Under the pieces are notes generated by a model that did no database searches, was not told the origin of the DNA, and worked only from the letters and a program-made list of their open reading frames with translations. Both the position numbers and the translations under genes were made by a program. A stretch of DNA of 64,000 bases, from the NCBI RefSeq assembly GCF_020149765.1, contig NZ_CP083809.1:3844001-3908000 (forward strand), given 5' to 3'. How positions within the stretch are numbered: position 1 is the first letter of the stretch; every line of letters begins with the position of its first letter. Positions 1 through 64,000 of this stretch are shown here, piece by piece. This DNA is from Pantoea agglomerans. GTDB lineage: Bacteria > Pseudomonadota > Gammaproteobacteria > Enterobacterales > Enterobacteriaceae.

Positions 1-499
1 GACCCAGCGCGCCATATTCCGGCCGGAAATCGTGGCCCCACTGCGAAATACAGTGCGCTTCGTCGACCGCCAGCATCGCAGGCTGCCAGTGCGCCAGGCT
101 CTCAAGGAAGTTATCCATCATCAGACGCTCAGGCGCGATATAGAGCAGCCTGACGCGGCCGGTACGGCAATCCGCCATGACCTGCTGCTGCTGTTCGCGC
201 GTCATGGTGGAGTTAAGACACGCCGCCGCAACGCCGTTCGCCAGCAGCTGATCCACCTGATCTTTCATCAGCGAAATCAGCGGCGACACCACCAGCGTCA
301 GGCCTTCCTGCACCAGCGCGGGGATTTGATAGCAGAGCGATTTACCGCCGCCGGTGGGCATAACGACCAGACAATCCCGTCCGCTCAGCGCCGCATTGAT
401 AATGGTTTGCTGACCGGGACGAAAATGCTGATAGCCGAAGGTATCCTGCAATACCTGCTGCGCCAGCGCTTCCTGATTATGTACTACCGAGATTGCCAC
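1..499 (-). CDS. recQ: ATP-dependent DNA helicase RecQ, N-terminal part (runs off window start)
   Basis: The first 166 codons of RecQ, the 3'-to-5' superfamily 2 helicase of the RecF recombination pathway that unwinds stalled or broken DNA. The translation shows the Q-motif region [10 protein letters not shown] (about residues 21-30), Walker A PTGGGKS (about 48-54), the block [14 protein letters not shown], and the DEAH box with the aromatic-rich loop [19 protein letters not shown]. The start is taken as GTG at 499, preceded by AGGA at suitable spacing; no ATG lies near the conserved N-terminus. The HRDC end lies outside the window. pldA ends 25 bp upstream on the same strand, as in E. coli. 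Confidence 0.95.
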
Positions 500-524
500 T
501 GTATTCCTGTTGTTTTCCGGAGAG

Positions 525-1397
525 TCAGAACAGATCGTTTAGCATGACGCCGACGCCGAGACGCGTCTGACGGTGGTTATAGTCGATAAGCGACTCGCCA
601 TAACCGCTAAACACCTGAGTATAGAAACGCACGTGTTCGCTGATCGGATAGCTCCAGCCCAGCGTCGCACCGCCAAAACCGGTATTCCAGTTGTAGTTGC
701 CTTCCACGCTGAAGATATTCTCGCCGGCGATATAGCCCAGCTTCAGACGGTAGTAGCCCATATATTTGGTGATATCCGGGTTATCGTCTTCGCTGTCCGG
801 TATGCGGTACCAGGGTTTGACTTCGGCGAGGAAGTTGCCGTTCTGCGCCATCAGGCGCGCATAGACGCGGTTCCAGCTGCGCGAGGTCGGATCGCTGCGG
901 CCGTTAGACTGGTGGTTAAAGCCCACCTCCACATCGCGCAGCGTCCAGCCGGCGAAGTCGTAATCCGTGGCCCAGCCGAGGAAAATCTGCGGCTCGTAGT
1001 TGGTCTCGCGAAACGGCGACGACTCGCCGCGGTTCGACAGCTGCCACCAGGAGCGCTGCGTATAGGAGGCGGCCAGCACGGAGTTGTCACCCAGAATACC
1101 GCGCCACAGCGGAAATGCCAGACTGAGCTGAAATTTCACTTCATCTTTGCGCGCGTTGTCCGCCCAGTTATAGGAGGAGATCGCCTCTTTATTGATATCG
1201 CTGGTATAGGTATAGAGCAGATAGTTGCTCTCATACGGATAGAGCACAAACGGGTTGTCGTGCTTCTCCAGCAGGTTGGCGATAATGCTGCCGCGCACCT
1301 GAGGGGTATCGTGGACCTCTTTTACGGTGGCTTCTTCCGCCTGCGCCAGCGCAGGGAGTAACAGGGCGGCTGCTAACAAGGCGCGATGCTTGCGCAT
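525..1397 (-). CDS. pldA: Outer membrane phospholipase A
   Basis: A 290-residue outer membrane phospholipase A (OMPLA), which hydrolyses phospholipids that reach the outer leaflet of the outer membrane and so helps preserve lipid asymmetry. The N-terminus is a signal peptide ending in ALAQA. The catalytic His and Ser lie in [11 protein letters not shown], as in the family, and the rest is a 12-strand beta-barrel ending in a terminal Phe (VMLNDLF). The start at 1397 is chosen over an upstream in-frame start because it follows GGAGAAAG and begins the signal peptide. Length matches the E. coli protein (289 residues). It lies upstream of recQ and is divergent from yigI. Confidence 0.97.
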
Positions 1398-1582
1398 AAC
1401 TTTCTCCGATGAAGGCTGCGAGTCAAATGAATGGGGAGTCATAAAAAGGAGGCCATTCTACACGCAAAAGTCGGTGAAGATGAGCGCTGATTTCCGAAAC
1501 TGGAAACCCTCTCGCGCGCGGCTTAGAATACACAACTCATTAACATTTTACGCCGCAAAGGCGTATGCGCAGGATTGCTGCT

Positions 1583-2053
1583 ATGTCATCACGGCTGCTG
1601 TCTCAGCAGGAAGCCCGCCAGATGGTGGGTGAAATTTTTGTTTACCATATGCCCTTTAATCAGGCGCTCGGCCTGGAGCTGGATCGGCTGGAGAGCGACT
1701 ATGCCGAAATCAGCTTCGCCAGCAAAACCATGCTGGTCGGCAACGCGGCGCAGCAGATCCTGCACGGCGGGGTTATCGCCTCGGTGCTGGACGTCGCCGC
1801 CGGCATGGTCTGCGTCAGTAACGCCCTGACGCGCGCCGAGAGCATCAGCGAAGAGGAGCTGCGCCAGCGCCTGTCGCGCATGGGCACTATCGATATGCGC
1901 GTCGATTACCTGCGTCCCGGCCGCGGCGAGCGCTTTACTGCCACCAGCAGCCTGCTGCGCGCCGGAAACAAGGTCGCGGTGGCGCGCGTGGAGCTGCATA
2001 ACCAGCAGGGCGACTATATTGCCACGGCGACGGCGACCTATTTGATTGGTTAA
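1583..2053 (+). CDS. yigI: YigI family thioesterase-like protein (hotdog fold)
   Basis: A 156-residue protein closely matching E. coli YigI, a hotdog-fold protein related to PaaI-type acyl-CoA thioesterases; a medium/long-chain acyl-CoA thioesterase role has been proposed. The hotdog signature is visible as [14 protein letters not shown] (about residues 62-75), followed by the conserved block [20 protein letters not shown]. The start ATG at 1583 is chosen because AGGA lies about ten bases upstream and because it aligns with the family N-terminus; an ATG six codons upstream would add an unsupported extension. No signal peptide. Monocistronic, between divergent pldA and rarD. Confidence 0.93.
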
Positions 2054-2100
2054 TCGCGGACGCCGTGCGAAAATCGACTTTTTCCGGACGCTTTCTCTCT

Positions 2101-3012
2101 ATGGATACGCAGCAAACCCGCCAGGGCATTGGCTTCGCGCTCGGCGCCTACTTTATCTGGGGTATCGCCCCGGCCTACTTCAAACTGGTGAAAGCCGTAC
2201 CGCCGACGGAGATCATGACGCACCGCGTCATCTGGTCGGCGCTTTTTATGCTGGTACTGATTAGCCTGAGCCGCAGCTGGCGCCAGGTGCGCAGCGTGCT
2301 GGCGCAGCCGAAGAAGGTGCTGCTGCTGGCGCTGACCGCCGTCACTATCGGCGGCAACTGGCTGCTGTTTATCTGGGCGGTGAATAACCAGCATATGCTG
2401 GAAGCGAGCCTCGGCTACTTTATCAACCCGCTGATTAACGTGGTGCTCGGCATGCTGTTCCTGCGCGAGCGCTTTCGGCGCCTGCAGTGGCTGGCGGTAC
2501 TGCTGGCGGCGGGCGGCGTGCTGGTACAGCTGTGGCAGTTTGGCTCGGTGCCGCTGATCGCACTCGGGCTGGCGCTGAGCTTCGCTTTTTACGGACTGGT
2601 GCGCAAAAAGATTCAGGTCGATGCGCAGAGCGGCATGCTGATTGAGACGCTGTGGCTATTTCCGCTGGCGGCGATCTATCTGTTCGGCGTTGCCGATACC
2701 CCGACCAGCCACCTGAGCGCCAACCCGCTGAGCCTGAATCTCAAGCTGGTAGCGGCGGGCATTATCACCACCATCCCTCTGATGCTGTTTGCGGCTGCCT
2801 GCGCGCGGCTGCGCCTCTCTACCGTCGGCTTTTTCCAGTATCTCGGCCCGACGCTGATGTTTCTGCTGGCGGTGCTGTTTTACGGTGAGGCGGTGACGCC
2901 CGACAAGATGGTGACCTTCGCCTTTATCTGGCTGGCGCTGGCGGTGTTTATTTTTGATGCGGTGGTGGCGACGCTGCGCAGTCGACGTATAACAAGGCGG
3001 CAGGAAGTTTAA
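2101..3012 (+). CDS. rarD: EamA-family inner membrane transporter RarD
   Basis: A 303-residue membrane protein of the drug/metabolite transporter superfamily (RarD subfamily, about ten membrane segments). The conserved start (RQGIGFALGAYFIWGIAPAY) and central blocks GGNWLLFIWAVN and LEASLGYFINPL are clear. The substrate is not established; the name comes from early work on chloramphenicol sensitivity. ATG at 2101 fits the family N-terminus MDxxQTRQG; a longer in-frame start at 2065 is less likely. The ribosome site is weak. The gene runs convergently toward corA, with a GC-rich hairpin between them. Confidence 0.93.
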   Translation: MDTQQTRQGIGFALGAYFIWGIAPAYFKLVKAVPPTEIMTHRVIWSALFMLVLISLSRSWRQVRSVLAQPKKVLLLALTAVTIGGNWLLFIWAVNNQHMLEASLGYFINPLINVVLGMLFLRERFRRLQWLAVLLAAGGVLVQLWQFGSVPLIALGLALSFAFYGLVRKKIQVDAQSGMLIETLWLFPLAAIYLFGVADTPTSHLSANPLSLNLKLVAAGIITTIPLMLFAAACARLRLSTVGFFQYLGPTLMFLLAVLFYGEAVTPDKMVTFAFIWLALAVFIFDAVVATLRSRRITRRQEV

Positions 3013-3069
3013 GCTAACAGCGCGCAAAAATGTCAAAACGCGAATGACATGGACCGAAGAGCAAAGCGT

Positions 3070-3091
3070 CCCGCGCCAGGGAAGGCGCGGG
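3070..3091. terminator. GC-rich stem-loop between convergent rarD and corA
   Basis: An 8-bp perfect inverted repeat (CCCGCGCC / GGCGCGGG) with a 6-base loop lies in the 169-bp gap between the converging rarD and corA. No T-run follows on either strand, so it may be an RNA 3'-end-stabilising hairpin rather than a full intrinsic terminator. Confidence 0.4.
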
Positions 3092-3181
3092 CCGAGCTGG
3101 CAGGGATGCCGCCTTTTGCGTCTTTGCGATCGGTCCTTGTCAGTCGCGTAGGCTCCGGACTGCCCGTCCACTGATAAACGA

Positions 3182-4135
3182 TTACAGCCAGTTCTTGCGT
3201 TTGAAATAGAGATAAGGCGCCAGGCCGGCAAGGATCATCAAACCAATCGCCGCCGGGTAGCCAAAGCTCCACTTCAGCTCCGGCATAAACTCGAAGTTCA
3301 TACCGTAGCTGGAGGCCACCAGCGTTGGCGGCAGAAATACCACCGACACCACCGAGAAGATTTTGATAATGCGGTTCTGCTCGATATTGATAAAGCCCAT
3401 CGCCGCCTGCATCAGGAAGTTAACCTTCTGGAACAGCGATTCATTATGCGGCAGCAGAGACTCGATATCGCGCAGGATCTCGCGCGCCTGCTCCAGCTGG
3501 TTGTTCGGCAAACGCGCCTTGCGCACCAGGAAATTGAGCGCGCGCTGGGTATCCATCAGGCAGAGCCGCACCTTCCAGCCGATATCTTCCAGCTCGGCGA
3601 GACGCGACAGCGCTTGGTCATACTCTTCGCCCTGCTGCCCTTCCATAATCACGCGGCTGAGCTTCTCCAGCGCGCTATAGATATTCTCGATCTCATCCGC
3701 CAGCTGTTCGATTTTGGTTTCGAACAGATCCAGCAGCAGCTCAAAGGCGTTGCCATCGATCAGCGTCTGATTACGGGCGCGCATACGGTAAAGACGGAAC
3801 GCAGGCAGTTCGCGCTCGCGCAGCGTATAGAGCCGCCCCTCGCGAATGGTGAAGGCCACGGTGGAGTTGCCAGCGTGATCTTCCGCATCTTCATAAAAGA
3901 AGAATGAGTGAATGTGCAGCCCGTCTTCATCTTCGAAAAAACGCGCTGAGGCTTCGATATCCTCCAGCTCGGGACGCGTCGCCAGGCTCTGCCCCAGCTC
4001 GCTCTGCACGCGGTCGCGCTCGCCCTCTTCTGGCTCGATCAGATCGACCCACACCGAGGTGGTCAGTTTGTCGTTTTCGTCTTCCAGCTCCAGACGCGTC
4101 AGGCGGCTGCGATCCAGTTTAAATGCGCTCAGCAT
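3182..4135 (-). CDS. corA: Magnesium/cobalt transporter CorA
   Basis: A 317-residue CorA, the pentameric inner membrane channel for Mg2+ (also Co2+ and Ni2+). The large cytoplasmic N-terminal domain is followed by the conserved stalk sequence [20 protein letters not shown] and two C-terminal membrane helices. The signature GMN lies at the end of the first helix ([12 protein letters not shown]) and the protein ends KRKNWL. The start at 4135 follows GGGGAG and matches the E. coli N-terminus MLSAF. Upstream is an approximately 300-base leader that may carry a regulatory short ORF, as described for Salmonella corA. Confidence 0.97.
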
Positions 4136-4286
4136 AGCAATACTCCCCATTGCAGACTAAATGGGACAAGGCCGTTGGCCGATCGGCCACGGCAACGCCT
4201 GGACACGGAAACGCTCGTTCAAAAGGTGAATCAGTGCTGACTCGTGCGACGGGATAAAAAAGGGAGGTCGCTGATAACCGCTAAGG

Positions 4287-4370
4287 CTACCCGCTAAAAG
4301 AGGAAGCCTTAGATGTTATTCCTGGTAACCAGGTGACTGAGCCAGCATCGACTGGGCGTATCCAAGGCAT
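4287..4370 (-). CDS. Possible corA leader peptide (27 codons)
   Basis: In the leader between uvrD and corA, an ATG preceded by a very good ribosome site (GAGAGGACA) opens a 27-codon frame beginning MPWIRPVDAG and ending TAG. In Salmonella the corA leader contains a short ORF, corL, whose translation controls Rho-dependent termination before corA. Position and ribosome site fit that role here, but I cannot compare the peptide with a known CorL. A second overlapping frame starts at a nearby upstream ATG and has no clear ribosome site. Confidence 0.35.
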   Translation of the reverse strand: MPWIRPVDAGSVTWLPGITSKASSFSG

Positions 4371-4432
4371 TGTCCTCTCTTGATAATAGTGCGCGCATGT
4401 TACGCTGAGACGAAAAAGTCGTCAACCGATGA

Positions 4433-6595
4433 CTAAGCGGTTTCCAGCTTCGCATAGGCGGCCACCAGCCACTTGATGCCCTGGCCCTGAAACGCCACCT
4501 GCACGCGGCTGTGTTCGCCGCTGCCTTCCAGGTTGATAATGGTGCCTTCGCCGAATTTCGCATGCTTAACGCGCTGGCCGAGCGAAAAGCCGCTGTCGCT
4601 TTTCGAAACCGGCGCGCCCATACGCTGATGGTTAACCGGCCGGCTGACGCTGGCGCGCAGGCGCACCTCTTCAATACACTCTTCCGGCAGCTCGCCGATA
4701 AAGCGCGACGGGCGGTGATAGACCTCTTTGCCGTAAAGTCGTCGGGACTCGGCGTAGGTCAGCGTCAGCTTCAGCATGGCGCGCGTCACGCCGACATAGG
4801 CAAGACGCCGCTCCTCTTCCAGACGGCCGCCCTCGTCCAGCGACATCTGGCTCGGGAACATGCCCTCTTCCATGCCGACGATAAAGACCTGGCTAAACTC
4901 CAGGCCTTTCGCCGAGTGCAGCGTCATCAGCTGCACCGCATCCTGCCACTTATCTGCCTGGCCTTCGCCCGCTTCCAGCGCGGCGTGCGACAGAAACGCC
5001 TGCAGCGGCATCAGATCTTCATCTTCATCCTGATAGCTGAACTGGCGCGTCGCCGTCACCAGCTCCTCAAGGTTTTCAATACGCGCCTGGCCCTTTTCGC
5101 CTTTCTCCTGCTCATACATCATCCACAGGCCGGAGTCCTTGATAACGCGGTCGGTCTGCACATGCAGCGGCATTTCGGCGGTTTCGCTCGCCAGCGAATC
5201 GACCAGCTCACAGAAGCGCTGCAGCGCCGAGGCCGCACGGCCCGCCAGCGCTTTGGTTTGCAGCAGATCGCGCGTCGCCTGCCACAGCGTCATCTGGCGT
5301 TCGCGCGCGGTCTGGCGCACCACGTCGAGCGTGCGATCGCCGACGCCGCGCGTTGGCGTATTGACCACGCGCTCAAAGGCCGCATCATCGTTGCGGTTGG
5401 CGATCAGGCGCAGATAGGCGAGCGCGTCCTTGATCTCCTGACGTTCGAAGAAGCGCATGCCGCCGTAAATGCGATAGGGCATGCTGCTCTGCAGCAGCGC
5501 CTCTTCCAGCACGCGCGACTGGGCGTTGCTGCGGTAGAGAATGGCGCAATCCTGTAGGGCGTTGCCGTTCTCCTGCCAGGTTTTGATGCGGTTGACCACA
5601 AAGCGCGCTTCGTCCAGCTCGTTGAAGGCGCAGTAGATTGAAATCGGATCGCCGTCGCTGCCGTCGGTCCACAGCTCTTTGCCGAGACGGCCGTTGTTAT
5701 TGGCGATCAGGGCGTTGGCCGACTTCAGGATATTGTTGGTGGAGCGATAGTTCTGCTCAAGACGAATGGTTTCCGCCGCCGGGAAATCCTGCAGGAAGCG
5801 CTGGATATTCTCGACCTGCGCGCCGCGCCAGCCGTAGATCGACTGATCGTCGTCGCCGACGATAATCACCCGGCCGCTGTCGCCCGCCAGCATGCGGATC
5901 CAGGCGTACTGGATGTTGTTGGTGTCCTGGAACTCATCGACCAGGATATTGCTGAAGCGTTCACGATAGTGATTGAGAATATGCGGCTTATACAGCCACA
6001 GCTCATGGGCGCGCAGCAGCAGCTCGGCGAAATCGACCAGCCCGGCGCGGTCGCAGGCTTCCTGATACGCCTGATAGATGCGCAGCCAGGTCTGCTCTAC
6101 CGGATTGCCGTAGCTTTCAATATGTTTCGGGCGCAGCCCTTCATCTTTTTTGCCGTTGATGTACCACATGCCCTGACGCGCGGGCCACTGCTTCTCATCC
6201 AGATTCATCGCCTTAATCAGGCGCTTCAGCAGGCGCAGCTGATCTTCACTGTCGAGGATCTGGAAATCCTGCGGCAGGCCGGCATCGAGATGGTGCGCGC
6301 GCAGCAGGCGATGGGCGAGGCCGTGAAAGGTGCCGATCCACATGCCGCCCTGGCTGGTGCCGATCAGCTGCTCGATACGATGACGCATCTCCGCCGCCGC
6401 TTTGTTGGTAAAGGTTACCGCCATAATTGAATAGGGCGAGCAGTTCTCTACCGACAGCAGCCAGGCGATGCGGTGCACCAGGACGCGCGTTTTTCCGCTA
6501 CCCGCGCCTGCCAGCACCAGCAGGTTGCTGCGCGGTGCCGCCACGGCCTCGCGCTGTTTGTCATTCAAACCGTTAAGCAGATCAGAAACGTCCAT
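4433..6595 (-). CDS. uvrD: DNA helicase II UvrD
   Basis: A 720-residue UvrD, the same length as in E. coli: the superfamily 1A 3'-to-5' helicase that removes the excised strand in nucleotide excision repair and methyl-directed mismatch repair. Visible motifs are Walker [15 protein letters not shown] near the N-terminus, VDEFQDTN (motif II), [13 protein letters not shown] (motif III), YRS (IV) and LMTLHSAKGLEF (V). The C-terminal Tudor-like segment ends VKHAKFGEGTIINLEGSGEHSRVQV. The start ATG at 6595 gives the family N-terminus MDVSDLLN. Expression is probably induced by DNA damage (LexA box and attenuator upstream). Confidence 0.98.
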   Translation of the reverse strand: MDVSDLLNGLNDKQREAVAAPRSNLLVLAGAGSGKTRVLVHRIAWLLSVENCSPYSIMAVTFTNKAAAEMRHRIEQLIGTSQGGMWIGTFHGLAHRLLRAHHLDAGLPQDFQILDSEDQLRLLKRLIKAMNLDEKQWPARQGMWYINGKKDEGLRPKHIESYGNPVEQTWLRIYQAYQEACDRAGLVDFAELLLRAHELWLYKPHILNHYRERFSNILVDEFQDTNNIQYAWIRMLAGDSGRVIIVGDDDQSIYGWRGAQVENIQRFLQDFPAAETIRLEQNYRSTNNILKSANALIANNNGRLGKELWTDGSDGDPISIYCAFNELDEARFVVNRIKTWQENGNALQDCAILYRSNAQSRVLEEALLQSSMPYRIYGGMRFFERQEIKDALAYLRLIANRNDDAAFERVVNTPTRGVGDRTLDVVRQTARERQMTLWQATRDLLQTKALAGRAASALQRFCELVDSLASETAEMPLHVQTDRVIKDSGLWMMYEQEKGEKGQARIENLEELVTATRQFSYQDEDEDLMPLQAFLSHAALEAGEGQADKWQDAVQLMTLHSAKGLEFSQVFIVGMEEGMFPSQMSLDEGGRLEEERRLAYVGVTRAMLKLTLTYAESRRLYGKEVYHRPSRFIGELPEECIEEVRLRASVSRPVNHQRMGAPVSKSDSGFSLGQRVKHAKFGEGTIINLEGSGEHSRVQVAFQGQGIKWLVAAYAKLETA

Positions 6596-6628
6596 AGGCA
6601 CCGTTCACTAAAGAAAACAAAAAGCGAA

Positions 6629-6669
6629 CCCTGAATCATTCAGCTTGCAGCAAGACGCATGATTCAGGG
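6629..6669 (-). terminator. Transcription attenuator in the uvrD leader
   Basis: A perfect 11-bp inverted repeat (CCCTGAATCAT / ATGATTCAGGG) with a 19-base loop is followed on the minus strand by a T-rich run (CTTTTTGTTTTCTTT). It lies downstream of the uvrD promoter and upstream of the start codon. The E. coli uvrD gene is known to be controlled by LexA and by an attenuator at this position, which matches. It may also end readthrough from yigB. Confidence 0.75.
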
Positions 6670-6674
6670 TACGA

Positions 6675-6698
6675 CTGGATAAATCCACAGCCATTATA
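6675..6698 (-). promoter_or_regulatory. uvrD promoter -10 and LexA (SOS) operator
   Basis: On the minus strand TATAAT (6693-6698) is followed at once by CTGTGGATTTATCCAG (6675-6690), which fits the LexA pattern CTG-N10-CAG. A plausible -35 (TTGGCT) lies 16 bases upstream of the -10, inside the 3' end of yigB. LexA bound here would block the start region, as for E. coli uvrD. Confidence 0.8.
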
Positions 6699-7410
6699 AC
6701 AGTGAGGTCAGGGAAGCCAATCGCGAAATTTCCACGTGCGGCACCAGACGCGCGTCGGCAATCTGCATCAGGTTGCCGCCGCGCAGGTTGATCCAGCACG
6801 CCTGCATGCCGCAGCGCAGCGCGCCCGCGACGTCAGTGGTCAGGTCGTCGCCTACGTGCAGAATATGCGCAGGCGCGATGCCGAGCCGCTGCGCGGCGAG
6901 ATGATACATATCCTGATAAGGCTTCGCGCGGCCGTCTGGCCCGGCGCGCAGCGAGAACTGAAAATAGTCGGCGATGCCGAGCTGCTCCGGGCGCGCGTTG
7001 CCGTTGGTGATGGCCACCAGCGGGACTTTTTCGCCCAGCGCCTTCAGCGTCTGATGCGTCTCTTCCGGCATCTCCACCTGGCTGCGCCAGTGGTGAAATA
7101 CCTTCATGATTTCGTCTGCGCCCGCTGCCGCCGCCTGCGGGGCGAGACCGGCGTTCAGCAGTGCCAGCTCGACCGAGCGTCGACGCCACTCCGATACGTC
7201 GTGATAAATATCGGGCTCGCGCGCCAGCAGCTCGTCGCGCAGCCGCTGATAATCGAGCGGCGTAAAGTCGCGCAGCGACGGATGCCAGGCCTGCAGCGCC
7301 GCATGCGTCTCGGCGGTGGTCCTGCGGATCACGGGATAGTTATCGTAAAGCGTATCGTCGAGATCGAAAGTGATCGCCTTAACGGCGCGTAGCGGACGGT
7401 AAAACTTCAT
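6694..7410 (-). CDS. yigB: HAD-family phosphatase YigB (FMN phosphatase)
   Basis: A 238-residue haloacid dehalogenase-type hydrolase matching E. coli YigB, a phosphatase of broad specificity that dephosphorylates FMN to riboflavin. The nucleophile motif is [10 protein letters not shown] near residue 18. The Thr motif lies in VAITNGNA, the Lys in the following [10 protein letters not shown] region, and the acidic motif is [13 protein letters not shown]. The start ATG at 7410 overlaps the xerC stop codon (ATGA), so the two are translationally coupled. Last gene of the lptM-dapF-yigA-xerC-yigB run. Confidence 0.95.
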
Positions 7411-8309
7411 TCGTTCTTTCCTCGTTTGGCGCGGGGATGTGCAGCATCGTACACCGTCGCCAGATGCTGGAAATCGAGATGGGTATAGATCTGGGTGGTA
7501 GAGAGGTTGGCGTGACCCAACAGCTCCTGCACCGCGCGCAGATCGCCGCTCGACTCCAGCAGATGCGTGGCGAACGAGTGGCGCAGCTTGTGCGGATGAA
7601 TATGGCTGGCGACGCCCTGCTTCACGCCCCACTCGGCAAAGCGCTTTTGCACGTTGCGCGCCGAAATGCGGCGTCCGCGGCTGGAGAGAAACAGCGCGTC
7701 ATCCTCGCTGCCAAAAGCGGCGCGCAGCGGCAGCCACTGCTGCAGCCAGGTTACGGCGGTGCGGCCAATCGGCACCCGGCGCTCTTTGCTGCCCTTGCCC
7801 ACGACCCAGACGTCGCCCGCCTCAAGATCGACGTGACGGCAGTCCATATTAACCAGCTCTGACAGGCGCAGCCCGCCGCCGTACATCACCTCCAGCATCG
7901 CACGGTCGCGCACCGCCAGCGGATCGTTCAGGTCGATCTCCAGCAGCTGGTTTACCTCATCGACATCGATATTTTTCGGCAGATGGCGCGCGTTGCGCGG
8001 CGTGGTGATCCCTTTCGCGGGATTGGCGGAGAGTTTGCCCTGGCTGACCTGCCAGTCGAGAAAGCTGCGTAGCGCCGACATACGCAGCGCGAGGCTGCTG
8101 GTGCCTAATCCGGCGCGACGGCTGCGCGACGCCATGCTGCGCACCTGCGCCGGCTCCAGCTGCGCCCAGCTCTCCAGCTTCATCTCTTCCGCCATCTCGC
8201 TCAGCGTCGCCAGCTGGCGCGCGTAATTTTCCTGCGTCAGCGGGCTGAGCTGGCGCTCGACCTTGAGGTAGCGCAGAAATTCGTCGACGGCGGCGTGCAG
8301 CGCGTTCAT
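7407..8309 (-). CDS. xerC: Site-specific tyrosine recombinase XerC
   Basis: A 300-residue tyrosine recombinase that acts with XerD at dif to resolve chromosome dimers. The N-terminal SAM-like core-binding domain begins [23 protein letters not shown]. Catalytic residues are visible as Arg in [10 protein letters not shown], His and Arg in [18 protein letters not shown], the second His in [11 protein letters not shown] and the Tyr nucleophile in IYTH. Its start overlaps the yigA stop by four bases and its stop overlaps the yigB start, the arrangement known from the E. coli dapF-yigA-xerC-yigB operon. Confidence 0.97.
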
Positions 8310-9010
8310 GCGCGTTCCACCCAGCGCGACAGCAGTTCCGGCAGCATCTGCGCCAGATGCTGCAACAGCAGCGTGCCCATGCCGGCCTGATAGTGCTGGC
8401 TGTCGCGGCTGCTGAAAATCAGCACGCCCAGCTCGCCGCGCTCGCCCATTAGCGACATCGCAACCGAGCCGATCGCTTTAGCCTGCGGCAGCAGCAGCAG
8501 CAGCTCCGGGCCGTTCAGGCTGCCGAGAAAATGGTGCTGCTGGCCGAAGCGCTGGATGCGCAGCGGCTCGAAGGCCTGACGCGACAGGCTGAGCTGCACA
8601 AACTCCGAGGGGGCGCCCAGCCGCCACTTGTCGGCGAAAAGGCGCAGATTGGCGCCCGCCAGCCCAAGATCGCGCGCCCAGCGGTGCAGGCGGTTGAGCA
8701 TCTCCTGCAGCGAATCGGCCGACGCCAGGTGTCCCTGCAGCGCCAGCAGCCGATCGAACAGCTCATGGTTGGCGCTGGCCTGCTCCATCAGCAGGGTGAT
8801 CTCCTCTTCCAGCCGCTGGATATGGTTGCGCTGACGCGCCATATGCCACTCCACCAGCGACACGCTGCCGCGCACCGGATGCGGCACCGCCATCTGTTCG
8901 ACCTGGCGGGCGTTGCGGATAAAGAAGTCAGGATTTTGCTGCAGATAATCGTTAACGGCCTGATCGTCCAGCAGGAGCGTGTTGTCAGCCTGCTCTTCGA
9001 TATTTTTCAT
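8306..9010 (-). CDS. yigA: DUF484 family protein YigA
   Basis: A 234-residue protein of the DUF484 family (GAF-like fold), with the conserved opening [20 protein letters not shown], a coiled-coil stretch around [24 protein letters not shown], and the C-terminal block [25 protein letters not shown]. The function is unknown. The start at 9010 overlaps the dapF stop (ATGA); a longer reading frame would run back through dapF and is rejected. Its constant place between dapF and xerC is conserved across enterobacteria. Confidence 0.92.
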
Positions 9011-9831
9011 AGATGAATAAACCCATCGTAAACGTGTGTGGCGGGGCCGGTCATAAACAGCGGCTGACCAGCTCCTTTCCAGGCGATATGCAGCGTGCCG
9101 CCCGGCAGATCGACGCGCACCTTCGGCGCCAGAATTCCCTGCTGAACGCCGCAGGCTACCGCGGCGCACGCGCCGCTGCCGCACGCCTGGGTTTCGCCCG
9201 CCCCGCGCTCGTAGACGCGCAGGCGAATATGCTCTGTCGACACTACTTCCATAAAGCCGACGTTGACGCGCTCGGGAAAGCGCTCGTGGCTTTCCAGCGC
9301 CGGGCCGAGGCTGTCGACCGCGGCGGTCTGCACGCTGTCGACCTGGATCACGCAGTGGGGATTGCCCATCGACACCGCGCCGAACATCACGGTCTGCTCA
9401 GCGACGCGCAGCAGATAGAGATTTTCCGCTTTATTGGCGCGGAATGGCACCTGCTGCGGCTCGAAGTTGGGCTCGCCCATATTGACGCGCACCAGTTCGT
9501 CCGGCGTCACGCTCAGTACCATACGTCCGGTTTGCGTGCTGACGCGAATTTCACTTTTATTCGTCAGGCCTTTCAGCCGCACAAAGCGCGCAAAGCAGCG
9601 CGCGCCGTTGCCGCACTGCGCCACTTCGCTGCCGTCGGCGTTGAAGATGCGATAGTGGAAGTCGAGATCGGGATCGTAAGGCGGTTCAACGATCAGCAGC
9701 TGATCGAAACCGATCCCCAGATGGCGATCCGCCAGCCGGCGAATCAGCTCCGGCGAGAAAAAGACGTTTTGCGTCACGGCATCCACAACCATGAAATCGT
9801 TGCCGAGTCCGTGCATTTTGGAGAACTGCAT
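9007..9831 (-). CDS. dapF: Diaminopimelate epimerase
   Basis: A 274-residue PLP-independent epimerase that converts LL- to meso-diaminopimelate for lysine and peptidoglycan synthesis. Both catalytic cysteines are visible: [16 protein letters not shown] in the first half and [13 protein letters not shown] in the second. The N-terminus [19 protein letters not shown] and the end HVYDGFIHL match the E. coli protein. The ATG at 9831 follows GGAG; a start eight codons upstream is possible but less well supported. lptM ends 30 bp upstream and yigA overlaps downstream. Confidence 0.98.
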
Positions 9832-9860
9832 TTTTTGCTCCGCCGGGTGCGCCATTACAA

Positions 9861-10079
9861 TTATTCTGCTGACATGCTGGCGTTGCCGCCGCTCACCAGT
9901 CCACGCGTGTCCGCCTGAGCCGCACGCTGTTGCTGCTGTTTTTTCTGCTGCTCAGCTTGCTGTGGAGTTTGCGTTTTTGGCTGGTCGGCGGGCGGGAAGT
10001 AAAGCGGTCCTTTTAGTCCACAGCCTGCCAGGCTCGTCAGCGCCAGCGCCATTGCCAACAGGCTTTTTACTCTCTTCAT
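9861..10079 (-). CDS. lptM: LPS-assembly lipoprotein LptM (YifL)
   Basis: A 72-residue lipoprotein. The signal peptide ends with the lipobox LAGC (about residues 17-20), followed by [13 protein letters not shown], the conserved family core. In E. coli LptM (formerly YifL) binds LptD and promotes its correct disulphide maturation at the outer membrane. The C-terminal half is Gln-rich and low in complexity, as usual for the family. The start at 10079 is chosen because it gives a proper Lys-Arg signal peptide start; an extension upstream would disrupt it. First gene of the dapF operon. Confidence 0.93.
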
Positions 10080-10190
10080 CTGTTCTGCTCTTTTGTCCTT
10101 AACCTGGTTGCTTATCATCGCAGTTGAAGATGGAAAAGCAACAGGAAATCCCCGCAATTCACGTGCGCGCGGCGAGGTTCTAAGGAAAGG

Positions 10191-10209
10191 GCCGCGCGGC
10201 AGGCGCGGC
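10191..10209 (-). terminator. Terminator of cyaA
   Basis: A 7-bp perfect GC stem (GCCGCGC / GCGCGGC) with a 5-base loop starts right after the cyaA stop codon and is followed on the minus strand by CCTTTCCTTA, a weak T-rich tail. Confidence 0.55.
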
Positions 10210-10210
10210 G

Positions 10211-12769
10211 TCAGTGTACCTGGTAGCGCGGCTGGTAGTCGCCGTTGTCGTTGTCCGGCTGCGTGGCGCAGAGCTGGGCCAGCGTCTGGCTGCGGAACGG
10301 GATAACCTGGAAGCGATCGCCGGTATTCACAATCTGGTAGAACTGCGGCAGGTTGAAGTTGATAAAGCTGGAGCCGTAGGTAAAGCGATCGTGGGAAGAG
10401 GAGTAGAAGCGGCTAACGTCGCGCACCAGCTCCTCTTTGCTGCCTTCGCAGTGGTGATAGACCTCGACGCGATTGGTTTCATCCAGAATATAGATATTGA
10501 AACCCTGCTCGTCGGTGGTGTCTTCGAAGAAGAACTGAATAATCCCTTCGCTGGCGTAGCCGTTTACCACCGGCGGCAGCGGCGTCTGGTTCGATTCCAC
10601 TTTGATTGACAGGCCGTGCAGCTTGTTGTTGGAGATGGCGCCGTAAAACTCTACCGCGTTTTCCAGCTTCTGCACCGAGACGCTCATGCGCTCGAAGAAG
10701 AGCCCCCACGTCTGGCCCGCCATGCGCAGCGCCTTAAAGCGGCCCGGCTCCTGACGCGTACTGGAGAGACGCAGCTCAATGCATTCCGAGACCAGCTGCT
10801 GAACGCGCGTGCGGATCAGCCCGCGCAGATGCTGGCTGTAGCAGAACACTTCCACCGTATCTGGCGGCGCGGCGTCCTGATGCATCTTGCCAAGAATGGT
10901 TTTTAACGCCTCGATCATCGCCTGTTCGCCGCTGAAGTGCAGCGTTCGCACCTCGTTCCACGAGTTGCGATAGAGCAGATCGATGCTGCCAATCAGGCAC
11001 TGCTGCTGCTGGCCAAAGCTGAAGACGTCGAGCTTACGGAAATCGAAGTGCACCACCTGATTGCGGAAAGCGGAGGTGGGATCGTGCTCGAGGTTAACGA
11101 TAATCGCCAGATGGCGGATTTCACACGGGCTGTAGAGCGCTTTTGGCGTCGGCGCGGGCAGGCGCAGCGGAAAGTGCGACGACACGTCGTTCACCAGCTC
11201 CTGCAGACGCGCCAGATCGCAGATTTCGTTGCCTTTGATATGCAGGCGCGTTTTGCTGGTCAGCAGACCGTTGAACCACGCCCAGGCCACCAGCTTATTC
11301 AGGTAGCGGTTATATTCCAGCGGCTGATGGCTGATGATCGAGCTCATGTCCGGCGCCTGGTTATAGAGATACCAGCCCGAACGGTTAGCGCGGCCCGGCG
11401 GAACGTGAATAAAGGTCAGGTTCTCTTCCGAGAGGTCGGGCGAAATCTGCGGGTTAACCAGCGTGACCTTGCCCGGCAGCGCTTCAAACGCGGCGTACAG
11501 TTTACGCGTCAGCACGCCGATATCCTGCGGACTCGCGCTGACGCTTAAATTGTTGCGGCGGGCAAAACGGATCAGGTTGCGATAGCTCTGCATCATCGCA
11601 TCCAGCAGTTCGTTATGCGCCTCGCGCACGCGTTCGATTTTCCAGCCGCCGCGGTTGTCGAGGATCGCCAGTTTTTCCTCGCTCCAGCCCCACTCTTTTA
11701 CCAGCTGCGACAGGATCTCACGTCGCCAGCCCGAACGGCTGCTGTTCTCGTCGGTGCTTAACTTCTCGCACACCTTCAGGTAGAAGCAGCGGCGCACCAG
11801 GTCGAGGCGCGGCTGATCGTCCACGCTGGTAAGGTAGTGGGTTACGCGCTCCAGCATCATGCAGTAGGGATCGAGGCCGAAGCTGACGATTTCGCCGTCG
11901 TGCAGGCGCTGTTTGATATCCATCGCCAGCAGCTGCGTATTGGGATACTCCCAGCTGTAGGCTTCCAGCAGCAGGGTTTTCAGCACCGCCTTGTAGGGCG
12001 AGTCGATGCTTTTATAGAGCTGCCACAGGCTGGCACCGAAATACTCTTCCGCCGACAGCGTGCCCAGCCCGCCGAGATCGAGCCACTCGTTCGGCGTCAG
12101 CACGCCCTGCGCGTAGAGCGACATCACATAGTCATCGTAGTGATGCTCTTCTTCGCACGGCACCATATTCCACAGGATGCGTTTGCCCGCCATACGCACC
12201 GCGGTGCGGTAGAATTCGTCCAGCAGCAAAATATGCTGCGTCGATCCGCAATCCTCCGCGCCGAGGCTGCCGCTTTCGTTATGGCGGAAGCGGTTTTCAT
12301 CAATCAAAAAGAAGCTGACTTCCACGCCCATCGACACGCACCACTTCTGCAACAGCGTGCATTTGCGCTGCAGGTTGAGACGCTCTTCGTTATCCAGCCA
12401 GGATTGATGGCAGACCCAGATATCCAGGTCGGAGACGCTGTTCTGGCCGACCGACGAGGTGCTGCCCATAGAGTAGATGCCGGTGATCGGCATTTCGCCG
12501 GTGCGCGACACGTCCAGCGTCAGTTCGCGGCTGCCCGCCAGTTCGCGCATCAGCAAAAGCTGGTTTTCTTCAGGCGTGAAGAAACTGATGCCGCGGGGAA
12601 CGTTACCGTCGAAGTAACCCGGCATCAGCGGATGATGATAATGTAATAAGGTCGGCAGCAGACTGTATACGTGCTGGAAAGCAGGTCCCATCGCAGCCAG
12701 CGCGCGATCGACGCGCAGCTGATTAATGGCATCCAGTCTCTGTTTCAGTGTCTCAATGTAGAGGTACAA
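10211..12769 (-). CDS. cyaA: Class I adenylate cyclase
   Basis: An 852-residue class I adenylate cyclase that makes cAMP from ATP and is stimulated through the phosphotransferase system. The catalytic N-terminal half shows [20 protein letters not shown] (nucleotidyltransferase GS...DxD motif); the C-terminal half is the glucose-sensitive regulatory region. The start is taken as TTG at 12769, giving [18 protein letters not shown]. coli cyaA also uses a UUG start, a feature linked to its weak translation; no ATG or GTG fits the conserved N-terminus. A CRP site lies upstream. The frataxin gene cyaY, usual neighbour in E. coli, is not present downstream. Confidence 0.95.
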
Positions 12770-12859
12770 GACGTTTCGCCTGATTGTCCCAGTGTTTAAG
12801 CAACCTGTTTCCTGAACCTGCCGCTTAATAATCGAAAAAGTTGGGCAGATTATTGCTGG

Positions 12860-12881
12860 AAACGTGATCAATCTAACACCT
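12860..12881 (-). promoter_or_regulatory. Probable CRP site in the cyaA promoter
   Basis: About 90 bases upstream of the cyaA start lies a 22-base block with a TCACG half-site and a TGTTA half-site six bases apart, which is nearly identical as I recall it to the CRP site of the E. coli cyaA P2 promoter. It would let cAMP-CRP repress its own synthesis. The rest of the 317-bp cyaA-hemC divergent region holds no further gene that I can see; a TTGAAA at 13021 may be a hemC -35. Confidence 0.65.
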
Positions 12882-13086
12882 GCCAGATTGACCGTAAAGA
12901 AAGTTGCGCTACTTAACAGTTTAGCACGTTCCCATTGGCTTCATTCGCTTTCGGACACCGATACCCGCTTTATCCTCTTTTTACTGGCGCATCTTCCCGT
13001 CAGCCCGGTCAAATAATCCGTTGAAACTGTCAGCCATCAGCCGACAATGATAGGATATTCGGTGAACGATCAAAATGGTTAACAGC

Positions 13087-14028
13087 ATGTTAGACAAAAT
13101 TTTCAGAATTGCTACAAGACAAAGTCCTCTTGCGCTCTGGCAGGCACATTATGTCCAGCAACGCCTGATGGCCGCGCATCCGGGCCTGCGCGTGGAGCTG
13201 GTGCCTATGGTCACTAAAGGCGACGTTATTCTCGACACGCCGCTGGCAAAAGTTGGCGGTAAAGGCCTGTTTGTCAAAGAGCTTGAGCTGGCGATGCTGG
13301 AAGATCGCGCCGATCTCGCGGTTCATTCGATGAAGGATGTACCGGTCGCGTTCCCGCTGGGACTGGGGCTGGTCACGATTTGCGAGCGTGAAGATCCGCG
13401 CGACGCCTTCGTCTCCAACCATTACGACTCGCTCGACGCGCTGCCGCAGGGCGCGGTTGTGGGCACCTCCAGCCTGCGTCGTCAGAGCCAGATCAGCGAA
13501 CGCCGCCCGGACCTGGTGATCCGTTCGCTGCGCGGCAACGTCGGCACGCGCCTGTCAAAACTCGACGCCGGCGAATATGACGCCATTATTCTCGCGGCCG
13601 CCGGACTGAAGCGGCTGGGGCTGGAATCACGCATTCGCCAGCCGCTGCCGGCGGAAATCTCCCTGCCCGCCGTCGGCCAGGGCGCGGTCGGCATCGAATG
13701 CCGCCTTGACGACAGCGAGCTGATTAGCCTTCTTCAGGCGCTTAATCACGACGACACCGCCGTATGCGTTAAAGCGGAACGGGCGATGAATACGCGGCTG
13801 GAAGGCGGCTGTCAGGTGCCGATCGGCAGCTTTGCGCTGCTGGAAGGCGACCAGCTCTGGCTGCGCGGCCTGGTCGGTGCGCCGGACGGCAGCGTGATGG
13901 TGCGCGGCGAACGCCGCGGCTCGCGCGCCGAGGCGGAAGCGATGGGCGTCTCTCTCGCCGACGAACTGCTCGGCAACGGCGCGCGCGATATTCTGCGCGA
14001 GGTCTACCAGGGGCAGCCGCCGGTATGA
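13087..14028 (+). CDS. hemC: Hydroxymethylbilane synthase (porphobilinogen deaminase)
   Basis: A 313-residue enzyme that joins four porphobilinogens into hydroxymethylbilane. Visible features are [14 protein letters not shown] at the N-terminus, the catalytic Asp region VHSMKDVP, substrate-binding arginines in [10 protein letters not shown] and [12 protein letters not shown], and the Cys in [11 protein letters not shown] that carries the dipyrromethane cofactor. Start at 13087 gives the E. coli length exactly. First gene of hemCDXY; its stop overlaps the hemD start (ATGA). Confidence 0.98.
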
Positions 14029-14765
14029 CAATCCTGGTCACTCGCCCGGAACCCGCAGCCAGCGCGCTGGTGACTCGCCTGCGCGGCCTTGGCCTTCAGG
14101 CCTGGAGCCTGCCGCTGATTGAGTTTGCGCCGGGCAGCGACCTTCATCACCTGCCGCAGCAGCTTGCCGCGCTGCGCGCTGGCGACCTGGTTTTTCTGCT
14201 TTCTCAGCAGGTGATCCACTATGCGCAGCCGGCGCTGATGCGTCATAACGCAGCGTGGCCGGCGGACGTAGACTATTATGCAATTGGTCGCAGTACCGCG
14301 CTGGCGTTTCATACCGCCAGCGGTCGCCATGTCGATTATCCGCACGCCCGGGAAACCAGCGAAGCGCTGATAAACCTGGCGGCGCTACAGCGCGTATCCG
14401 GTAAGAAAGTGCTGATTTTACGCGGAAATCCGGGGCGCGAGCTGCTGGCGGAAACCCTTACCGCGCGCGGGGCGGAGGTCTCATTCAGCCAGTGCTACCA
14501 GCGCTGCCAGAAGCATTACGACGGCGCTGTTGAAGGTCGACGCTGGCGCAACCGCGGCATCACAACGCTGGTGGTCAGCAGCGGTGAAATGTTACAACAG
14601 CTGTTTTCTCTGTTCCCCGCGATCGATCGCGAGGAATGGTTATTGCGCTGTCGACTGATTGTCGTCAGCGAACGTTTGGCTACGCTTGCCGGAGAACTGG
14701 GCTGGCAGGATATTCAGGTAGCCGATGGTGCCGATAACGATGCGCTGCTGCGCGCGTTACGCTGA
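14025..14765 (+). CDS. hemD: Uroporphyrinogen-III synthase
   Basis: A 246-residue enzyme that cyclises hydroxymethylbilane with inversion of ring D to uroporphyrinogen III. It begins [23 protein letters not shown], with the conserved [15 protein letters not shown] and [11 protein letters not shown] segments. The family varies greatly in sequence, but length (246 as in E. coli), start overlap with hemC and position leave little doubt. Confidence 0.96.
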
Positions 14766-14789
14766 ACTTAATCATGGGATGTGCCACAG

Positions 14790-15923
14790 ATGACGGAACA
14801 AAAAGCGACCTCCGCCACGGTTGAAGAGACTACGCCAGCGGCAGATACTTCGCCCTCTTCTTCCCCGCAGCCGCCGCGCGACAGAAAGAGCGGCGGTATG
14901 GTGCTGGGCGCGGTGGCGATTGTTATCGCCCTGGCGACCGGCGCGGGTTTATACCTTAACGGGAAACATCAGGCTGAACTTCAGGCGCAGGCGAATCAAA
15001 GCCTGAGCGACAAGCTGAACGCCTTGCAGCAGCAAGCGGGCAGCGACAAACAGCAGCTGGCTCAGCAGCTCAGCAGCGCGCAAAGCGCTCTGAACGACGC
15101 ACGTACCCAGCAGGCCGCCACGGCGAAAGAGCTGGAGACCTTGCGTGAAAAGGTCGCCACCATTTCCGGCAATGACATACACGCCTGGCTGGTGTCGCAG
15201 GCTGACTATCTGGTGAAGCTGGCGGGCCGCAAGCTCTGGAGCGATCAGGACGTCACCACGGCAGCAGCGCTATTGAAAAGCGCCGACGCCAGCCTGGCCG
15301 ATATGAACGATCCGAGCGTCACCAGCGTGCGTCGCGCGCTGACCCAGGATATCAGCACCCTTTCAGCCATCGATCAAATCGATTATGACGGCATCATTCT
15401 GAAGCTGAACCAGCTCTCCAACGGCGTCGACAACCTGCGTCTGGCGGATAACGACAGCGACGACGCGCCGATGGACAGCGATGGCGGCGAGCTGACCTCT
15501 TCACTGCGCGAATGGCGACAGAACCTGGTGAAAAGCTGGCATAACTTTATGGATGACTTTATCACCATCCGCCGCCGCGATAATACGGCGCAGCCGCTGC
15601 TGGCGCCGAACCAGGATGTCTATCTGCGCGAGAACATCCGCTCGCGTCTGCTGATCGCCGCACAGGCGGTGCCGCGTCATCAGGATGAGATCTATAAACA
15701 GTCTATCGATACCGTGTCCAGCTGGGTGCGCGCCTGGTACGACACCAACGATCCTGCGACCAAAGCCTTTCTGGCGCAGCTGGATGAGCTGAGCCAGCAG
15801 AGCATCAATATGAACCTGCCGGACAATCTGGAAAGCCAGCCGCTTATCGACAAGCTGATGCAGACGCGCGTGCGCAATCTGATTGCGCAGCCTTCCGTCC
15901 CCGCTGACCAGCAAGGAGGCTAA
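14790..15923 (+). CDS. hemX: HemX, membrane protein of the haem operon
   Basis: A 377-residue bitopic inner membrane protein. A Pro/Ser/Thr-rich cytoplasmic tail is followed by one membrane helix ([17 protein letters not shown], about residues 40-56), a Gln-rich coiled coil (residues about 60-130) and a conserved periplasmic domain ([41 protein letters not shown]). It is sometimes annotated as uroporphyrinogen-III methyltransferase, but no SAM-binding domain is present, so that label is unlikely. The start at 14790 gives [14 protein letters not shown], as in E. coli. The coiled coil is slightly shorter than in E. coli (393 residues). Confidence 0.94.
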
Positions 15924-15927
15924 GCGC

Positions 15928-17124
15928 ATGCTTAAGGTATTTATCCTGTTTGTCCTGCTGATCGCCGGCATTGTGGTGGGTCCGATGATTGCCGGCCATC
16001 AGGGCTATGTGCTGATTCAAACCGATAACTGGAATGTGGAAACCAGCGTCACCGGACTGGTCATCATTCTGATTATCAGCCTGCTGATTATTCTCGGCGT
16101 TGAATGGCTGCTGCGTCGTCTGTTTCGCACCGGCGCACGTACCCGAGGCTGGTTTACCGGACGCAAACGCCGCCGCGCGCAGCGTCATACGCAGACCGCA
16201 CTGATGAAGCTGGCGGAAGGCGATCACCGTCAGGTAGAGAAGCTGCTGTCGAAAGATGCCGATCACGCGGAAGTGCCGGTGGCCAACTATCTGCTGGCGG
16301 CCGAAGCGGCGCAGCAGCGCGGCGATGAGATCCGCGCCAACCAGCATCTTGAACGCGCTGCCGAGCTGTCGGACAACGACGTGATCCCGGTTGAAATCAC
16401 CCGCGCGCGTATTCTGCTGGCGCGTAACGAAGATCACGCCGCGCGTCACGGCATCGACCGACTGCTGGAGGTTGCGCCGCGTCACCCGGAAGTGTTGCGC
16501 CTGGCGGAGCAGGCTTACGTGCGCACCGGCGCATGGAGCTCGCTGATTGATATTCTGCCTGCGATGGAAAAATCGCAGGTTGGAGATGAAGAGCATCGCG
16601 CCCACCTGCAGCAGCAGGCGTGGCTCGGCCTGATGAATCAGGCGATGGCCGATCAGGGCAGCGACGGCCTGAAGCGCTGGTGGTCAAATCTGAGCCGTAA
16701 AACGCGTCAGCAAACGGCGCTGCAGGTGGCAATGGCAGACCATCTGATTGAGTGCGACGATCACCAGACCGCGCAGGAAATCGTGCTGGATGGCCTGAAA
16801 CGCCACTATGACGATCGACTGGTACTGCTGATGCCGCGCATCAAAAGCAGCAATCCTGAGGCGCTGGAGAAAGCGCTGCGCCAGCAGATCAAGCAGCATG
16901 GCGCGACGCCACTGCTGCACAGCACGCTGGGACAGCTGCTGATGCGCCATGGCGAATGGCAGCAGGCCGTGGAAGCGTTCCAGCAGGCGCTGGCGCAGCG
17001 CCCTGACGCCTTCGACTACGCGTGGCTGGCTGATGCCTACGACCGCATGCACCGTCCAGAAGAGGCAGCGAAAATGCGCCGTGAAGGCTTACTGCTGACG
17101 CTAAAAAACAACCCGAATGCTTAA
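15928..17124 (+). CDS. hemY: HemY, TPR protein of the haem operon
   Basis: A 398-residue inner membrane protein (E. coli length 398) with two N-terminal membrane helices (MLKVFILFVLLIAGIVVG and a second around LVIILIISLLIILGVEWLL), followed by a cytoplasmic or peripheral TPR domain. It is not the protoporphyrinogen oxidase that shares the name in Gram-positives. A role in coordinating haem biosynthetic enzymes has been proposed. The ATG at 15928 follows AAGGAGG; the gene starts 4 bp after hemX and ends the operon at a strong terminator. Confidence 0.95.
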   Translation: MLKVFILFVLLIAGIVVGPMIAGHQGYVLIQTDNWNVETSVTGLVIILIISLLIILGVEWLLRRLFRTGARTRGWFTGRKRRRAQRHTQTALMKLAEGDHRQVEKLLSKDADHAEVPVANYLLAAEAAQQRGDEIRANQHLERAAELSDNDVIPVEITRARILLARNEDHAARHGIDRLLEVAPRHPEVLRLAEQAYVRTGAWSSLIDILPAMEKSQVGDEEHRAHLQQQAWLGLMNQAMADQGSDGLKRWWSNLSRKTRQQTALQVAMADHLIECDDHQTAQEIVLDGLKRHYDDRLVLLMPRIKSSNPEALEKALRQQIKQHGATPLLHSTLGQLLMRHGEWQQAVEAFQQALAQRPDAFDYAWLADAYDRMHRPEEAAKMRREGLLLTLKNNPNA

Positions 17125-17144
17125 TGTTGTTGTTACTTGTTTAC

Positions 17145-17168
17145 GCCGGGCTTGCCCGGCTTTTTTTT
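17145..17168 (+). terminator. Terminator of hemCDXY
   Basis: A 7-bp stem GCCGGGC / GCCCGGC with a TT loop is followed directly by eight T residues, a textbook intrinsic terminator 20 bp after the hemY stop. Confidence 0.95.
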
Positions 17169-17184
17169 GCCCTTTATCCGCCGC

Positions 17185-17383
17185 AAAAAAAACACCTGCC
17201 AGTGGCAGGTGTAATATCAGGTCGGTAAGACAACCCTGAGGTATCCGACTCAACGGTGTGTCTGTTGACCCTGCAAGGCGTTAGCGATGCAGGCAGGCAG
17301 ACAACGGATACCCAAAAGTGGCTCTGCATCATTCCCAGGTTTATGCAGCATCAGCAGACATAAGAGGTGGAATGAGCATCTAC
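17185..17383 (-). ncRNA. glmZ: Small regulatory RNA GlmZ
   Basis: The minus strand from 17383 begins GTAGATGCTCATTCCA and continues CTCTTATGT, matching as I recall it the 5' end of E. coli GlmZ, which lies in the same place (next to hemY). GlmZ activates translation of glmS (glucosamine-6-phosphate synthase) by base pairing with Hfq, and its decay is controlled by RapZ and the decoy GlmY. The RNA would be about 199 nt and ends in a perfect 9-bp hairpin (ACACCTGCC / GGCAGGTGT) with seven T residues (17185-17212). The 5' end is inferred from similarity and from the -12 element of the promoter. Confidence 0.88.
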
Positions 17384-17395
17384 GCGCTAATTATT

Positions 17396-17410
17396 GCACA
17401 GCGCGTGCCA
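17396..17410 (-). promoter_or_regulatory. Sigma54-type promoter of glmZ
   Basis: On the minus strand TGGCAC-N5-GTGC matches the sigma54 consensus TGGCAC-N5-TTGC with one mismatch, and its GC lies about 13 bases before the predicted GlmZ 5' end. AATAAT overlaps it as a possible sigma70 -10. GlmY and GlmZ genes in enterobacteria are known to use sigma54 promoters activated by GlrR, alone or overlapping sigma70 promoters. Confidence 0.75.
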
Positions 17411-17465
17411 GGATGCCGAAGATATAAAAAACGCCTTTATTTACAATCCCCTGCCGTGTACCCCT

Positions 17466-17483
17466 TGTCTGTATCTGACGACG
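17466..17483. promoter_or_regulatory. GlrR-type activator box 1
   Basis: TGTC-N10-GACG, one mismatch from the palindromic GlrR consensus TGTC-N10-GACA. Lies about 85-100 bases upstream of the predicted glmZ start, a normal enhancer distance for sigma54. Confidence 0.65.
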
Positions 17484-17497
17484 ATGAGTCATCTTGC

Positions 17498-17515
17498 TGT
17501 CTCCCTTTTGAGACG
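17498..17515. promoter_or_regulatory. GlrR-type activator box 2
   Basis: TGTC-N10-GACG, containing the inverted repeat GTCTC / GAGAC. Same pattern as box 1, starting 32 bases further upstream of glmZ. Confidence 0.65.
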
Positions 17516-17560
17516 ATGAAGGGCCTGTAATAACAAATGGATTTAAATCAATGGATTAGT

Positions 17561-17578
17561 CGTCTCCAGATAGCGACA
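17561..17578. promoter_or_regulatory. GlrR-type activator box 3
   Basis: CGTC-N10-GACA, one mismatch from the GlrR consensus, about 180-195 bases upstream of glmZ. Three such boxes in about 110 bp are unlikely by chance and resemble the activator arrays known upstream of glmY and glmZ. Confidence 0.6.
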
Positions 17579-17604
17579 ATCAGCGAATGCAACGCGCGGA
17601 CCTG

Positions 17605-17671
17605 CTTTTCTACAGACGAAAAAAAACCTGCTTTTTCAAGCAGGTTTATAAAATGGTCGGCGAGAGAGGAT
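17605..17671. repeat. 67-bp direct repeat, distal copy (contains proM 3' end and terminator)
   Basis: Identical over 67 bp to 17765-17831. Read on the minus strand it holds the last 18 bases of tRNA-Pro including CCA (17654-17671), then a terminator hairpin (stem 17624-17633 / 17638-17647) with a T-run. The start-to-start distance is 160 bp. The layout recalls the rtT repeats that follow E. coli tyrT, where each unit begins with the 3' end of the tRNA. Confidence 0.9.
17615..17647 (-). terminator. Second (distal) terminator of the tRNA operon
   Basis: A 10-bp stem AAACCTGCTT / AAGCAGGTTT followed on the minus strand by a long T-run; a perfect copy of the proximal terminator, carried by the 67-bp repeat. 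Confidence 0.8.
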
Positions 17672-17766
17672 GACGCTTATCTTCGATAAGCGCCCTTCGG
17701 GTCGTTGCTGCGCAACGCTGTCTCGCTTCGCTCGGCGCAAACCTCCTTCGGAGGTTCTCATCCTCT
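17665..17766 (-). other. Hairpin array between the two repeat copies
   Basis: Bounded by a 9-bp inverted repeat (AGAGGATGA at 17665, TCATCCTCT at 17758). Inside are small perfect hairpins with three-base loops: CGCTTATC/GATAAGCG (17674-17692), CGTTGC/GCAACG (17703-17717), AACCTCC/GGAGGTT (17740-17756) and a short CCC/GGG. An RNA read through the first terminator would fold tightly and end in a tRNA-Pro-like 3' end. The function is unknown. Confidence 0.6.
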
Positions 17767-17831
17767 TTTCTACAGACGAAAAAAAACCTGCTTTTTCAAG
17801 CAGGTTTATAAAATGGTCGGCGAGAGAGGAT
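17765..17831. repeat. 67-bp direct repeat, proximal copy (overlaps proM 3' end)
   Basis: Exact copy of 17605-17671; its last 18 bases are the 3' end of the intact tRNA-Pro gene (17814-17831). Confidence 0.9.
17775..17807 (-). terminator. First terminator of the tRNA operon
   Basis: Stem AAACCTGCTT / AAGCAGGTTT (17784-17793 and 17798-17807) with a T-run on the minus strand, seven bases beyond the CCA end of proM. Confidence 0.9.
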
Positions 17832-17890
17832 TCGAACCTCCGACCCACTGGTCCCAAACCAGTTGCGCTACCAAGCTGCGCTACTCGCCG
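17814..17890 (-). tRNA. proM: tRNA-Pro (anticodon TGG)
   Basis: A 77-nt cloverleaf with encoded CCA. The 5' strand CGGCGAG pairs with CTCGCCG, the anticodon arm reads ACTGGTTTGGGACCAGT (TGG anticodon) and the T-loop GGTTCGAATCC is normal. Last gene of argX-hisR-leuT-proM, the order known from E. coli. Confidence 0.97.
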
Positions 17891-17915
17891 ATAATTTTTA
17901 TTGTTTTGTTTTGCC

Positions 17916-18002
17916 TGGTGCGAAGAGAGGGACTTGAACCCTCACGTCCGTTAAGACACTAACACCTGAAGCTAGCGCGTCTACCAATTCCGCCACCTTC
18001 GC
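17916..18002 (-). tRNA. leuT: tRNA-Leu (anticodon CAG)
   Basis: An 87-nt class II tRNA with a long variable arm and encoded CCA. The anticodon region is AGCTTCAGGTGTT and the T-loop GGTTCAAGTCC. Third gene of the tRNA operon. Confidence 0.97.
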
Positions 18003-18018
18003 GTATCCCAGCAAAATC

Positions 18019-18095
18019 TGGGGTGGCTAATGGGACTCGAACCCACGACAACTGGAATCACAATCCAGGGCTCTACCAACTGAGCTATAGCCACC
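18019..18095 (-). tRNA. hisR: tRNA-His (anticodon GTG)
   Basis: A 77-nt tRNA beginning GGTGGCTATAGCTC, with the anticodon loop GGATTGTGATTCC and encoded CCA. The extra 5' G needed by histidyl-tRNA synthetase is encoded. Second gene of the operon. Confidence 0.97.
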
Positions 18096-18188
18096 ACAAT
18101 TCGGTATGTTGCAAGTCACTGACCTACAGCATGTAACTCTTTACTAACGCGGTAATGTAACCACCGCAGCTCCTGCGCACAAACTAAA

Positions 18189-18265
<77 letters not shown>

Positions 18266-18286
18266 GTAGCGCCGTTGCGGATGGGC

Positions 18287-18315
18287 ATACTACGGACTTG
18301 GGGTGATGCTGTCCA
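18287..18315 (-). promoter_or_regulatory. Promoter of the argX-hisR-leuT-proM operon
   Basis: On the minus strand TGGACA (18310-18315) and TAGTAT (18287-18292) are 17 bases apart. A GC-rich discriminator (GCCCATCCGC) follows, typical of stringently controlled tRNA promoters. Confidence 0.8.
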
Positions 18316-18424
18316 GTGCTTTTTTAATAAAAAAACGCGTTTGATTACGCTTTGTGCATTTCGTCGAGTAATGCAGCACTCTGACTGTTTATGCAGCGAA
18401 AAAAGGCGGAAGTAATCAGTGATA

Positions 18425-19165
18425 TCAGAGATCGCCGCGCCAGTGATAGCGCAAATATTTAATCAGTTTTAGCTGGCGACGCAGCCGGCTGGGCTGTCGA
18501 ATCAGGCGATAGAGCCATTCCAGCCCCAGACGCTGCCAAATCTTCGGCGCGCGCTTCACATGGCCGGTAAACACATCGTAGGTTCCGCCTACGCCCATAT
18601 AGAGCGCGTGCGGCCAGCGCGCGCGGCAGTCGCGCATTAACAGCTCCTGCCGCGGCGAGCCCAGCGCGACGGTCACGATACGCGCACCGCTGGCGGCGAT
18701 GCGGGTAAAAAGCGCATCGCCATCGGCAGGCGCAAAATAACCATCCTGCGCGCCGACGATATTCACATTCCACTGCCGACGCAGCTTATCGCAGGTCTCG
18801 TCCAGCACCGCCTGACGCCCGCCGATCAAAAACACCGGCGTCCCCTGCCGACCGGCGCGCTCCATTAACGCCTCCCACAAGTCAGCGCCCGCAATGCGCT
18901 GCACCTGGGCCTGGGGGTACTTTTTACGCACGGAGCGCACAATGCTGATGCCGTCGGGATATTTGAATTCCGCCTCCTGCAGCAGCGCGCGCAGCCCGTC
19001 GTCGCGCTCCGCCGTCAGCATCTTTTCGGCATTAATCGCCACCAGGGTTCCGCTGCGCACCGCTTCGCCCGGCAGCAGAAAGTCCACAAACGCGGACATC
19101 GTGTCGAAACCATAAAGCGACACGCCGCGGATCTCATACTGCGGCGCTTCCGGTAACCTTGTCAT
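18425..19165 (-). CDS. wecG: UDP-ManNAcA transferase WecG (ECA lipid II synthesis)
   Basis: A 246-residue GT26-family (WecG/TagA) glycosyltransferase that adds N-acetylmannosaminuronic acid to GlcNAc-PP-undecaprenol, giving ECA lipid II. The block [42 protein letters not shown] is nearly identical to E. coli (same length). Also seen are [19 protein letters not shown] and the C-terminal [29 protein letters not shown]. Last gene of the ECA cluster, 34 bp after wzyE. yifK, which separates wecG from argX in E. coli, is absent here. Confidence 0.97.
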
Positions 19166-19199
19166 GGTTGAGTTCTGTCTTCCTGTTATGTCAGAGGCG

Positions 19200-20543
19200 T
19201 TAAGTGGGGCTATGCAAAGCCTGAGCGCTGCGACGACGAATCAGCCCGGCGCGATCCAGCAGCCAGTAAAGCATTTTCGCCACGCCGAGGCAGGCCAGAA
19301 AAATCAAAGCAAAAAAGACCACGCGCGAGCCGAACGCGTCCAGCCCCTCGCGCGCCAGCACAATCATATTAAACACCGCGCCAAAGCAGAAACTCTGCAT
19401 AATCGCGCCGCTGTAGCGGTTGTCGGCGTCGCGCCCGCGCAGATAGAGCGTATCGAAACCTTTGATAATCAACCCGACCGCCACCGCGCCCGGCATGATA
19501 AACCAGACGCCGCCCATCACGATCAGCGACCCCAGCAGCGTAGGCGAAATAGCCAGGCCTGAATGATTGTTCAGTACTTCCCAGGTAAAGTAGTTGGCGC
19601 TGTTGAGCACCATCGACGGCCTGCCCGGCCACAGCCAGCCAGGAATATAGACATAAAAGTCGCGCCAGATAGGTGCCAGTCCCTGAAACTCGATCTTCGA
19701 ATAGTTCTCCAGCAGCAGCGCCAGATTCTCCCAGGGCGAAAAGGTATCGCGCGTCAGGTAAAGAAAGGTGTAAACCGCCTCTTCGCCGAATACGTTGAGG
19801 TTATAGCGCCGCAGCGCTAGCCAGAACATGCCGCCTATCGCCAGCACGCCCGCTGCCGCCAGCATCCACAGGCTGATCCAGCCGCGCGTAATGCCGATAA
19901 ACAGGAACAGGGCGAACGCGATAATAATATTGGCGCGCGTGCCGCCAACCAGCGCGTAGGTCAGCAGGCCGAACGCCACCGTGACCACCAGAAACAGCAG
20001 CCAGTTGCGCTGCGTAGGCCGCAGGAAATAGAGAATCAGCATCGCCGGGATAAAGAAATAGAAAAAGCGCTTCAGCGCCACGCCGGAGACTTCGCTGGAA
20101 AAAATCTGGTTATAGGCGGTCAGCCGGAACAGCAAAAAGCCGTTGTTCAGGAAAAACACCGTTACCGTGCCGATCGCCACCAGCGCCAGCAGCACGCAGG
20201 TCAGGTGCGTCTCAACGCGGTTCATCTGCAGCCAGGGTCTGGCGCGCGGCACCGCCGCAGGACGCAACCGCACCTTATAGCTGACGTAATAGATGGCGTA
20301 GAACGCCGTTGCCGACAGCAGCGCCTGCAACAGATATTCCGGCGGTCTTACCTCAACGTTAAAGCGGAACGCCAGCACGCTGGTCAACGGAAAACCGAAA
20401 TAGAAGGTCAGTAAAAACAGCAGGGTAAAAAAGAGGTGAAAGTTAAAGCGTACGCGCCTGAACTCTCGCCACGTCAGCGTCAGAATAAAACCCAGCGACA
20501 GCAGATAAACCACCAGCAGACCGCTGAACTGCATGAGGTTCAT
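19200..20543 (-). CDS. wzyE: ECA polymerase WzyE
   Basis: A 447-residue inner membrane polymerase with about eleven membrane segments that links ECA trisaccharide units on the periplasmic side; chain length is set by WzzE. It begins [30 protein letters not shown], with [13 protein letters not shown] and the large loop region [16 protein letters not shown] and [10 protein letters not shown] conserved. Length is close to E. coli (450). Its start overlaps the wecF stop by four bases. Confidence 0.96.
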
Positions 20544-21607
20544 AAGGACTCCCTTTCACATTGGCGCAGCGCCTCGCGCCAGCCCGCCACATAGCCCGGC
20601 GCGAAAAAGGCGATAGCCTGTTTATTACAGCTCGCCAGCTGCCGACGCGCTTCCGCTACGCTCTCGCGATCCAGCGCATCGCCGCTAAACAGCACCGGTA
20701 GCCCCTGCTCGCTGATATCGCGCCAGAACGGGTTGCGCCGGTTCAGCACAAAAGGCACGTTGGCCTGAATCAGCAGACAGAGCGTTCCGATGCCCTGCTG
20801 GCGTTCGAACATAAAATAACCTAAATGGCAGCGGGCGAGCAGCGCTAAATAGTCATCAAAGGCGAGATTGCTGCGCAGCAGCTCCACCTGCCCGTCAGGA
20901 AACAGCGCGGCAGCGGCCGTCGCCACCTCGTTAATGTAGGCCTCGTTGTTCGGCGGATAGCCCAGCGGCACCAGGATGCGGATTTCCGCGCCAAACTGCG
21001 CGCGAATCGCTTTAAGCCCCTCGATATGAAGATTGCTGGCGTCGCCGGAGTTGCCCAGCAGCACAGTAAAGCGCGCATCCGGCGCGCTTTGCGGCGCGGC
21101 GGCGGGCATCCTCGTGGGAAAATAGAGCAGCGCGCCAGGCACGCGCAGATGGCGCTGCTGGTAATGGTGTAAATCGCCGCGGGTAGCGAAAACCCGCGCG
21201 ACGCGCCCCTGCGCGATGCGGCGCAGCAGATAGAACAGGCGAAACTTCAGGCTGCGCGACTCTTCGTAAAGATCGGCGCCCCAGACGTGCCAGTCGATCT
21301 GGCTGGGGCGGATCTTACCGCTCAGCAGTGCCAGCCAGATGCCCGGATTAAACTGTCCATGGCAGAAAAAGCGCTGCTCGCGATTTTTTGCCCGCGCGAC
21401 CAGCGCCTGCGCCAGCGCCTTTTTTGACGCGAAGGTCTCAATATTGAGATGGCTAAAGGCGGCGAGCGCGGCAGGCTGCTGCGTCACCACCATAAAATGG
21501 CGCGGCCGATCGACAGGCAGCTCAACGCTCAACACATCGTTAAAAAAGCGCAGCACCGTCTGATTGTGATGGGGGATATCCGATCCCAGAACGTGGATTA
21601 ACGTCAT
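20540..21607 (-). CDS. wecF: TDP-Fuc4NAc:lipid II transferase WecF
   Basis: A 355-residue GT56-family glycosyltransferase that transfers 4-acetamido-4,6-dideoxygalactose to lipid II, making ECA lipid III. It starts [23 protein letters not shown], with conserved [23 protein letters not shown] and [15 protein letters not shown] segments. Peripheral membrane protein on the cytoplasmic side. It overlaps the neighbouring genes by four bases at both ends, indicating tight translational coupling. Confidence 0.96.
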
Positions 21608-22854
21608 TTTTTTCGGTAATAAACCATAAAAGCGCCGCAGCAGAGCGCAAAATAAAGGAGATAGGTCGCCATATAGGCCTGCGCCGCGCCGGTCACGCCC
21701 GACAGCGGGATCAGCCAGCGCGAAAAGAGCGTCAGCAGCGCGAACTGGCTAATTTCGGCCAGAATATAGAAGCGCAGCGACGCCTTAGCAATCACCAGAT
21801 AACCGAAAACATAGGCGCCGACCTTGAACACATCGCCGCAGAGCTGCCAGACAAAGAGATCGCGCATGGCGTGAAAGGCCGGCGAGAACAGCAGCCAGAT
21901 CGCCACATCGCGCAACAGCCAGACGCAGAAACCGATCGCCGCCACGGCGGGCAAGACAAAGCGCAGCGCGCGCATAATCTCACGCGCGATATCGCGTTTC
22001 TGCTCCAGCCGCGCCAGCGTCGGCAGCAGCCAGACGCTGAAGGTCGCGGTGATAAACTGCAGCCAGGCGTCGGAGATGCTGGTCACGGCCTGCCACAGGC
22101 CGACCTGCGCCCAGCCGTCGTGCTGTGCCAGCAGGTTGCGCATCATGATCCACGCCACCGGCAGCGTCACCGAGGTAATCAGCGCCATCAGGGTGAATTT
22201 CGCCAGGCTGCGCGCCAGCTCCGGCTGCCACTGCGGCTTCAGCCAGGCGAGCGGCAGCGGCACGCGTCGCTTTAGCAGAATAAACGCCGGAACGGCCACC
22301 AGCGCAGGCACCAGCGCAAATCCCACCAGCGCACCCGCATAGCCGCCAGTCCACCAGCACAGCACATATGCCGCGACGCCGATAAGGCTACCGACGATCA
22401 GCGCCAGCGCGTTGCCGCGCGCGTCGCGGTAGCCTTTCAGCAGCGCCAGCGCCAGGTTGGCCCAGGCGATGCCGAACTGCAGGAAAGCGACGATGCGCAC
22501 CACATTCTCAAAGCGCGTATGGCCAAACAGCGCCTGGCTAATCGGCGCGGCGGCCAGCAGAAAAATTAGCGCCAGCAGCGTGGAAAAGCCCAGCACCATC
22601 GCCGATGCGGTGCCTGTCAGCGCGCGCAGCTGCTCTGGCTGATGCTGATACTTAGCAACAAAGGTCGTGACGCCATTGAAAATGCCCGCGCCGGCCAGCA
22701 CGCCGAGCACGGTAATCAGCTGGCGAAAGTTGCCCGCCTGCCCTACCCCTTCCGGGCCGAAACTCACCGCCAGCAGCTTTACCACCAGCAGACCGGCAGC
22801 GATTTTCACCAGCGTGGACGATGCCGTCCACACCGACGCTTTTGCCAGCGACAT
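21604..22854 (-). CDS. wzxE: ECA lipid III flippase WzxE
   Basis: A 416-residue polytopic membrane protein of the MOP/PST superfamily that flips the undecaprenyl-linked ECA trisaccharide to the periplasm. It begins [45 protein letters not shown], typical of WzxE, with about twelve hydrophobic segments. The start codon shares one base with the wecE stop (TGATG). Confidence 0.96.
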
Positions 22855-23984
22855 CAGGCGAAGAAGCTCAGTAAGGAACTGATAACCGTCTTCTGGTTAT
22901 TGTCCGTCAGGTTATAAAACAGCGGCAGGCGCAGCAGACGCTCGCTCTCAGCCGTGGTGAACCGGTCTTCACCCTGGAAGCGGCCGAAGCGTTCACCGGC
23001 GGGCGAGCTGTGCAGCGGGATGTAGTGGAAAACCGTCAGGATCTCCGCCTCTTTCATCCAGCTAATCAGCGCCTGCCGATCGTCGCTGTCGCGCAGTTTG
23101 ATATAGAACATATGCGCGTTGTGTTCGCAGTGGGCGGGCAGCGACGGCAGCTGGATGCGCCCTTGCGCCGCCAGCGGCTGCAGCGCGTCGTAATAGCGCT
23201 GCCACAGGCGTAAACGCTGCTGATTGATACGCTCGGCCGCCTCAAGCTGCGCCCACAGATAGGCCGCCTGCAGATCCGCCATCAGATAGCTCGAACCGAT
23301 ATCGCGCCAGGTGTACTTATCCACCTGGCCGCGGAAAAACTGGCTGCGGTTGGTGCCCTTCTCGCGGATGATTTCGGCGCGCTCTACCAGCGCCGCATCG
23401 TTGATCAGGGTCGCGCCGCCTTCGCCGCCCGCCGTGTAGTTCTTGGTTTCATGGAAGCTGAAGCAGCCGATGTGGCCGATAGTGCCCAGCGCGCGCCCCT
23501 TGTAGCGCGACATCACGCCCTGCGCCGCATCCTCAATAACCCAGAGCTGATGTTTCGCCGCCAGCGCCATGATGGCGTCCATTTCACAGGCCACGCCCGC
23601 GTAGTGTACCGGCACGATGGCGCGCGTTTTCTCGGTGATCGCCGCTTCGATTTTGCTTTCGTCAATATTGAGCGTATCTGGACGGATATCCACAAAGACG
23701 ATGGTCGCGCCACGCAGCACAAAGGCGTTGGCGGTAGAGACAAAGGTGTAGCTCGGCATAATGACTTCATCGCCGGGCTGCAGATCGATCAGCAGCGCCG
23801 CCATCTCCAGCGAAGCGGTGCAGGAGGGCGTCAGCAGCACTTTTTTGCTGCCGAAGCGCTGCTCCATCCACTGCTGACAGCGTCGGGTAAAGCCGCCGTC
23901 GCCGCACAGCTTGCCGCTCGCCATCGCCGACTGCATATATTCAAGTTCGCTGCCGACAACCGGCGGCGCGTTAAATGGGATCAT
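22854..23984 (-). CDS. wecE: dTDP-4-amino-4,6-dideoxygalactose transaminase WecE (RffA)
   Basis: A 376-residue PLP-dependent aminotransferase of the DegT/DnrJ/EryC1 family (E. coli length 376). It converts dTDP-4-keto-6-deoxyglucose to dTDP-4-amino-4,6-dideoxygalactose. The PLP lysine is in SFHETKNYTAGGEGG, and PGDEVIMPSYTFVSTANAF and VPVHYAGVACEMD are conserved. The true start is ATG at 23984 ([13 protein letters not shown]); a longer open frame upstream lies inside wecD and is not used. It overlaps the end of wecD by 14 bp. Confidence 0.97.
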   Translation of the reverse strand: MIPFNAPPVVGSELEYMQSAMASGKLCGDGGFTRRCQQWMEQRFGSKKVLLTPSCTASLEMAALLIDLQPGDEVIMPSYTFVSTANAFVLRGATIVFVDIRPDTLNIDESKIEAAITEKTRAIVPVHYAGVACEMDAIMALAAKHQLWVIEDAAQGVMSRYKGRALGTIGHIGCFSFHETKNYTAGGEGGATLINDAALVERAEIIREKGTNRSQFFRGQVDKYTWRDIGSSYLMADLQAAYLWAQLEAAERINQQRLRLWQRYYDALQPLAAQGRIQLPSLPAHCEHNAHMFYIKLRDSDDRQALISWMKEAEILTVFHYIPLHSSPAGERFGRFQGEDRFTTAESERLLRLPLFYNLTDNNQKTVISSLLSFFA

Positions 23985-24678
23985 GACCTTTCCTGTAGAA
24001 CCAGTAAGCGGTGCTTTCCAGCCGGGCACCGCTGCGTAAATAGAGTCGCATCGCCGACAGGTTGCTGAGCTGCGTCGCGACGCGCAGACGGCCGAGCTGG
24101 CGCACCCGTCCCCAGTCCGCGCCTGCCAGCAGCAGCCGCTGCCCGACGCCCTTGCCCTGCGCATGCGGCAGCACGCCCAGCAGCCCGACCCGCACTTCGC
24201 CTTCCGTCTCGCGCAGCGAGATAAAGCCGAGCGGCGCACCCGCCTCGTCGCTGGCGATCAGACACTGATGATCAAAGGTGCCGCGCACCGCGTTTTCAAT
24301 CCACTGGGCATAAAAGCGCGCGCTGGCGTCCGCGTCGAACCAGGGCGCGCGAAAGCGGCTGCGCACGAAGATCTGCGACGCCGCCGCGCGCAGCGCGTCG
24401 ATTTGCGCCTCGCGCGCGATGCGGATGCCGCTCTGCCGTTCGGTGCGCTTAATATTGATGGCCAGGTCCGCCTCCCCCTCCGCCAGCTGGAAGCCCCGCT
24501 GACAAAGGGCGTCAATCGCCTCAAGCCGGTCGGCGGGCACTTTGATCTGCCAGAGATCGGCTGGATGGCGCAGCGCCTCATCCAGCGGCCGATCGCCGTC
24601 CAGATCGAGCCGCGCCGTGGCACGGTTGAAAAAGGCGCTTTCCCACGCCAGTGGACTAATACTGACGCGGACGGGCAT
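23971..24678 (-). CDS. wecD: dTDP-fucosamine acetyltransferase WecD (RffC)
   Basis: A 235-residue GNAT-fold acetyltransferase that acetylates dTDP-4-amino-4,6-dideoxygalactose to TDP-Fuc4NAc. Conserved stretches are [34 protein letters not shown], the acetyl-CoA-binding motif [16 protein letters not shown] and [19 protein letters not shown]. It is eleven residues longer than the E. coli protein, mainly at the C-terminus (KGHDPI) where it overlaps wecE. Confidence 0.95.
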
Positions 24679-25537
24679 GTAAGAGATCCAGCAGATACTG
24701 GCCGTAGCCGGTTTTCGTTAAGGCTTCGCCGGCGGCGCGCAGTCGCTCGTCGCTCAGCCAGCCGTTACGCCAGGCGATCTCCTCCAGACAGGCGACTTTG
24801 AAACCCTGACGCTTCTCCACCGTCTGGACAAAGGTACTGGCCTCAATCAGGCTGTCGTGCGTGCCGGTATCGAGCCAGGCGAACCCTCGGCCTAACAGCT
24901 CAACAGAAAGCTGACCGCGCGCCAGATACATTTGGTTGATGGCGGTAATTTCCAGCTCGCCGCGCGCAGAAGGCTTCACCTGCTTTGCAAACTCGACGAC
25001 CTGATTATCGTAAAAATAGAGGCCGGTTACCGCCCAGCGCGATTTCGGCGCGCTGGGTTTCTCTTCGATAGAGATCGCGTTGAAGGCGTCGTCAAACTCC
25101 ACGACGCCAAACCGTTCGGGATCCATCACCTGATAGCCAAACACCGTCGCGCCTTGCTCGCGTGCGGCGACTTTCTTCAGCTTAGGACTAAAGCCCTGGC
25201 CGAAATAGAGGTTGTCGCCCAGCACCAGGCAGCAGCTATCGCCGTCGATAAAACGCTCGCCGATAATAAACGCCTGCGCCAGACCGTCCGGGCTTGGCTG
25301 CACCGCATAGCTGATATGGATACCGAACTCACTGCCGTCGCCCAGCAGGCGCACAAAATGATCGCGATCGTCCGGCGTGGTGATAAGCAGAATATCGCGG
25401 ATGCCTGCCAGCATCAGCACTGACAGCGGATAGTAGATCATCGGCTTGTCGTACACGGGCAGCAGCTGCTTAGAAATGGCTCGCGTAATGGGATGCAGAC
25501 GCGTGCCGGAACCGCCTGCCAGAATAATACCTTTCAT
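24656..25537 (-). CDS. rffH: Glucose-1-phosphate thymidylyltransferase RffH
   Basis: A 293-residue nucleotidyltransferase (E. coli length) making dTDP-glucose from glucose-1-phosphate and dTTP. The signature is [18 protein letters not shown], with [28 protein letters not shown] and [10 protein letters not shown]. The start at 25537 is chosen over a longer frame reaching into rffG because it gives the nucleotide-binding N-terminus. First step toward TDP-Fuc4NAc. A paralogue (rmlA) often exists in O-antigen clusters, but the ECA context fixes this one as rffH. Confidence 0.96.
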
Positions 25538-25559
25538 CGCTTCCGCTCCTCCGACGCCT

Positions 25560-26639
25560 TCATGAACGCGACGCAGCCAGGCCCAGCCGCTCGCCGCGAT
25601 AACGCCCGTCCAGAATAGACTGCCACCATGCCTGATTTTCCAGATACCAGCGCACGGTTTTACGCATTCCGCTGTCAAATGTCTCTTCGGGCGTCCAGCC
25701 CAGCTCGCGCGCAATTTTACTGGCGTCGATAGCATAACGCTGATCGTGCCCGGGGCGATCCGCCACGAAAGTAATCAAATCGCGGTAGTGCGCCAGGCCA
25801 GCGGCTTTACGCTCTGGCGCCAGTTGCTCCAGCAAATCGCAGATGGTGTGCACCACGTCAATATTGCGCTGCTCATTATGGCCGCCGATATTGTAGGTTT
25901 CGCCCACCTTGCCGCTGCTTACCACGCGATAGAGCGCGCGCGCATGATCCTCAACATAGAGCCAGTCGCGGATCTGCTCGCCGTTGCCGTAAACAGGCAG
26001 CGGCTTGCCCGCCAGCGCATTGATGATGGTGAGCGGGATCAGCTTTTCCGGGAAATGGCAGGGGCCATAATTGTTCGAGCAGTTGGTGACGATAACCGGC
26101 AGGCCATAGGTACGCAGCCAGGCGCGCACCAGATGATCGCTGCTGGCTTTGGTCGCTGAATAAGGACTGCTCGGCGCATAGGGAGTGGTTTCGGTAAAAA
26201 ACGCCGCTGGGTCCTGCAAATCGCCAAACACTTCGTCGGTGGAGATATGGTGGAAGATAAAGCTCTCGCGCCGCGCCGGCTCAAGTCCACTCCAGTAGCT
26301 ACGCGCCGCCTCCAGCAGCTGATAGGTGCCGACAATATTGGTTTCGACGAAGGCGATGGGGCCGTCAATAGAGCGGTCAACGTGGCTTTCCGCCGCCAGA
26401 TGCATAACGCAGTCGGGCTGATAGCGCGCGAAAACGGCGTCCAGCGCCGGGCGATCGCATATATCCACCTGCTCGAAAGCGAAGCGCGCGTCCTGCATAA
26501 CGCTCGCCAGCGAGGCGAGATTGCCCGCATAGCTGAGCTTGTCGACCACAACGATGCGGTGATCCGTCTCTTCGATAAGAAAACGCACCAGCGCCGAGCC
26601 GATAAAACCTGCGCCGCCGGTGATTAAGAACTGTTTCAC
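25560..26639 (-). CDS. rffG: dTDP-glucose 4,6-dehydratase RffG
   Basis: A 359-residue extended short-chain dehydrogenase/reductase. The NAD-binding motif is [14 protein letters not shown] at the N-terminus. [11 protein letters not shown] carries the catalytic Thr-Asp-Glu and YSATKASSD the Tyr-x3-Lys pair. It makes dTDP-4-keto-6-deoxyglucose, which WecE then aminates. Its start overlaps the wecC stop by four bases; rffH starts 22 bp after its end. Confidence 0.97.
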
Positions 26640-27895
26640 CGCCAGACTCCCCGCGTATCCACAATCCAGCTTTGGGTAACCTGCGACGCCTCAACGGCGC
26701 GGAAATGATCGTGGTCCACCAGCATCACCAGCACATCGGCCTGCGCCAGCGCCTGCTCGCGAGATACCAGCGTGGCTTTATCGCCGAGCGCGGCCGGCAG
26801 CGCGTTGATATGCGGCTCCACGACCCAGTTCTGGCCGCGATGCCATTCGGCGATCATCTGCGCCACCTGCATCGCCGGGCTTTCACGCAGATCGTCGATA
26901 TTGGGTTTAAACGCCAGCCCGAAGCAGGCGATCACAATCTCGTCGGCGCGCTTGCCGCTTTCGGTCAGACAGTCGGCCAGCGCCGCTTTAACCTGGCTGA
27001 GCACCCAGTGCGGCTTGCTGTCGTTCACTTCCCGCGCGGTGCGGATCAGGCGCGCCAGCGACGGATTTTGCGCCACGATAAACCAGGGATCGACCGCAAT
27101 ACAGTGTCCGCCGACGCCAGGCCCCGGCTGCAGGATATTAACGCGCGGATGACGGTTCGCCAGCGCGATCAGTTCCCAGACGTTAATCCCCTGATCGGCG
27201 CAAATCAGCGACAGCTCATTGGCGAAAGCGATATTAACGTCGCGGAAGCTGTTTTCCGTCAGCTTGCACAGTTCCGCCGTGCGCGCGTTAGTTTCCACGC
27301 ATTCGCCCTGCAGAAAAATATGGTAGAGCGCACTGGCCTGCGCCGAGCAGGCGGGCGTCATGCCGCCAATCACGCGGTCGTTGTGAATCAGCTCCTGCAT
27401 AATTTTGCCCGGCAGCACGCGCTCCGGACAGTAGGCGATAAAGATATCGGGCGTGCCGCCGTGCTGCGGGAAGCGCAGATCCGGACGCGTGACCGCCAGC
27501 CACTCCGCCATCTGCTCCGTGGTGCCGACCGGCGAGGTGGACTCCAGAATCACCAGGTCGCCCTTTTTCAGCACCGGCGCGATCGATTCCGCCGCCGCCT
27601 TCACAAAGCGCAAATCGGGCTGATGATCCGCCATAAAGGGGGTCGGCACGGCGATCAGGAAAGCATCGGCCGCTTCGGGCTGCGTGGTGGCGCGCAGATA
27701 ACCCTGGGCGACAGCGTCGTGGACCACTTTATCCAGCGCGGGTTCGACGATATGGATCGCGCCACGATTAATGGTTTCTACCGCGTGAGCGTTGATATCG
27801 ACCCCCACGACGTTTCTCTTTTGCGACGCAAAAACGGCTGCGGTCGGCAGCCCAATATAGCCCAGCCCAATCACGGAAATGGTGTCAAAACTCAT
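26636..27895 (-). CDS. wecC: UDP-N-acetyl-D-mannosamine dehydrogenase WecC
   Basis: A 419-residue NAD-dependent dehydrogenase that oxidises UDP-ManNAc twice to UDP-ManNAcA. Visible are the Rossmann motif [16 protein letters not shown], the central [22 protein letters not shown] helix, the catalytic Cys region [15 protein letters not shown], and the C-terminal UDP-binding block [18 protein letters not shown]. Coupled by four-base overlaps with wecB and rffG. Confidence 0.97.
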
Positions 27896-29022
27896 AGGTC
27901 AACTCGGGTATCTTTTAAGGCTTGTAGAATACGCTGACAGGCGTTGCCGTCGCCGTAAGGGTTATGCGCGCGGCTCATGGTTTGCCACGCCGCTTCGTCG
28001 GTCAGCAGCAGGCCGACTTCGGCCACGATTTTTTCCACGTCGGTGCCGACCAGCTTCACGGTGCCGGCATCCACCGCTTCAGGCCGTTCGGTCGCGTCGC
28101 GCATCACCAGTACGGGTTTGCCCAGCGAGGGCGCCTCTTCCTGAATGCCGCCGGAATCGGTAAGGATCAGCCAGGCCCGGTTCATCAGCCAGACGAAAGG
28201 CAGATACTCCTGCGGCTCGATCAGCACGATATTGTCGATGCCGCTGAGGATGCGATTAACCGGCTCGCTGACGTTGGGGTTAAGGTGTACCGGATAGACG
28301 ATCTGCGCGTCGGGATGCTGACGGGCGATGCGCGCCAGCGCGCTGCAGATACGCTCAAAGCCTTCGCCAAAGCTCTCGCGCCGATGGCCGGTAACCAGCA
28401 CCAGCTTCTTCTCGCTGTCGAGGAAGGGATAGCATCCGGCGAGCTGCGCGTTAAGGCCGGGATCGGCGATAACCCGATCGCGCACCCACAGCAGCGCGTC
28501 GATCACCGTATTGCCGGTGACGAAGATGCGCGCGTCAGGCAAATTTTCCGCCAGCAGATTCTGGCGCGAGCGTTCGGTTGGCGTAAAGTGCAACCGGGCA
28601 AGATGGCCGGTCAGCTTGCGGTTGCCCTCTTCCGGCCACGGCGACGTCAAATCGCCGGTGCGCAGCCCCGCCTCAACATGACCGACCGGGATCTGGTGGT
28701 AAAACGCCGCCAGGCTGGCGGCAAGGGTAGTGGTGGTATCGCCGTGCACCAGCACGATGTCAGGTTTAAAGTCGAGCAGCACGGTTTTCATGCCCTGCAA
28801 AATGCGGCAGGTGATCTCCGTTAACCCCTGCTCAGGACGCATGACGTTCAGGTCGTAATCTGGCTGCAGCGCAAAGAGCCGCAGCACCTGATCGAGCATT
28901 TCGCGGTGCTGCGCCGTAACGCACAGGCGAGAGTCAAACGCAGGATCCTGCGCCAGCGCCTGCACCAGCGGCGCCATTTTTATCGCCTCCGGGCGGGTCC
29001 CGAATACTGTTAGCACTTTCAC
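27892..29022 (-). CDS. wecB: UDP-N-acetylglucosamine 2-epimerase WecB
   Basis: A 376-residue epimerase (E. coli length) converting UDP-GlcNAc to UDP-ManNAc. Conserved segments are [54 protein letters not shown] and [35 protein letters not shown]. The start is a GTG at 29022 that overlaps the wzzE stop (GTGA); a longer frame upstream lies in wzzE and is not used. Confidence 0.97.
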
Positions 29023-30074
29023 GCGGTTTCTCTCGCTGGTCTGACGGAGGAACGACGCGCCAGCGCCACGCCAGCGCCCGTTAATGCGCCTAACGCGCCC
29101 CACATAACCATCATAAACAGGCGACGCGGGCTGTCGCGCGAAACCGGCTCTTCCGGCGTACGCAGGTAGCGGTAGGTCTGGAAGGTTCGGTTCAACGTCG
29201 GGCCGGCGCTCAGGGTGGTAAGCATCGCCCTGTTCTGATCATAGCTGATATCGTAGCTCGGTCCGGTTGCCTGCAGGGTTTCCAGCTGCGCCTGCAGCTG
29301 CGGCTCGCCCAGCAGAAAGAGGTCGCTGTCGGCGATCGGTTCGCGCGCGTCGCGCGAGCGGTTTTCATGAATGCCCTGCTGGCTGGCGACCTTAAGCGCC
29401 TGCTGCAGACGGTGCTGCTGGCGCTGGAAAACGGCGTTCGCCACATCCTCCTGGCGTTTTACCTGCGCCTGCAGCTGCTCGCTGCGCGCCTGCCAGGCAC
29501 CTTTCAGCTCGCCGTTAAGGTGGCGCGCCGCGCGCTCGCTGGCAAAGGCGATATACTGGCGCAGCAGATTGTTAGCGTCCCCGGCGGTTTCCGCGATGAG
29601 CTTAACGCTGTCGCGCGAATTGTGCGCCGCGTCGGCGGGCAAAAACTGGATATTGGCGACCATATCGTCCAGCAGCGCGGCGTCGTTATGGGCGTTGCCT
29701 GAGCGGCGGCTTTTGTAATATTCCGTCTGCTGCCAGAAGTCGCGGCGCGTATCCCAGGCGCCCAGCTGCATAATAAATTCCTGATAGACCTCATCCATAA
29801 TGGTCGGCGAGGGCGCCGCCAGATTGAGCGTGTTGTTGCGCACGTCGAGATTATTCAGAAATTGCTCCTGCGCATAATAGTCGCCGAGCATATTCACCGT
29901 GGGACGATCGGTGATCGCCGTGGTGCTCCACGCCTGTTTCATCAGCAGTGAAGCCAGCCACGCAACCAGCGCGAAAAGCAGCGCCAGGCCGATAATCCAG
30001 CGCTTGCCGCGCCATAAGGTGCAGCCCAGGCCGCTAATATCCAGTTCGTTATCTGCAACCTCAGAGGTCATCAC
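29019..30074 (-). CDS. wzzE: ECA chain-length regulator WzzE
   Basis: A 351-residue polysaccharide co-polymerase. One membrane helix lies near the N-terminus ([21 protein letters not shown], about residues 30-50) and one near the C-terminus ([20 protein letters not shown]). Between them is a periplasmic domain with long coiled helices ([23 protein letters not shown]). It sets the modal length of ECA chains made by WzyE. The first or second Met may be the true start. Confidence 0.95.
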
Positions 30075-30087
30075 AAGGCAATCCTTA

Positions 30088-31188
30088 TCAGGGTAATTTT
30101 TTCTTGGCGTCGCGGTGAGCGTTCAGGCGACGCTTTATACGACGGATGAGGCGCGCCACGCGCCAGGCGTGTTTCAGGCAGTAGCCGTAAAACATAAAGG
30201 CCACCATAAACAGCACCAGCATCACCCATTCGGGGATAAAGGCGAGATATTCGCCGAGCACCCCAATGCCGGCGAGAATAGCGGCCGCCACGGTGATCAA
30301 GACAAACGCCTGACGCGAGGTAAAGCCGGCGCGCATGATCAAGTGGTGAATATGCTGTCGGTCAGCGGAAAAGGGGCTCATGCCTTTACGCAGGCGGCGA
30401 TACATAATCGCGACCATGTCCATCAGCGGAATGGCGATCAGCCAGAGCGCGGTCACGGGCGTAATCGGATGGCTTAATCCCTGGGTGGTTTCCAGCAGGA
30501 TCCAGATAATCGTGAAGCCGATCATGGTGCTGCCGGCATCGCCCATAAAGACTTTGTAGCGGCGGCCGAGAAAACCGAGGTTAAGCAGAATATAGGGCAG
30601 CGTGGCGGCAATCATCGCAAAGCACCATACGGCGAGGCTGTACTGACCGTCGAAGCAGAGAATAATGCCCATCGCCGCAAAGGTGACCGAGGAGAGCCCG
30701 CCCAGCAGGCCGTCGATGCCGTCCACCATATTAAAGGCGTTAATCGCCGCCCAGACGGCGAACAGCGTCAGCACGTAGCCGAACGGCCCGACCACCAGCT
30801 CTACCGGGCCGATAATAAAGCCGAGGCTGAGCAGATAGAGTTTGGCGCCCACCATCATCGCCACCGCCACGGCGGCCTGCACCACGGCGCGGATTTTTAC
30901 GCTGATATCGAAACGGTCGTCGAGCGCGCCAACCAGCACCAGCAGACCGGCGCAGATAAGATAGAGCGTGGCGTGCGGCAGGTAGAAGCGAGTGATAAGA
31001 AACATAAAGCAGATGCCGGCATAAACGGAAATGCCGCCGACCAGGGGGATGGCGCCGTGATGACGTTTACGGGAGTTGGGCGTATCAACCAGACCTATTT
31101 TTTTAGCTGCTTTACGCGCAAAAAAGATAAAGACTAAAGAAAATAGAAAAGTAAGGCCCAGCTCAGTACTCATAGTGAGTAAATTCAC
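30088..31188 (-). CDS. wecA: Undecaprenyl-phosphate GlcNAc-1-phosphate transferase WecA
   Basis: A 366-residue integral membrane enzyme with about eleven membrane segments that starts ECA (and often O-antigen) synthesis by transferring GlcNAc-1-P from UDP-GlcNAc to undecaprenyl phosphate. Visible motifs are VGALDDRFDIS (Mg2+-binding Asp-Asp), NAFNMVDGIDGLLGG, KVFMGDAGS and DRQHIHHLIMRAG. It begins MNLLTMSTELG. First gene of the cluster; a promoter-like TATAAT lies between it and the rho terminator. Confidence 0.97.
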   Translation of the reverse strand: MNLLTMSTELGLTFLFSLVFIFFARKAAKKIGLVDTPNSRKRHHGAIPLVGGISVYAGICFMFLITRFYLPHATLYLICAGLLVLVGALDDRFDISVKIRAVVQAAVAVAMMVGAKLYLLSLGFIIGPVELVVGPFGYVLTLFAVWAAINAFNMVDGIDGLLGGLSSVTFAAMGIILCFDGQYSLAVWCFAMIAATLPYILLNLGFLGRRYKVFMGDAGSTMIGFTIIWILLETTQGLSHPITPVTALWLIAIPLMDMVAIMYRRLRKGMSPFSADRQHIHHLIMRAGFTSRQAFVLITVAAAILAGIGVLGEYLAFIPEWVMLVLFMVAFMFYGYCLKHAWRVARLIRRIKRRLNAHRDAKKKLP

Positions 31189-31316
31189 GTTTAACGCTCT
31201 CAGCTAAAATCAGGGACAGGATAAACAAACTGCATGTTTTTGCCTTTCATCCCGAGTCCGAATTCTGCTTCCGACTACGCGCGCATGGTGATTTTTTGCG
31301 CACTGCCGCCGCAGTC

Positions 31317-31322
31317 ATTATA
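31317..31322 (-). promoter_or_regulatory. Possible -10 of the ECA operon promoter
   Basis: TATAAT on the minus strand, about 130 bases upstream of wecA and just downstream of the rho terminator. No good -35 is at 16-18 bases, so this is a tentative call. Confidence 0.4.
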
Positions 31323-31358
31323 AATACTCCTGCCAGCGGTAATCCTAATGCGCACAAA

Positions 31359-31386
31359 TAAAAAACGCCACGTTAAGACGTGGCGT
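31359..31386 (-). terminator. Terminator of rho
   Basis: A perfect 9-bp stem ACGCCACGT / ACGTGGCGT with a 4-base loop, followed on the minus strand by TTTTTATTT, about 65 bp after the rho stop. Confidence 0.92.
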
Positions 31387-31452
31387 CAGGGCGATTTCCT
31401 GCGCATTTAGGCTAAAAAAGTCGGTTTCACCGTCTCGGTTAGCCGGGCAAGA

Positions 31453-32712
31453 TTACGAGCGCTTCATCATGTCGAAGAATTCGTCGTTGGTTTTGGTCAT
31501 CGCCAGTTTGTTGATGAGGAACTCCATCGCGTCGATTTCGCCCATTGGGTGAATGATTTTGCGCAGGATCCACATCTTCTGCAGCTCTTCCTGGGAAGTA
31601 AGCAGCTCTTCTTTACGCGTACCGGAACGGTTGTAGTCAATGGCCGGGAAGACGCGTTTTTCAGCGATTTTACGCGCGAGATGCAGCTCCATGTTACCGG
31701 TGCCTTTAAACTCTTCGTAAATCACTTCGTCCATCTTCGAACCGGTATCAACCAGCGCGGTTGCGATAATGGTCAGGCTGCCGCCCTCTTCCACGTTACG
31801 CGCGGCGCCGAAGAAGCGCTTCGGACGATGCAGGGCGTTGGCGTCAACACCACCGGTCAGGACTTTACCTGATGCCGGCACCACGGTGTTGTAGGCGCGC
31901 GCCAGGCGGGTGATGGAGTCGAGCAGGATGATAACGTCTTTCTTGTGTTCAACCAGACGCTTCGCCTTCTCGATTACCATTTCGGCAACCTGAACATGGC
32001 GTGATGCCGGTTCGTCGAAGGTAGAGGCGATGACTTCACCTTTGACCAGACGCTGCATCTCGGTAACTTCTTCCGGACGCTCGTCAATCAGCAGCACCAT
32101 CAGCACGCAGTCTGGATGGTTATAGGCGATGCTCTGCGCGATATTCTGCAGCAGCATGGTTTTACCCGCTTTCGGCGGTGCAACAATCAGACCACGCTGG
32201 CCGCGGCCGATCGGCGAAGCCAGATCCAGCACGCGTGCGGTAAGGTCTTCCGTCGAACCATTGCCGCGCTCCATGCGCAGACGGCTATTGGCGTGCAGCG
32301 GCGTCAGGTTTTCAAACAGAATCTTATTACGTGCGTTTTCAGGCTTATCGTAGTTAACCTCGTTAACCTTCAGCAGCGCAAAGTAACGCTCGCCCTCTTT
32401 CGGCGGACGAATTTTGCCGGAGATGGTGTCACCAGTGCGAAGGTTAAAACGGCGAATTTGGCTGGGAGAAACGTAGATGTCGTCGGGACCGGCGAGGTAA
32501 GAGCTGTCTGCGGAGCGGAGGAAACCAAATCCGTCCTGCAATATCTCCAGCACACCATCACCGAAGATGTCTTCGCCGCTTTTCGCGTGCTGTTTGAGGA
32601 TGGCGAAAATAATATCCTGTTTGCGCATGCGCGCCAGGTTTTCCAGCCCCATATTTTCGCCGAGGGTTATCAGCTCAGAAACCGGCGTATTCTTTAATTC
32701 GGTAAGATTCAT
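31453..32712 (-). CDS. rho: Transcription termination factor Rho
   Basis: A 419-residue Rho (E. coli length), the hexameric RNA translocase that terminates transcription. The N-terminal RNA-binding domain includes [15 protein letters not shown]. The ATPase domain has Walker [12 protein letters not shown], the Walker B region [16 protein letters not shown], the Q-loop region [23 protein letters not shown] and the Arg-finger region. The 343-bp leader upstream is of the kind known to mediate Rho autoregulation in E. coli; I could not identify a rhoL leader ORF in it. Confidence 0.98.
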
Positions 32713-33006
32713 AGTGATGGGTTCTTAAACTCGGGGTAATTCTCGAAATGTTGGTCGTGAATGGTATGGCTTAATATTCCATGCCTGTTAATGGCGCTTT
32801 CAACTCTTCTCGACGATCATCGTCAGGGATGGCGACTGGAAGCGAGAGAGACGGTTGAAATGCGATGCCAAAGTTGGTGCTAACCGTCAGAATTGCTAAA
32901 CCGCTGTATACGGAACGTGCTTCAGGGTTTAACAAAGGAAATCTTTAGATGCAAACTACAAGGTAAGTGCGTAATGCAGTGAAAGTAACTTAGCACGCTA
33001 AAATGC
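32713..33006 (-). promoter_or_regulatory. rho leader region (no gene seen)
   Basis: The stretch between trxA and rho contains the trxA terminator at its upstream end and otherwise no convincing gene. In E. coli the equivalent leader causes Rho-dependent attenuation of rho. Short frames exist but none matches RhoL as I recall it. Confidence 0.4.
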
Positions 33007-33049
33007 GAACGTCCAGCAGTGGAAGAAAATTCGCCACCGCCGAACGTTC
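33007..33049 (-). terminator. Terminator of trxA
   Basis: A 16-bp stem (with three G-U pairs; arms 33034-33049 and 33007-33022) and an 11-base loop, followed on the minus strand by GCATTTTAG. The T-run is short but the stem is very stable; it starts seven bases after the trxA stop. Confidence 0.7.
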
Positions 33050-33055
33050 TCGTCC

Positions 33056-33388
33056 TTACGCCAGGTTGGCGTTCAGGAACTCTTTCAGCTGGCTTTTAGA
33101 CAGCGCGCCGACTTTAGTCGCGGCGACTTCACCGTTTTTGAACAGCAGCAGCGTCGGGATGCCGCGGATGCCGTACTTCGGCGCGGTGCCCGGGTTATCG
33201 TCAATGTTCAGCTTGGCGATAGTGAGCTTACCGTCGTACTCTTCGGCAACTTCATCGAGAATCGGGGCGATCATTTTGCAAGGACCACACCATTCAGCCC
33301 AGAAATCTACCAGTGTGACACCTTCTGCTTTCAGAACGTCTGCATCGAAACTGTCATCGGTGAGGTGAACGATTTTATCGCTGCTCAT
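33056..33388 (-). CDS. trxA: Thioredoxin 1
   Basis: A 110-residue thioredoxin, the small disulphide reductase that reduces ribonucleotide reductase, PAPS reductase and many others. The active site is [11 protein letters not shown] (about residues 30-40), with the cis-Pro loop [16 protein letters not shown]. One residue longer than E. coli (an extra Ser after Met). Divergent from rhlB across a 117-bp gap. Confidence 0.98.
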
Positions 33389-33505
33389 GTATTACTCCAC
33401 AAGATTATGCCTGGCGAATTGGCGTAAAGTTTACCAACGAAGGTTGACTTTATTTCATCGGATACGCTTTCGTAAAGCGATAGTAAGCTGATATTCTACC
33501 ACACT

Positions 33506-34798
33506 ATGAGCAAAACACACTTAACAGAACAGAAGTTTTCCGACTTCGCCCTGCACCCTCTGGTCGTGGAAGCCCTTGATAAAAAAGGCTTTCATAACTG
33601 TACGCCTATTCAGGCGTTAGCTCTGCCCTTTACGCTCTCAGGGCGTGATGTTGCAGGCCAGGCGCAAACCGGTACCGGCAAAACGATGGCGTTTTTAACG
33701 TCAACGTTTCATCATCTTCTCACTCACCCTGCCCAGGAAGGCCGTCAGATCAACCAGCCACGCGCGTTGATCATGGCGCCGACGCGCGAACTGGCGGTGC
33801 AGATCCATGCCGACGCCGAACCGCTGGCGCAGGCCACCGGTCTGAAGCTGGGCCTGGCTTACGGCGGCGACGGTTACGACAAGCAGCTGAAAGTGCTGGC
33901 CGACGGCGTCGACATCCTGGTTGGCACCACCGGTCGTTTAATCGATTACGCGAAACAGAACCACATTAACCTCGGCGCGATCCAGGTGCTGGTGCTGGAC
34001 GAAGCCGACCGCATGTTCGATCTCGGCTTTATTAAAGATATTCGCTGGCTATTCCGCCGCATGCCGCCTGCAACGCAGCGTCTGAGCATGCTCTTCTCCG
34101 CCACGCTCTCCTGGCGCGTGCGCGAACTGGCGTTCGAACATATGAACAACGCCGAGTACGTTGAGGTAGAGCCAGAGCAGAAAACGGGTCACCGTATTAA
34201 AGAAGAGCTTTTCTACCCGTCAAACGAAGAAAAAATGCGCCTGCTGCAGACGCTGCTGGAAGAAGAGTGGCCGGATCGCGCTATCGTCTTCGCCAACACC
34301 AAGCATCGCTGCGAAGATATCTGGGGCCATCTGGCGGCGGACGGCCATCGCGTCGGCCTGCTGACCGGCGACGTGCCGCAGAAGAAGCGCCTGCGCATTC
34401 TGGACGACTTCACCAAAGGGGATGTCGATATCCTGGTGGCGACCGACGTTGCGGCGCGCGGCCTGCATATCCCTGCGGTCACGCACGTCTTTAACTACGA
34501 CCTGCCTGACGATCGCGAAGATTACGTTCACCGTATCGGCCGTACCGGCCGCGCTGGCGCCAGCGGACACTCGATCAGCCTGGCCTGTGAAGAGTACGCC
34601 CTGAACCTGCCGGCGATTGAAGAGTATATTGGCCACAGCATTCCGGTGAGCAAGTACAACAGCGACGCGCTGATGGATAACCTGCCCCCACCGAAGCGTC
34701 TGGCTCGCGCCCGCACCGGCAACGGTCCGCGCCGCGGCGGCAACAACGCGAATCGTCGTGGAGCGCCGCGTAACAACAACCGTAAACGTTCAGGTTAA
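33506..34798 (+). CDS. rhlB: DEAD-box RNA helicase RhlB
   Basis: A 430-residue DEAD-box helicase of the RNA degradosome, which feeds structured RNA to PNPase. Motifs in order: Q motif region [22 protein letters not shown], Ia [58 protein letters not shown]. The C-terminal tail is Arg/Gly/Asn-rich ([26 protein letters not shown]), like other RhlB tails. gppA follows 8 bp downstream. Confidence 0.98.
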
Positions 34799-34806
34799 TC
34801 CACATT

Positions 34807-36291
34807 ATGCTAAGCGCATCGTCACTCTATGCTGCGATTGATCTGGGATCCAACAGCTTTCATATGCTGGTGGTGCGCGAAGTATCCGGAAGCATTCAGA
34901 CCGTCGCGCGCATTAAGCGCAAGGTGCGTCTGGCGGCCGGCCTGGATAAAAATAACCACCTCTCCGCTGAGGCGATGACGCGCGGCTGGGAGTGTCTGAA
35001 GCTCTTCTCCGAACAGCTGCAGGATATTCCGTCCGAACAAATCCGCGTGGTCGCCACCGCCACGCTGCGCCTTGCGGCTAACGCAAGCGAATTCCTGTTT
35101 ACCGCTCAGCAGATCCTTGGCTGCGCGATTAACGTTATTAGCGGCGAAGAGGAAGCGCGCCTGATCTATCAGGGCGTTGCGCACACCACCGGCGGCTCGG
35201 ACAAGCGGCTGGTGGTCGATATCGGCGGCGGCAGTACCGAACTGGCCACCGGCGACGGCTCGCACGCCTCCGTTCTGTTTAGCCTCTCTATGGGCTGCGT
35301 CACCTGGCTGGAGCGCTTCTTCAGCGACCGTCACCTGGCGAAAGAGAATTTCGACGCTGCCGAGCAGGCCGCGCGCGAGATGATCCGCCCCATCGCCTCG
35401 CCGCTGCGCGCCCACGGGTGGGAAGCCTGCGTCGGCGCCTCCGGCACCGTACAGGCGCTGCAGGAGATTATGGTGGCGCAGGGCATGGATGAACGCATCA
35501 CCCTCAGCAAGCTGGAGCAGCTCAAGCAGCGCGCCATTCAGTGCGGCAAGCTGGAAGAGCTGGAGATTGAGGGCTTAACGCTGGAGCGCGCGCTGGTGTT
35601 CCCCAGCGGCCTCTCGATTCTGATTGCGGTGTTTCAGGAGCTTGGCATCCAAAGCATGACGCTGGCCGGCGGCGCGCTGCGCGAAGGGCTGGTGTACGGC
35701 ATGCTGCATCTGCCGGTCGATCGCGATATTCGCAGCCGCACGCTGCAAAACGTCCAGCGCCGTTTTTCTATCGATGTAGAACAGGCGGCGCGCGTGCGTC
35801 AGCTGGCCGACATCTTTTTCCGCCAGGTGAGCGCGGTATGGAAACTGGATCAGCGCTGCCGGGAGCTGCTGCTCAGCGCCAGTGCGATACATGAAATCGG
35901 CCTTAGCGTCGATTTTCGCCAGGCTCCGCAGCACGCCGCCTATCTGGTGCGCCATCTCGATCTGCCCGGCTTTACGCCCGCGCAGAAAAAACTGCTGGCC
36001 TGCCTGCTGCAGAACCAGAGCGGCAGCATCGATTTAGCGCTGCTGACCCAGCAAAACGCTCTTCCGCCCCGTCTTGCCGAGCGTCTGTGTCGCCTGCTGC
36101 GGCTGGCGATCCTTTTCTCCAGCCGTCGTCGCGACGATACCCTGCCCGCGGTGCGGTTACAGGCTGACGACGATACGCTGCATCTCACGCTGCCTTCGGG
36201 CTGGCTGGAAGCGCATCCGCTGCGCGCCGAGCTGCTGGAGCAAGAGAGCCATTACCAGTCCTATGTCCACTGGCTGCTGCAGCTGTCTTAA
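34807..36291 (+). CDS. gppA: Guanosine pentaphosphate phosphatase / exopolyphosphatase GppA
   Basis: A 494-residue Ppx/GppA family enzyme (E. coli length) that converts pppGpp to ppGpp and hydrolyses polyphosphate. The ASKHA-type phosphate-binding motifs are [15 protein letters not shown] at the N-terminus and [14 protein letters not shown] about residue 140; the C-terminal HD-like domain includes [13 protein letters not shown]. It begins 8 bp after rhlB, suggesting co-transcription, and is convergent with rep. Confidence 0.97.
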
Positions 36292-36320
36292 AACGGTTAT
36301 CAGCCACAGATACGCATAAC

Positions 36321-36338
36321 AGCCCCGTTAAAAGGGCT
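36321..36338. terminator. Weak stem-loop between gppA and rep
   Basis: AGCCC / GGGCT with an 8-base A/T-rich loop in the 104-bp convergent gap. Short and without a clear T-run; tentative. Confidence 0.3.
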
Positions 36339-36395
36339 ATTACGCCTGTCTTATCCGCCAGTTAATACGCTGACAGGGCGCAGCAGAAGCAGTAG

Positions 36396-38417
36396 TTAGC
36401 CCTTTTTCGCCTTCTCCAGCATCGCCCGCAGCCCGGCAACCCGCGTTTGCCCGGTTTTCATCCGCTCTTCGGCGCTGACAACCTTGCGTTCGGTTTCCCA
36501 GACGACATCATCCTGCGGCAGCTCCAGCAAAAAGCGGCTCGGCTCCGGGCGCACCAGCTCGCCATACTGGCGGCGCTCGCGGCAGAGCGTAAAGGTCAGC
36601 TCTTTTTGCGCGCGAGTGATGCCGACGTAGGCCAGGCGGCGCTCCTCTTCGATGTTGTTCTCATCGATGCTGCTCTGATGCGGCAGCAGCCCTTCTTCCA
36701 TACCGACCAGAAAGACGTAGGGGAACTCCAGCCCTTTCGAGGCGTGCAGCGTCATCAGCTGTACCTGATCGAGCTCTTCGTCGCTCTCGCCGCGCTCCAT
36801 CATGTCGCGCAGCGTAAAGCGCGTCACCACCTGCGTCAGCGTCATCGGCTCATCGATATCGCTGCCTTCCAGCATCTCCGTCATCCACTGAAATAGCGTA
36901 TTGACGTTCTTCATCCGCATCTCGGCCGCTTTTGGACTGCCCGAGGTTTCAAACAGCCAGCTTTCGTAGTCGATGCCGCGGATCAGATCGCGCACCGCAT
37001 TGACCGGCTCGCGCTCGGTCATCTGCACAATCTCCTGCAGCCAGTGGGTAAAGCGCTGCAGATGTTCCAGCCCGCGTCCGCTTAACGTCTGCCCCAGGCC
37101 AACGTCGAAGCTGGCATTAAACAGGCTTTTATTGCGCAGGTTCGCCCACTCGCCCAGCTTTTGCAGCGTCGCCGGGCCAATCTCGCGGCGCGGCGTGTTA
37201 ACGATGCGCAGAAACGCGCTGTCGTCGTCTGGATTGGTGAGCACGCGCAGATAGGCGAGCAGATCCTTGATCTCCGGCCGCGAGAAAAAGGAGGTGCCGC
37301 CGGAGATGCGATAGGGAATGCGGTTCTGCATCAGCATCTTTTCAAAGACGCGCGACTGATGGTTGCCGCGATAGAGGATCGCGTAATCTTTATACTGCGT
37401 TTTATTGATAAAGTGGTGCGCGATCAGCTCGCCCGTCACGCGCTCCGCCTCGTGATCTTCATGGTTCGCGGTCAGCACTTTCAGTTCGCTGCCGAGGCCA
37501 AGCTCGGAGAAAAGCCGCTTTTCGAACACGTGCGGGTTATTGGCGATCAGGATATTCGCCGCTTTCAGGATGCGCTGCGACGAACGGTAGTTCTGCTCCA
37601 GCTTGATCACTTCCAGCGCCGGGAAATCCTCTTTCAGCAGCACCAGGTTCTGCGGCCGCGCGCCGCGCCACGAGTAGATCGACTGGTCATCGTCGCCAAC
37701 CACGGTAAAGCGCGCCCGTGCGCCTACCAGCAGCTTCACCAGCTCGTACTGGCTGGTGTTGGTATCCTGATACTCATCCACCAGCAGATAGCGAATGCGC
37801 TGCTGCCAGCGTTCGCGCACCTCCTGGTTGCGCTGCAGCAGCAGCGTCGGCAGCAGGATTAAATCGTCGAAGTCGAGCACGTTGCACGATTTCAGATGCT
37901 GATCGTAGAGGCTGTAGCAGTGGGCGAAGATATTGTCGCGCTCGCTGCGCGCCAGCGCGGCGGCGCGCGGCGGATCGACCAGGTCGTTCTTCCAGTTGGA
38001 GATAGTGGAAATCAGCTGCTGCAGCAGCGTCTTGTCCTCTTCCAGCCAGGGCTGCGTCAAATCCTTCAGCAGCGCCAGCTGGTCGGTATCGTCAAACAGC
38101 GAGAAATTGGACTTCATGCCCAGCGCGGCGTATTCGCGCTTGATAATCTCCAGTCCCAGCGTATGGAAGGTAGAGATCATCAGGCCGCGCGCCTCTTTTT
38201 TTCCCAGCGTCTGGGCGACGCGCTCTTTCATCTCGCGCGAGGCTTTATTGGTAAAAGTAACCGCCGCGATATGACGCGCCTGATAGCCGCACTCGCGGAT
38301 CAGATGGGCAATCTTATTGGTGATGACGCGGGTTTTGCCCGATCCCGCTCCCGCCAGCACCAGACAGGGGCCGGTAACAAACTCGACGGCGCGTTGTTGG
38401 CTGGGGTTTAAACGCAT
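36396..38417 (-). CDS. rep: ATP-dependent DNA helicase Rep
   Basis: A 673-residue superfamily 1A helicase (E. coli length 673), the accessory replicative motor that clears proteins ahead of the fork. Motifs: Walker [15 protein letters not shown], motif [72 protein letters not shown]. It is related to but distinct from uvrD in this window. Divergent from ppiC. Confidence 0.98.
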
Positions 38418-38491
38418 AGTAAAAAATCGCTCAGTAAAAAGAGAGGAGGATGAAATAATGGGCGGTCAGTATACACAATCAGAGGACTATC

Positions 38492-38773
38492 ATGGCGAAA
38501 ACCGCGGCGGCTTTACACATCCTGGTGAAAGAGGAAGCGCTGGCTAACGAACTGCTGGCGAAGCTGGAAAAGGGCGCCAGTTTTCAGCAGCTGGCGAAGA
38601 AACACTCCACCTGCCCATCCGGGCGCAACGGCGGCGATTTAGGGGAATTCCGACAGGGCCAGATGGTGCCGGCCTTTGATAAAGCGGTCTTCACCTGCCC
38701 GCTGATAAAACCTTTCGGGCCGGTGAAAACCGCGTTTGGCTATCACATCATTAAAGTGCTCTACCGCAGCTGA
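38492..38773 (+). CDS. ppiC: Peptidyl-prolyl cis-trans isomerase C (parvulin)
   Basis: A 93-residue stand-alone parvulin, near-identical in layout to E. coli Ppi[15 protein letters not shown] at the start, [27 protein letters not shown] in the middle and [12 protein letters not shown] at the end. Cytoplasmic, no signal peptide. Its stop codon abuts the yhjG stop codon with no base between them. In E. coli the next gene is ilvC, so this point is probably a rearrangement junction. Confidence 0.97.
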
Positions 38774-40834
38774 TCACTTTTTGCTTTTCATCTGCTGCAG
38801 CACAGTGCTGCACTGGTTATCCTCATTGTCGCTTGGACTGATCAACGCCAGCAGCGCGGCGGCAGGACCGACCACGGTGCCGAGCGCGACGGCAGCGGCA
38901 CCGCGCGCCAGCAGCGGCCCGGCCTTAACCCCGGCGTCAGGATTTTTAAAGGTGCCGCGCACGTAAAGCGGCGAACGCAGCGTTACGATGCGGATGCCTT
39001 TACTCTCGGGGTTAATCGACAGATCCAGCCGCTCGCTGGCGAAGTTGGCGTTGCCAGTAACGTTGATCACCGCATTTTCGGTATCAAACACAAACAGGTT
39101 CGGCGTCGCCACGCCGTTTTGCAGCTTCACATCGGTCGCGGCGCAGTTGATGCGCACCTCATCGTCGCCGAACAGCTTGCCAACCACGTAGTTGCCGACG
39201 TTCAGCCCGGCGATCTCCATCAGGCTGCGGCTGATTAAGCCGTTATTCATCAGCAGCTTCAGCTGGCCATTGCTGGTCGCCAGCAAATCCGCCACCGAAT
39301 TGCCGCTGCCGGTAAAGCTGGCGTCGCCGTTTAGCTGGCCCAGGCTACGCTGCATCGCTTCGACGTTTGGGAAGAGCTGACGCAGGTGCAGGCGACGCGC
39401 GTGGATATCGGCGCGGCCGCGCATCGGCGATTTATCCCCTTCCAGACGAATGGTGCTGTTCAGCGTGCCGCCCGCCATGCCGAAGCGCAGCGGATCGAGC
39501 AGCAGATCGCCATTTTTTAGCTGCAGATGGGTATAGAGATCGCTTAACGGCAGCGAACTGCCATGTTCGATGCGCTTGCCGGTGAACTTCACGTCGGCGT
39601 CCATTACGTCCCAGCTTTTGGTATCAAAGGTGTCGTGCGGCAGTACCCGATCGGCAGGCTGCGTCGACTTTTCACCGCGCTTCGTCTTCGCCTGCTCGGT
39701 TTTAGCGCTGCCTTTGCCGGAATCGACGCCGATCAGCGGCCCCAGGTCCGCCATACGCAGCTGTTTCGAACTCAGCTCGCCCACCAGCGCCGGACGCGGT
39801 TTGCCCTGAGTGTAGGTGAGCGTGCCGTGAATATCGCTGTCGCCGATATGGCCGTTGAAGTTTTCGTAGTGGTATTCCGGCCCGTTTTTGCCGGCGAAGC
39901 GGGCGGTCAGATGGCCGTCGGTTTCATAGGGCGGCGTATCGGGCAAGAGCACGCCGGTCAGACCGTAGAGATTGGCCAGCGTATCGCCGGAGAAGCGCAG
40001 CCGCACGTTCACGCCGCCGAGATTCATCGGATCCTGAATGCCGCCCGTGACCTGCACGCGCGTCGAGCCGTTGCGGATATCGGCCTGAATCGGGAACGGC
40101 GTATTTTTGCTGCGCAGCGAGAGCATGCCGCCGGTTTTGCCTTCCCCCTCCAGCTGCTCGTTGTTATAGGTGCCGCGCGCTTGCCAGCCAAAAACAAAGT
40201 CGCCCGCGCCTTTCTGCGCGTCGCTGCCGCCGGCAATCTGCCCATAAGGCACCGGCTTGCCGAGCGGATTGATTTTAACCGTCACGTCGGCTTTATTGAC
40301 CGCATCGCGGTAGCGCAGCTGCCCCTGATCGAACAGGATATTGTCGAGGCGGAATGACCAGGCGGACGGCGTCGCGTTAGCGTCAGGGTTGTCGCTCCCG
40401 GCGAGATTAAAGGTCCAGTTGTTCTTTTTGTCGGCGGTCTGAATCAGCCGCGCATCGGGCTGCTGGAGTTTGATCCACGGGAGGTAAATTTCTTTATGCA
40501 GCAGTGCCAGCGGCGCGAGGGTGGCGTCGACGCGCTCCAGATGCACCATCGTGATCTCCGCCATCTCGGGCGGATTGCCTAATATGATGTCCTGCGCGTG
40601 CACGTGCGGCCAGGGTATCCAGCTTCGCCAGCCCGGCTACTCGCGGTTGCGCTCCCAGACAACGCCGAGATCGCCGCGAATCGCAAACTGACGATTCAGC
40701 TCCGTCGAAACTTTCTGGTTGATGGTGGGCTTGAGACGATTCCAGTCAAAGGTCGCGATGATGATCACCACCACCACAATCAGCAACAAAAAAATCCCGA
40801 CTATCCAGCTAACAACTTTTCCCGTGCGCGACAT
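38774..40834 (-). pseudogene. yhjG: AsmA family protein YhjG, interrupted by an in-frame amber codon
   Basis: An AsmA-like protein of 686 residues if read through. Codons 1-65 encode a membrane anchor (VVSWIVGIFLLLIVVVVIIIATF) and the conserved block DWNRLKPTINQKV, ending VWERNRE. Codon 66 is TAG (40637-40639). The same frame then continues PGWRSWIPWPHV and the full AsmA domain to the C-terminus (LQQMKSKK). At this site the E. coli protein has Gln-like codons, so a single C-to-T change of CAG is the simplest explanation. The start at 40834 follows GGAGGAAG. YhjG resembles AsmA-like proteins of the envelope; its exact role is unknown. Without readthrough or a GTG restart near 40603 the gene is probably dead; a sequencing error is possible. 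Confidence 0.88.
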
Positions 40835-40897
40835 CTCGCTTCCTCCTTGCCTCTCCACAGTCTCCGTTAAAGATAGTCGAGACGAGGTGGAACGGCA

Positions 40898-41671
40898 TCA
40901 GACAAGCTGAAGCGGCAGATGGTTAAGTTGCGAAAAAGGGACCGGCCTTGAAAAAAAGTAGCCCTGCGCCGCCATTGCGGGCGAGCTGCACACCTGCCGC
41001 CACTCCTCTTCGGTCTCGACGCCTTCGACGATAACGCCGTTACAGTAGCGGTTAATCAACGCCAGTAGCATCGAAAAGAGCGCTTTGCCCTCTTCGGTTC
41101 GACGCAGCAGGATAAACAGCTCGCGCGACAGCTTGATGTAGTCATACTTCAGCTCCGTCAGCGCGGAAAAGTTGGCCATGCCGGAACCGAAATCGTCCAG
41201 CCACAGCGGCCCCAGCTCCGGCATCTGCGCGATCATCTCTTCCTGCGGCAGCGCGTGGTGTTCGGTGAGTTCGAAGCGCACCCACGGCAGCTCGGCGATC
41301 AGGCGCCGAATCGGCGGATGCTGCTGAATCGCCATCAGCGTGGGACCGTCGATATTCACCGACGCCACAACCTGGTTGTCGCAAAAAAAGGGCCGCCACG
41401 CTTTCAGCAGCGCCAGCTGCTCATGGACGACATGCAAACGCTGGTTAATCGCCAGCGCCTCAAAATAGGCTTCTGGCGAGAGTCTCTTTTCCGGCGCGGC
41501 TGGATGCGTGACCGCGGTCAGGATTTCAATTGCCAGCAACCGGCCCGATACCTGGTATATCGGCTGGAAAGTGTAGAATCGTTGGCATTGCTGCCAGAAG
41601 AGACGCGCTTCCTGCTGTGGGTTGATGTCAGTTGAAGAAGGTAGCCGATGACTAATATTCTTCATCACCAT
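40898..41671 (-). CDS. pdeH: Cyclic-di-GMP phosphodiesterase PdeH
   Basis: A 257-residue stand-alone EAL domain (E. coli PdeH/YhjH is 255). It hydrolyses c-di-GMP to pGpG and in E. coli keeps c-di-GMP low so that the flagellar brake YcgR and cellulose synthase stay inactive. Catalytic motifs are present: EIL in place of EAL (LAIEILTA), SVNIDGPTL, RFELTEHH, LWLDDFGSGMANF, YIKLSREL, IVEGVETEEEW and AAQGYFFSRP. The start is taken at 41671, where AGGA precedes ATGGTGATG; a start ten codons upstream is possible. No signal peptide. Next to kdgK as in E. coli. Confidence 0.94.
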   Translation of the reverse strand: MVMKNISHRLPSSTDINPQQEARLFWQQCQRFYTFQPIYQVSGRLLAIEILTAVTHPAAPEKRLSPEAYFEALAINQRLHVVHEQLALLKAWRPFFCDNQVVASVNIDGPTLMAIQQHPPIRRLIAELPWVRFELTEHHALPQEEMIAQMPELGPLWLDDFGSGMANFSALTELKYDYIKLSRELFILLRRTEEGKALFSMLLALINRYCNGVIVEGVETEEEWRQVCSSPAMAAQGYFFSRPVPFSQLNHLPLQLV

Positions 41672-41869
41672 GGTTTTTTCCTGGTTGGTGGCAAGTGCCA
41701 TGCGTCAGCCCGGCGGCAAGTATCGGCTGTGCCCGCCCTGTCTCGGTCCGCCTGCTGGCCACATAAGACTCCAGAGTGTACCAATCAGAATCGGGCGCAA
41801 TCGTGAAAAAAAGCCCGGCTTTGGCCGCTAAATCGCCGCGAAGACAGGCTTTTTTTACCTTAAGTGGAA

Positions 41870-41886
41870 TTAAAACGGTGTTTTAA
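41870..41886 (+). promoter_or_regulatory. Probable KdgR operator upstream of kdgK
   Basis: TTAAAACGGTGTTTTAA is a perfect 7-3-7 palindrome 66 bp before kdgK, just upstream of a -35-like TTGACG (41893). It fits the KdgR box consensus as I recall it (AATRAAAYRNYRTTTYATT) at most positions. KdgR represses 2-keto-3-deoxygluconate and pectin catabolism genes, including kdgK. Confidence 0.65.
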
Positions 41887-41951
41887 AAAGCATTGACGTC
41901 TGCCATACCAGACGCGAGACTAAGAGACTATTTCACTACAGGCCAAATACC

Positions 41952-42884
41952 ATGACGCATAAAAAAATAGCCGTTATCGGCGAGTGCATGATTGAGCTGT
42001 CCGAGAAGGGTGAGAGCATTAAACGCGGCTTTGGCGGAGATACGCTGAATACGGCGGTCTATCTGGCGCGCCAGGTCGATAAGGCGCAGCTCAGCGTCGA
42101 TTATGTGACGGCGCTGGGCATCGACTCTTTTAGCGATCAGATGATCGCCGCCTGGCAGCAGGAGAAGGTCGACACCCGCCTGATCCAGCGGCTGGAAAAC
42201 AAAATGCCCGGCCTGTATGTCATTGAAACCGACGATAAGGGCGAGCGCACCTTCTGGTACTGGCGCAGCGACGCCGCCGCGCGCTACTGGCTCGACGGCC
42301 CGCAATCTGCCGCTATCGTCGACGAGCTGGCGCACTACGACTATCTCTACCTGAGCGGCATTTCGCTGGCGATTCTGCCTGCCAGCAGCCGCGAGAAGCT
42401 AATGGCGCTGCTCGACCGCTGCCGCGCTAACGGCGGCCAGGTTATTTTCGACAACAACTACCGCCCGCGCCTGTGGGCCGACCAGGCAAGCGCGCAGCAG
42501 GCCTACAGCGCCATGCTGCAGCGCACCGATATCGCCTTTCTGACGCTGGATGACGAACAGCTGCTGTGGGGCGAGCATCCGCTGAGCGCGGTGATTGAGC
42601 GCACGCGCGCCGCAGGCGCCAGCGAGATTGTGATTAAGCGCGGCGCGGACGCCTGTCTGATCGCCATCGGCGACGATGCGCTGATTGAGGTGCCTGCCGT
42701 GCGCCTTGATGCGGCCCGCATCATCGACACCACCGCGGCGGGCGACTCTTTCAGCGCCGGCTACCTGTCGCAGCGCCTGACGGGCGGTTCGCCCCAGGCG
42801 GCGGCCGCGCGCGGGCACCTGACGGCCAGCACGGTGATCCAGCATCGCGGGGCGATCATTCCGCTGTCGGCGATGCCGGCATAG
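41952..42884 (+). CDS. kdgK: 2-dehydro-3-deoxygluconokinase
   Basis: A 310-residue PfkB-family sugar kinase that phosphorylates 2-keto-3-deoxygluconate (KDG) to KDPG, feeding uronate and pectin breakdown products into the Entner-Doudoroff pathway. It begins KKIAVIGECMIELSEKGE with FGGDTLNTAVYLAR. The C-terminal PfkB signature with the catalytic Asp is DTTAAGDSFSAGYL. Same length as E. coli KdgK (309). A stem-loop (GAGCGGG / CCCGCTC, 42898-42920) follows. Probably repressed by KdgR. Confidence 0.97.
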   Translation: MTHKKIAVIGECMIELSEKGESIKRGFGGDTLNTAVYLARQVDKAQLSVDYVTALGIDSFSDQMIAAWQQEKVDTRLIQRLENKMPGLYVIETDDKGERTFWYWRSDAAARYWLDGPQSAAIVDELAHYDYLYLSGISLAILPASSREKLMALLDRCRANGGQVIFDNNYRPRLWADQASAQQAYSAMLQRTDIAFLTLDDEQLLWGEHPLSAVIERTRAAGASEIVIKRGADACLIAIGDDALIEVPAVRLDAARIIDTTAAGDSFSAGYLSQRLTGGSPQAAAARGHLTASTVIQHRGAIIPLSAMPA

Positions 42885-43218
42885 CTTTGGTTCCGCTGAG
42901 CGGGGCGGATAATCCCGCTCCGCCGCATGTGCGGCCGAAACCACCGGCAATTTGCGTTAGCGCCCGACACTCCACGGCGAATCGCCGTTAATAAAAAATT
43001 AACGCTGGCGCTGATTTTTACGCCTGCGCCGGGCCGCTTTTTGCCACCTGAATCCCCGCTAATCCTTTGCTCCAGGCATAGTCTGAATCCACCGCTCCGG
43101 GCCGTTTTCGGATGGACGACTGCCGCAAAAAAGACCATCTTTTCCTCAACAACAGCAGGACGCTGTTTAGCCGGCCGCGACAAAAAAACGACAACACTTC
43201 TCGCATCAGGACCGTTTT
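42885..43218. other. Intergenic region between kdgK and the esterase gene
   Basis: 334 bp. It holds a GC-rich stem-loop at 42898-42920 right after kdgK and otherwise A-rich spacer leading to the esterase ribosome site. No gene is visible. Short frames on both strands lack family resemblance. Confidence 0.5.
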
Positions 43219-44091
43219 ATGCACACAGAAATTATCAATATCTGGCCAAATGGCGACGCGCCAGGCGCCAGCGATTCGCGCGCGCAGCCGCAGATCGTCG
43301 ATCTGGCAAAAGAGTATGAGCCTTACGATCGCGCGGCGACCGGCGTGCGCTGCCCGGAGATCGCCATCTGGCATCCCGAAGAGTCCAATGGCATCACCCT
43401 GCTGGTGGCGCCGGGCGGCGGCTATCAGCGCGTGCTGATCGACCGCGAAGGCAGCGCGCTGTCGACCTTTTTTACCGCGATGGGCTACACCCTGGCGGTG
43501 ATGACCTATCGGCTGCCCTACGACGGCCATCACGAAGGCGCAGACGCGCCGCTGGCTGATGCACAGCGCGCGGTGCGCGTGCTGCGCGAGCGCGCCCAGC
43601 GCGGCCTGAACGGGAAATATATCGTGATAACGGGCTTCTCGGCCGGCGGCCACGTCGCCGCCAGTCTGGGCACGCGCTTCGCCGAAAAAATCTATCCGGT
43701 GCAGGACGCCGCGGACAGCCTCTCGCCGCGTCCCGACGCGATGGTGCTGGTCTACCCGGTGATCAGCATGCGCGACGGCGTGACCCATGAGAGTTCGCGC
43801 ACGCGGCTGCTCGGCGCCTGGCCCGATGCGAAAACCATCGAAGCCTATTCGCTGGAGACGCGGGTACACGCGCAGACGCCGCCGACGCTGCTGATCCACG
43901 CGGCGGATGATGAAACGGTCTCGGTGAACAACAGCATGGCGTTTTTCAGCGCGCTGCGCGAACACAAGGTGCCCGCAGAGCTGCACTTTTACCAGAAAGG
44001 CGGCCACGGATTCGGCATCCGTGGCGTGGCGGATCTGCCCCTTGCCAGCTGGCCGATGCTGGTCACCGAGTGGCTCAGGGCAAAAACCTGA
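43219..44091 (+). CDS. Alpha/beta hydrolase, probable carbohydrate (acetyl) esterase
   Basis: A 290-residue alpha/beta hydrolase of the BD-FAE / acetylxylan-esterase-like group. The oxyanion region is LVAPGGGYQRV, the nucleophile Ser is in TGFSAGGHVAASLG, the acid in LLIHAADDETVSVNNS and the His in YQKGGHGFGI. No signal peptide, so it probably acts in the cytoplasm. Sequence and position after kdgK suggest removal of acetyl groups from pectin- or xylan-derived oligosaccharides, but the substrate is inference. The ATG at 43219 follows AGGA. In E. coli kdgK is followed directly by yhjJ, so this gene is an addition. It converges on yhjJ with a 4-bp gap. Confidence 0.85.
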   Translation: MHTEIINIWPNGDAPGASDSRAQPQIVDLAKEYEPYDRAATGVRCPEIAIWHPEESNGITLLVAPGGGYQRVLIDREGSALSTFFTAMGYTLAVMTYRLPYDGHHEGADAPLADAQRAVRVLRERAQRGLNGKYIVITGFSAGGHVAASLGTRFAEKIYPVQDAADSLSPRPDAMVLVYPVISMRDGVTHESSRTRLLGAWPDAKTIEAYSLETRVHAQTPPTLLIHAADDETVSVNNSMAFFSALREHKVPAELHFYQKGGHGFGIRGVADLPLASWPMLVTEWLRAKT

Positions 44092-44095
44092 CGGA

Positions 44096-45580
44096 TCAGG
44101 AAGAAGGCGGCGCGCTGTCGCTGGCGCTGCTCTCCTGCGGGGCGGCGTCGGCGGTCGCTGGCGGCGCCATCACTTTGTCCCAGATTGCCTGCAGGCTCTT
44201 CACGTTGGTCTCCGCTTCGCCTTCCGGCTGCATCAGCACCATAGTCAGCTCCTGCGACAGCTGCTGACGCAGCTCCTGGTTCAGCCGATCGCGCGTCAGC
44301 TCGCTCAGAAATGCCTGACGCAGCTTCTGATACTGCTCCGGCGCGATATCCACCACGGCGTTTTGCTGCGAACGCAGGCGCTGGCTCATCAGCACGTCGG
44401 TATCGGTGCGCGCATAGGTGGCAAACAGCTTGTTCAGCTCCAGCAGCTTCTGCGCCATCAGCGCGTCGAACTCCTCCTGCGGCAGCCCTTTGTCGCGCAC
44501 TACCGCCAGCTCGCGCGCCACCAGGTTCAGGCCCGACTCCAGCGCATCGTTGCGCGCGTCGAGATTAACCGAGCACTGGGCGCGCTGATAGAGCACGCGG
44601 CAGTCGAAGCCGATCTGCAGGTTCTGCGTTTTGCTGTCGCCCAGCGTGCGCTGCAGATGCCAGAACAGCGCCTCGCGCGCCAGATCGCTCTGCCAGTAAC
44701 GCTGCAGGTTTTGCGAATCGCGAATCGGCTGCCAGGGCGTATCCCAGATCAGCGCCAGACGATCCTGTCTCATCGCGCCGTTGACCAGATTAATCGGCTG
44801 GTGCGGCAGCGGCGACAGGGTCGGCAGCGGCGCGGGATTGCTGCGCTTGCCGGTCAGCGAAGAGAAGGCTTTGTTGATCTGCTCCGCCAGGCTGCGGCTT
44901 TCGACGTTGCCCACCACGTAGAGCGTCATGGCGTCCGGGGTATACCACTGCTGGTAAAAGTCATTCAGCGCGCTCAGGTCGATCGGCGCGCGCGGCTGTT
45001 CGGCCGGGTCGTGCGCCAGCAGGGTGGAGCCCTTCAGGCGGTAGCGCCACAGCACATCCTGAGTGCTGGCGGGCCAGGTCGCAGTAGGATCGGAGGCGCT
45101 CAGCGCGGTGTTGACCACCTGCTCATTAATAGACATTTTGCCCGCCGTCGCCGCCAGCCAGTTAAGCGCTTCTTTCAGCAGTTCCGGGCGGTTGTTGGGC
45201 AGGCTAAGGTTGTACTGGGTAAAGTCGTAGGAGACGATCGCGGGGGGCAGCGGATGCTGCGGGTCCATCGCCTGCTGCCACAGCGCGCGCTGCTGGTTGG
45301 TGTCGAGCGCGGCGTTATGCACCATCGCCAGACGCGGCAGCAGGTGGCTGAAGCCGGTCTGCTGGGTGGTTTCCACCAGCGAGCCGGTATTCACCACCAT
45401 GCGCAGTTCAATGCGATCGCTGGGGCGCTGCGGCGTGGTCAGCAGCTGCCAGCTTAATCCGTTATCCAGTTTCCCTTCCTGCCAGGCTGGATCGGGCTGC
45501 AGCGTTTCGGCACAGGCGCCAAAACTGGCGGCCATCCATGCTACCCCCCCAACCAAAAGCCGAATTCTGGTGCCCTGCAT
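44096..45580 (-). CDS. yhjJ: M16 peptidase-like protein YhjJ (no zinc site)
   Basis: A 494-residue secreted protein of the M16 (insulinase-like) family. A signal peptide ends near SFGACAE. The family zinc motif HxxEH should lie where GFSHLLPRLAM is seen, so both the second His and the catalytic Glu are missing. E. coli YhjJ has the same loss, so this is a family trait, probably a periplasmic protein without peptidase activity. The second domain (FNDFYQQWYTPDAMTLYVVGNV-like block) is complete. The start at 45580 follows GAGG and opens the signal peptide. The function is unknown. Confidence 0.93.
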   Translation of the reverse strand: MQGTRIRLLVGGVAWMAASFGACAETLQPDPAWQEGKLDNGLSWQLLTTPQRPSDRIELRMVVNTGSLVETTQQTGFSHLLPRLAMVHNAALDTNQQRALWQQAMDPQHPLPPAIVSYDFTQYNLSLPNNRPELLKEALNWLAATAGKMSINEQVVNTALSASDPTATWPASTQDVLWRYRLKGSTLLAHDPAEQPRAPIDLSALNDFYQQWYTPDAMTLYVVGNVESRSLAEQINKAFSSLTGKRSNPAPLPTLSPLPHQPINLVNGAMRQDRLALIWDTPWQPIRDSQNLQRYWQSDLAREALFWHLQRTLGDSKTQNLQIGFDCRVLYQRAQCSVNLDARNDALESGLNLVARELAVVRDKGLPQEEFDALMAQKLLELNKLFATYARTDTDVLMSQRLRSQQNAVVDIAPEQYQKLRQAFLSELTRDRLNQELRQQLSQELTMVLMQPEGEAETNVKSLQAIWDKVMAPPATADAAPQESSASDSAPPSS

Positions 45581-45757
45581 GTGAACCTCTAATCTAAAAG
45601 TCGTTATCACTGGCACATTCGCCGTTGTAATACGCGGTGAGTTTTTCTCGTTTTAGCCGCGTCGTTTTTCGACAACAGAGTCTTTGACCACGTGAAGGCC
45701 AGGAAGTCGCGCAACGAAGTGAAAAACCATGAAAAAAATAAGTGGGCATTATTATGC

Positions 45758-45794
45758 AAATGCCCGCTGTCAGGGCAAGCGACAGCGGGCATTT
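45758..45794. terminator. Stem-loop downstream of dctA
   Basis: A perfect 14-bp inverted repeat (AAATGCCCGCTGTC / GACAGCGGGCATTT) with a 9-base loop, 27 bp after the dctA stop. Flanking T-runs are short, but the stem is very stable. Confidence 0.75.
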
Positions 45795-45820
45795 AGAGGG
45801 ATTTTGCTGTAAAGCTGTAC

Positions 45821-47107
45821 TTATGCAGAGGTTTCCGGCAGTTTTTTCGCTTTTGCGTCGCCAGAAAGCGTCGCCTTCAGCTGATGTTCATCGAGCTGGC
45901 CAACCCACTTCGCCACCACCACCGTCGCCACGCCGTTGCCGATCAGATTGGTCAGCGCGCGCGCTTCGGACATAAAGCGGTCGATGCCGAGGATCAGCGC
46001 CAGACCCGCCACCGGCAGATGCCCCACCGCCGACAGCGTCGCCGCCAGCACGATAAAGCCGCTGCCGGTCACGCCCGCCGCGCCCTTCGAAGAGAGCAGC
46101 AGCACCACCAGCAGGGTAATCTGATGGAAAATGTCCATATGCGCGTTGGTGGCCTGGGCGATAAACACCGCCGCCATGGTCAGGTAAATCGAGGTGCCGT
46201 CGAGGTTGAAGGAGTAGCCGGTCGGGATCACCAGCCCCACCACCGATTTCTTACAGCCCAGCTTCTCCATCTTATCCAGCATGCGCGGCAGCGCGGACTC
46301 AGAGGAAGAGGTGCCGAGCACAATCAGCAGCTCCTCTTTGATATAGGCGACGAAGCGGAAGATATTGAAGCCGGCGACGCGTGCGATAAGCCCCAGCACC
46401 ACCACCACGAACAGCGCACAGGTGATATAGAAGCAGACGATCAGCTGGCCGAGCTGCACCAGTGAGCCGACGCCATATTTACCGATGGTGAAGGCCATTG
46501 CGCCGAACGCGCCGATAGGGGCGAGGCGCATAATCATATTGATAATGCCGAAGATAACCTTCGAAAAGCTCTCGATAACGTTGAAGATCAGCGTGCCGGA
46601 GCTGCCGAGACGATGCAGCGCAAAGCCGAACAGGATCGCGAACAGCAGCACCTGCAGAATGTTGCCGCTGGCGAAGGCGCCGATAACGCTGCCAGGGATA
46701 ACGTCCAGCAGGAAGGGAACAATGCCCTGCTGCTCCGCCTGCTGGGCATAGACCGCGATCGCCTTGGTATCCAGCGTCGCCGGGTCGATGTTCATGCCAG
46801 CGCCGGGCTGAATCACGTTAACCACCACCAGGCCGATAATCAGGGCGATGGTGCTGACGATTTCAAAATAGAGCAGCGCGACCGCACCGGTACGCCCCAC
46901 CGCTTTCATGCTCTCCATGCCGGCGATCCCGGTCACGACCGTACAGAAAATCACGGGCGCGATGATCATCTTGATCAGCTTAACGAAGCCATCGCCAAGC
47001 GGCTTCATTTGCGTGCCTAACTCTGGATAGAAATGGCCTAACAGAACGCCGATGCCGATGGCTAACAGCACCTGAAAATAGAGGCTTTTAAACAGTGAGG
47101 TTTTCAT
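45821..47107 (-). CDS. dctA: C4-dicarboxylate:cation symporter DctA
   Basis: A 428-residue DAACS-family transporter (E. coli length 428) for aerobic uptake of succinate, fumarate, malate and aspartate. It opens [31 protein letters not shown]. The Ser-rich hairpin is [14 protein letters not shown], with [23 protein letters not shown] and [18 protein letters not shown] in the substrate site. In E. coli it is controlled by DcuSR and CRP; I could not mark a clear operator in the 259-bp upstream region, where no gene is seen. Confidence 0.98.
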
Positions 47108-47366
47108 AAAAGGTGTCCACTACAACAGGGTTGTGAGGTTGTCGTTTTATTGTGTCCGCAAGCAGCGCACGCCCCGGCGCTGGCGGTTGGCAAAAAATAA
47201 CACCCTGTTAACGGGATTAATACAGGCTTACAAAGGCCGAGGGTTTTCTGGAAACGCAACTATGAACTGAAACGCTTCAGCACGACCTTTTGTAACTAAA
47301 AAACGCGCAAAATCAACGAATCAGGCAGCAACTCCCGCCGGGCGCGCCTGTTGAGAAAGGGTGCAA

Positions 47367-49418
47367 TTAATCATCGGCGGCGGGCGAGTTCTGGCTGGAG
47401 GCGAGCGCCGGCAGCCAGGTTTGCGTAAAGCGTTCCAGCGACAGCGCTTCGGCATAGAGATAGCCCTGGCCGATATGGATGCCGCGCGCCAGCAGCCAGT
47501 CGCGCTGCTCGGCGGTCTCTACGCCTTCGGCGATAACGTCGAGATCGATAATCTCGGCGATGGCCGCCACGATGCGCACCATGGTGTCGTCATCCGGCAG
47601 CGCGGCGACGAAGCTGCGATCCATCTTCAGCTTATTGACCGGCAGCGACTTGAACTGATGCAGGTAGTTGAGATTGGAGTAGCCCATGCCGAAGTCGTCC
47701 AGCGCCACCGCGACGCCCACCGTCTGCAGCGAACGCAGCAGCGCCATCGCCACTTCGGCATCGCCGATCTGCGCGGTTTCGGTAATCTCCAGCACAAAGC
47801 TGCCGGGCGCGATCTGATGGCGCTGCAGCAGGCCCTGCAGGTGATGCACCATGCTGGCGTCGCGCAGCTGCACGGCGGAGATATTAACGCTAAGCGGGAT
47901 AAGTATGCCGTGCTTCTGCCAGCCGGCGAGAATGCGGCACGCCTCTTCAAACACCCAGCGCCCGATGGCGGCGATGACGCCAATCTCCTCCGCGCTGGCG
48001 ATAAACTCCTCCGTCAGGCCGTAGCTGCCGTCCGGCATGCGCATGCGAAGCAGCGCCTCGGCGCCAACCAGCTCGCCGGTTTGCATATCGATCTGCGGCT
48101 GCAGGAACAGCCGGAACTGCTCATCCTGTAGCCCCTGCAGAATGTCATGCTCCTGCGTCAGGCGCTTTTGCGCGCGCTCGGTCAGCGCGGCGTCAAAGAA
48201 GAGGATCTGGTTTTTGCCTAAATGGCGCGCCGACATCATCGCCGACGTGGCGCGATCGAGCTGCTCATTGGCGGAGAGGCGTTCTTCATCATAGAGCGCC
48301 AGCCCGATACTGGCGTTGGGCCGCAGCTGCAGCTGGTGCAGCGTTACCGGCTGGTTCAGGCGGATCATCAGATTGCGCGCCAGCCGCATGGCGCGAAACG
48401 GCGTCCCGGCGCGTTTCATCAGCAGCGCGAAGTCGCTCGGCCCGGTCTGCGCCAGCAGAGTATGGTCGTCAACGGTGCTGCGGATCTTCTCCACCAGCGT
48501 CAGCATCAGGGTGTCGCGCTGCTCGTCGCTCAGCACGCCGTTGGCTTCCTGCAGCGTTTCGATGCGGATCACCATCAGCCCGAAGCCTTTGCTGTGGCTG
48601 CGGGTATGCTGGTCGAGCAGCGCCAGAAAGAGCGCGCGGTTGGGCAGATCGGTGACGGCATAATGGGTGGTCAGCCGGCTCATCTCGTCATGCACCGACT
48701 CCAGCACCTGCTGGTTGCGGTTATAGCTGCGGATCAGCATGCCGATCTCATCGTCGCGATGGCTGGCGGGCAGCGTCAGCTTGTGGGTCAGGATCGCCTG
48801 CGGCGGCAGCTCCTGCAGCTCGCGCGAGATGCTGCGCAGCGGATGCACCACCAGCCGGTTAATGCACCAGCTGATCGCTACCGACAGGATCAGCGCCAGC
48901 AGCAGATAGGTGGTGACCATGGTAGAGACGGTGCTGAGGATGAACTGGTAAACGCGCGTCGAATTGGCCTGCAGCACCAGATAGGCGAGCGGCTTAGGCG
49001 ACCCGCTGCTCTCAACCGAATAGAGCGGCAGGGTGATCTGCACCGGCAGCTCAAACAGGCGGGCAATCAGCAGCGGGATCGGCTTTTCGTTTTCAAAACT
49101 GGCGTGCAGCGCCTGAAAAGCGTTGGGCAGCACCACGTCGGCGCGCGACAGGACGCCAGCGGGCTTAAGGGTCTGCAGGATGTGCTCGGCCTGGGCGATA
49201 TCCGCCTTTAATACCGCCTCGGAGAGCGGCTGGCGCACCGTATGGGCGATATTCTCCATCTGCTGGGCGTAGTCGATCCTGCGCTGCTGCACAAAATGGA
49301 AGAGTTGAATAACGATAAAGACAGAGACGGTAATCAGCGCCACCGCGGAAACCGTCGCCATCTGCTTTATCGTAAGTGAACGGCTGACGCGCAAAATCTT
49401 CTCCAGGCTAAAAAGCAC
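47367..49418 (-). CDS. pdeK: PdeK-type membrane protein with degenerate GGDEF and EAL domains (HmsP-like)
   Basis: A 683-residue inner membrane protein. One helix near residue 20-40 (MATVSAVALITVSVFIVIQL) and one near 165-185 bound a periplasmic sensor domain, followed by HAMP, GGDEF and EAL domains. The GGDEF site reads GPSDF, so cyclase activity is not expected. The EAL domain keeps GAEALLRM, VNISAVQLRD, LDDFGMGYSNLNYLH, KMDRSF and AEGVETAEQ and is probably active. It matches YhjK (PdeK) of E. coli and HmsP of Yersinia, which limit exopolysaccharide synthesis. It lies just downstream of bcsC in the same direction. Confidence 0.94.
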   Translation of the reverse strand: MLFSLEKILRVSRSLTIKQMATVSAVALITVSVFIVIQLFHFVQQRRIDYAQQMENIAHTVRQPLSEAVLKADIAQAEHILQTLKPAGVLSRADVVLPNAFQALHASFENEKPIPLLIARLFELPVQITLPLYSVESSGSPKPLAYLVLQANSTRVYQFILSTVSTMVTTYLLLALILSVAISWCINRLVVHPLRSISRELQELPPQAILTHKLTLPASHRDDEIGMLIRSYNRNQQVLESVHDEMSRLTTHYAVTDLPNRALFLALLDQHTRSHSKGFGLMVIRIETLQEANGVLSDEQRDTLMLTLVEKIRSTVDDHTLLAQTGPSDFALLMKRAGTPFRAMRLARNLMIRLNQPVTLHQLQLRPNASIGLALYDEERLSANEQLDRATSAMMSARHLGKNQILFFDAALTERAQKRLTQEHDILQGLQDEQFRLFLQPQIDMQTGELVGAEALLRMRMPDGSYGLTEEFIASAEEIGVIAAIGRWVFEEACRILAGWQKHGILIPLSVNISAVQLRDASMVHHLQGLLQRHQIAPGSFVLEITETAQIGDAEVAMALLRSLQTVGVAVALDDFGMGYSNLNYLHQFKSLPVNKLKMDRSFVAALPDDDTMVRIVAAIAEIIDLDVIAEGVETAEQRDWLLARGIHIGQGYLYAEALSLERFTQTWLPALASSQNSPAADD

Positions 49419-49509
49419 TGCTATCAGACAGGAAAGTGCGCAGCAAGTATATCCTGGAACTCACTTTTTTTACTGCCTGTCAGAGTCCGAGTTTTGCGCG
49501 GCCCAGCGA

Positions 49510-52500
49510 TTATTTGAAATCGGCGTAAGGCGTAAGCGGCTGCGGCGGCATATCGAGATCGCCATCCCAGCCGGCGGCGGAGTAGCGCACATAGAGCAGC
49601 CCGTGGCTCGGGGTATAGTCCTTCGCCTGCTGAATATCCACCCCAGCGCCGATAAACCAGTGCGGCGTGACGCGTCGCTCGATGACGGCCTGTAAAGTAT
49701 AGCCGACACCGCCCCCGCTGCTGCTCGCCGAAGAGGGATTGCTCGCCAGCGTAAAGCCGGGATTAACCGGATAGCGCTGCTGCGCGTCGGTTTTCGAATG
49801 CGACCAGGAGACCGAGCCGCCGAGGTCAAACGACCAGTTCCCGGTGCGCTGCCGCCAGGTGACCGGCACGGAAAAGGAGAGATAGGATTGCGGGCTGTAG
49901 TACCCCCCCTGGCCGAAGGTATAGTCGCTGAGATCCTTCTGGTAATGCCAGAGCATGGTGTTAAGACCCACCGTGGCGCGGCGGTTATCGCTATTGATCA
50001 GCTTGTAGTAATAGCCCGCCATCAGGCGTTCGCGGCTGTTGTCCGCCACGTTCTCGCCGGTGATCTGATGGGCGCTGATATCGGCCCAGACGCCGTGTGC
50101 GCCGCCGCGATCGTAGCTCAGCCCAACGCTGCCGCCGGTCGCCACCACCCCGCCCCAGGTTTTGCCGCCGTTGGCCGCCGGATCGCGCGCGCCCGCATAG
50201 GCGAGCAGCGAGCTGGAGATGGGGCGTCTTGAGGCGGTAAGCGTTACGCCCACCTCTTTCACGTCGGTTTTCCAGCTGACGCCGCCGACCCAGTTGGTTA
50301 CCTCGAAGCCGAGCGGCGTCGTGCCGAGATCCGCTGACCAGACCTCATTGCTCCAGCCGACGCCCAGCGCGGTGCCTTCGTCGCGCTGGCTGGCGTAGCG
50401 GCTGCAGCCGCCTGAGTTGGCGTCGTCGCAGCTGCCGAAGGTCTCGTCAAAGGTGCCGTTGGTGCTAGAGAAGGTGCCCGCCGAGATCTGAACGCGATCG
50501 AGCCGCAGGAAGCCGCGGCCGTCAGCAAGGGGCGTCTCCGCCTGCAGCATGGTGGTATGGGCGCTAAAATCGGAGACGCCGGCGGTGCCCTTGTTGCGCG
50601 AATAGTCCTGCTCCAGCATCAGCGTGGTGTCCTGCTGGCGATAGAGATCGGCGGTGTCGCTGCGGATGCTGCGCTTCAGCCAGTCATCCTGCGGGTTATT
50701 GCGCGTCAGGCGGCTGACATTATCGCCGTCGCCGATGCCGCTGGCGGCCATCGCCTGCCGATAGTCGGCCAGCGCGGCGTCAGGCTGCTGCTGCGCGCGC
50801 TCAAGCCGCGCCGCATCGCGGTAGACCAGTGCTTTGTCCTGCGAGGGTGGCTGCGCCGCGGCGCGCTGCTTCAGGCCCGCGAACTGCGCGGCGGCCTGGG
50901 TGGTGTCGCCCACCGCCTGCCACGCCAGCGCCACGCGGCGATCGGCGTTCAGGCTCGCCTGCGCGGGCGGCAGCGCCTTCAGCGCCGCGCGCGCCTCGCT
51001 GCTGCGCTGCAGCGCCACCAGCGCTTCGATACGCCCGAGCGAGGCATCGCCGTTGGCAGGCTCCCGCTCAAGCACCTGCTGATACATCGCCAGCGCCTGC
51101 TGCGCGTCGCCGCGCGCCAGCGCCCAGTCGGCCAGCGTCAGATCGCGGCGGTTCGAGGCGGGCTGCTGACGCAGCAGTGCGATGGCGTCGCTCTCCTGCC
51201 CTGCCGCGCGCAGCGCCTCAGCGCGCGCAAACAGCTTATTCTGCGTCAGGCGTTCCGCCAGCTCGCGCATATTGCTGCTCCACTGCGCTTCCGGCAGGCG
51301 GCGCAGCGTCGCCAGCGCCGCCTCGTCATTATCGGTGCCGGAGAGATAGAGCGCCGACGCATAAAGCGCGGTCGCATCCCGCGGATGCTGCTGCTGCAGC
51401 GTCGCGATCACAGCATCCGCCTGCTGCGGCGCCCCGCCGTTGCGCAGCGCGCCAGCCAGCCGGTAGCTGAGCCAGACGTCATCCGGCGATAAGGCCTGCG
51501 CCTGGCGATATTTCTCCGCCGCCGCTTGCCAGCGGCTCTGCTGTGCCAGCGCGTCAGCCTCGGCGCGCAGGCTGTCGCTGCGCAGGGCGCGCAGCGTGTC
51601 GGCCAGCGCGCGCTGCTGCGCGGCGGGCAGACCGTTAATAAAGGCCATCGCGCGCGCCGGCGACTGGGTCTGATAGAGCCCCGCCAGGCGACGAACCGCG
51701 GTGGTGTTGCTGGCGTCGAGCTGCAGCGCACGCTGGAAGAGCTGTTCGGCGCCCGGCGCGTTATTGCGCGCCAGCGCCACATCGCCAAGGCCAATCAGGG
51801 CGTAGCTGTCGCTGCTATCCAGCGTCTGCGCCTCGCGATAGAAGCGTTCTGCGCCGTCGATATCGCGCTGCGCCAGCGCTTTGTCACCCTGGTCGATCGC
51901 CAGCCAGTAGCGGTTGGTCTGCAGCAGCGACTGCCACTTGCCCACCTGGGTGCTCTGCTGACCGGCCTGAATCGCGCGCTCCAGCCAGAGAACGGCGGCG
52001 GCGCGGTTGTTGGCGCGCGCCTGCGCCTGGCCCATGGCGCCCATCAGGTCTGCGTCGTTGGGGTTCGCCTTCAGGGCGACGTTCAGCGCCGGGATAGCCT
52101 CGGCTCCGCCGCCCGCGTCCACCAGCCCCAGGCCGCGCATACGCTCGCGATAGGCGGGATCGGCGAGCAGCGCCTGCTGCTTCGCCAGCGCCTCCTGCCC
52201 CTGTTGCTGCGCGTCGCCGTCGGTAAAGATGGTCAGATAGGTTTTCAGCTGCGCCACGCTGCTGTCGCTCACCGGCTGGCTGTTGATCTGCTGCAGCCAG
52301 AGATCTGCCGCGGCGTCGCGACCGGCACTGCTCTTCGCCAGCTGCTTTATCTGCTCGACCGCCTGGGTCGGCTGCTGGCGATCGAACGCCATGCGCGCGA
52401 GCTGCAGCTCGACGCCGATATTGCCGGGATAGCGCTGCTCCAGCTTTTGCAGCTGCTGCCAGGCAGCCTCCTCCTGGCCGGGAATGCGCGCCGCCAGCCG

Positions 52501-52992
52501 CCAGTATTCCAGTGCGGTGTTCGCATCGGGGAAGACGCCGTTAAACAGCGCGTCATAGGCGCTTTTCGCCTCCGCAAGACGGCCGGAGGTGGCGAGCAGG
52601 CGCGCCTGCTGCAGCTTCTGCCGACCCTCAGAGGAGACCAGCGCCATGCCAACGGCCGACTCGCGCGTTGCCGCCGAATCGGGTGCCACCTTTTTCAGCT
52701 GCGTCAGCAGCGTCTGCGCGGCAGCGATATCGCCCTGATGCAGCGCCAGACGCAGACGCGCCGCCAGCACCTGCGGATTATCGGGATCGATCTTCTCCAG
52801 CCGGTAGAGCGCCTGCTGCACCAGATCGTATTTACTGGTCGATTCGCCGGTGCGGACCTGCGTCAGCAGCCACTCCACCGGCGAGACTTCCGGTCTGGCG
52901 TCGGGCGCGGCCAGACCCGGCAGCGCGCCCAGCACGCCGCTCAGCAACAGACTCGCCCGCAGCGCGCTCGATTTATTCATCTTCATCGTCAA
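49510..52992 (-). CDS. bcsC: Cellulose synthase outer membrane protein BcsC
   Basis: An 1160-residue protein (E. coli 1157). A signal peptide ends near LPGLAA, a long TPR superhelix fills most of the periplasmic part, and the last approximately 330 residues form a 16-strand beta-barrel ending YVRYSAAGWDGDLDMPPQPLTPYADFK. It carries cellulose across the periplasm and outer membrane. Several start codons are close together (52992, 52986, 52980); the first overlaps the bcsB stop by 20 bp. In E. coli bcsZ lies between bcsB and bcsC, and here nothing does. The 91-bp gap to pdeK holds no clear terminator. Confidence 0.97.
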   Translation of the reverse strand: MTMKMNKSSALRASLLLSGVLGALPGLAAPDARPEVSPVEWLLTQVRTGESTSKYDLVQQALYRLEKIDPDNPQVLAARLRLALHQGDIAAAQTLLTQLKKVAPDSAATRESAVGMALVSSEGRQKLQQARLLATSGRLAEAKSAYDALFNGVFPDANTALEYWRLAARIPGQEEAAWQQLQKLEQRYPGNIGVELQLARMAFDRQQPTQAVEQIKQLAKSSAGRDAAADLWLQQINSQPVSDSSVAQLKTYLTIFTDGDAQQQGQEALAKQQALLADPAYRERMRGLGLVDAGGGAEAIPALNVALKANPNDADLMGAMGQAQARANNRAAAVLWLERAIQAGQQSTQVGKWQSLLQTNRYWLAIDQGDKALAQRDIDGAERFYREAQTLDSSDSYALIGLGDVALARNNAPGAEQLFQRALQLDASNTTAVRRLAGLYQTQSPARAMAFINGLPAAQQRALADTLRALRSDSLRAEADALAQQSRWQAAAEKYRQAQALSPDDVWLSYRLAGALRNGGAPQQADAVIATLQQQHPRDATALYASALYLSGTDNDEAALATLRRLPEAQWSSNMRELAERLTQNKLFARAEALRAAGQESDAIALLRQQPASNRRDLTLADWALARGDAQQALAMYQQVLEREPANGDASLGRIEALVALQRSSEARAALKALPPAQASLNADRRVALAWQAVGDTTQAAAQFAGLKQRAAAQPPSQDKALVYRDAARLERAQQQPDAALADYRQAMAASGIGDGDNVSRLTRNNPQDDWLKRSIRSDTADLYRQQDTTLMLEQDYSRNKGTAGVSDFSAHTTMLQAETPLADGRGFLRLDRVQISAGTFSSTNGTFDETFGSCDDANSGGCSRYASQRDEGTALGVGWSNEVWSADLGTTPLGFEVTNWVGGVSWKTDVKEVGVTLTASRRPISSSLLAYAGARDPAANGGKTWGGVVATGGSVGLSYDRGGAHGVWADISAHQITGENVADNSRERLMAGYYYKLINSDNRRATVGLNTMLWHYQKDLSDYTFGQGGYYSPQSYLSFSVPVTWRQRTGNWSFDLGGSVSWSHSKTDAQQRYPVNPGFTLASNPSSASSSGGGVGYTLQAVIERRVTPHWFIGAGVDIQQAKDYTPSHGLLYVRYSAAGWDGDLDMPPQPLTPYADFK

Positions 52993-55264
52993 GCAGACGG
53001 CGGCGCGTAATGATGCGCATCAGGCGCCAGGTCATCAGCGCAAACAGCACCACGACAAAGACCGCACAGAGCGCCAGCCAGAACGGATGGGTCGACAGCA
53101 TCGTCCACAGGCGCTCCCACCAGGGGAGATGGCCGACGAAATAGTTGTCGCCGACGCGCAGGCTGTTAACGCCCGACTCGCGGATAATGGCGGCAGAGCC
53201 GAAAATCGCGGCGCGCTTGCCGCTGTCGGTCAGCGCGTCGTTCAGCAGCTGCCAGGCGCGCGGGCTGCCGTCCGACAGCAGCGCCACCACGCTGCGCTGA
53301 TCGTTAAACGGCGACTGGAAGCCGATCACCGTCGCCAGCGGGCCGCGAGAGCCGATGGTGGTGGTGCTTTCTACCGCGCGATCGCCGTCGCTGACGCTGC
53401 CGACATCGGTGGCCGCCTGACGCGTCGGCGAATTTATCCAGCTGGCGGCGGCGTCGACCAGCGCACCGATCCGGCGGTCATCCTGAAGATCTTTCGGGAT
53501 ATCGCCGATCATCAGCAGATCGGCGTCCTGCGACTTCGCCTTGCTCCAGTCATCGCTAAACTGCACCCGCAGCGCCGGATAGCCGGTCTGCGCGCCAATA
53601 TTGCCCAGCGCATTCAGCATCGTGCCGACCTGCTGCGCGTCAGGTTTCGGCTGCACCAGCACCAGCGTTTGCGCCAGATCGGCGTAGCGCGTAAAGGGGA
53701 AACCCGCGCCCGCGAACGCGCGCAGCGAAGGCATCTCGATATAGTGACGGTAGCCGGAGAAATCGACGCTGGAGCTGTCGTCCACCACCACGTGATGGCT
53801 GACCGGCGTAACGTTCTCACAGCGTCCGTCGGCGGTGCCGCTGATAATGGTGTTGGCGTAGTCGAAGTCGAAACGCAGCTGGTTTACCACGCCGAGGCGC
53901 AGCGCCGGGATGGTCAGCTGGCGGTTGTTGTCCTGCAGCCCCTGGATCAGCGGAATGCGCAGCAGCTGCTGGCCGGCGGTATTTTTCGGCGGCAGCGGAT
54001 AATCCTGGATGAACTGGTTGTTCAGGTGTACCGCCAGGCGCGAACCGTCCGCCTGGAACGGCGCGGTATAGCGATAGCTCAGATCCATATCGATGCCGCG
54101 CGCGCGCACCAGGAAGAGATCGGGCGGCAGATTGAGCGTCAGGCCGATGGGATTGGGCTGCATACCGTCGGACTGCAGCTGGTTCTCATACTGCGTCAGC
54201 TCGGCAAAGGTGGTGCGACGGTCGGTTCGCACCCAGTTCGGCGCGTCATAGGCTTTGCGCGGCGCCAGCAGTTTTACGCTGTCGATGGTTGAGATGTCGC
54301 CGCGCAGCAGCAGCTCGCCCTGGGCGATGCCCTGCACCGCCGTGAGCAGATCCTCATCGTTGCGCCCCAGAATCAGCAGCATTTTTTCATAGGGATTGTC
54401 GGGCTGGCTGACGATTTCCACCGTGGGCTTGCTCACCGGCGGCAGATCTTTCAAAAAGTCCGGGCGGGCGTCGTTGGTGGCGAACACCACGGCGTGCTGC
54501 TGCTGCGGCAGCTGGTTGTAGAGCACCGGAAAGTGCTGGCCACGCCACGCGGCTTTGCTGCCGAACCAGGAGGCGAGTATCCCGGCGGCGCGCTGCTGCG
54601 TTACGTCCGGCTGCGCGGCGAAAACAACCGGCAGCGTCAGCGGCCGCTTGTCGCGCGCGTCGAAAAAGGGCTCAGGAAAGTGCGACAGATCGTTTTTCAG
54701 CGGCAGCTTTTGCAGCGTCAAATCGATACCGCTCTCTTTGCCGATATCGAACCAGATGGTGCTGCTGGCCGGATTTTCACAGATGTTGGTGTAGTGGCCC
54801 ACCAGCTCAAAGCGCACGCGGTTGAAGTCGCTGATAAAGCGGGGATCGATCGCCAGCTGGGTCTGGTTCTCTTTGCCGAGCTGGTCCGGCGTAACGGTAA
54901 TCAGGCCGATCAGCTCGTCGTTAAGATAGACCTTGAGCTGCGACAGCGTCGGCAGCAGCGCGGGCGAGGGACGATAGCTGAGATTCAGCAGCGCGCGCGT
55001 GACCACCTCGTCGCTGCGCACGCCGAACTCAATCTGTCCGTCCGGCTGCGTGCCGCTCAGCGTCATGCTGCCCGGCGGCGGTGCCAGACTGGTAAAGTCG
55101 AGCCGGCTGTCGCGCAGCGGCGCGCCGGAATCCTGCGGCGCGACCTGTACTGGCGCCGGCTCGGCGGGATTCGCCGTTACGGCGTCCTGCGCGGCGGCGC
55201 AGCTTAGCGTTGCGGAGCCCAGCAGCAGGGCGGTAAACCAACCGTTTACTCTCGTCATCGTCAT
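52973..55264 (-). CDS. bcsB: Cellulose synthase periplasmic subunit BcsB
   Basis: A 763-residue periplasmic protein (E. coli 779) with a signal peptide (TALLLGSATLSCAAA), alternating carbohydrate-binding and flavodoxin-like domains, and a C-terminal membrane helix (FWLALCAVFVVVLFALMTWRLM) that docks on BcsA. Conserved parts include the N-terminal jelly-roll start (FTSLAPPPGSMTLSGTQPDGQIEFGVRSDEVVTRA), DVTQQRAAGILASWFG and HLPWWERLWTMLSTHPFW. It guides the emerging glucan. bcsA ends 4 bp upstream. Confidence 0.97.
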   Translation of the reverse strand: MTMTRVNGWFTALLLGSATLSCAAAQDAVTANPAEPAPVQVAPQDSGAPLRDSRLDFTSLAPPPGSMTLSGTQPDGQIEFGVRSDEVVTRALLNLSYRPSPALLPTLSQLKVYLNDELIGLITVTPDQLGKENQTQLAIDPRFISDFNRVRFELVGHYTNICENPASSTIWFDIGKESGIDLTLQKLPLKNDLSHFPEPFFDARDKRPLTLPVVFAAQPDVTQQRAAGILASWFGSKAAWRGQHFPVLYNQLPQQQHAVVFATNDARPDFLKDLPPVSKPTVEIVSQPDNPYEKMLLILGRNDEDLLTAVQGIAQGELLLRGDISTIDSVKLLAPRKAYDAPNWVRTDRRTTFAELTQYENQLQSDGMQPNPIGLTLNLPPDLFLVRARGIDMDLSYRYTAPFQADGSRLAVHLNNQFIQDYPLPPKNTAGQQLLRIPLIQGLQDNNRQLTIPALRLGVVNQLRFDFDYANTIISGTADGRCENVTPVSHHVVVDDSSSVDFSGYRHYIEMPSLRAFAGAGFPFTRYADLAQTLVLVQPKPDAQQVGTMLNALGNIGAQTGYPALRVQFSDDWSKAKSQDADLLMIGDIPKDLQDDRRIGALVDAAASWINSPTRQAATDVGSVSDGDRAVESTTTIGSRGPLATVIGFQSPFNDQRSVVALLSDGSPRAWQLLNDALTDSGKRAAIFGSAAIIRESGVNSLRVGDNYFVGHLPWWERLWTMLSTHPFWLALCAVFVVVLFALMTWRLMRIITRRRLLDDEDE

Positions 55265-55268
55265 ATCA

Positions 55269-57891
55269 TCAACTCAATACGTTTTTTGAAGCGGACGTCC
55301 GTCCGATGCCCTGCGGCAACAGCGAGGCCAGCCAGCTCACCCCAGCGGTAAGCAGGTTAAACAACCGACGTAACTGCGGCGGACCATATTCCGCCAGGCG
55401 CAGATAGCCCTTAAAGCCGAGGATCATAATATCGGCGAGGCTCTGCACCGGTTTATCTTCCGGGAAACCGTCCTGCCACAGCGCCCAGGTATCGGCGCGG
55501 GCGAAGGTACACTGGATAAATTCGATATGCTGCTGGGTGGTCAGCTGATGCAGACGAATACCGGCGCGCAGGCCGAAGACGCGCTGCACGCGGCAGGGAA
55601 AGCTGAACTCCTGCTGACCGCGGCGCAGCAGCAGCCAGACTTTTTCATCTTCCTTCAGCGCATTCGCCTCGCGCAGCTCGACGCCCACGCCGCCGTCGGA
55701 GTAGTCGCGCAGCGTGCAGGGCAGCATATGGCCATCTTCGCGCGCGATAGCGGCGGGCATGGCGATCTCCACGCGGTGCGCCTCGCGGATTTGCCGCGCT
55801 TCGACGGAAACCGCCACCGCGCCACCGAGGATCACCATGTTGTAGATCACCCACACCAGGCTCACCCAGACCGTCAGCACCTCATTGGCCGGACCGTAGT
55901 TCATGCGCCAGAACGCCATCCCCACGCCCGCCAGGTTGAGCAGCACCAGGAACATATAGGGTTTGGTGATCACCCAGTCGAGATGGTGCTCCTCGACCAG
56001 ACCGCCTTTCGCCGTCACGTTGAATTTACCTTTGTGCGGGTTGAACAGGGCGACAGTGGTCGGCCGGGCGATATACCAGGCCAGCACGGTTTCATACACC
56101 TCGCTCCAGAAAGAGTGACGCCAGCGCCCCTGAATGCGCGAGTTGGTCAGGCTGGTGTGCAGCATATGCGGCAGCACGTAGATAGCGATGGCGAGCGCGG
56201 GCGCGTAGATGATGTAGGCGTGACAGAGCAGAAACGCCAGCGGCGCCAGCAGGAAGATCAGGCGCGGAATGCCGGAGAGAAAGTGCAGCATGGCGTTGGC
56301 GTAGCAGAGGCGCTGCACCCACTTCAGTCCTTTACCGAACAGCGGGTTATCGAGGCGGAAAATCTGCACCATGCCGCGCGCCCAGCGAATACGCTGGCCG
56401 ATATGCGCCGACAGGCTCTCGGTCGCCAGCCCCGCCGCCTGGGGGATGCGGATATAGGCCGAGGCGTAGCCGAGTCGGTGCAGGCGCAGCGAGGTATGCG
56501 CATCTTCAGTCACGGTTTCTACCGCAATGCCGCCGATCTCATCCAGCGCGCTGCGGCGCAGCACGGCGCAGCACGGCGCAGGAGCCGCAAAAGAAGGTGG
56601 CATCCCAGGTATCGTTGCCGTCCTGCACCAGGCCGTAAAACAGCGAGCCTTCGTTTGGCGTGCGGCGGAAGCGGCCCAGGTTGCGCTCAAAGGGATCGGG
56701 CGAGAAGAAGTGATGCGGCGTCTGCAGCATCGCCAGCTTCGGATCCTTGATAAACCAGCCGATGGTCATCTGCAGAAAGGCGCGCGTCGGCACGTGGTCG
56801 CAGTCGAAAATCGAGACAAACTCGCTGCGGCAGCGCGTTTTCAGCGCGTGGTTGATATTGCCCGCCTTGGCGTGCTCGTGGGTCGGACGCACCACATAGT
56901 TCACGCCGACGCTGGCGGCGAATTCGCGAAACTCCTCGCGGCTACCGTCGTCGAGCAGATAGATATTTAGCCGATCTTTCGGCCAGTCGATGCCCATCGC
57001 CGCGTAAATCGTCGGCTTAACCACGCTGAGCGGCTCGTTATAGGTCGGCACCAGCAGGTCGACGCTCGGCCACTGGTCGAGGGTGGTGGGCATCGAGACC
57101 GGCTGACGGTTAAGCGGCCACAGGGTCTGAAAATAGCCCAGCACCAGCACTACCCAGGCGTAGGTTTCCGCGACGATCAGCAGCAGGCCAAACACCAGGC
57201 TAAGCGGATCGTCCCAGTTCAGCGTCGATGTGTAGCGCCACCACAGATAGCGGCAGGAGACGGTCAGCGACAGCACGATCAGCATCATGGTCGGGAAGCG
57301 GCCCGGCACGCGCCGCACCAGCATCGCCAGGCTCCAGAGCAGCACCACGAAGATAAACTGCGTCAGCAGCCCGAACGGCTGGCTGATGCAGAGCAGCGCC
57401 AGCAGCGAAGCGAACAGCGCCACGCCGATAAAACCGAGGCGACGCGCCAGCGGCGAGAGCCGCTGGAGCCGCTGTTCAAGACGCGCGTCAACGTTGCCGT
57501 TCTGCACGCGGGCGGTCAGGCTGTCGAGCCACTGATAGCTGCGCTGACGCCAGCGGAACAGCGACTGAAAGCCCTTAAAGCGCTGGCGCTCGCTGCGGCC
57601 GCTCTCATCCTGCGGCAGGATAACGATCAGCCACAGCGTCTGGACCAGATAGCGCAGAATATCTAACGGGCGCGGGCGCTCCGGCGAGATATGCGGATAG
57701 AGACGACGGCGATCCTGAATAATGCGCTGCCAGCCCGGCGTCTCAAAACGCAGCAGCGCCCAGCCCAGCGCGCACCAGAACACATTCAGGCCGCTGGCGA
57801 AGCGGGACGCGCCGTGGTCACGCCCCATCGCGTAGCGCAAATGCAGCGCCTGCCAGACCGGCGCGGTCAGCAGCCAGCGCAGCGGGTTCAC
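55269..57891 (-). pseudogene. bcsA: Cellulose synthase catalytic subunit BcsA, frameshifted by a 10-bp tandem duplication
   Basis: The GT2 processive glycosyltransferase that makes beta-1,4-glucan from UDP-glucose. The first part (57891 to 56539, 450 codons) has the membrane helices, the DDGS motif and the DCDH motif, and reads FFCGSCAVLRR before leaving frame at AAPQRAG and stop. The rest (about 56560 to 55269) is intact in another frame: VTEDAHTS, QRIRWARGM (Q-x-x-R-W), and a PilZ domain with REAHR (R-x-x-x-R) and DYSDGGVG that binds c-di-GMP. A perfect 10-bp repeat at 56561-56580 explains the shift; removing one unit restores 870 residues (E. coli 872). As read, neither part is active alone. 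The start overlaps the bcsQ stop. Confidence 0.92.
56561..56580. repeat. 10-bp tandem duplication inside bcsA
   Basis: Two perfect head-to-tail copies of GCACGGCGCA, with seven matching bases of a partial third copy before them (56554-56560). The extra ten bases shift the reading frame by one. Single-unit bcsA sequence is restored by deleting either copy. Confidence 0.93.
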
Positions 57892-58619
57892 GGCTGTTCT
57901 CCAGTAAGATGAAGCAGCAGCCAGCTCGCCAGCGTGGTGATCTCTTCGCTGACCAGCGCATGCGGGCGATACTCCCCTACCGGCTGCTTCATCATCAGCG
58001 CTTCCGCCAGCGCTTCGTCGCGATGGATAAGCAGCGGGATAAGGTTATTCAGCGACGCGACCCACAGCTGATGCAGATCCTGCTGCAGGCGGCTGTTGGC
58101 GTTGAACTGGTTGATAAGAAAGCGCGTATGCGGCGTAAAAGCCTGCTGAAAGAGGCGCAGATGACAGTTGGCGTCGGGCGTCAGCACGCGCACCACGCCG
58201 TCGAGGCGCGCAGAGAGCGCGTCATGCCAGGGCAGCGGATCCGCAGGCAGGTCAAAAATTATCCATTGATAGCGACGCTGCAGGTCCGGCAGCGCATCAA
58301 GCAGCGGCGCGGCGATGTCCGCCTGCTGGCGCAGCAAAGTAAAATCTTTCTGATGGGTCAGCGAGCCATGCGGCAGCAGATCAGGGCCATCGGGATAGCG
58401 CAGCGCGGCCTCCTGCCAGGCATCACCGCCGAGCAGCGCCTGCATCCAGCCTTTTGCCGGTAGCGCGGGCAGATTGAAGTGAGCGCCGAGCTGGCTCGAC
58501 GGGGAACCGTCAATCAGCAGCGCGCGTTCCCCCAGCGCCGTCAGCGCCCAGCCGAGCGCAGCGCTGAGCGAGGTTGCGCCCGTGCCGCCGCGTACGCCTT
58601 GCAGCGCGATCAGCGGCAT
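57888..58619 (-). CDS. bcsQ: Cellulose biosynthesis protein BcsQ (MinD/ParA-like)
   Basis: A 243-residue P-loop protein of the SIMIBI/ParA type. The Walker A region is GVRGGTGATSLSAAL, resembling E. coli BcsQ, with IDGSPSSQL, WIIFDLPADPLPW and NQFN motifs. BcsQ forms a complex with BcsR and BcsE on the inner face of BcsA and localises cellulose synthesis to a cell pole. The C-terminal RDEALAEALMMKQPVGEYRPHALVSEEI matches the E. coli protein. The stop overlaps the bcsA start, and the start shares one base with the bcsR stop. Confidence 0.95.
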   Translation of the reverse strand: MPLIALQGVRGGTGATSLSAALGWALTALGERALLIDGSPSSQLGAHFNLPALPAKGWMQALLGGDAWQEAALRYPDGPDLLPHGSLTHQKDFTLLRQQADIAAPLLDALPDLQRRYQWIIFDLPADPLPWHDALSARLDGVVRVLTPDANCHLRLFQQAFTPHTRFLINQFNANSRLQQDLHQLWVASLNNLIPLLIHRDEALAEALMMKQPVGEYRPHALVSEEITTLASWLLLHLTGEQP

Positions 58620-58816
58620 TAGCGCGACCGTCCTGGCTGTTCAGCCGAGGTTTCAGCTAACAGCGGCCAGCGCGCAACAATGTTCGCCAGCCGCTCTTCG
58701 CGAGCGATGTCGATATAGCGAAAAGCCTGCAGAGAAAAGGCGTCGCGCAAGGCGCTAATATCATCCTGACGCTGGCCGTCAGACGCGACCAGAGTATAAG
58801 CATTTTCATTTTTCAT
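58619..58816 (-). CDS. bcsR: Cellulose biosynthesis protein BcsR
   Basis: A 65-residue protein (E. coli 62) with the family core DDISALRDAFSLQAFRYIDIAREERLANIVARWPLLAE. BcsR pairs with BcsQ and stabilises the BcsE-BcsQ-BcsR cytosolic assembly. The start at 58816 is chosen to match family length; an upstream in-frame start would add eight residues. The 197-bp gap to divergent bcsE should hold both promoters; TATAAT at 58973 is a likely bcsE -10, though without a good -35. Confidence 0.9.
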   Translation of the reverse strand: MKNENAYTLVASDGQRQDDISALRDAFSLQAFRYIDIAREERLANIVARWPLLAETSAEQPGRSR

Positions 58817-58972
58817 TACTTTTCGCCACGGATAAAACAACTTCAGGTAAAAGGCGGTTATATTTACGCAGGCGTTAACTCGACATCGCCTGAATCGGCG
58901 CGATGATAGATCAATGCGAACCCGTCTGTCATAACGTATTTTTAAATTTCTCAGGTTGCATCCTGCCCTGTC

Positions 58973-58978
58973 TATAAT
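58973..58978 (+). promoter_or_regulatory. Possible -10 of bcsEFG promoter
   Basis: TATAAT, 36 bp before the bcsE start codon; no convincing -35 at the usual distance. Confidence 0.4.
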
Positions 58979-59013
58979 AAGCTAGCCTGGACTGAACAAA
59001 TCGCGAATTCAAC

Positions 59014-60552
59014 ATGAAAAATTCCTTTGCGCTGGGGCTGTTACAGGTTCAGCCTGAATTAACGGTATTGCAAACGCCCGGCTGTTATTGGGTAACCTGC
59101 GCGCGTCAGGAAGATGCACGCGCTTTTATCCGTCAGGCGATTCTGGCGCAGCAATCCGTCACCCTTATCAGCGCAGATGAAAAGCCGCGCGATCTTCTGA
59201 CGCCGGACCCTGCGGGCGGGCCCGATCGTATCCCGCTGTTTTCATTGCCTAAAAACAAAAGCAGCCTGCTGCGTCTGGAGAGCGATTTTTCCCGTAAGCT
59301 CGGCAGTAAAAACGGGCTGGTGATTTTTAACAGCAGCGCGGCGCAGTGGGATAAACTCGACGACGCAGAGTTAACCTCGTGGATAAAGCGCATGCGGCGG
59401 GTGCTGATTAAAAAGCAGATGACGCTTTTAATGGTTACCTCCGGCGCAACAATAATTAACCTGCGCAATAATCTTCAGCGTTATTTTCGCCAGCTTGATG
59501 GCCTGGCTCATTTAGCTTTTCAACAGGATAGCTGGCAATATCGAATTAACTGGTGGTACACCACCGATCGGCTGCTCGCCGACCGCGCCATTCGTCTTGA
59601 CTGCAAAGACGATCGCTTTTATGCCGTCAATGAAAATGAAAAGCAGGAGCCGCTCAGCTTAAACGACGAGCAACATTATCTTGCCGATAAAATAGTGCTG
59701 GAGGGTGCGCCGCCGCTTTCGCGTCAGTGGCAGCTGTTTGATGATAACGAACAGGTCTTTTTCCGCGCCCAGCAGGCGAGCGCCGCAACGGTGATTTTCA
59801 GCCTGACCCGCAGCGACCTGATCGGCGAGCTGGCGAAAATGGTGCACAGCCTGCGCCGCGCGCGCGGCAACGGTTTAAAAATCGTGGTGCGCGAAATGGG
59901 CACCAGCCTGCGCTACAGCGACGAACGTCTGCTGCTGGCGTGCGGCGTTAGCGCCATCGTCTCCGCCAGCGCCACCATGTCGCGTTTCCTGACCACGCTG
60001 GAGGGCCTGCAGGGCCAGGTCTTCAACCGCCGCGTGCCCGCTAACCTGGATGCGCTGACCGCCGCGCTGCAGCCGCTGCAGGAGAAAGGCTATTTGCGCC
60101 TCGACGCCTTCTGTCAGGCGGTGGGACAGCTGATCGGCAACACCCTGCTGCCGGACAATGACAAAGGTCTGCTGGTGGCGCTGCGCCCGGTGCCACAGCT
60201 GCGACCGCAGCAGATTCTGACGCTGTGCAAGCCGCGTCGCTTCGGCGATCTGGTAACGGTGCTGGACGATCGCGTCATCCTGTTTCTCTCTTCCTGCCGC
60301 TATAACGATCTCGATACGGCGCTGAAATTTATCTTTTCGCTGCCGCACGACGAGATTTTTGCTAACCGGATGGTCTGGTTTGAGGACAATCAAATTCTCG
60401 CTGAAATCAATAATATCAAGAACCTGACGCCAAATGCGCTGCAGGATATCGCGCCGCAGACTCAGCCCGCGCAGATTGCAGAGGAACCGGTTGAAACGCG
60501 CGAACGCAGCGCGCCGCAGCCGATTACATTACTGCCGGAGATGAAAAGCTGA
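59014..60552 (+). CDS. bcsE: c-di-GMP-binding cellulose regulator BcsE
   Basis: A 512-residue protein (E. coli 523). The N-terminal half is an ATPase-like, non-catalytic receiver region (GCYWVTCARQEDARAFIRQAI). The C-terminal half is the GIL domain that binds c-di-GMP (RARGNGLKIVVREMGTSLRYSDERLLLACGVSAIVS, with the RxGD-type segment near PRRFGDLVTVLDDRVILFLSSCRYNDLDTAL). BcsE enhances cellulose production and recruits BcsF and BcsG. The stop overlaps the bcsF start. Confidence 0.95.
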   Translation: MKNSFALGLLQVQPELTVLQTPGCYWVTCARQEDARAFIRQAILAQQSVTLISADEKPRDLLTPDPAGGPDRIPLFSLPKNKSSLLRLESDFSRKLGSKNGLVIFNSSAAQWDKLDDAELTSWIKRMRRVLIKKQMTLLMVTSGATIINLRNNLQRYFRQLDGLAHLAFQQDSWQYRINWWYTTDRLLADRAIRLDCKDDRFYAVNENEKQEPLSLNDEQHYLADKIVLEGAPPLSRQWQLFDDNEQVFFRAQQASAATVIFSLTRSDLIGELAKMVHSLRRARGNGLKIVVREMGTSLRYSDERLLLACGVSAIVSASATMSRFLTTLEGLQGQVFNRRVPANLDALTAALQPLQEKGYLRLDAFCQAVGQLIGNTLLPDNDKGLLVALRPVPQLRPQQILTLCKPRRFGDLVTVLDDRVILFLSSCRYNDLDTALKFIFSLPHDEIFANRMVWFEDNQILAEINNIKNLTPNALQDIAPQTQPAQIAEEPVETRERSAPQPITLLPEMKS

Positions 60553-60740
60553 TGAACCTGATGGACTGGGTGCAGATTGCGCTGCTGGCCTTAGTTATTT
60601 TACTGTTTTTAAAGCCGTTATATCGGCAATGGCTGCCGAGCCGCTGGAACGGCATATTGAATCGCCTGCTGCCCGCGCGTGCGCTAAAGTCTGAAGGTCA
60701 CTGGCAGCGTAAGTCCTCGAAAAAGGATGCAAATCATTAA
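60552..60740 (+). CDS. bcsF: Cellulose biosynthesis membrane protein BcsF
   Basis: A 62-residue single-span inner membrane protein: helix MDWVQIALLALVILLFLKPL near the N-terminus, then a basic cytoplasmic tail ending RKSSKKDANH. In E. coli BcsF links BcsE to BcsG in the membrane. The sequence is not strongly conserved; length, topology and start/stop overlaps with bcsE and bcsG support the call. Confidence 0.92.
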   Translation: MNLMDWVQIALLALVILLFLKPLYRQWLPSRWNGILNRLLPARALKSEGHWQRKSSKKDANH

Positions 60741-62407
60741 TGAATAACGATCAACCCACTTCTGCCCACTCTTCTCGCCTGTGGTCTTACTGGCGCGGAC
60801 TGGGCGGCTGGAACTTCTACTTTCTGCTCAAGTTCGGCCTGCTGTGGTACGGCTATCTCAATTTCCACGCCCTGAGCAATCTGGTGTTCCTGGCCTGGCT
60901 GCTGTTCCCGCTGCCCTCCCCGCGTCTGCACCGCCTGCGCAGCTGGATTTCAATTCCCATCGGCTTCGGTCTGTTCTGGCATGACACCTGGCTGCCGGGA
61001 CTGGAGAGCATTCTCAGTCAGGGCAACCAGGTAGCGGGTTTCTCCGGCGCTTATCTGCTCGATCTGGTTAACCGCTTTATCAACTGGCAGATGGTCGGCG
61101 CCGCCTTTGCGCTGCTGGTGCTCTATCTGTTTGTGTCGCAGTGGATCCGCGTGACGGTGCTGGTTTCGCTGATGCTGATCTGGCTTAACGTGCTGACCAT
61201 CGCCGGTCCTGCGCTGTCGCTGCTGCCGACTAAATCCGCTACGCCGGAGGTGGTGCTGAATCAGACGCCCGCGGCCGGACAGAGCCCGGCGGCCAGCGCG
61301 CCGGACGGTCTCGATCAGTCGGCGCCGCCCACCAGCGCCAACCTGACCGCCTGGCTGAACCGTTTTTACGACAGCGAACGCAAGCGCGTGACCCGTTTTC
61401 CCGACAGCCTGCCTGCGGATTCGCAGCCCTTCGATATTCTGGTGGTGAATATCTGTTCGCTCGCCTGGTCGGATATCGACGTCTCGCAGCTGCGCAGCCA
61501 TCCGCTGTGGCAGCACTTCGATATCGTGCTGAACAACTACAACTCCGCTACCGGCTACAGCGGTCCGGCGGGGATCCGTCTGCTGCGCGCCAGCTGCGGC
61601 CAGACGTCGCACAGCGATCTCTATAAGCCGACCGATGCGCGCTGCTATCTGTTTGATAACCTGGCGAAGCTGGGTTTCAAAGAGCAGCTGATGATGGACC
61701 ACACCGGCGTGTTTGGTAACTATCTCAAAGAGCTGCGCAACGACGGCAATCTTCAGGCGCCGCTGATGTCGCAGGCAGGCATCGCGTCGGAGCTGACCTC
61801 GTTCGACGGCTCGCCGGTATATAAAGATGCGCAGCTGATGCAGCGCTGGCTGGATGACCGCAGCAAGAGCAGCGACGCGCGCAGCGCCACCTTCTATAAC
61901 CTGATCCCGCTGCATGACGGCACGCGCGATCTCGGCAGCACCAAAACCGCGCCGTGGAAGCCGCGCGCGCAGCTGCTGTTCGACCAGCTCGACGCCTTCC
62001 TCACCAACCTGGAGAAGTCGGGTCGACGCGTGATGGTGCTGGTGGTGCCGGAGCACGGCGCGGCGCTGCAGGGGGACAAGATGCAGATGTCCGGCCTGCG
62101 CGATATTCCGAGTCCGAGCATTACCCATGTGCCGGTGGGCATTAAGTTTGTTGGCATGAAAGCGCCGCATCAGGGTCAGCCGCTGACTATTGATACGCCG
62201 ACCAGCCTGCTGGCGATTTCCGAGCTGGTTTCCCGCGTGGTGGATGGACAGGTGTTTAACGCGCCGAATGTGAATATGTCGGTGCTGGCGGATAAGCTGC
62301 CGCAGACGCCGGTAGTGTCGGAGAATGATAATGCCGTGGTGGTGATGTATCAGGGCAAGCCCTGGATCCGGCTGAACGGCGGCGACTGGGTCGCCTATCC
62401 GCAGTAG
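60740..62407 (+). CDS. bcsG: Cellulose phosphoethanolamine transferase BcsG
   Basis: A 555-residue enzyme (E. coli 559). The first about 165 residues hold several membrane helices, followed by a Pro/Ala-rich linker and a periplasmic alkaline-phosphatase-fold domain. Active-site residues are visible: Cys in VVNICSL (about 239), the nucleophile Ser in NNYNSATGYSGPA (about 269) and the metal ligands Glu-His in VVPEHGAALQG. It moves phosphoethanolamine from phosphatidylethanolamine to cellulose glucose units. Last gene of bcsEFG. Confidence 0.97.
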   Translation: MNNDQPTSAHSSRLWSYWRGLGGWNFYFLLKFGLLWYGYLNFHALSNLVFLAWLLFPLPSPRLHRLRSWISIPIGFGLFWHDTWLPGLESILSQGNQVAGFSGAYLLDLVNRFINWQMVGAAFALLVLYLFVSQWIRVTVLVSLMLIWLNVLTIAGPALSLLPTKSATPEVVLNQTPAAGQSPAASAPDGLDQSAPPTSANLTAWLNRFYDSERKRVTRFPDSLPADSQPFDILVVNICSLAWSDIDVSQLRSHPLWQHFDIVLNNYNSATGYSGPAGIRLLRASCGQTSHSDLYKPTDARCYLFDNLAKLGFKEQLMMDHTGVFGNYLKELRNDGNLQAPLMSQAGIASELTSFDGSPVYKDAQLMQRWLDDRSKSSDARSATFYNLIPLHDGTRDLGSTKTAPWKPRAQLLFDQLDAFLTNLEKSGRRVMVLVVPEHGAALQGDKMQMSGLRDIPSPSITHVPVGIKFVGMKAPHQGQPLTIDTPTSLLAISELVSRVVDGQVFNAPNVNMSVLADKLPQTPVVSENDNAVVVMYQGKPWIRLNGGDWVAYPQ

Positions 62408-62420
62408 ATGAGGGTGTGAG

Positions 62421-62475
62421 CCTGCTGCGCAGGGGTTAGGTTCGCTGCGCGAACAGCTCTGAGCGGGTTCCGCCC
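62421..62475. repeat. Inverted, degenerate copy of the 48-bp repeat
   Basis: Contains CTGCTGCGCAGGGG and GCTCTGAGCGGGTT, the reverse complements of core parts of the 48-bp unit found at 63256-63590. Here they are separated by a small GTTCG / CGAAC hairpin. Confidence 0.55.
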
Positions 62476-62520
62476 GCCAGGCGGCAGGGAGTTTCAGCAG
62501 CTCCGCTGCCGGCGTGCGTG

Positions 62521-62544
62521 TTAAGGGGCTCGCCAGCCCCTTAA
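62521..62544. terminator. Stem-loop downstream of bcsG
   Basis: TTAAGGGGCT / AGCCCCTTAA, a perfect 10-bp stem with a 4-base loop, about 115 bp after the bcsG stop. The flanks begin with A/T bases but no long T-run follows. Likely the end of the bcsEFG transcript. Confidence 0.55.
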
Positions 62545-62576
62545 CAATCCCGGCTTCCGGCAGCCTCCACGCCACG

Positions 62577-62683
62577 CTCCGCGCGGTCCCTTCGTTGCTT
62601 ACGTCGGCCCCACGGACCGGTCGGGACAGGCCGTCCTGGCCTGGCCCTCCCTCTCGCCGACGTCCTGTCGGCTCGTCCTGGCC
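62577..62683. repeat. Inverted repeat, left arm
   Basis: Roughly 100-bp arm that is an imperfect reverse complement of 63060-63155. The core of 24 bp at 62624-62647 matches 63088-63111 perfectly, and the outer parts (GGTCCCTTCG; GCCGACGTCCTGTCG) also match. Confidence 0.8.
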
Positions 62684-62743
62684 GCCGTGCGCGCCTCAGC
62701 GTGTCGGATGCCTCTGATACTGCCCCGCCTGTAATTTCCTTGT

Positions 62744-62988
62744 TTTTTATTAACGGCTGCGTTGTCTGTATGCAGGGTTCGCCCTTACAGCGATAAGGTT
62801 GCGGTTTTTATTAACGACGGTGTCGTCTGAATACATGATTCACGCTTACAGCGATAAGGTTGCGGTTGTTATTAACGGCTGTGTCGTCTGAATACATGCT
62901 TCACGCTTGCAGCGATAGGGTTGCGGTTTTATTAACGACTATGTCGTCTGTATGCAAGGTTCACGCTTTCAGCGATAAGGTCGCGCCT
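62744..62988. repeat. 61-bp tandem repeat, four copies
   Basis: Four head-to-tail copies with spacing 61, 61 and 60 bp, marked by ATTAACG at 62749, 62810, 62871 and 62931. Each reads TTATTAACGRC.., then GTCGTCTG, a TATGC/CATG stretch, TTCACGCTT and CAGCGATAAGG. Copies differ at several bases. They sit between the arms of the inverted repeat. Confidence 0.92.
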
Positions 62989-63059
62989 TTAAGAGTCAGG
63001 ACGTGCAGCGGGGATTGTGGGGGCCATCGCAGCCGCTGAGCGGAGGAAGGATTTCAGGA

Positions 63060-63155
63060 TGAGGCGACAGGACGTCGCCGAAAGCGCGGGCCAGGCCAGG
63101 ACGGCCTGTCCTGCGCGGTCCGTCAGAAATCCTGACAGAGCGAAGGGACCCGCGC
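63060..63155. repeat. Inverted repeat, right arm
   Basis: Partner of 62577-62683; the 24-bp perfect core lies at 63088-63111. The arms are about 380 bp apart and enclose the 61-bp repeats. Confidence 0.8.
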
Positions 63156-63255
63156 AGCGGGCGGGTGAGCTGGCCCGGGGCGCGGGTGCAGGGCCGGCGC
63201 CTAGCGGCCCTGCTCGGTCGCCCGCAGAGGGCGAAATGAAACTGCCCGGCTGCCG

Positions 63256-63590
63256 GGCGAACGAAACCTGCTCAGAGCCGCCTGCGCAGCGGCCAACCCG
63301 CAGCCGAACGAAACCCGCTCAGAGCCCCCTGCGCAGCAGCCACCCCGCCAGCCGAACGAAACCCGCTCAGAGCCGCCTGCGCAGCAGCCACCCCGCCAGC
63401 CGAACGAAACCCGCTCAGAGCCGCCTGCGCAGCAGCCAACCCGCCAGCCGAACGAAACCCGCTCAGAGCCCCCTGCGCAGCAGCCACCCCGCCAGCCGAA
63501 CGAAACCCGCTCAGAGCCCCCTGCGCAGCAGCCACCCCGCCAGCCGAACAAAACCCGCTCAGAATCCGCCTGCGCAGCAGCCACCCCCCG
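63256..63590. repeat. 48-bp tandem repeat, seven copies
   Basis: GCCGAACGAAACCCGCTCAG marks copies starting at 63303, 63351, 63399, 63447, 63495 and 63543, exactly 48 bp apart. A more divergent first copy begins near 63256 and is one base shorter. Copies differ mainly at one G/C position in AGCC(G/C)CCTGCG. As 48 is a multiple of three, long open frames run through it on both strands, but none shows features of a real protein. Confidence 0.95.
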
Positions 63591-63641
63591 TCCGCGTAGT
63601 GGACAAAACGCGCCCGCTCGCCGCGGTGAGCCCCTCTCCCG

Positions 63642-64000
63642 TCAGCGCTTCTCCTGAAGCGCCTGCCACACCAGCAACTGCAAACTGGCGGAGAAATAGT
63701 TCTGATCCGGCGCCAGCCGGTCGCTGATATAGCCGGTCTCATTCAGCGTCAAATCGCGGATCGCCAGCAGGCCGCCGTCGAGATTGTAAGGCGCGTTGCT
63801 GTTGCCCAGCACGTCGAACCAGGCCGGCGTCGTCAGGCGGCCGTAGCGCTGCCAGACGTTCTGAAACGGCACCAGACGCAGGCTCTGCGGGTCGTACCAC
63901 CAGATATAAAGCGGTATGCGCACCGCGTCATAGCTAAAGCGGTTCGAGTAGCCCACCGCCGGCGCCACCGAGCCATCGGCATTCAGCGCCACCCAGTCGA
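63642..64000 (-). CDS. Glycoside hydrolase family 8 (cellulase / BcsZ-like), C-terminal part
   Basis: The last 118 codons of a GH8 endoglucanase; the gene continues beyond the window. The family segment FSYDAVRIPLYIWWYDP is clear, followed by VPFQNVWQRYGRLTTPAWFDVLGN and the C-terminal helices to QALQEKR. In most bcs loci a GH8 enzyme (BcsZ) trims cellulose in the periplasm and sits between bcsB and bcsC. Here that slot is empty and a GH8 gene lies beyond bcsG on the opposite strand to it. The sequence looks closer to the CelC/CelY-type GH8 enzymes than to E. coli BcsZ as I recall it, so it may be a functional replacement or part of another cellulose cluster. Confidence 0.85.
   Translation of the reverse strand, partial: DWVALNADGSVAPAVGYSNRFSYDAVRIPLYIWWYDPQSLRLVPFQNVWQRYGRLTTPAWFDVLGNSNAPYNLDGGLLAIRDLTLNETGYISDRLAPDQNYFSASLQLLVWQALQEKR

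What the first reader, a model, noticed from the sequence alone, without database searches (positions are those of the whole stretch)
56554..56590. bcsA is switched out of frame by a perfect 10-bp tandem duplication
Seen directly: two perfect copies of GCACGGCGCA plus seven bases of a partial third. The upstream frame ends 450 codons in, just after FFCGSCAVLRR; the downstream frame resumes with SALDEIGG and all remaining catalytic (TED, QxxRW) and PilZ motifs intact. Deleting one unit restores an 870-residue BcsA. Short tandem repeats can gain or lose units by slippage, so this could be a reversible OFF state of cellulose synthesis, a recent loss-of-function mutation, or an assembly error. All other bcs genes here look intact, which argues for a recent or reversible event.
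Basis: partly seen in the sequence, partly recalled or inferred. Interest (0 to 1): 0.85.

Follow-up and report, generated by a model that had tools for sequence, protein, structure and literature searches.

The report
Slippage-broken cellulose synthase gene
One of the two cellulose synthase genes of this Pantoea bacterium is interrupted by a 10-base unit present once more than in any relative compared, likely an ordinary recent loss of function rather than a built-in on/off switch.

Summary
At 56554-56581 (2.8 perfect 10-bp units) the bcsA frame breaks after FFCGSCAVLRR, leaving open frames of 450 and 473 aa. It is the window's only array with two full perfect copies (periods 5-39), and 109 of 109 compared bcsA loci lack the extra 10 bp. 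The host is a Pantoea near P. septica and P. piersonii. Both gene halves still look constrained and show no second lesion, so the break looks recent. Calling it a cellulose OFF switch is not supported: at the site, relatives repeat at a 10-base distance over at most 9 bases; a second complete operon (bcsQABCDZ) lies next door; bcsA-I is absent or interrupted in other Pantoea, and truncated alleles are listed for sister species. In shaken Komagataeibacter cultures a 20-bp duplication frameshifted bcsA (PMC13068021, passages). Most likely this is a recent slippage loss-of-function allele, perhaps revertible, without evidence of switching. Assembly error cannot be excluded without reads; no sister-strain allele could be seen.

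The parts
56554..56581 (-). Perfect tandem array, unit 10 bp, 2.8 copies; the frame break in bcsA-I
   Evidence: absent as two full copies from 109 relatives
56539..57891 (-). bcsA-I, upstream open frame (450 aa, GTG start): membrane part and first half of the GT2 domain with DDG and DCD
   Evidence: PF00535
55269..56690 (-). bcsA-I, downstream frame (473 aa as an ORF; BcsA-like from about the array on): TED, QRIRW, PilZ
   Evidence: PF13632, PF03552, PF07238
57888..58619 (-). bcsQ (243 aa), open
52973..55264 (-). bcsB (763 aa), open
49510..52992 (-). bcsC (1160 aa), open
59014..60552 (+). bcsE-like (512 aa), open
   Evidence: name from position and recall
60552..60740 (+). bcsF-like (62 aa), open
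   Evidence: name from position and recall
60740..62407 (+). bcsG-like (555 aa), open
   Evidence: name from position and recall
63642..64000 (-). 3' part of bcsZ, last gene of the second bcs operon (bcsQ2-A2-B2-C2-D-Z), which continues beyond the window

Best explanation
The bcsA gene of the first of two cellulose operons is interrupted by one 10-base unit more than any of 109 compared loci carry, and this is most likely a recent slipped-strand duplication that would inactivate BcsA-I. Shown: the array, the split frame, its absence from the relatives, and a second bcs operon with open frames next door. Inferred: the ancestral site (codons of SCAVLRR) held a short direct repeat 10 bases apart, as P. 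piersonii still has (CTGCGCCG twice), and mispairing there during replication added one unit. The break parts the DDG/DCD half of the glycosyltransferase domain from the TED/QxxRW/PilZ half, so neither product should polymerise glucose, and bcsB-bcsC downstream may suffer polarity. The predicted effect is loss of the cellulose made by the operon that carries bcsE-F-G, while cellulose from the bcsD-bearing second operon could remain. The allele may simply be tolerated, or may have been favoured by shaken laboratory growth or by phages that need cellulose. A later change of unit number is possible in principle, but nothing here points to an evolved switch.
For: Array and frames. Net 10-bp gain against 109 of 109 loci. 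Period-10 run 18 here, 2-9 in relatives, 9 of 109 with the full CTGCGCCG pair. Recent: no residue of the C piece and three of the N piece unseen in relatives (intact relatives: 0, and 1-2); dN/dS 0.12 and 0.04 against P. septica, 0.08 and 0.03 against P. piersonii. Dispensable: second operon open; in 61 genus genomes 46 have bcsA-I, 3 of these interrupted in mid-gene including this one, 13 have only another match, 2 none; truncated P. septica-like and P. piersonii-like alleles in the protein database. Background: one further broken gene in the window. Precedent: duplications and slippage in bcs genes of agitated Komagataeibacter (PMC13068021, passages).
Against: No reads seen, so an assembly error is not excluded. 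No allele of another strain of the species was seen; database clusters at 90% identity hide such members. Conserved halves would also fit a frequently reverting allele. dN/dS of the C piece is about twice that of the intact P. septica-P. piersonii pair (0.041 against 0.019), from few changes, which could hint at some relaxation; dctA, an intact gene, shows a similar difference (0.066 against 0.023). That slippage made the unit, and that BcsA-I is inactive, are inferred.
Confidence: 0.74

Rival explanations
1. Assembly or consensus error: the real genome carries the shorter array and BcsA-I is intact.
For: No reads available; all 109 relatives have the shorter form. Against the Nvir plasmid, 23 indels in 115 kb, many in homopolymers, so indel errors in one of the two assemblies are possible. 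The other broken gene in the window differs by an adjacent two-base change, which could also be a consensus fault.
Against: A perfect 10-bp duplication is not a homopolymer error. In the first 20 kb compared with Nvir there is one indel. Of 48 and 20 relative genes laid on the window only two prove broken. Large contigs, completeness 100, contamination 0.01.
Confidence: 0.15
2. Phase-variable switch: the array gains and loses a unit often enough to switch operon-I cellulose on and off.
For: Unit length is not a multiple of three, so a change of unit number changes the frame. Both halves remain conserved. Cellulose is needed by phages S6 and M7 of Erwinia amylovora (PMC9376448, passages), a possible reason to switch.
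Against: Only 2.8 units; no relative of 109 has two full copies; the second operon could keep cellulose on; other broken bcsA alleles in the group have breaks elsewhere, as expected of plain loss.
Confidence: 0.06
3. Programmed decoding: ribosomes or polymerase shift frame at the array and make full-length BcsA.
For: Only that both frames are well kept.
Against: The extra unit is in none of 109 relatives, so no recoding signal can have evolved around it; no slippery heptamer was noticed by eye (not scanned).
Confidence: 0.01

Closest known systems
Cellulose-negative mutants of Komagataeibacter intermedius in agitated culture (PMC13068021; passages seen)
   Same: A short duplication (20 bp) in bcsA shifts the frame and creates stops; slippage events in cellulose genes correlate with loss of cellulose
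   Different: There seen arising in the laboratory with population frequencies; here a single genome sequence, a different duplication (10 bp) and another genus with two enterobacterial-type operons
Simple-sequence contingency loci (phase variation by slippage; recalled, from no call)
   Same: Repeat unit not a multiple of three inside a reading frame
   Different: Such loci typically keep many units across strains; here 2.8 units in one genome and no relative of 109 with two full copies
Loss of biofilm in host-adapted Salmonella (PMC6611641; abstract seen)
   Same: Independent losses of a cellulose/curli-based biofilm in a lineage
   Different: Abstract names csgD promoter SNPs and a CsgD truncation, not a slip in bcsA
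bcsA-I of Candidatus Pantoea haifensis (L016/G005) and of the 2.9-Mb Pantoea genome G040
   Same: bcsA-I interrupted
   Different: Breaks at other places; G040 has several stops

Membership tests
BcsA, UDP-forming cellulose synthase (GT2 with PilZ) | GT2 domain with DDG, DCD, TED, QxxRW and a C-terminal PilZ domain in one protein | tested here: not met
   All motifs and domains are encoded but split over two frames; by descent it is bcsA
Recent loss-of-function allele by tandem duplication | Frame interrupted by a direct duplication | tested here: met
Recent loss-of-function allele by tandem duplication | Duplication absent from relatives (derived) | tested here: met
   109 of 109 loci net 10 bp shorter
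Recent loss-of-function allele by tandem duplication | Rest of the gene still constrained, no second lesion | tested here: met
Recent loss-of-function allele by tandem duplication | Duplication confirmed in reads | not testable with these tools
   no reads held
Phase-variable contingency locus | Unit length shifts the frame | tested here: met
   period 10
Phase-variable contingency locus | Multi-unit tract kept in related species | tested here: not met
   longest period-10 run at the site 2-9 bases in 109 relatives
Phase-variable contingency locus | Unit number varies among strains of the species | tested here: inconclusive
   no allele of another strain identified; Nvir chromosome not held
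Phase-variable contingency locus | Reversible phenotype at raised frequency | not testable with these tools
   needs culture

The most novel reading that the evidence does not exclude
A reversible slip site in the SCAVLRR codons of bcsA lets this Pantoea shut off only the cellulose of the bcsE-F-G operon while keeping that of the neighbouring bcsD operon, for example to escape phages that need cellulose.
Probability: 0.05. Interest if true: 0.6.

Novelty: new member of a known kind. Interest (0 to 1): 0.22.

Why it matters
It illustrates how one slip between codons of a conserved motif can silence one of two cellulose synthases, and it warns against reading a short out-of-frame repeat as a switch. 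If real, the strain is a natural case in which the contributions of the two cellulose operons could be told apart.

Tried and rejected
Second lesion in the downstream half: an R-to-L difference after TED looked like decay against P. piersonii, but L occurs in 21 of the aligned loci; rejected.

Heavy pseudogene load in the window: the scan flagged 11 of 48 matched P. piersonii genes and 3 of 20 matched P. septica genes. Of the 11, two lie at the ends of the compared stretch; three (corA, cyaA, an M16-peptidase-like gene) have the stop or shift upstream of the likely true start (the NCBIfam corA and cyaA models begin after it; for the M16-like gene judged from a signal-peptide-like start, recalled); four are divergent or probably spurious ORFs, not examined further; bcsA and an AsmA-like gene remain. 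The three P. septica flags are bcsA, the AsmA-like and the M16-like gene.

Sister-strain alleles: searches with the N piece, an intact P. septica BcsA and the C piece (best 120 of 4432, 7998 and 4003 hits listed) showed no hit of 99% or more to either piece; among the 238 proteins held after the best were 95.3% (N) and 98.4% (C). Clusters at 90% identity hide members, so this is inconclusive.

The 28-base array: 0 matches in viral contigs; among 128 loci only in stretches of this genome.

Hot-spot idea: some database BcsA from other genera also stop near this motif (e.g. P0029), with other tails; DNA not seen, not pursued.

Paper searches for close precedents: (and for the host); of these PMC13068021 is the only close one that I saw.

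Full report
What is there. On the minus strand bcsA begins at 57891 (GTG) and runs 450 codons to a stop at 56539; another frame carries the rest of the protein down to 55269. The frames meet at a perfect tandem array, 56554-56581, period 10, 2.8 copies. It is the only array in the window with two full perfect copies for periods 5 to 39; 30 first-order Markov sequences made from the window gave none with a run of 18 or more at periods 7-39 not divisible by three. The 18-base sequence of 1.8 units occurs in this genome only here, as two overlapping matches within the array.

Whose genome. The window lies on a 4.09-Mb contig of a 4.84-Mb, 5-contig genome. The N piece of its BcsA is 94%, 93% and 91% identical to P. 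septica, P. piersonii and Candidatus P. deserta. The first 20 kb of its 528-kb contig are 99.4% identical to a plasmid of Pantoea sp. Nvir, a symbiont of the stink bug Nezara viridula (PMC11585277, passages). Over 115 kb aligned with that plasmid, out of 220 kb of this contig and 124 kb of the record given to the script and with short or divergent pieces dropped, there are 903 mismatches and 23 indels. I take the two as one species (inference).

Derived state. 80 named loci (the best 80 of 572 relatives, themselves a capped list) and 29 unnamed genus loci (one search returned loci for 30 places, one of them this genome) were aligned at the site. All 109 are net 10 bp shorter. P. septica and P. 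piersonii appear in both sets, so this is 109 loci, not 109 species; this genome's own loci and its paralogue were left out. At the site the relatives match themselves at a distance of 10 over 2 to 9 bases, this genome over 18; 9 of 109 have the full CTGCGCCG pair that could template a slip. Hence a one-step gain in this lineage is the best reading (inference).

How old. Each half was compared apart. The C piece has no residue unseen in the relatives and the N piece three; three intact relatives treated the same way have 0 and 1-2. dN/dS of N and C is 0.12 and 0.04 against P. septica and 0.08 and 0.03 against P. piersonii; the intact pair P. septica-P. piersonii gives 0.095 and 0.019. The C value against P. 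septica is thus about twice that of the intact pair, on few changes; dctA, not broken, shows a similar difference (0.066 against 0.023). bcsB, bcsC and bcsQ lie at 0.11-0.15 against P. septica (all). This fits a recent break. It would also fit an allele that reverts often, so it does not by itself decide between loss and switch.

Background of broken genes. Genes of P. piersonii (48 matched) and P. septica (20 matched) were laid on the window and the adjoining 12 kb. Besides bcsA one likely real break was found, a TAG at 40637-40639 in an AsmA-like gene, by a two-base change against P. septica. In the held genus set of 61 genomes, 46 have a bcsA-I match at 80% identity or more. Three of the 46 are interrupted in mid-gene: this one, G005 (split near residue 628; its place fits L016, Ca. 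P. haifensis), and G040 (2.9 Mb, several stops). Two more (G043, G045) show a TAA within the matched span but open frames of 877 and 936 aa and were counted as open. 13 genomes have only another match (one, G055, ambiguous), 2 none. Of the 109 loci, 105 have one frame of at least 800 codons with all four motifs; the other four are L016 (636), L020 (781), L062 (790) and L093, the short G040 locus. The protein database also lists a truncated P. septica-like BcsA (621 aa) and two P. piersonii-like ones (586 and 453 aa), with breaks elsewhere; these may be real or sequencing errors. Losing bcsA-I is therefore not unheard of in this group.

What it would do. The N piece holds the first half of the GT2 domain, the C piece the TED, QRIRW and PilZ parts, so neither should be a working synthase (inference). 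But bcsA-I is not the only synthase gene: at contig positions 3907642-3918588 lies bcsQ2-A2-B2-C2-D-Z, all open, with BcsQ, GT2 and PilZ, BcsB, BcsC, BcsD and GH8 domains over cut-off. Cellulose need not be off. The part expected to be lost is the product of the operon with bcsE-F-G; that such operons make phosphoethanolamine cellulose in E. coli is recalled, not tested.

Switch or mutation. A contingency locus should keep its tract in relatives; here none of 109 has it, and two full units are few. Short duplications in bcsA are known to arise in culture: in agitated Komagataeibacter intermedius a 20-bp duplication frameshifted bcsA in the last two rounds of one flask, and frameshift and slippage events in cellulose genes correlated with loss of cellulose (PMC13068021, passages). 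Phages S6 and M7 of Erwinia amylovora rely on cellulose and its synthase (PMC9376448, passages), so phage pressure is a possible driver. Neither driver is shown here.

Verdict. Present in the sequence, derived, and likely recent. Most likely an ordinary slippage loss-of-function allele in one of two cellulose synthase genes; assembly error next; a dedicated switch unlikely. Reads and sister strains would settle it.

Noticed in passing
window 38774-40858 (-): An AsmA-like gene (694 aa in relatives) is cut by a TAG at 40637-40639, made by an adjacent two-base change against P. septica; the downstream part still looks constrained.
   Followed up: partly
window 62744-62985 and 63258-63587: Two larger tandem arrays between the bcsG-like gene and bcsZ: 61 bp x 4 and 48 bp x 6.9; exact pieces of their units were not found in the P. 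piersonii region.
   Followed up: partly
window 63642-64000 and onward (L119 7642-18588): A second complete bcs operon with bcsD and bcsZ directly follows the first; the P. piersonii genome gave only one bcsA match.
   Followed up: partly
P0001, P0002, P0003: Truncated BcsA-I of P. septica and P. piersonii type (621, 586, 453 aa) with breaks at other places than here.
   Followed up: partly
P0029: A 449-aa Yersinia intermedia BcsA entry also ends a few residues after the FFCGS motif, with a different out-of-frame tail; DNA not seen.
   Followed up: no
window about 24257-26639: This genome has some 2.4 kb between two genes that lie about 0.45 kb apart in P. piersonii.
   Followed up: no
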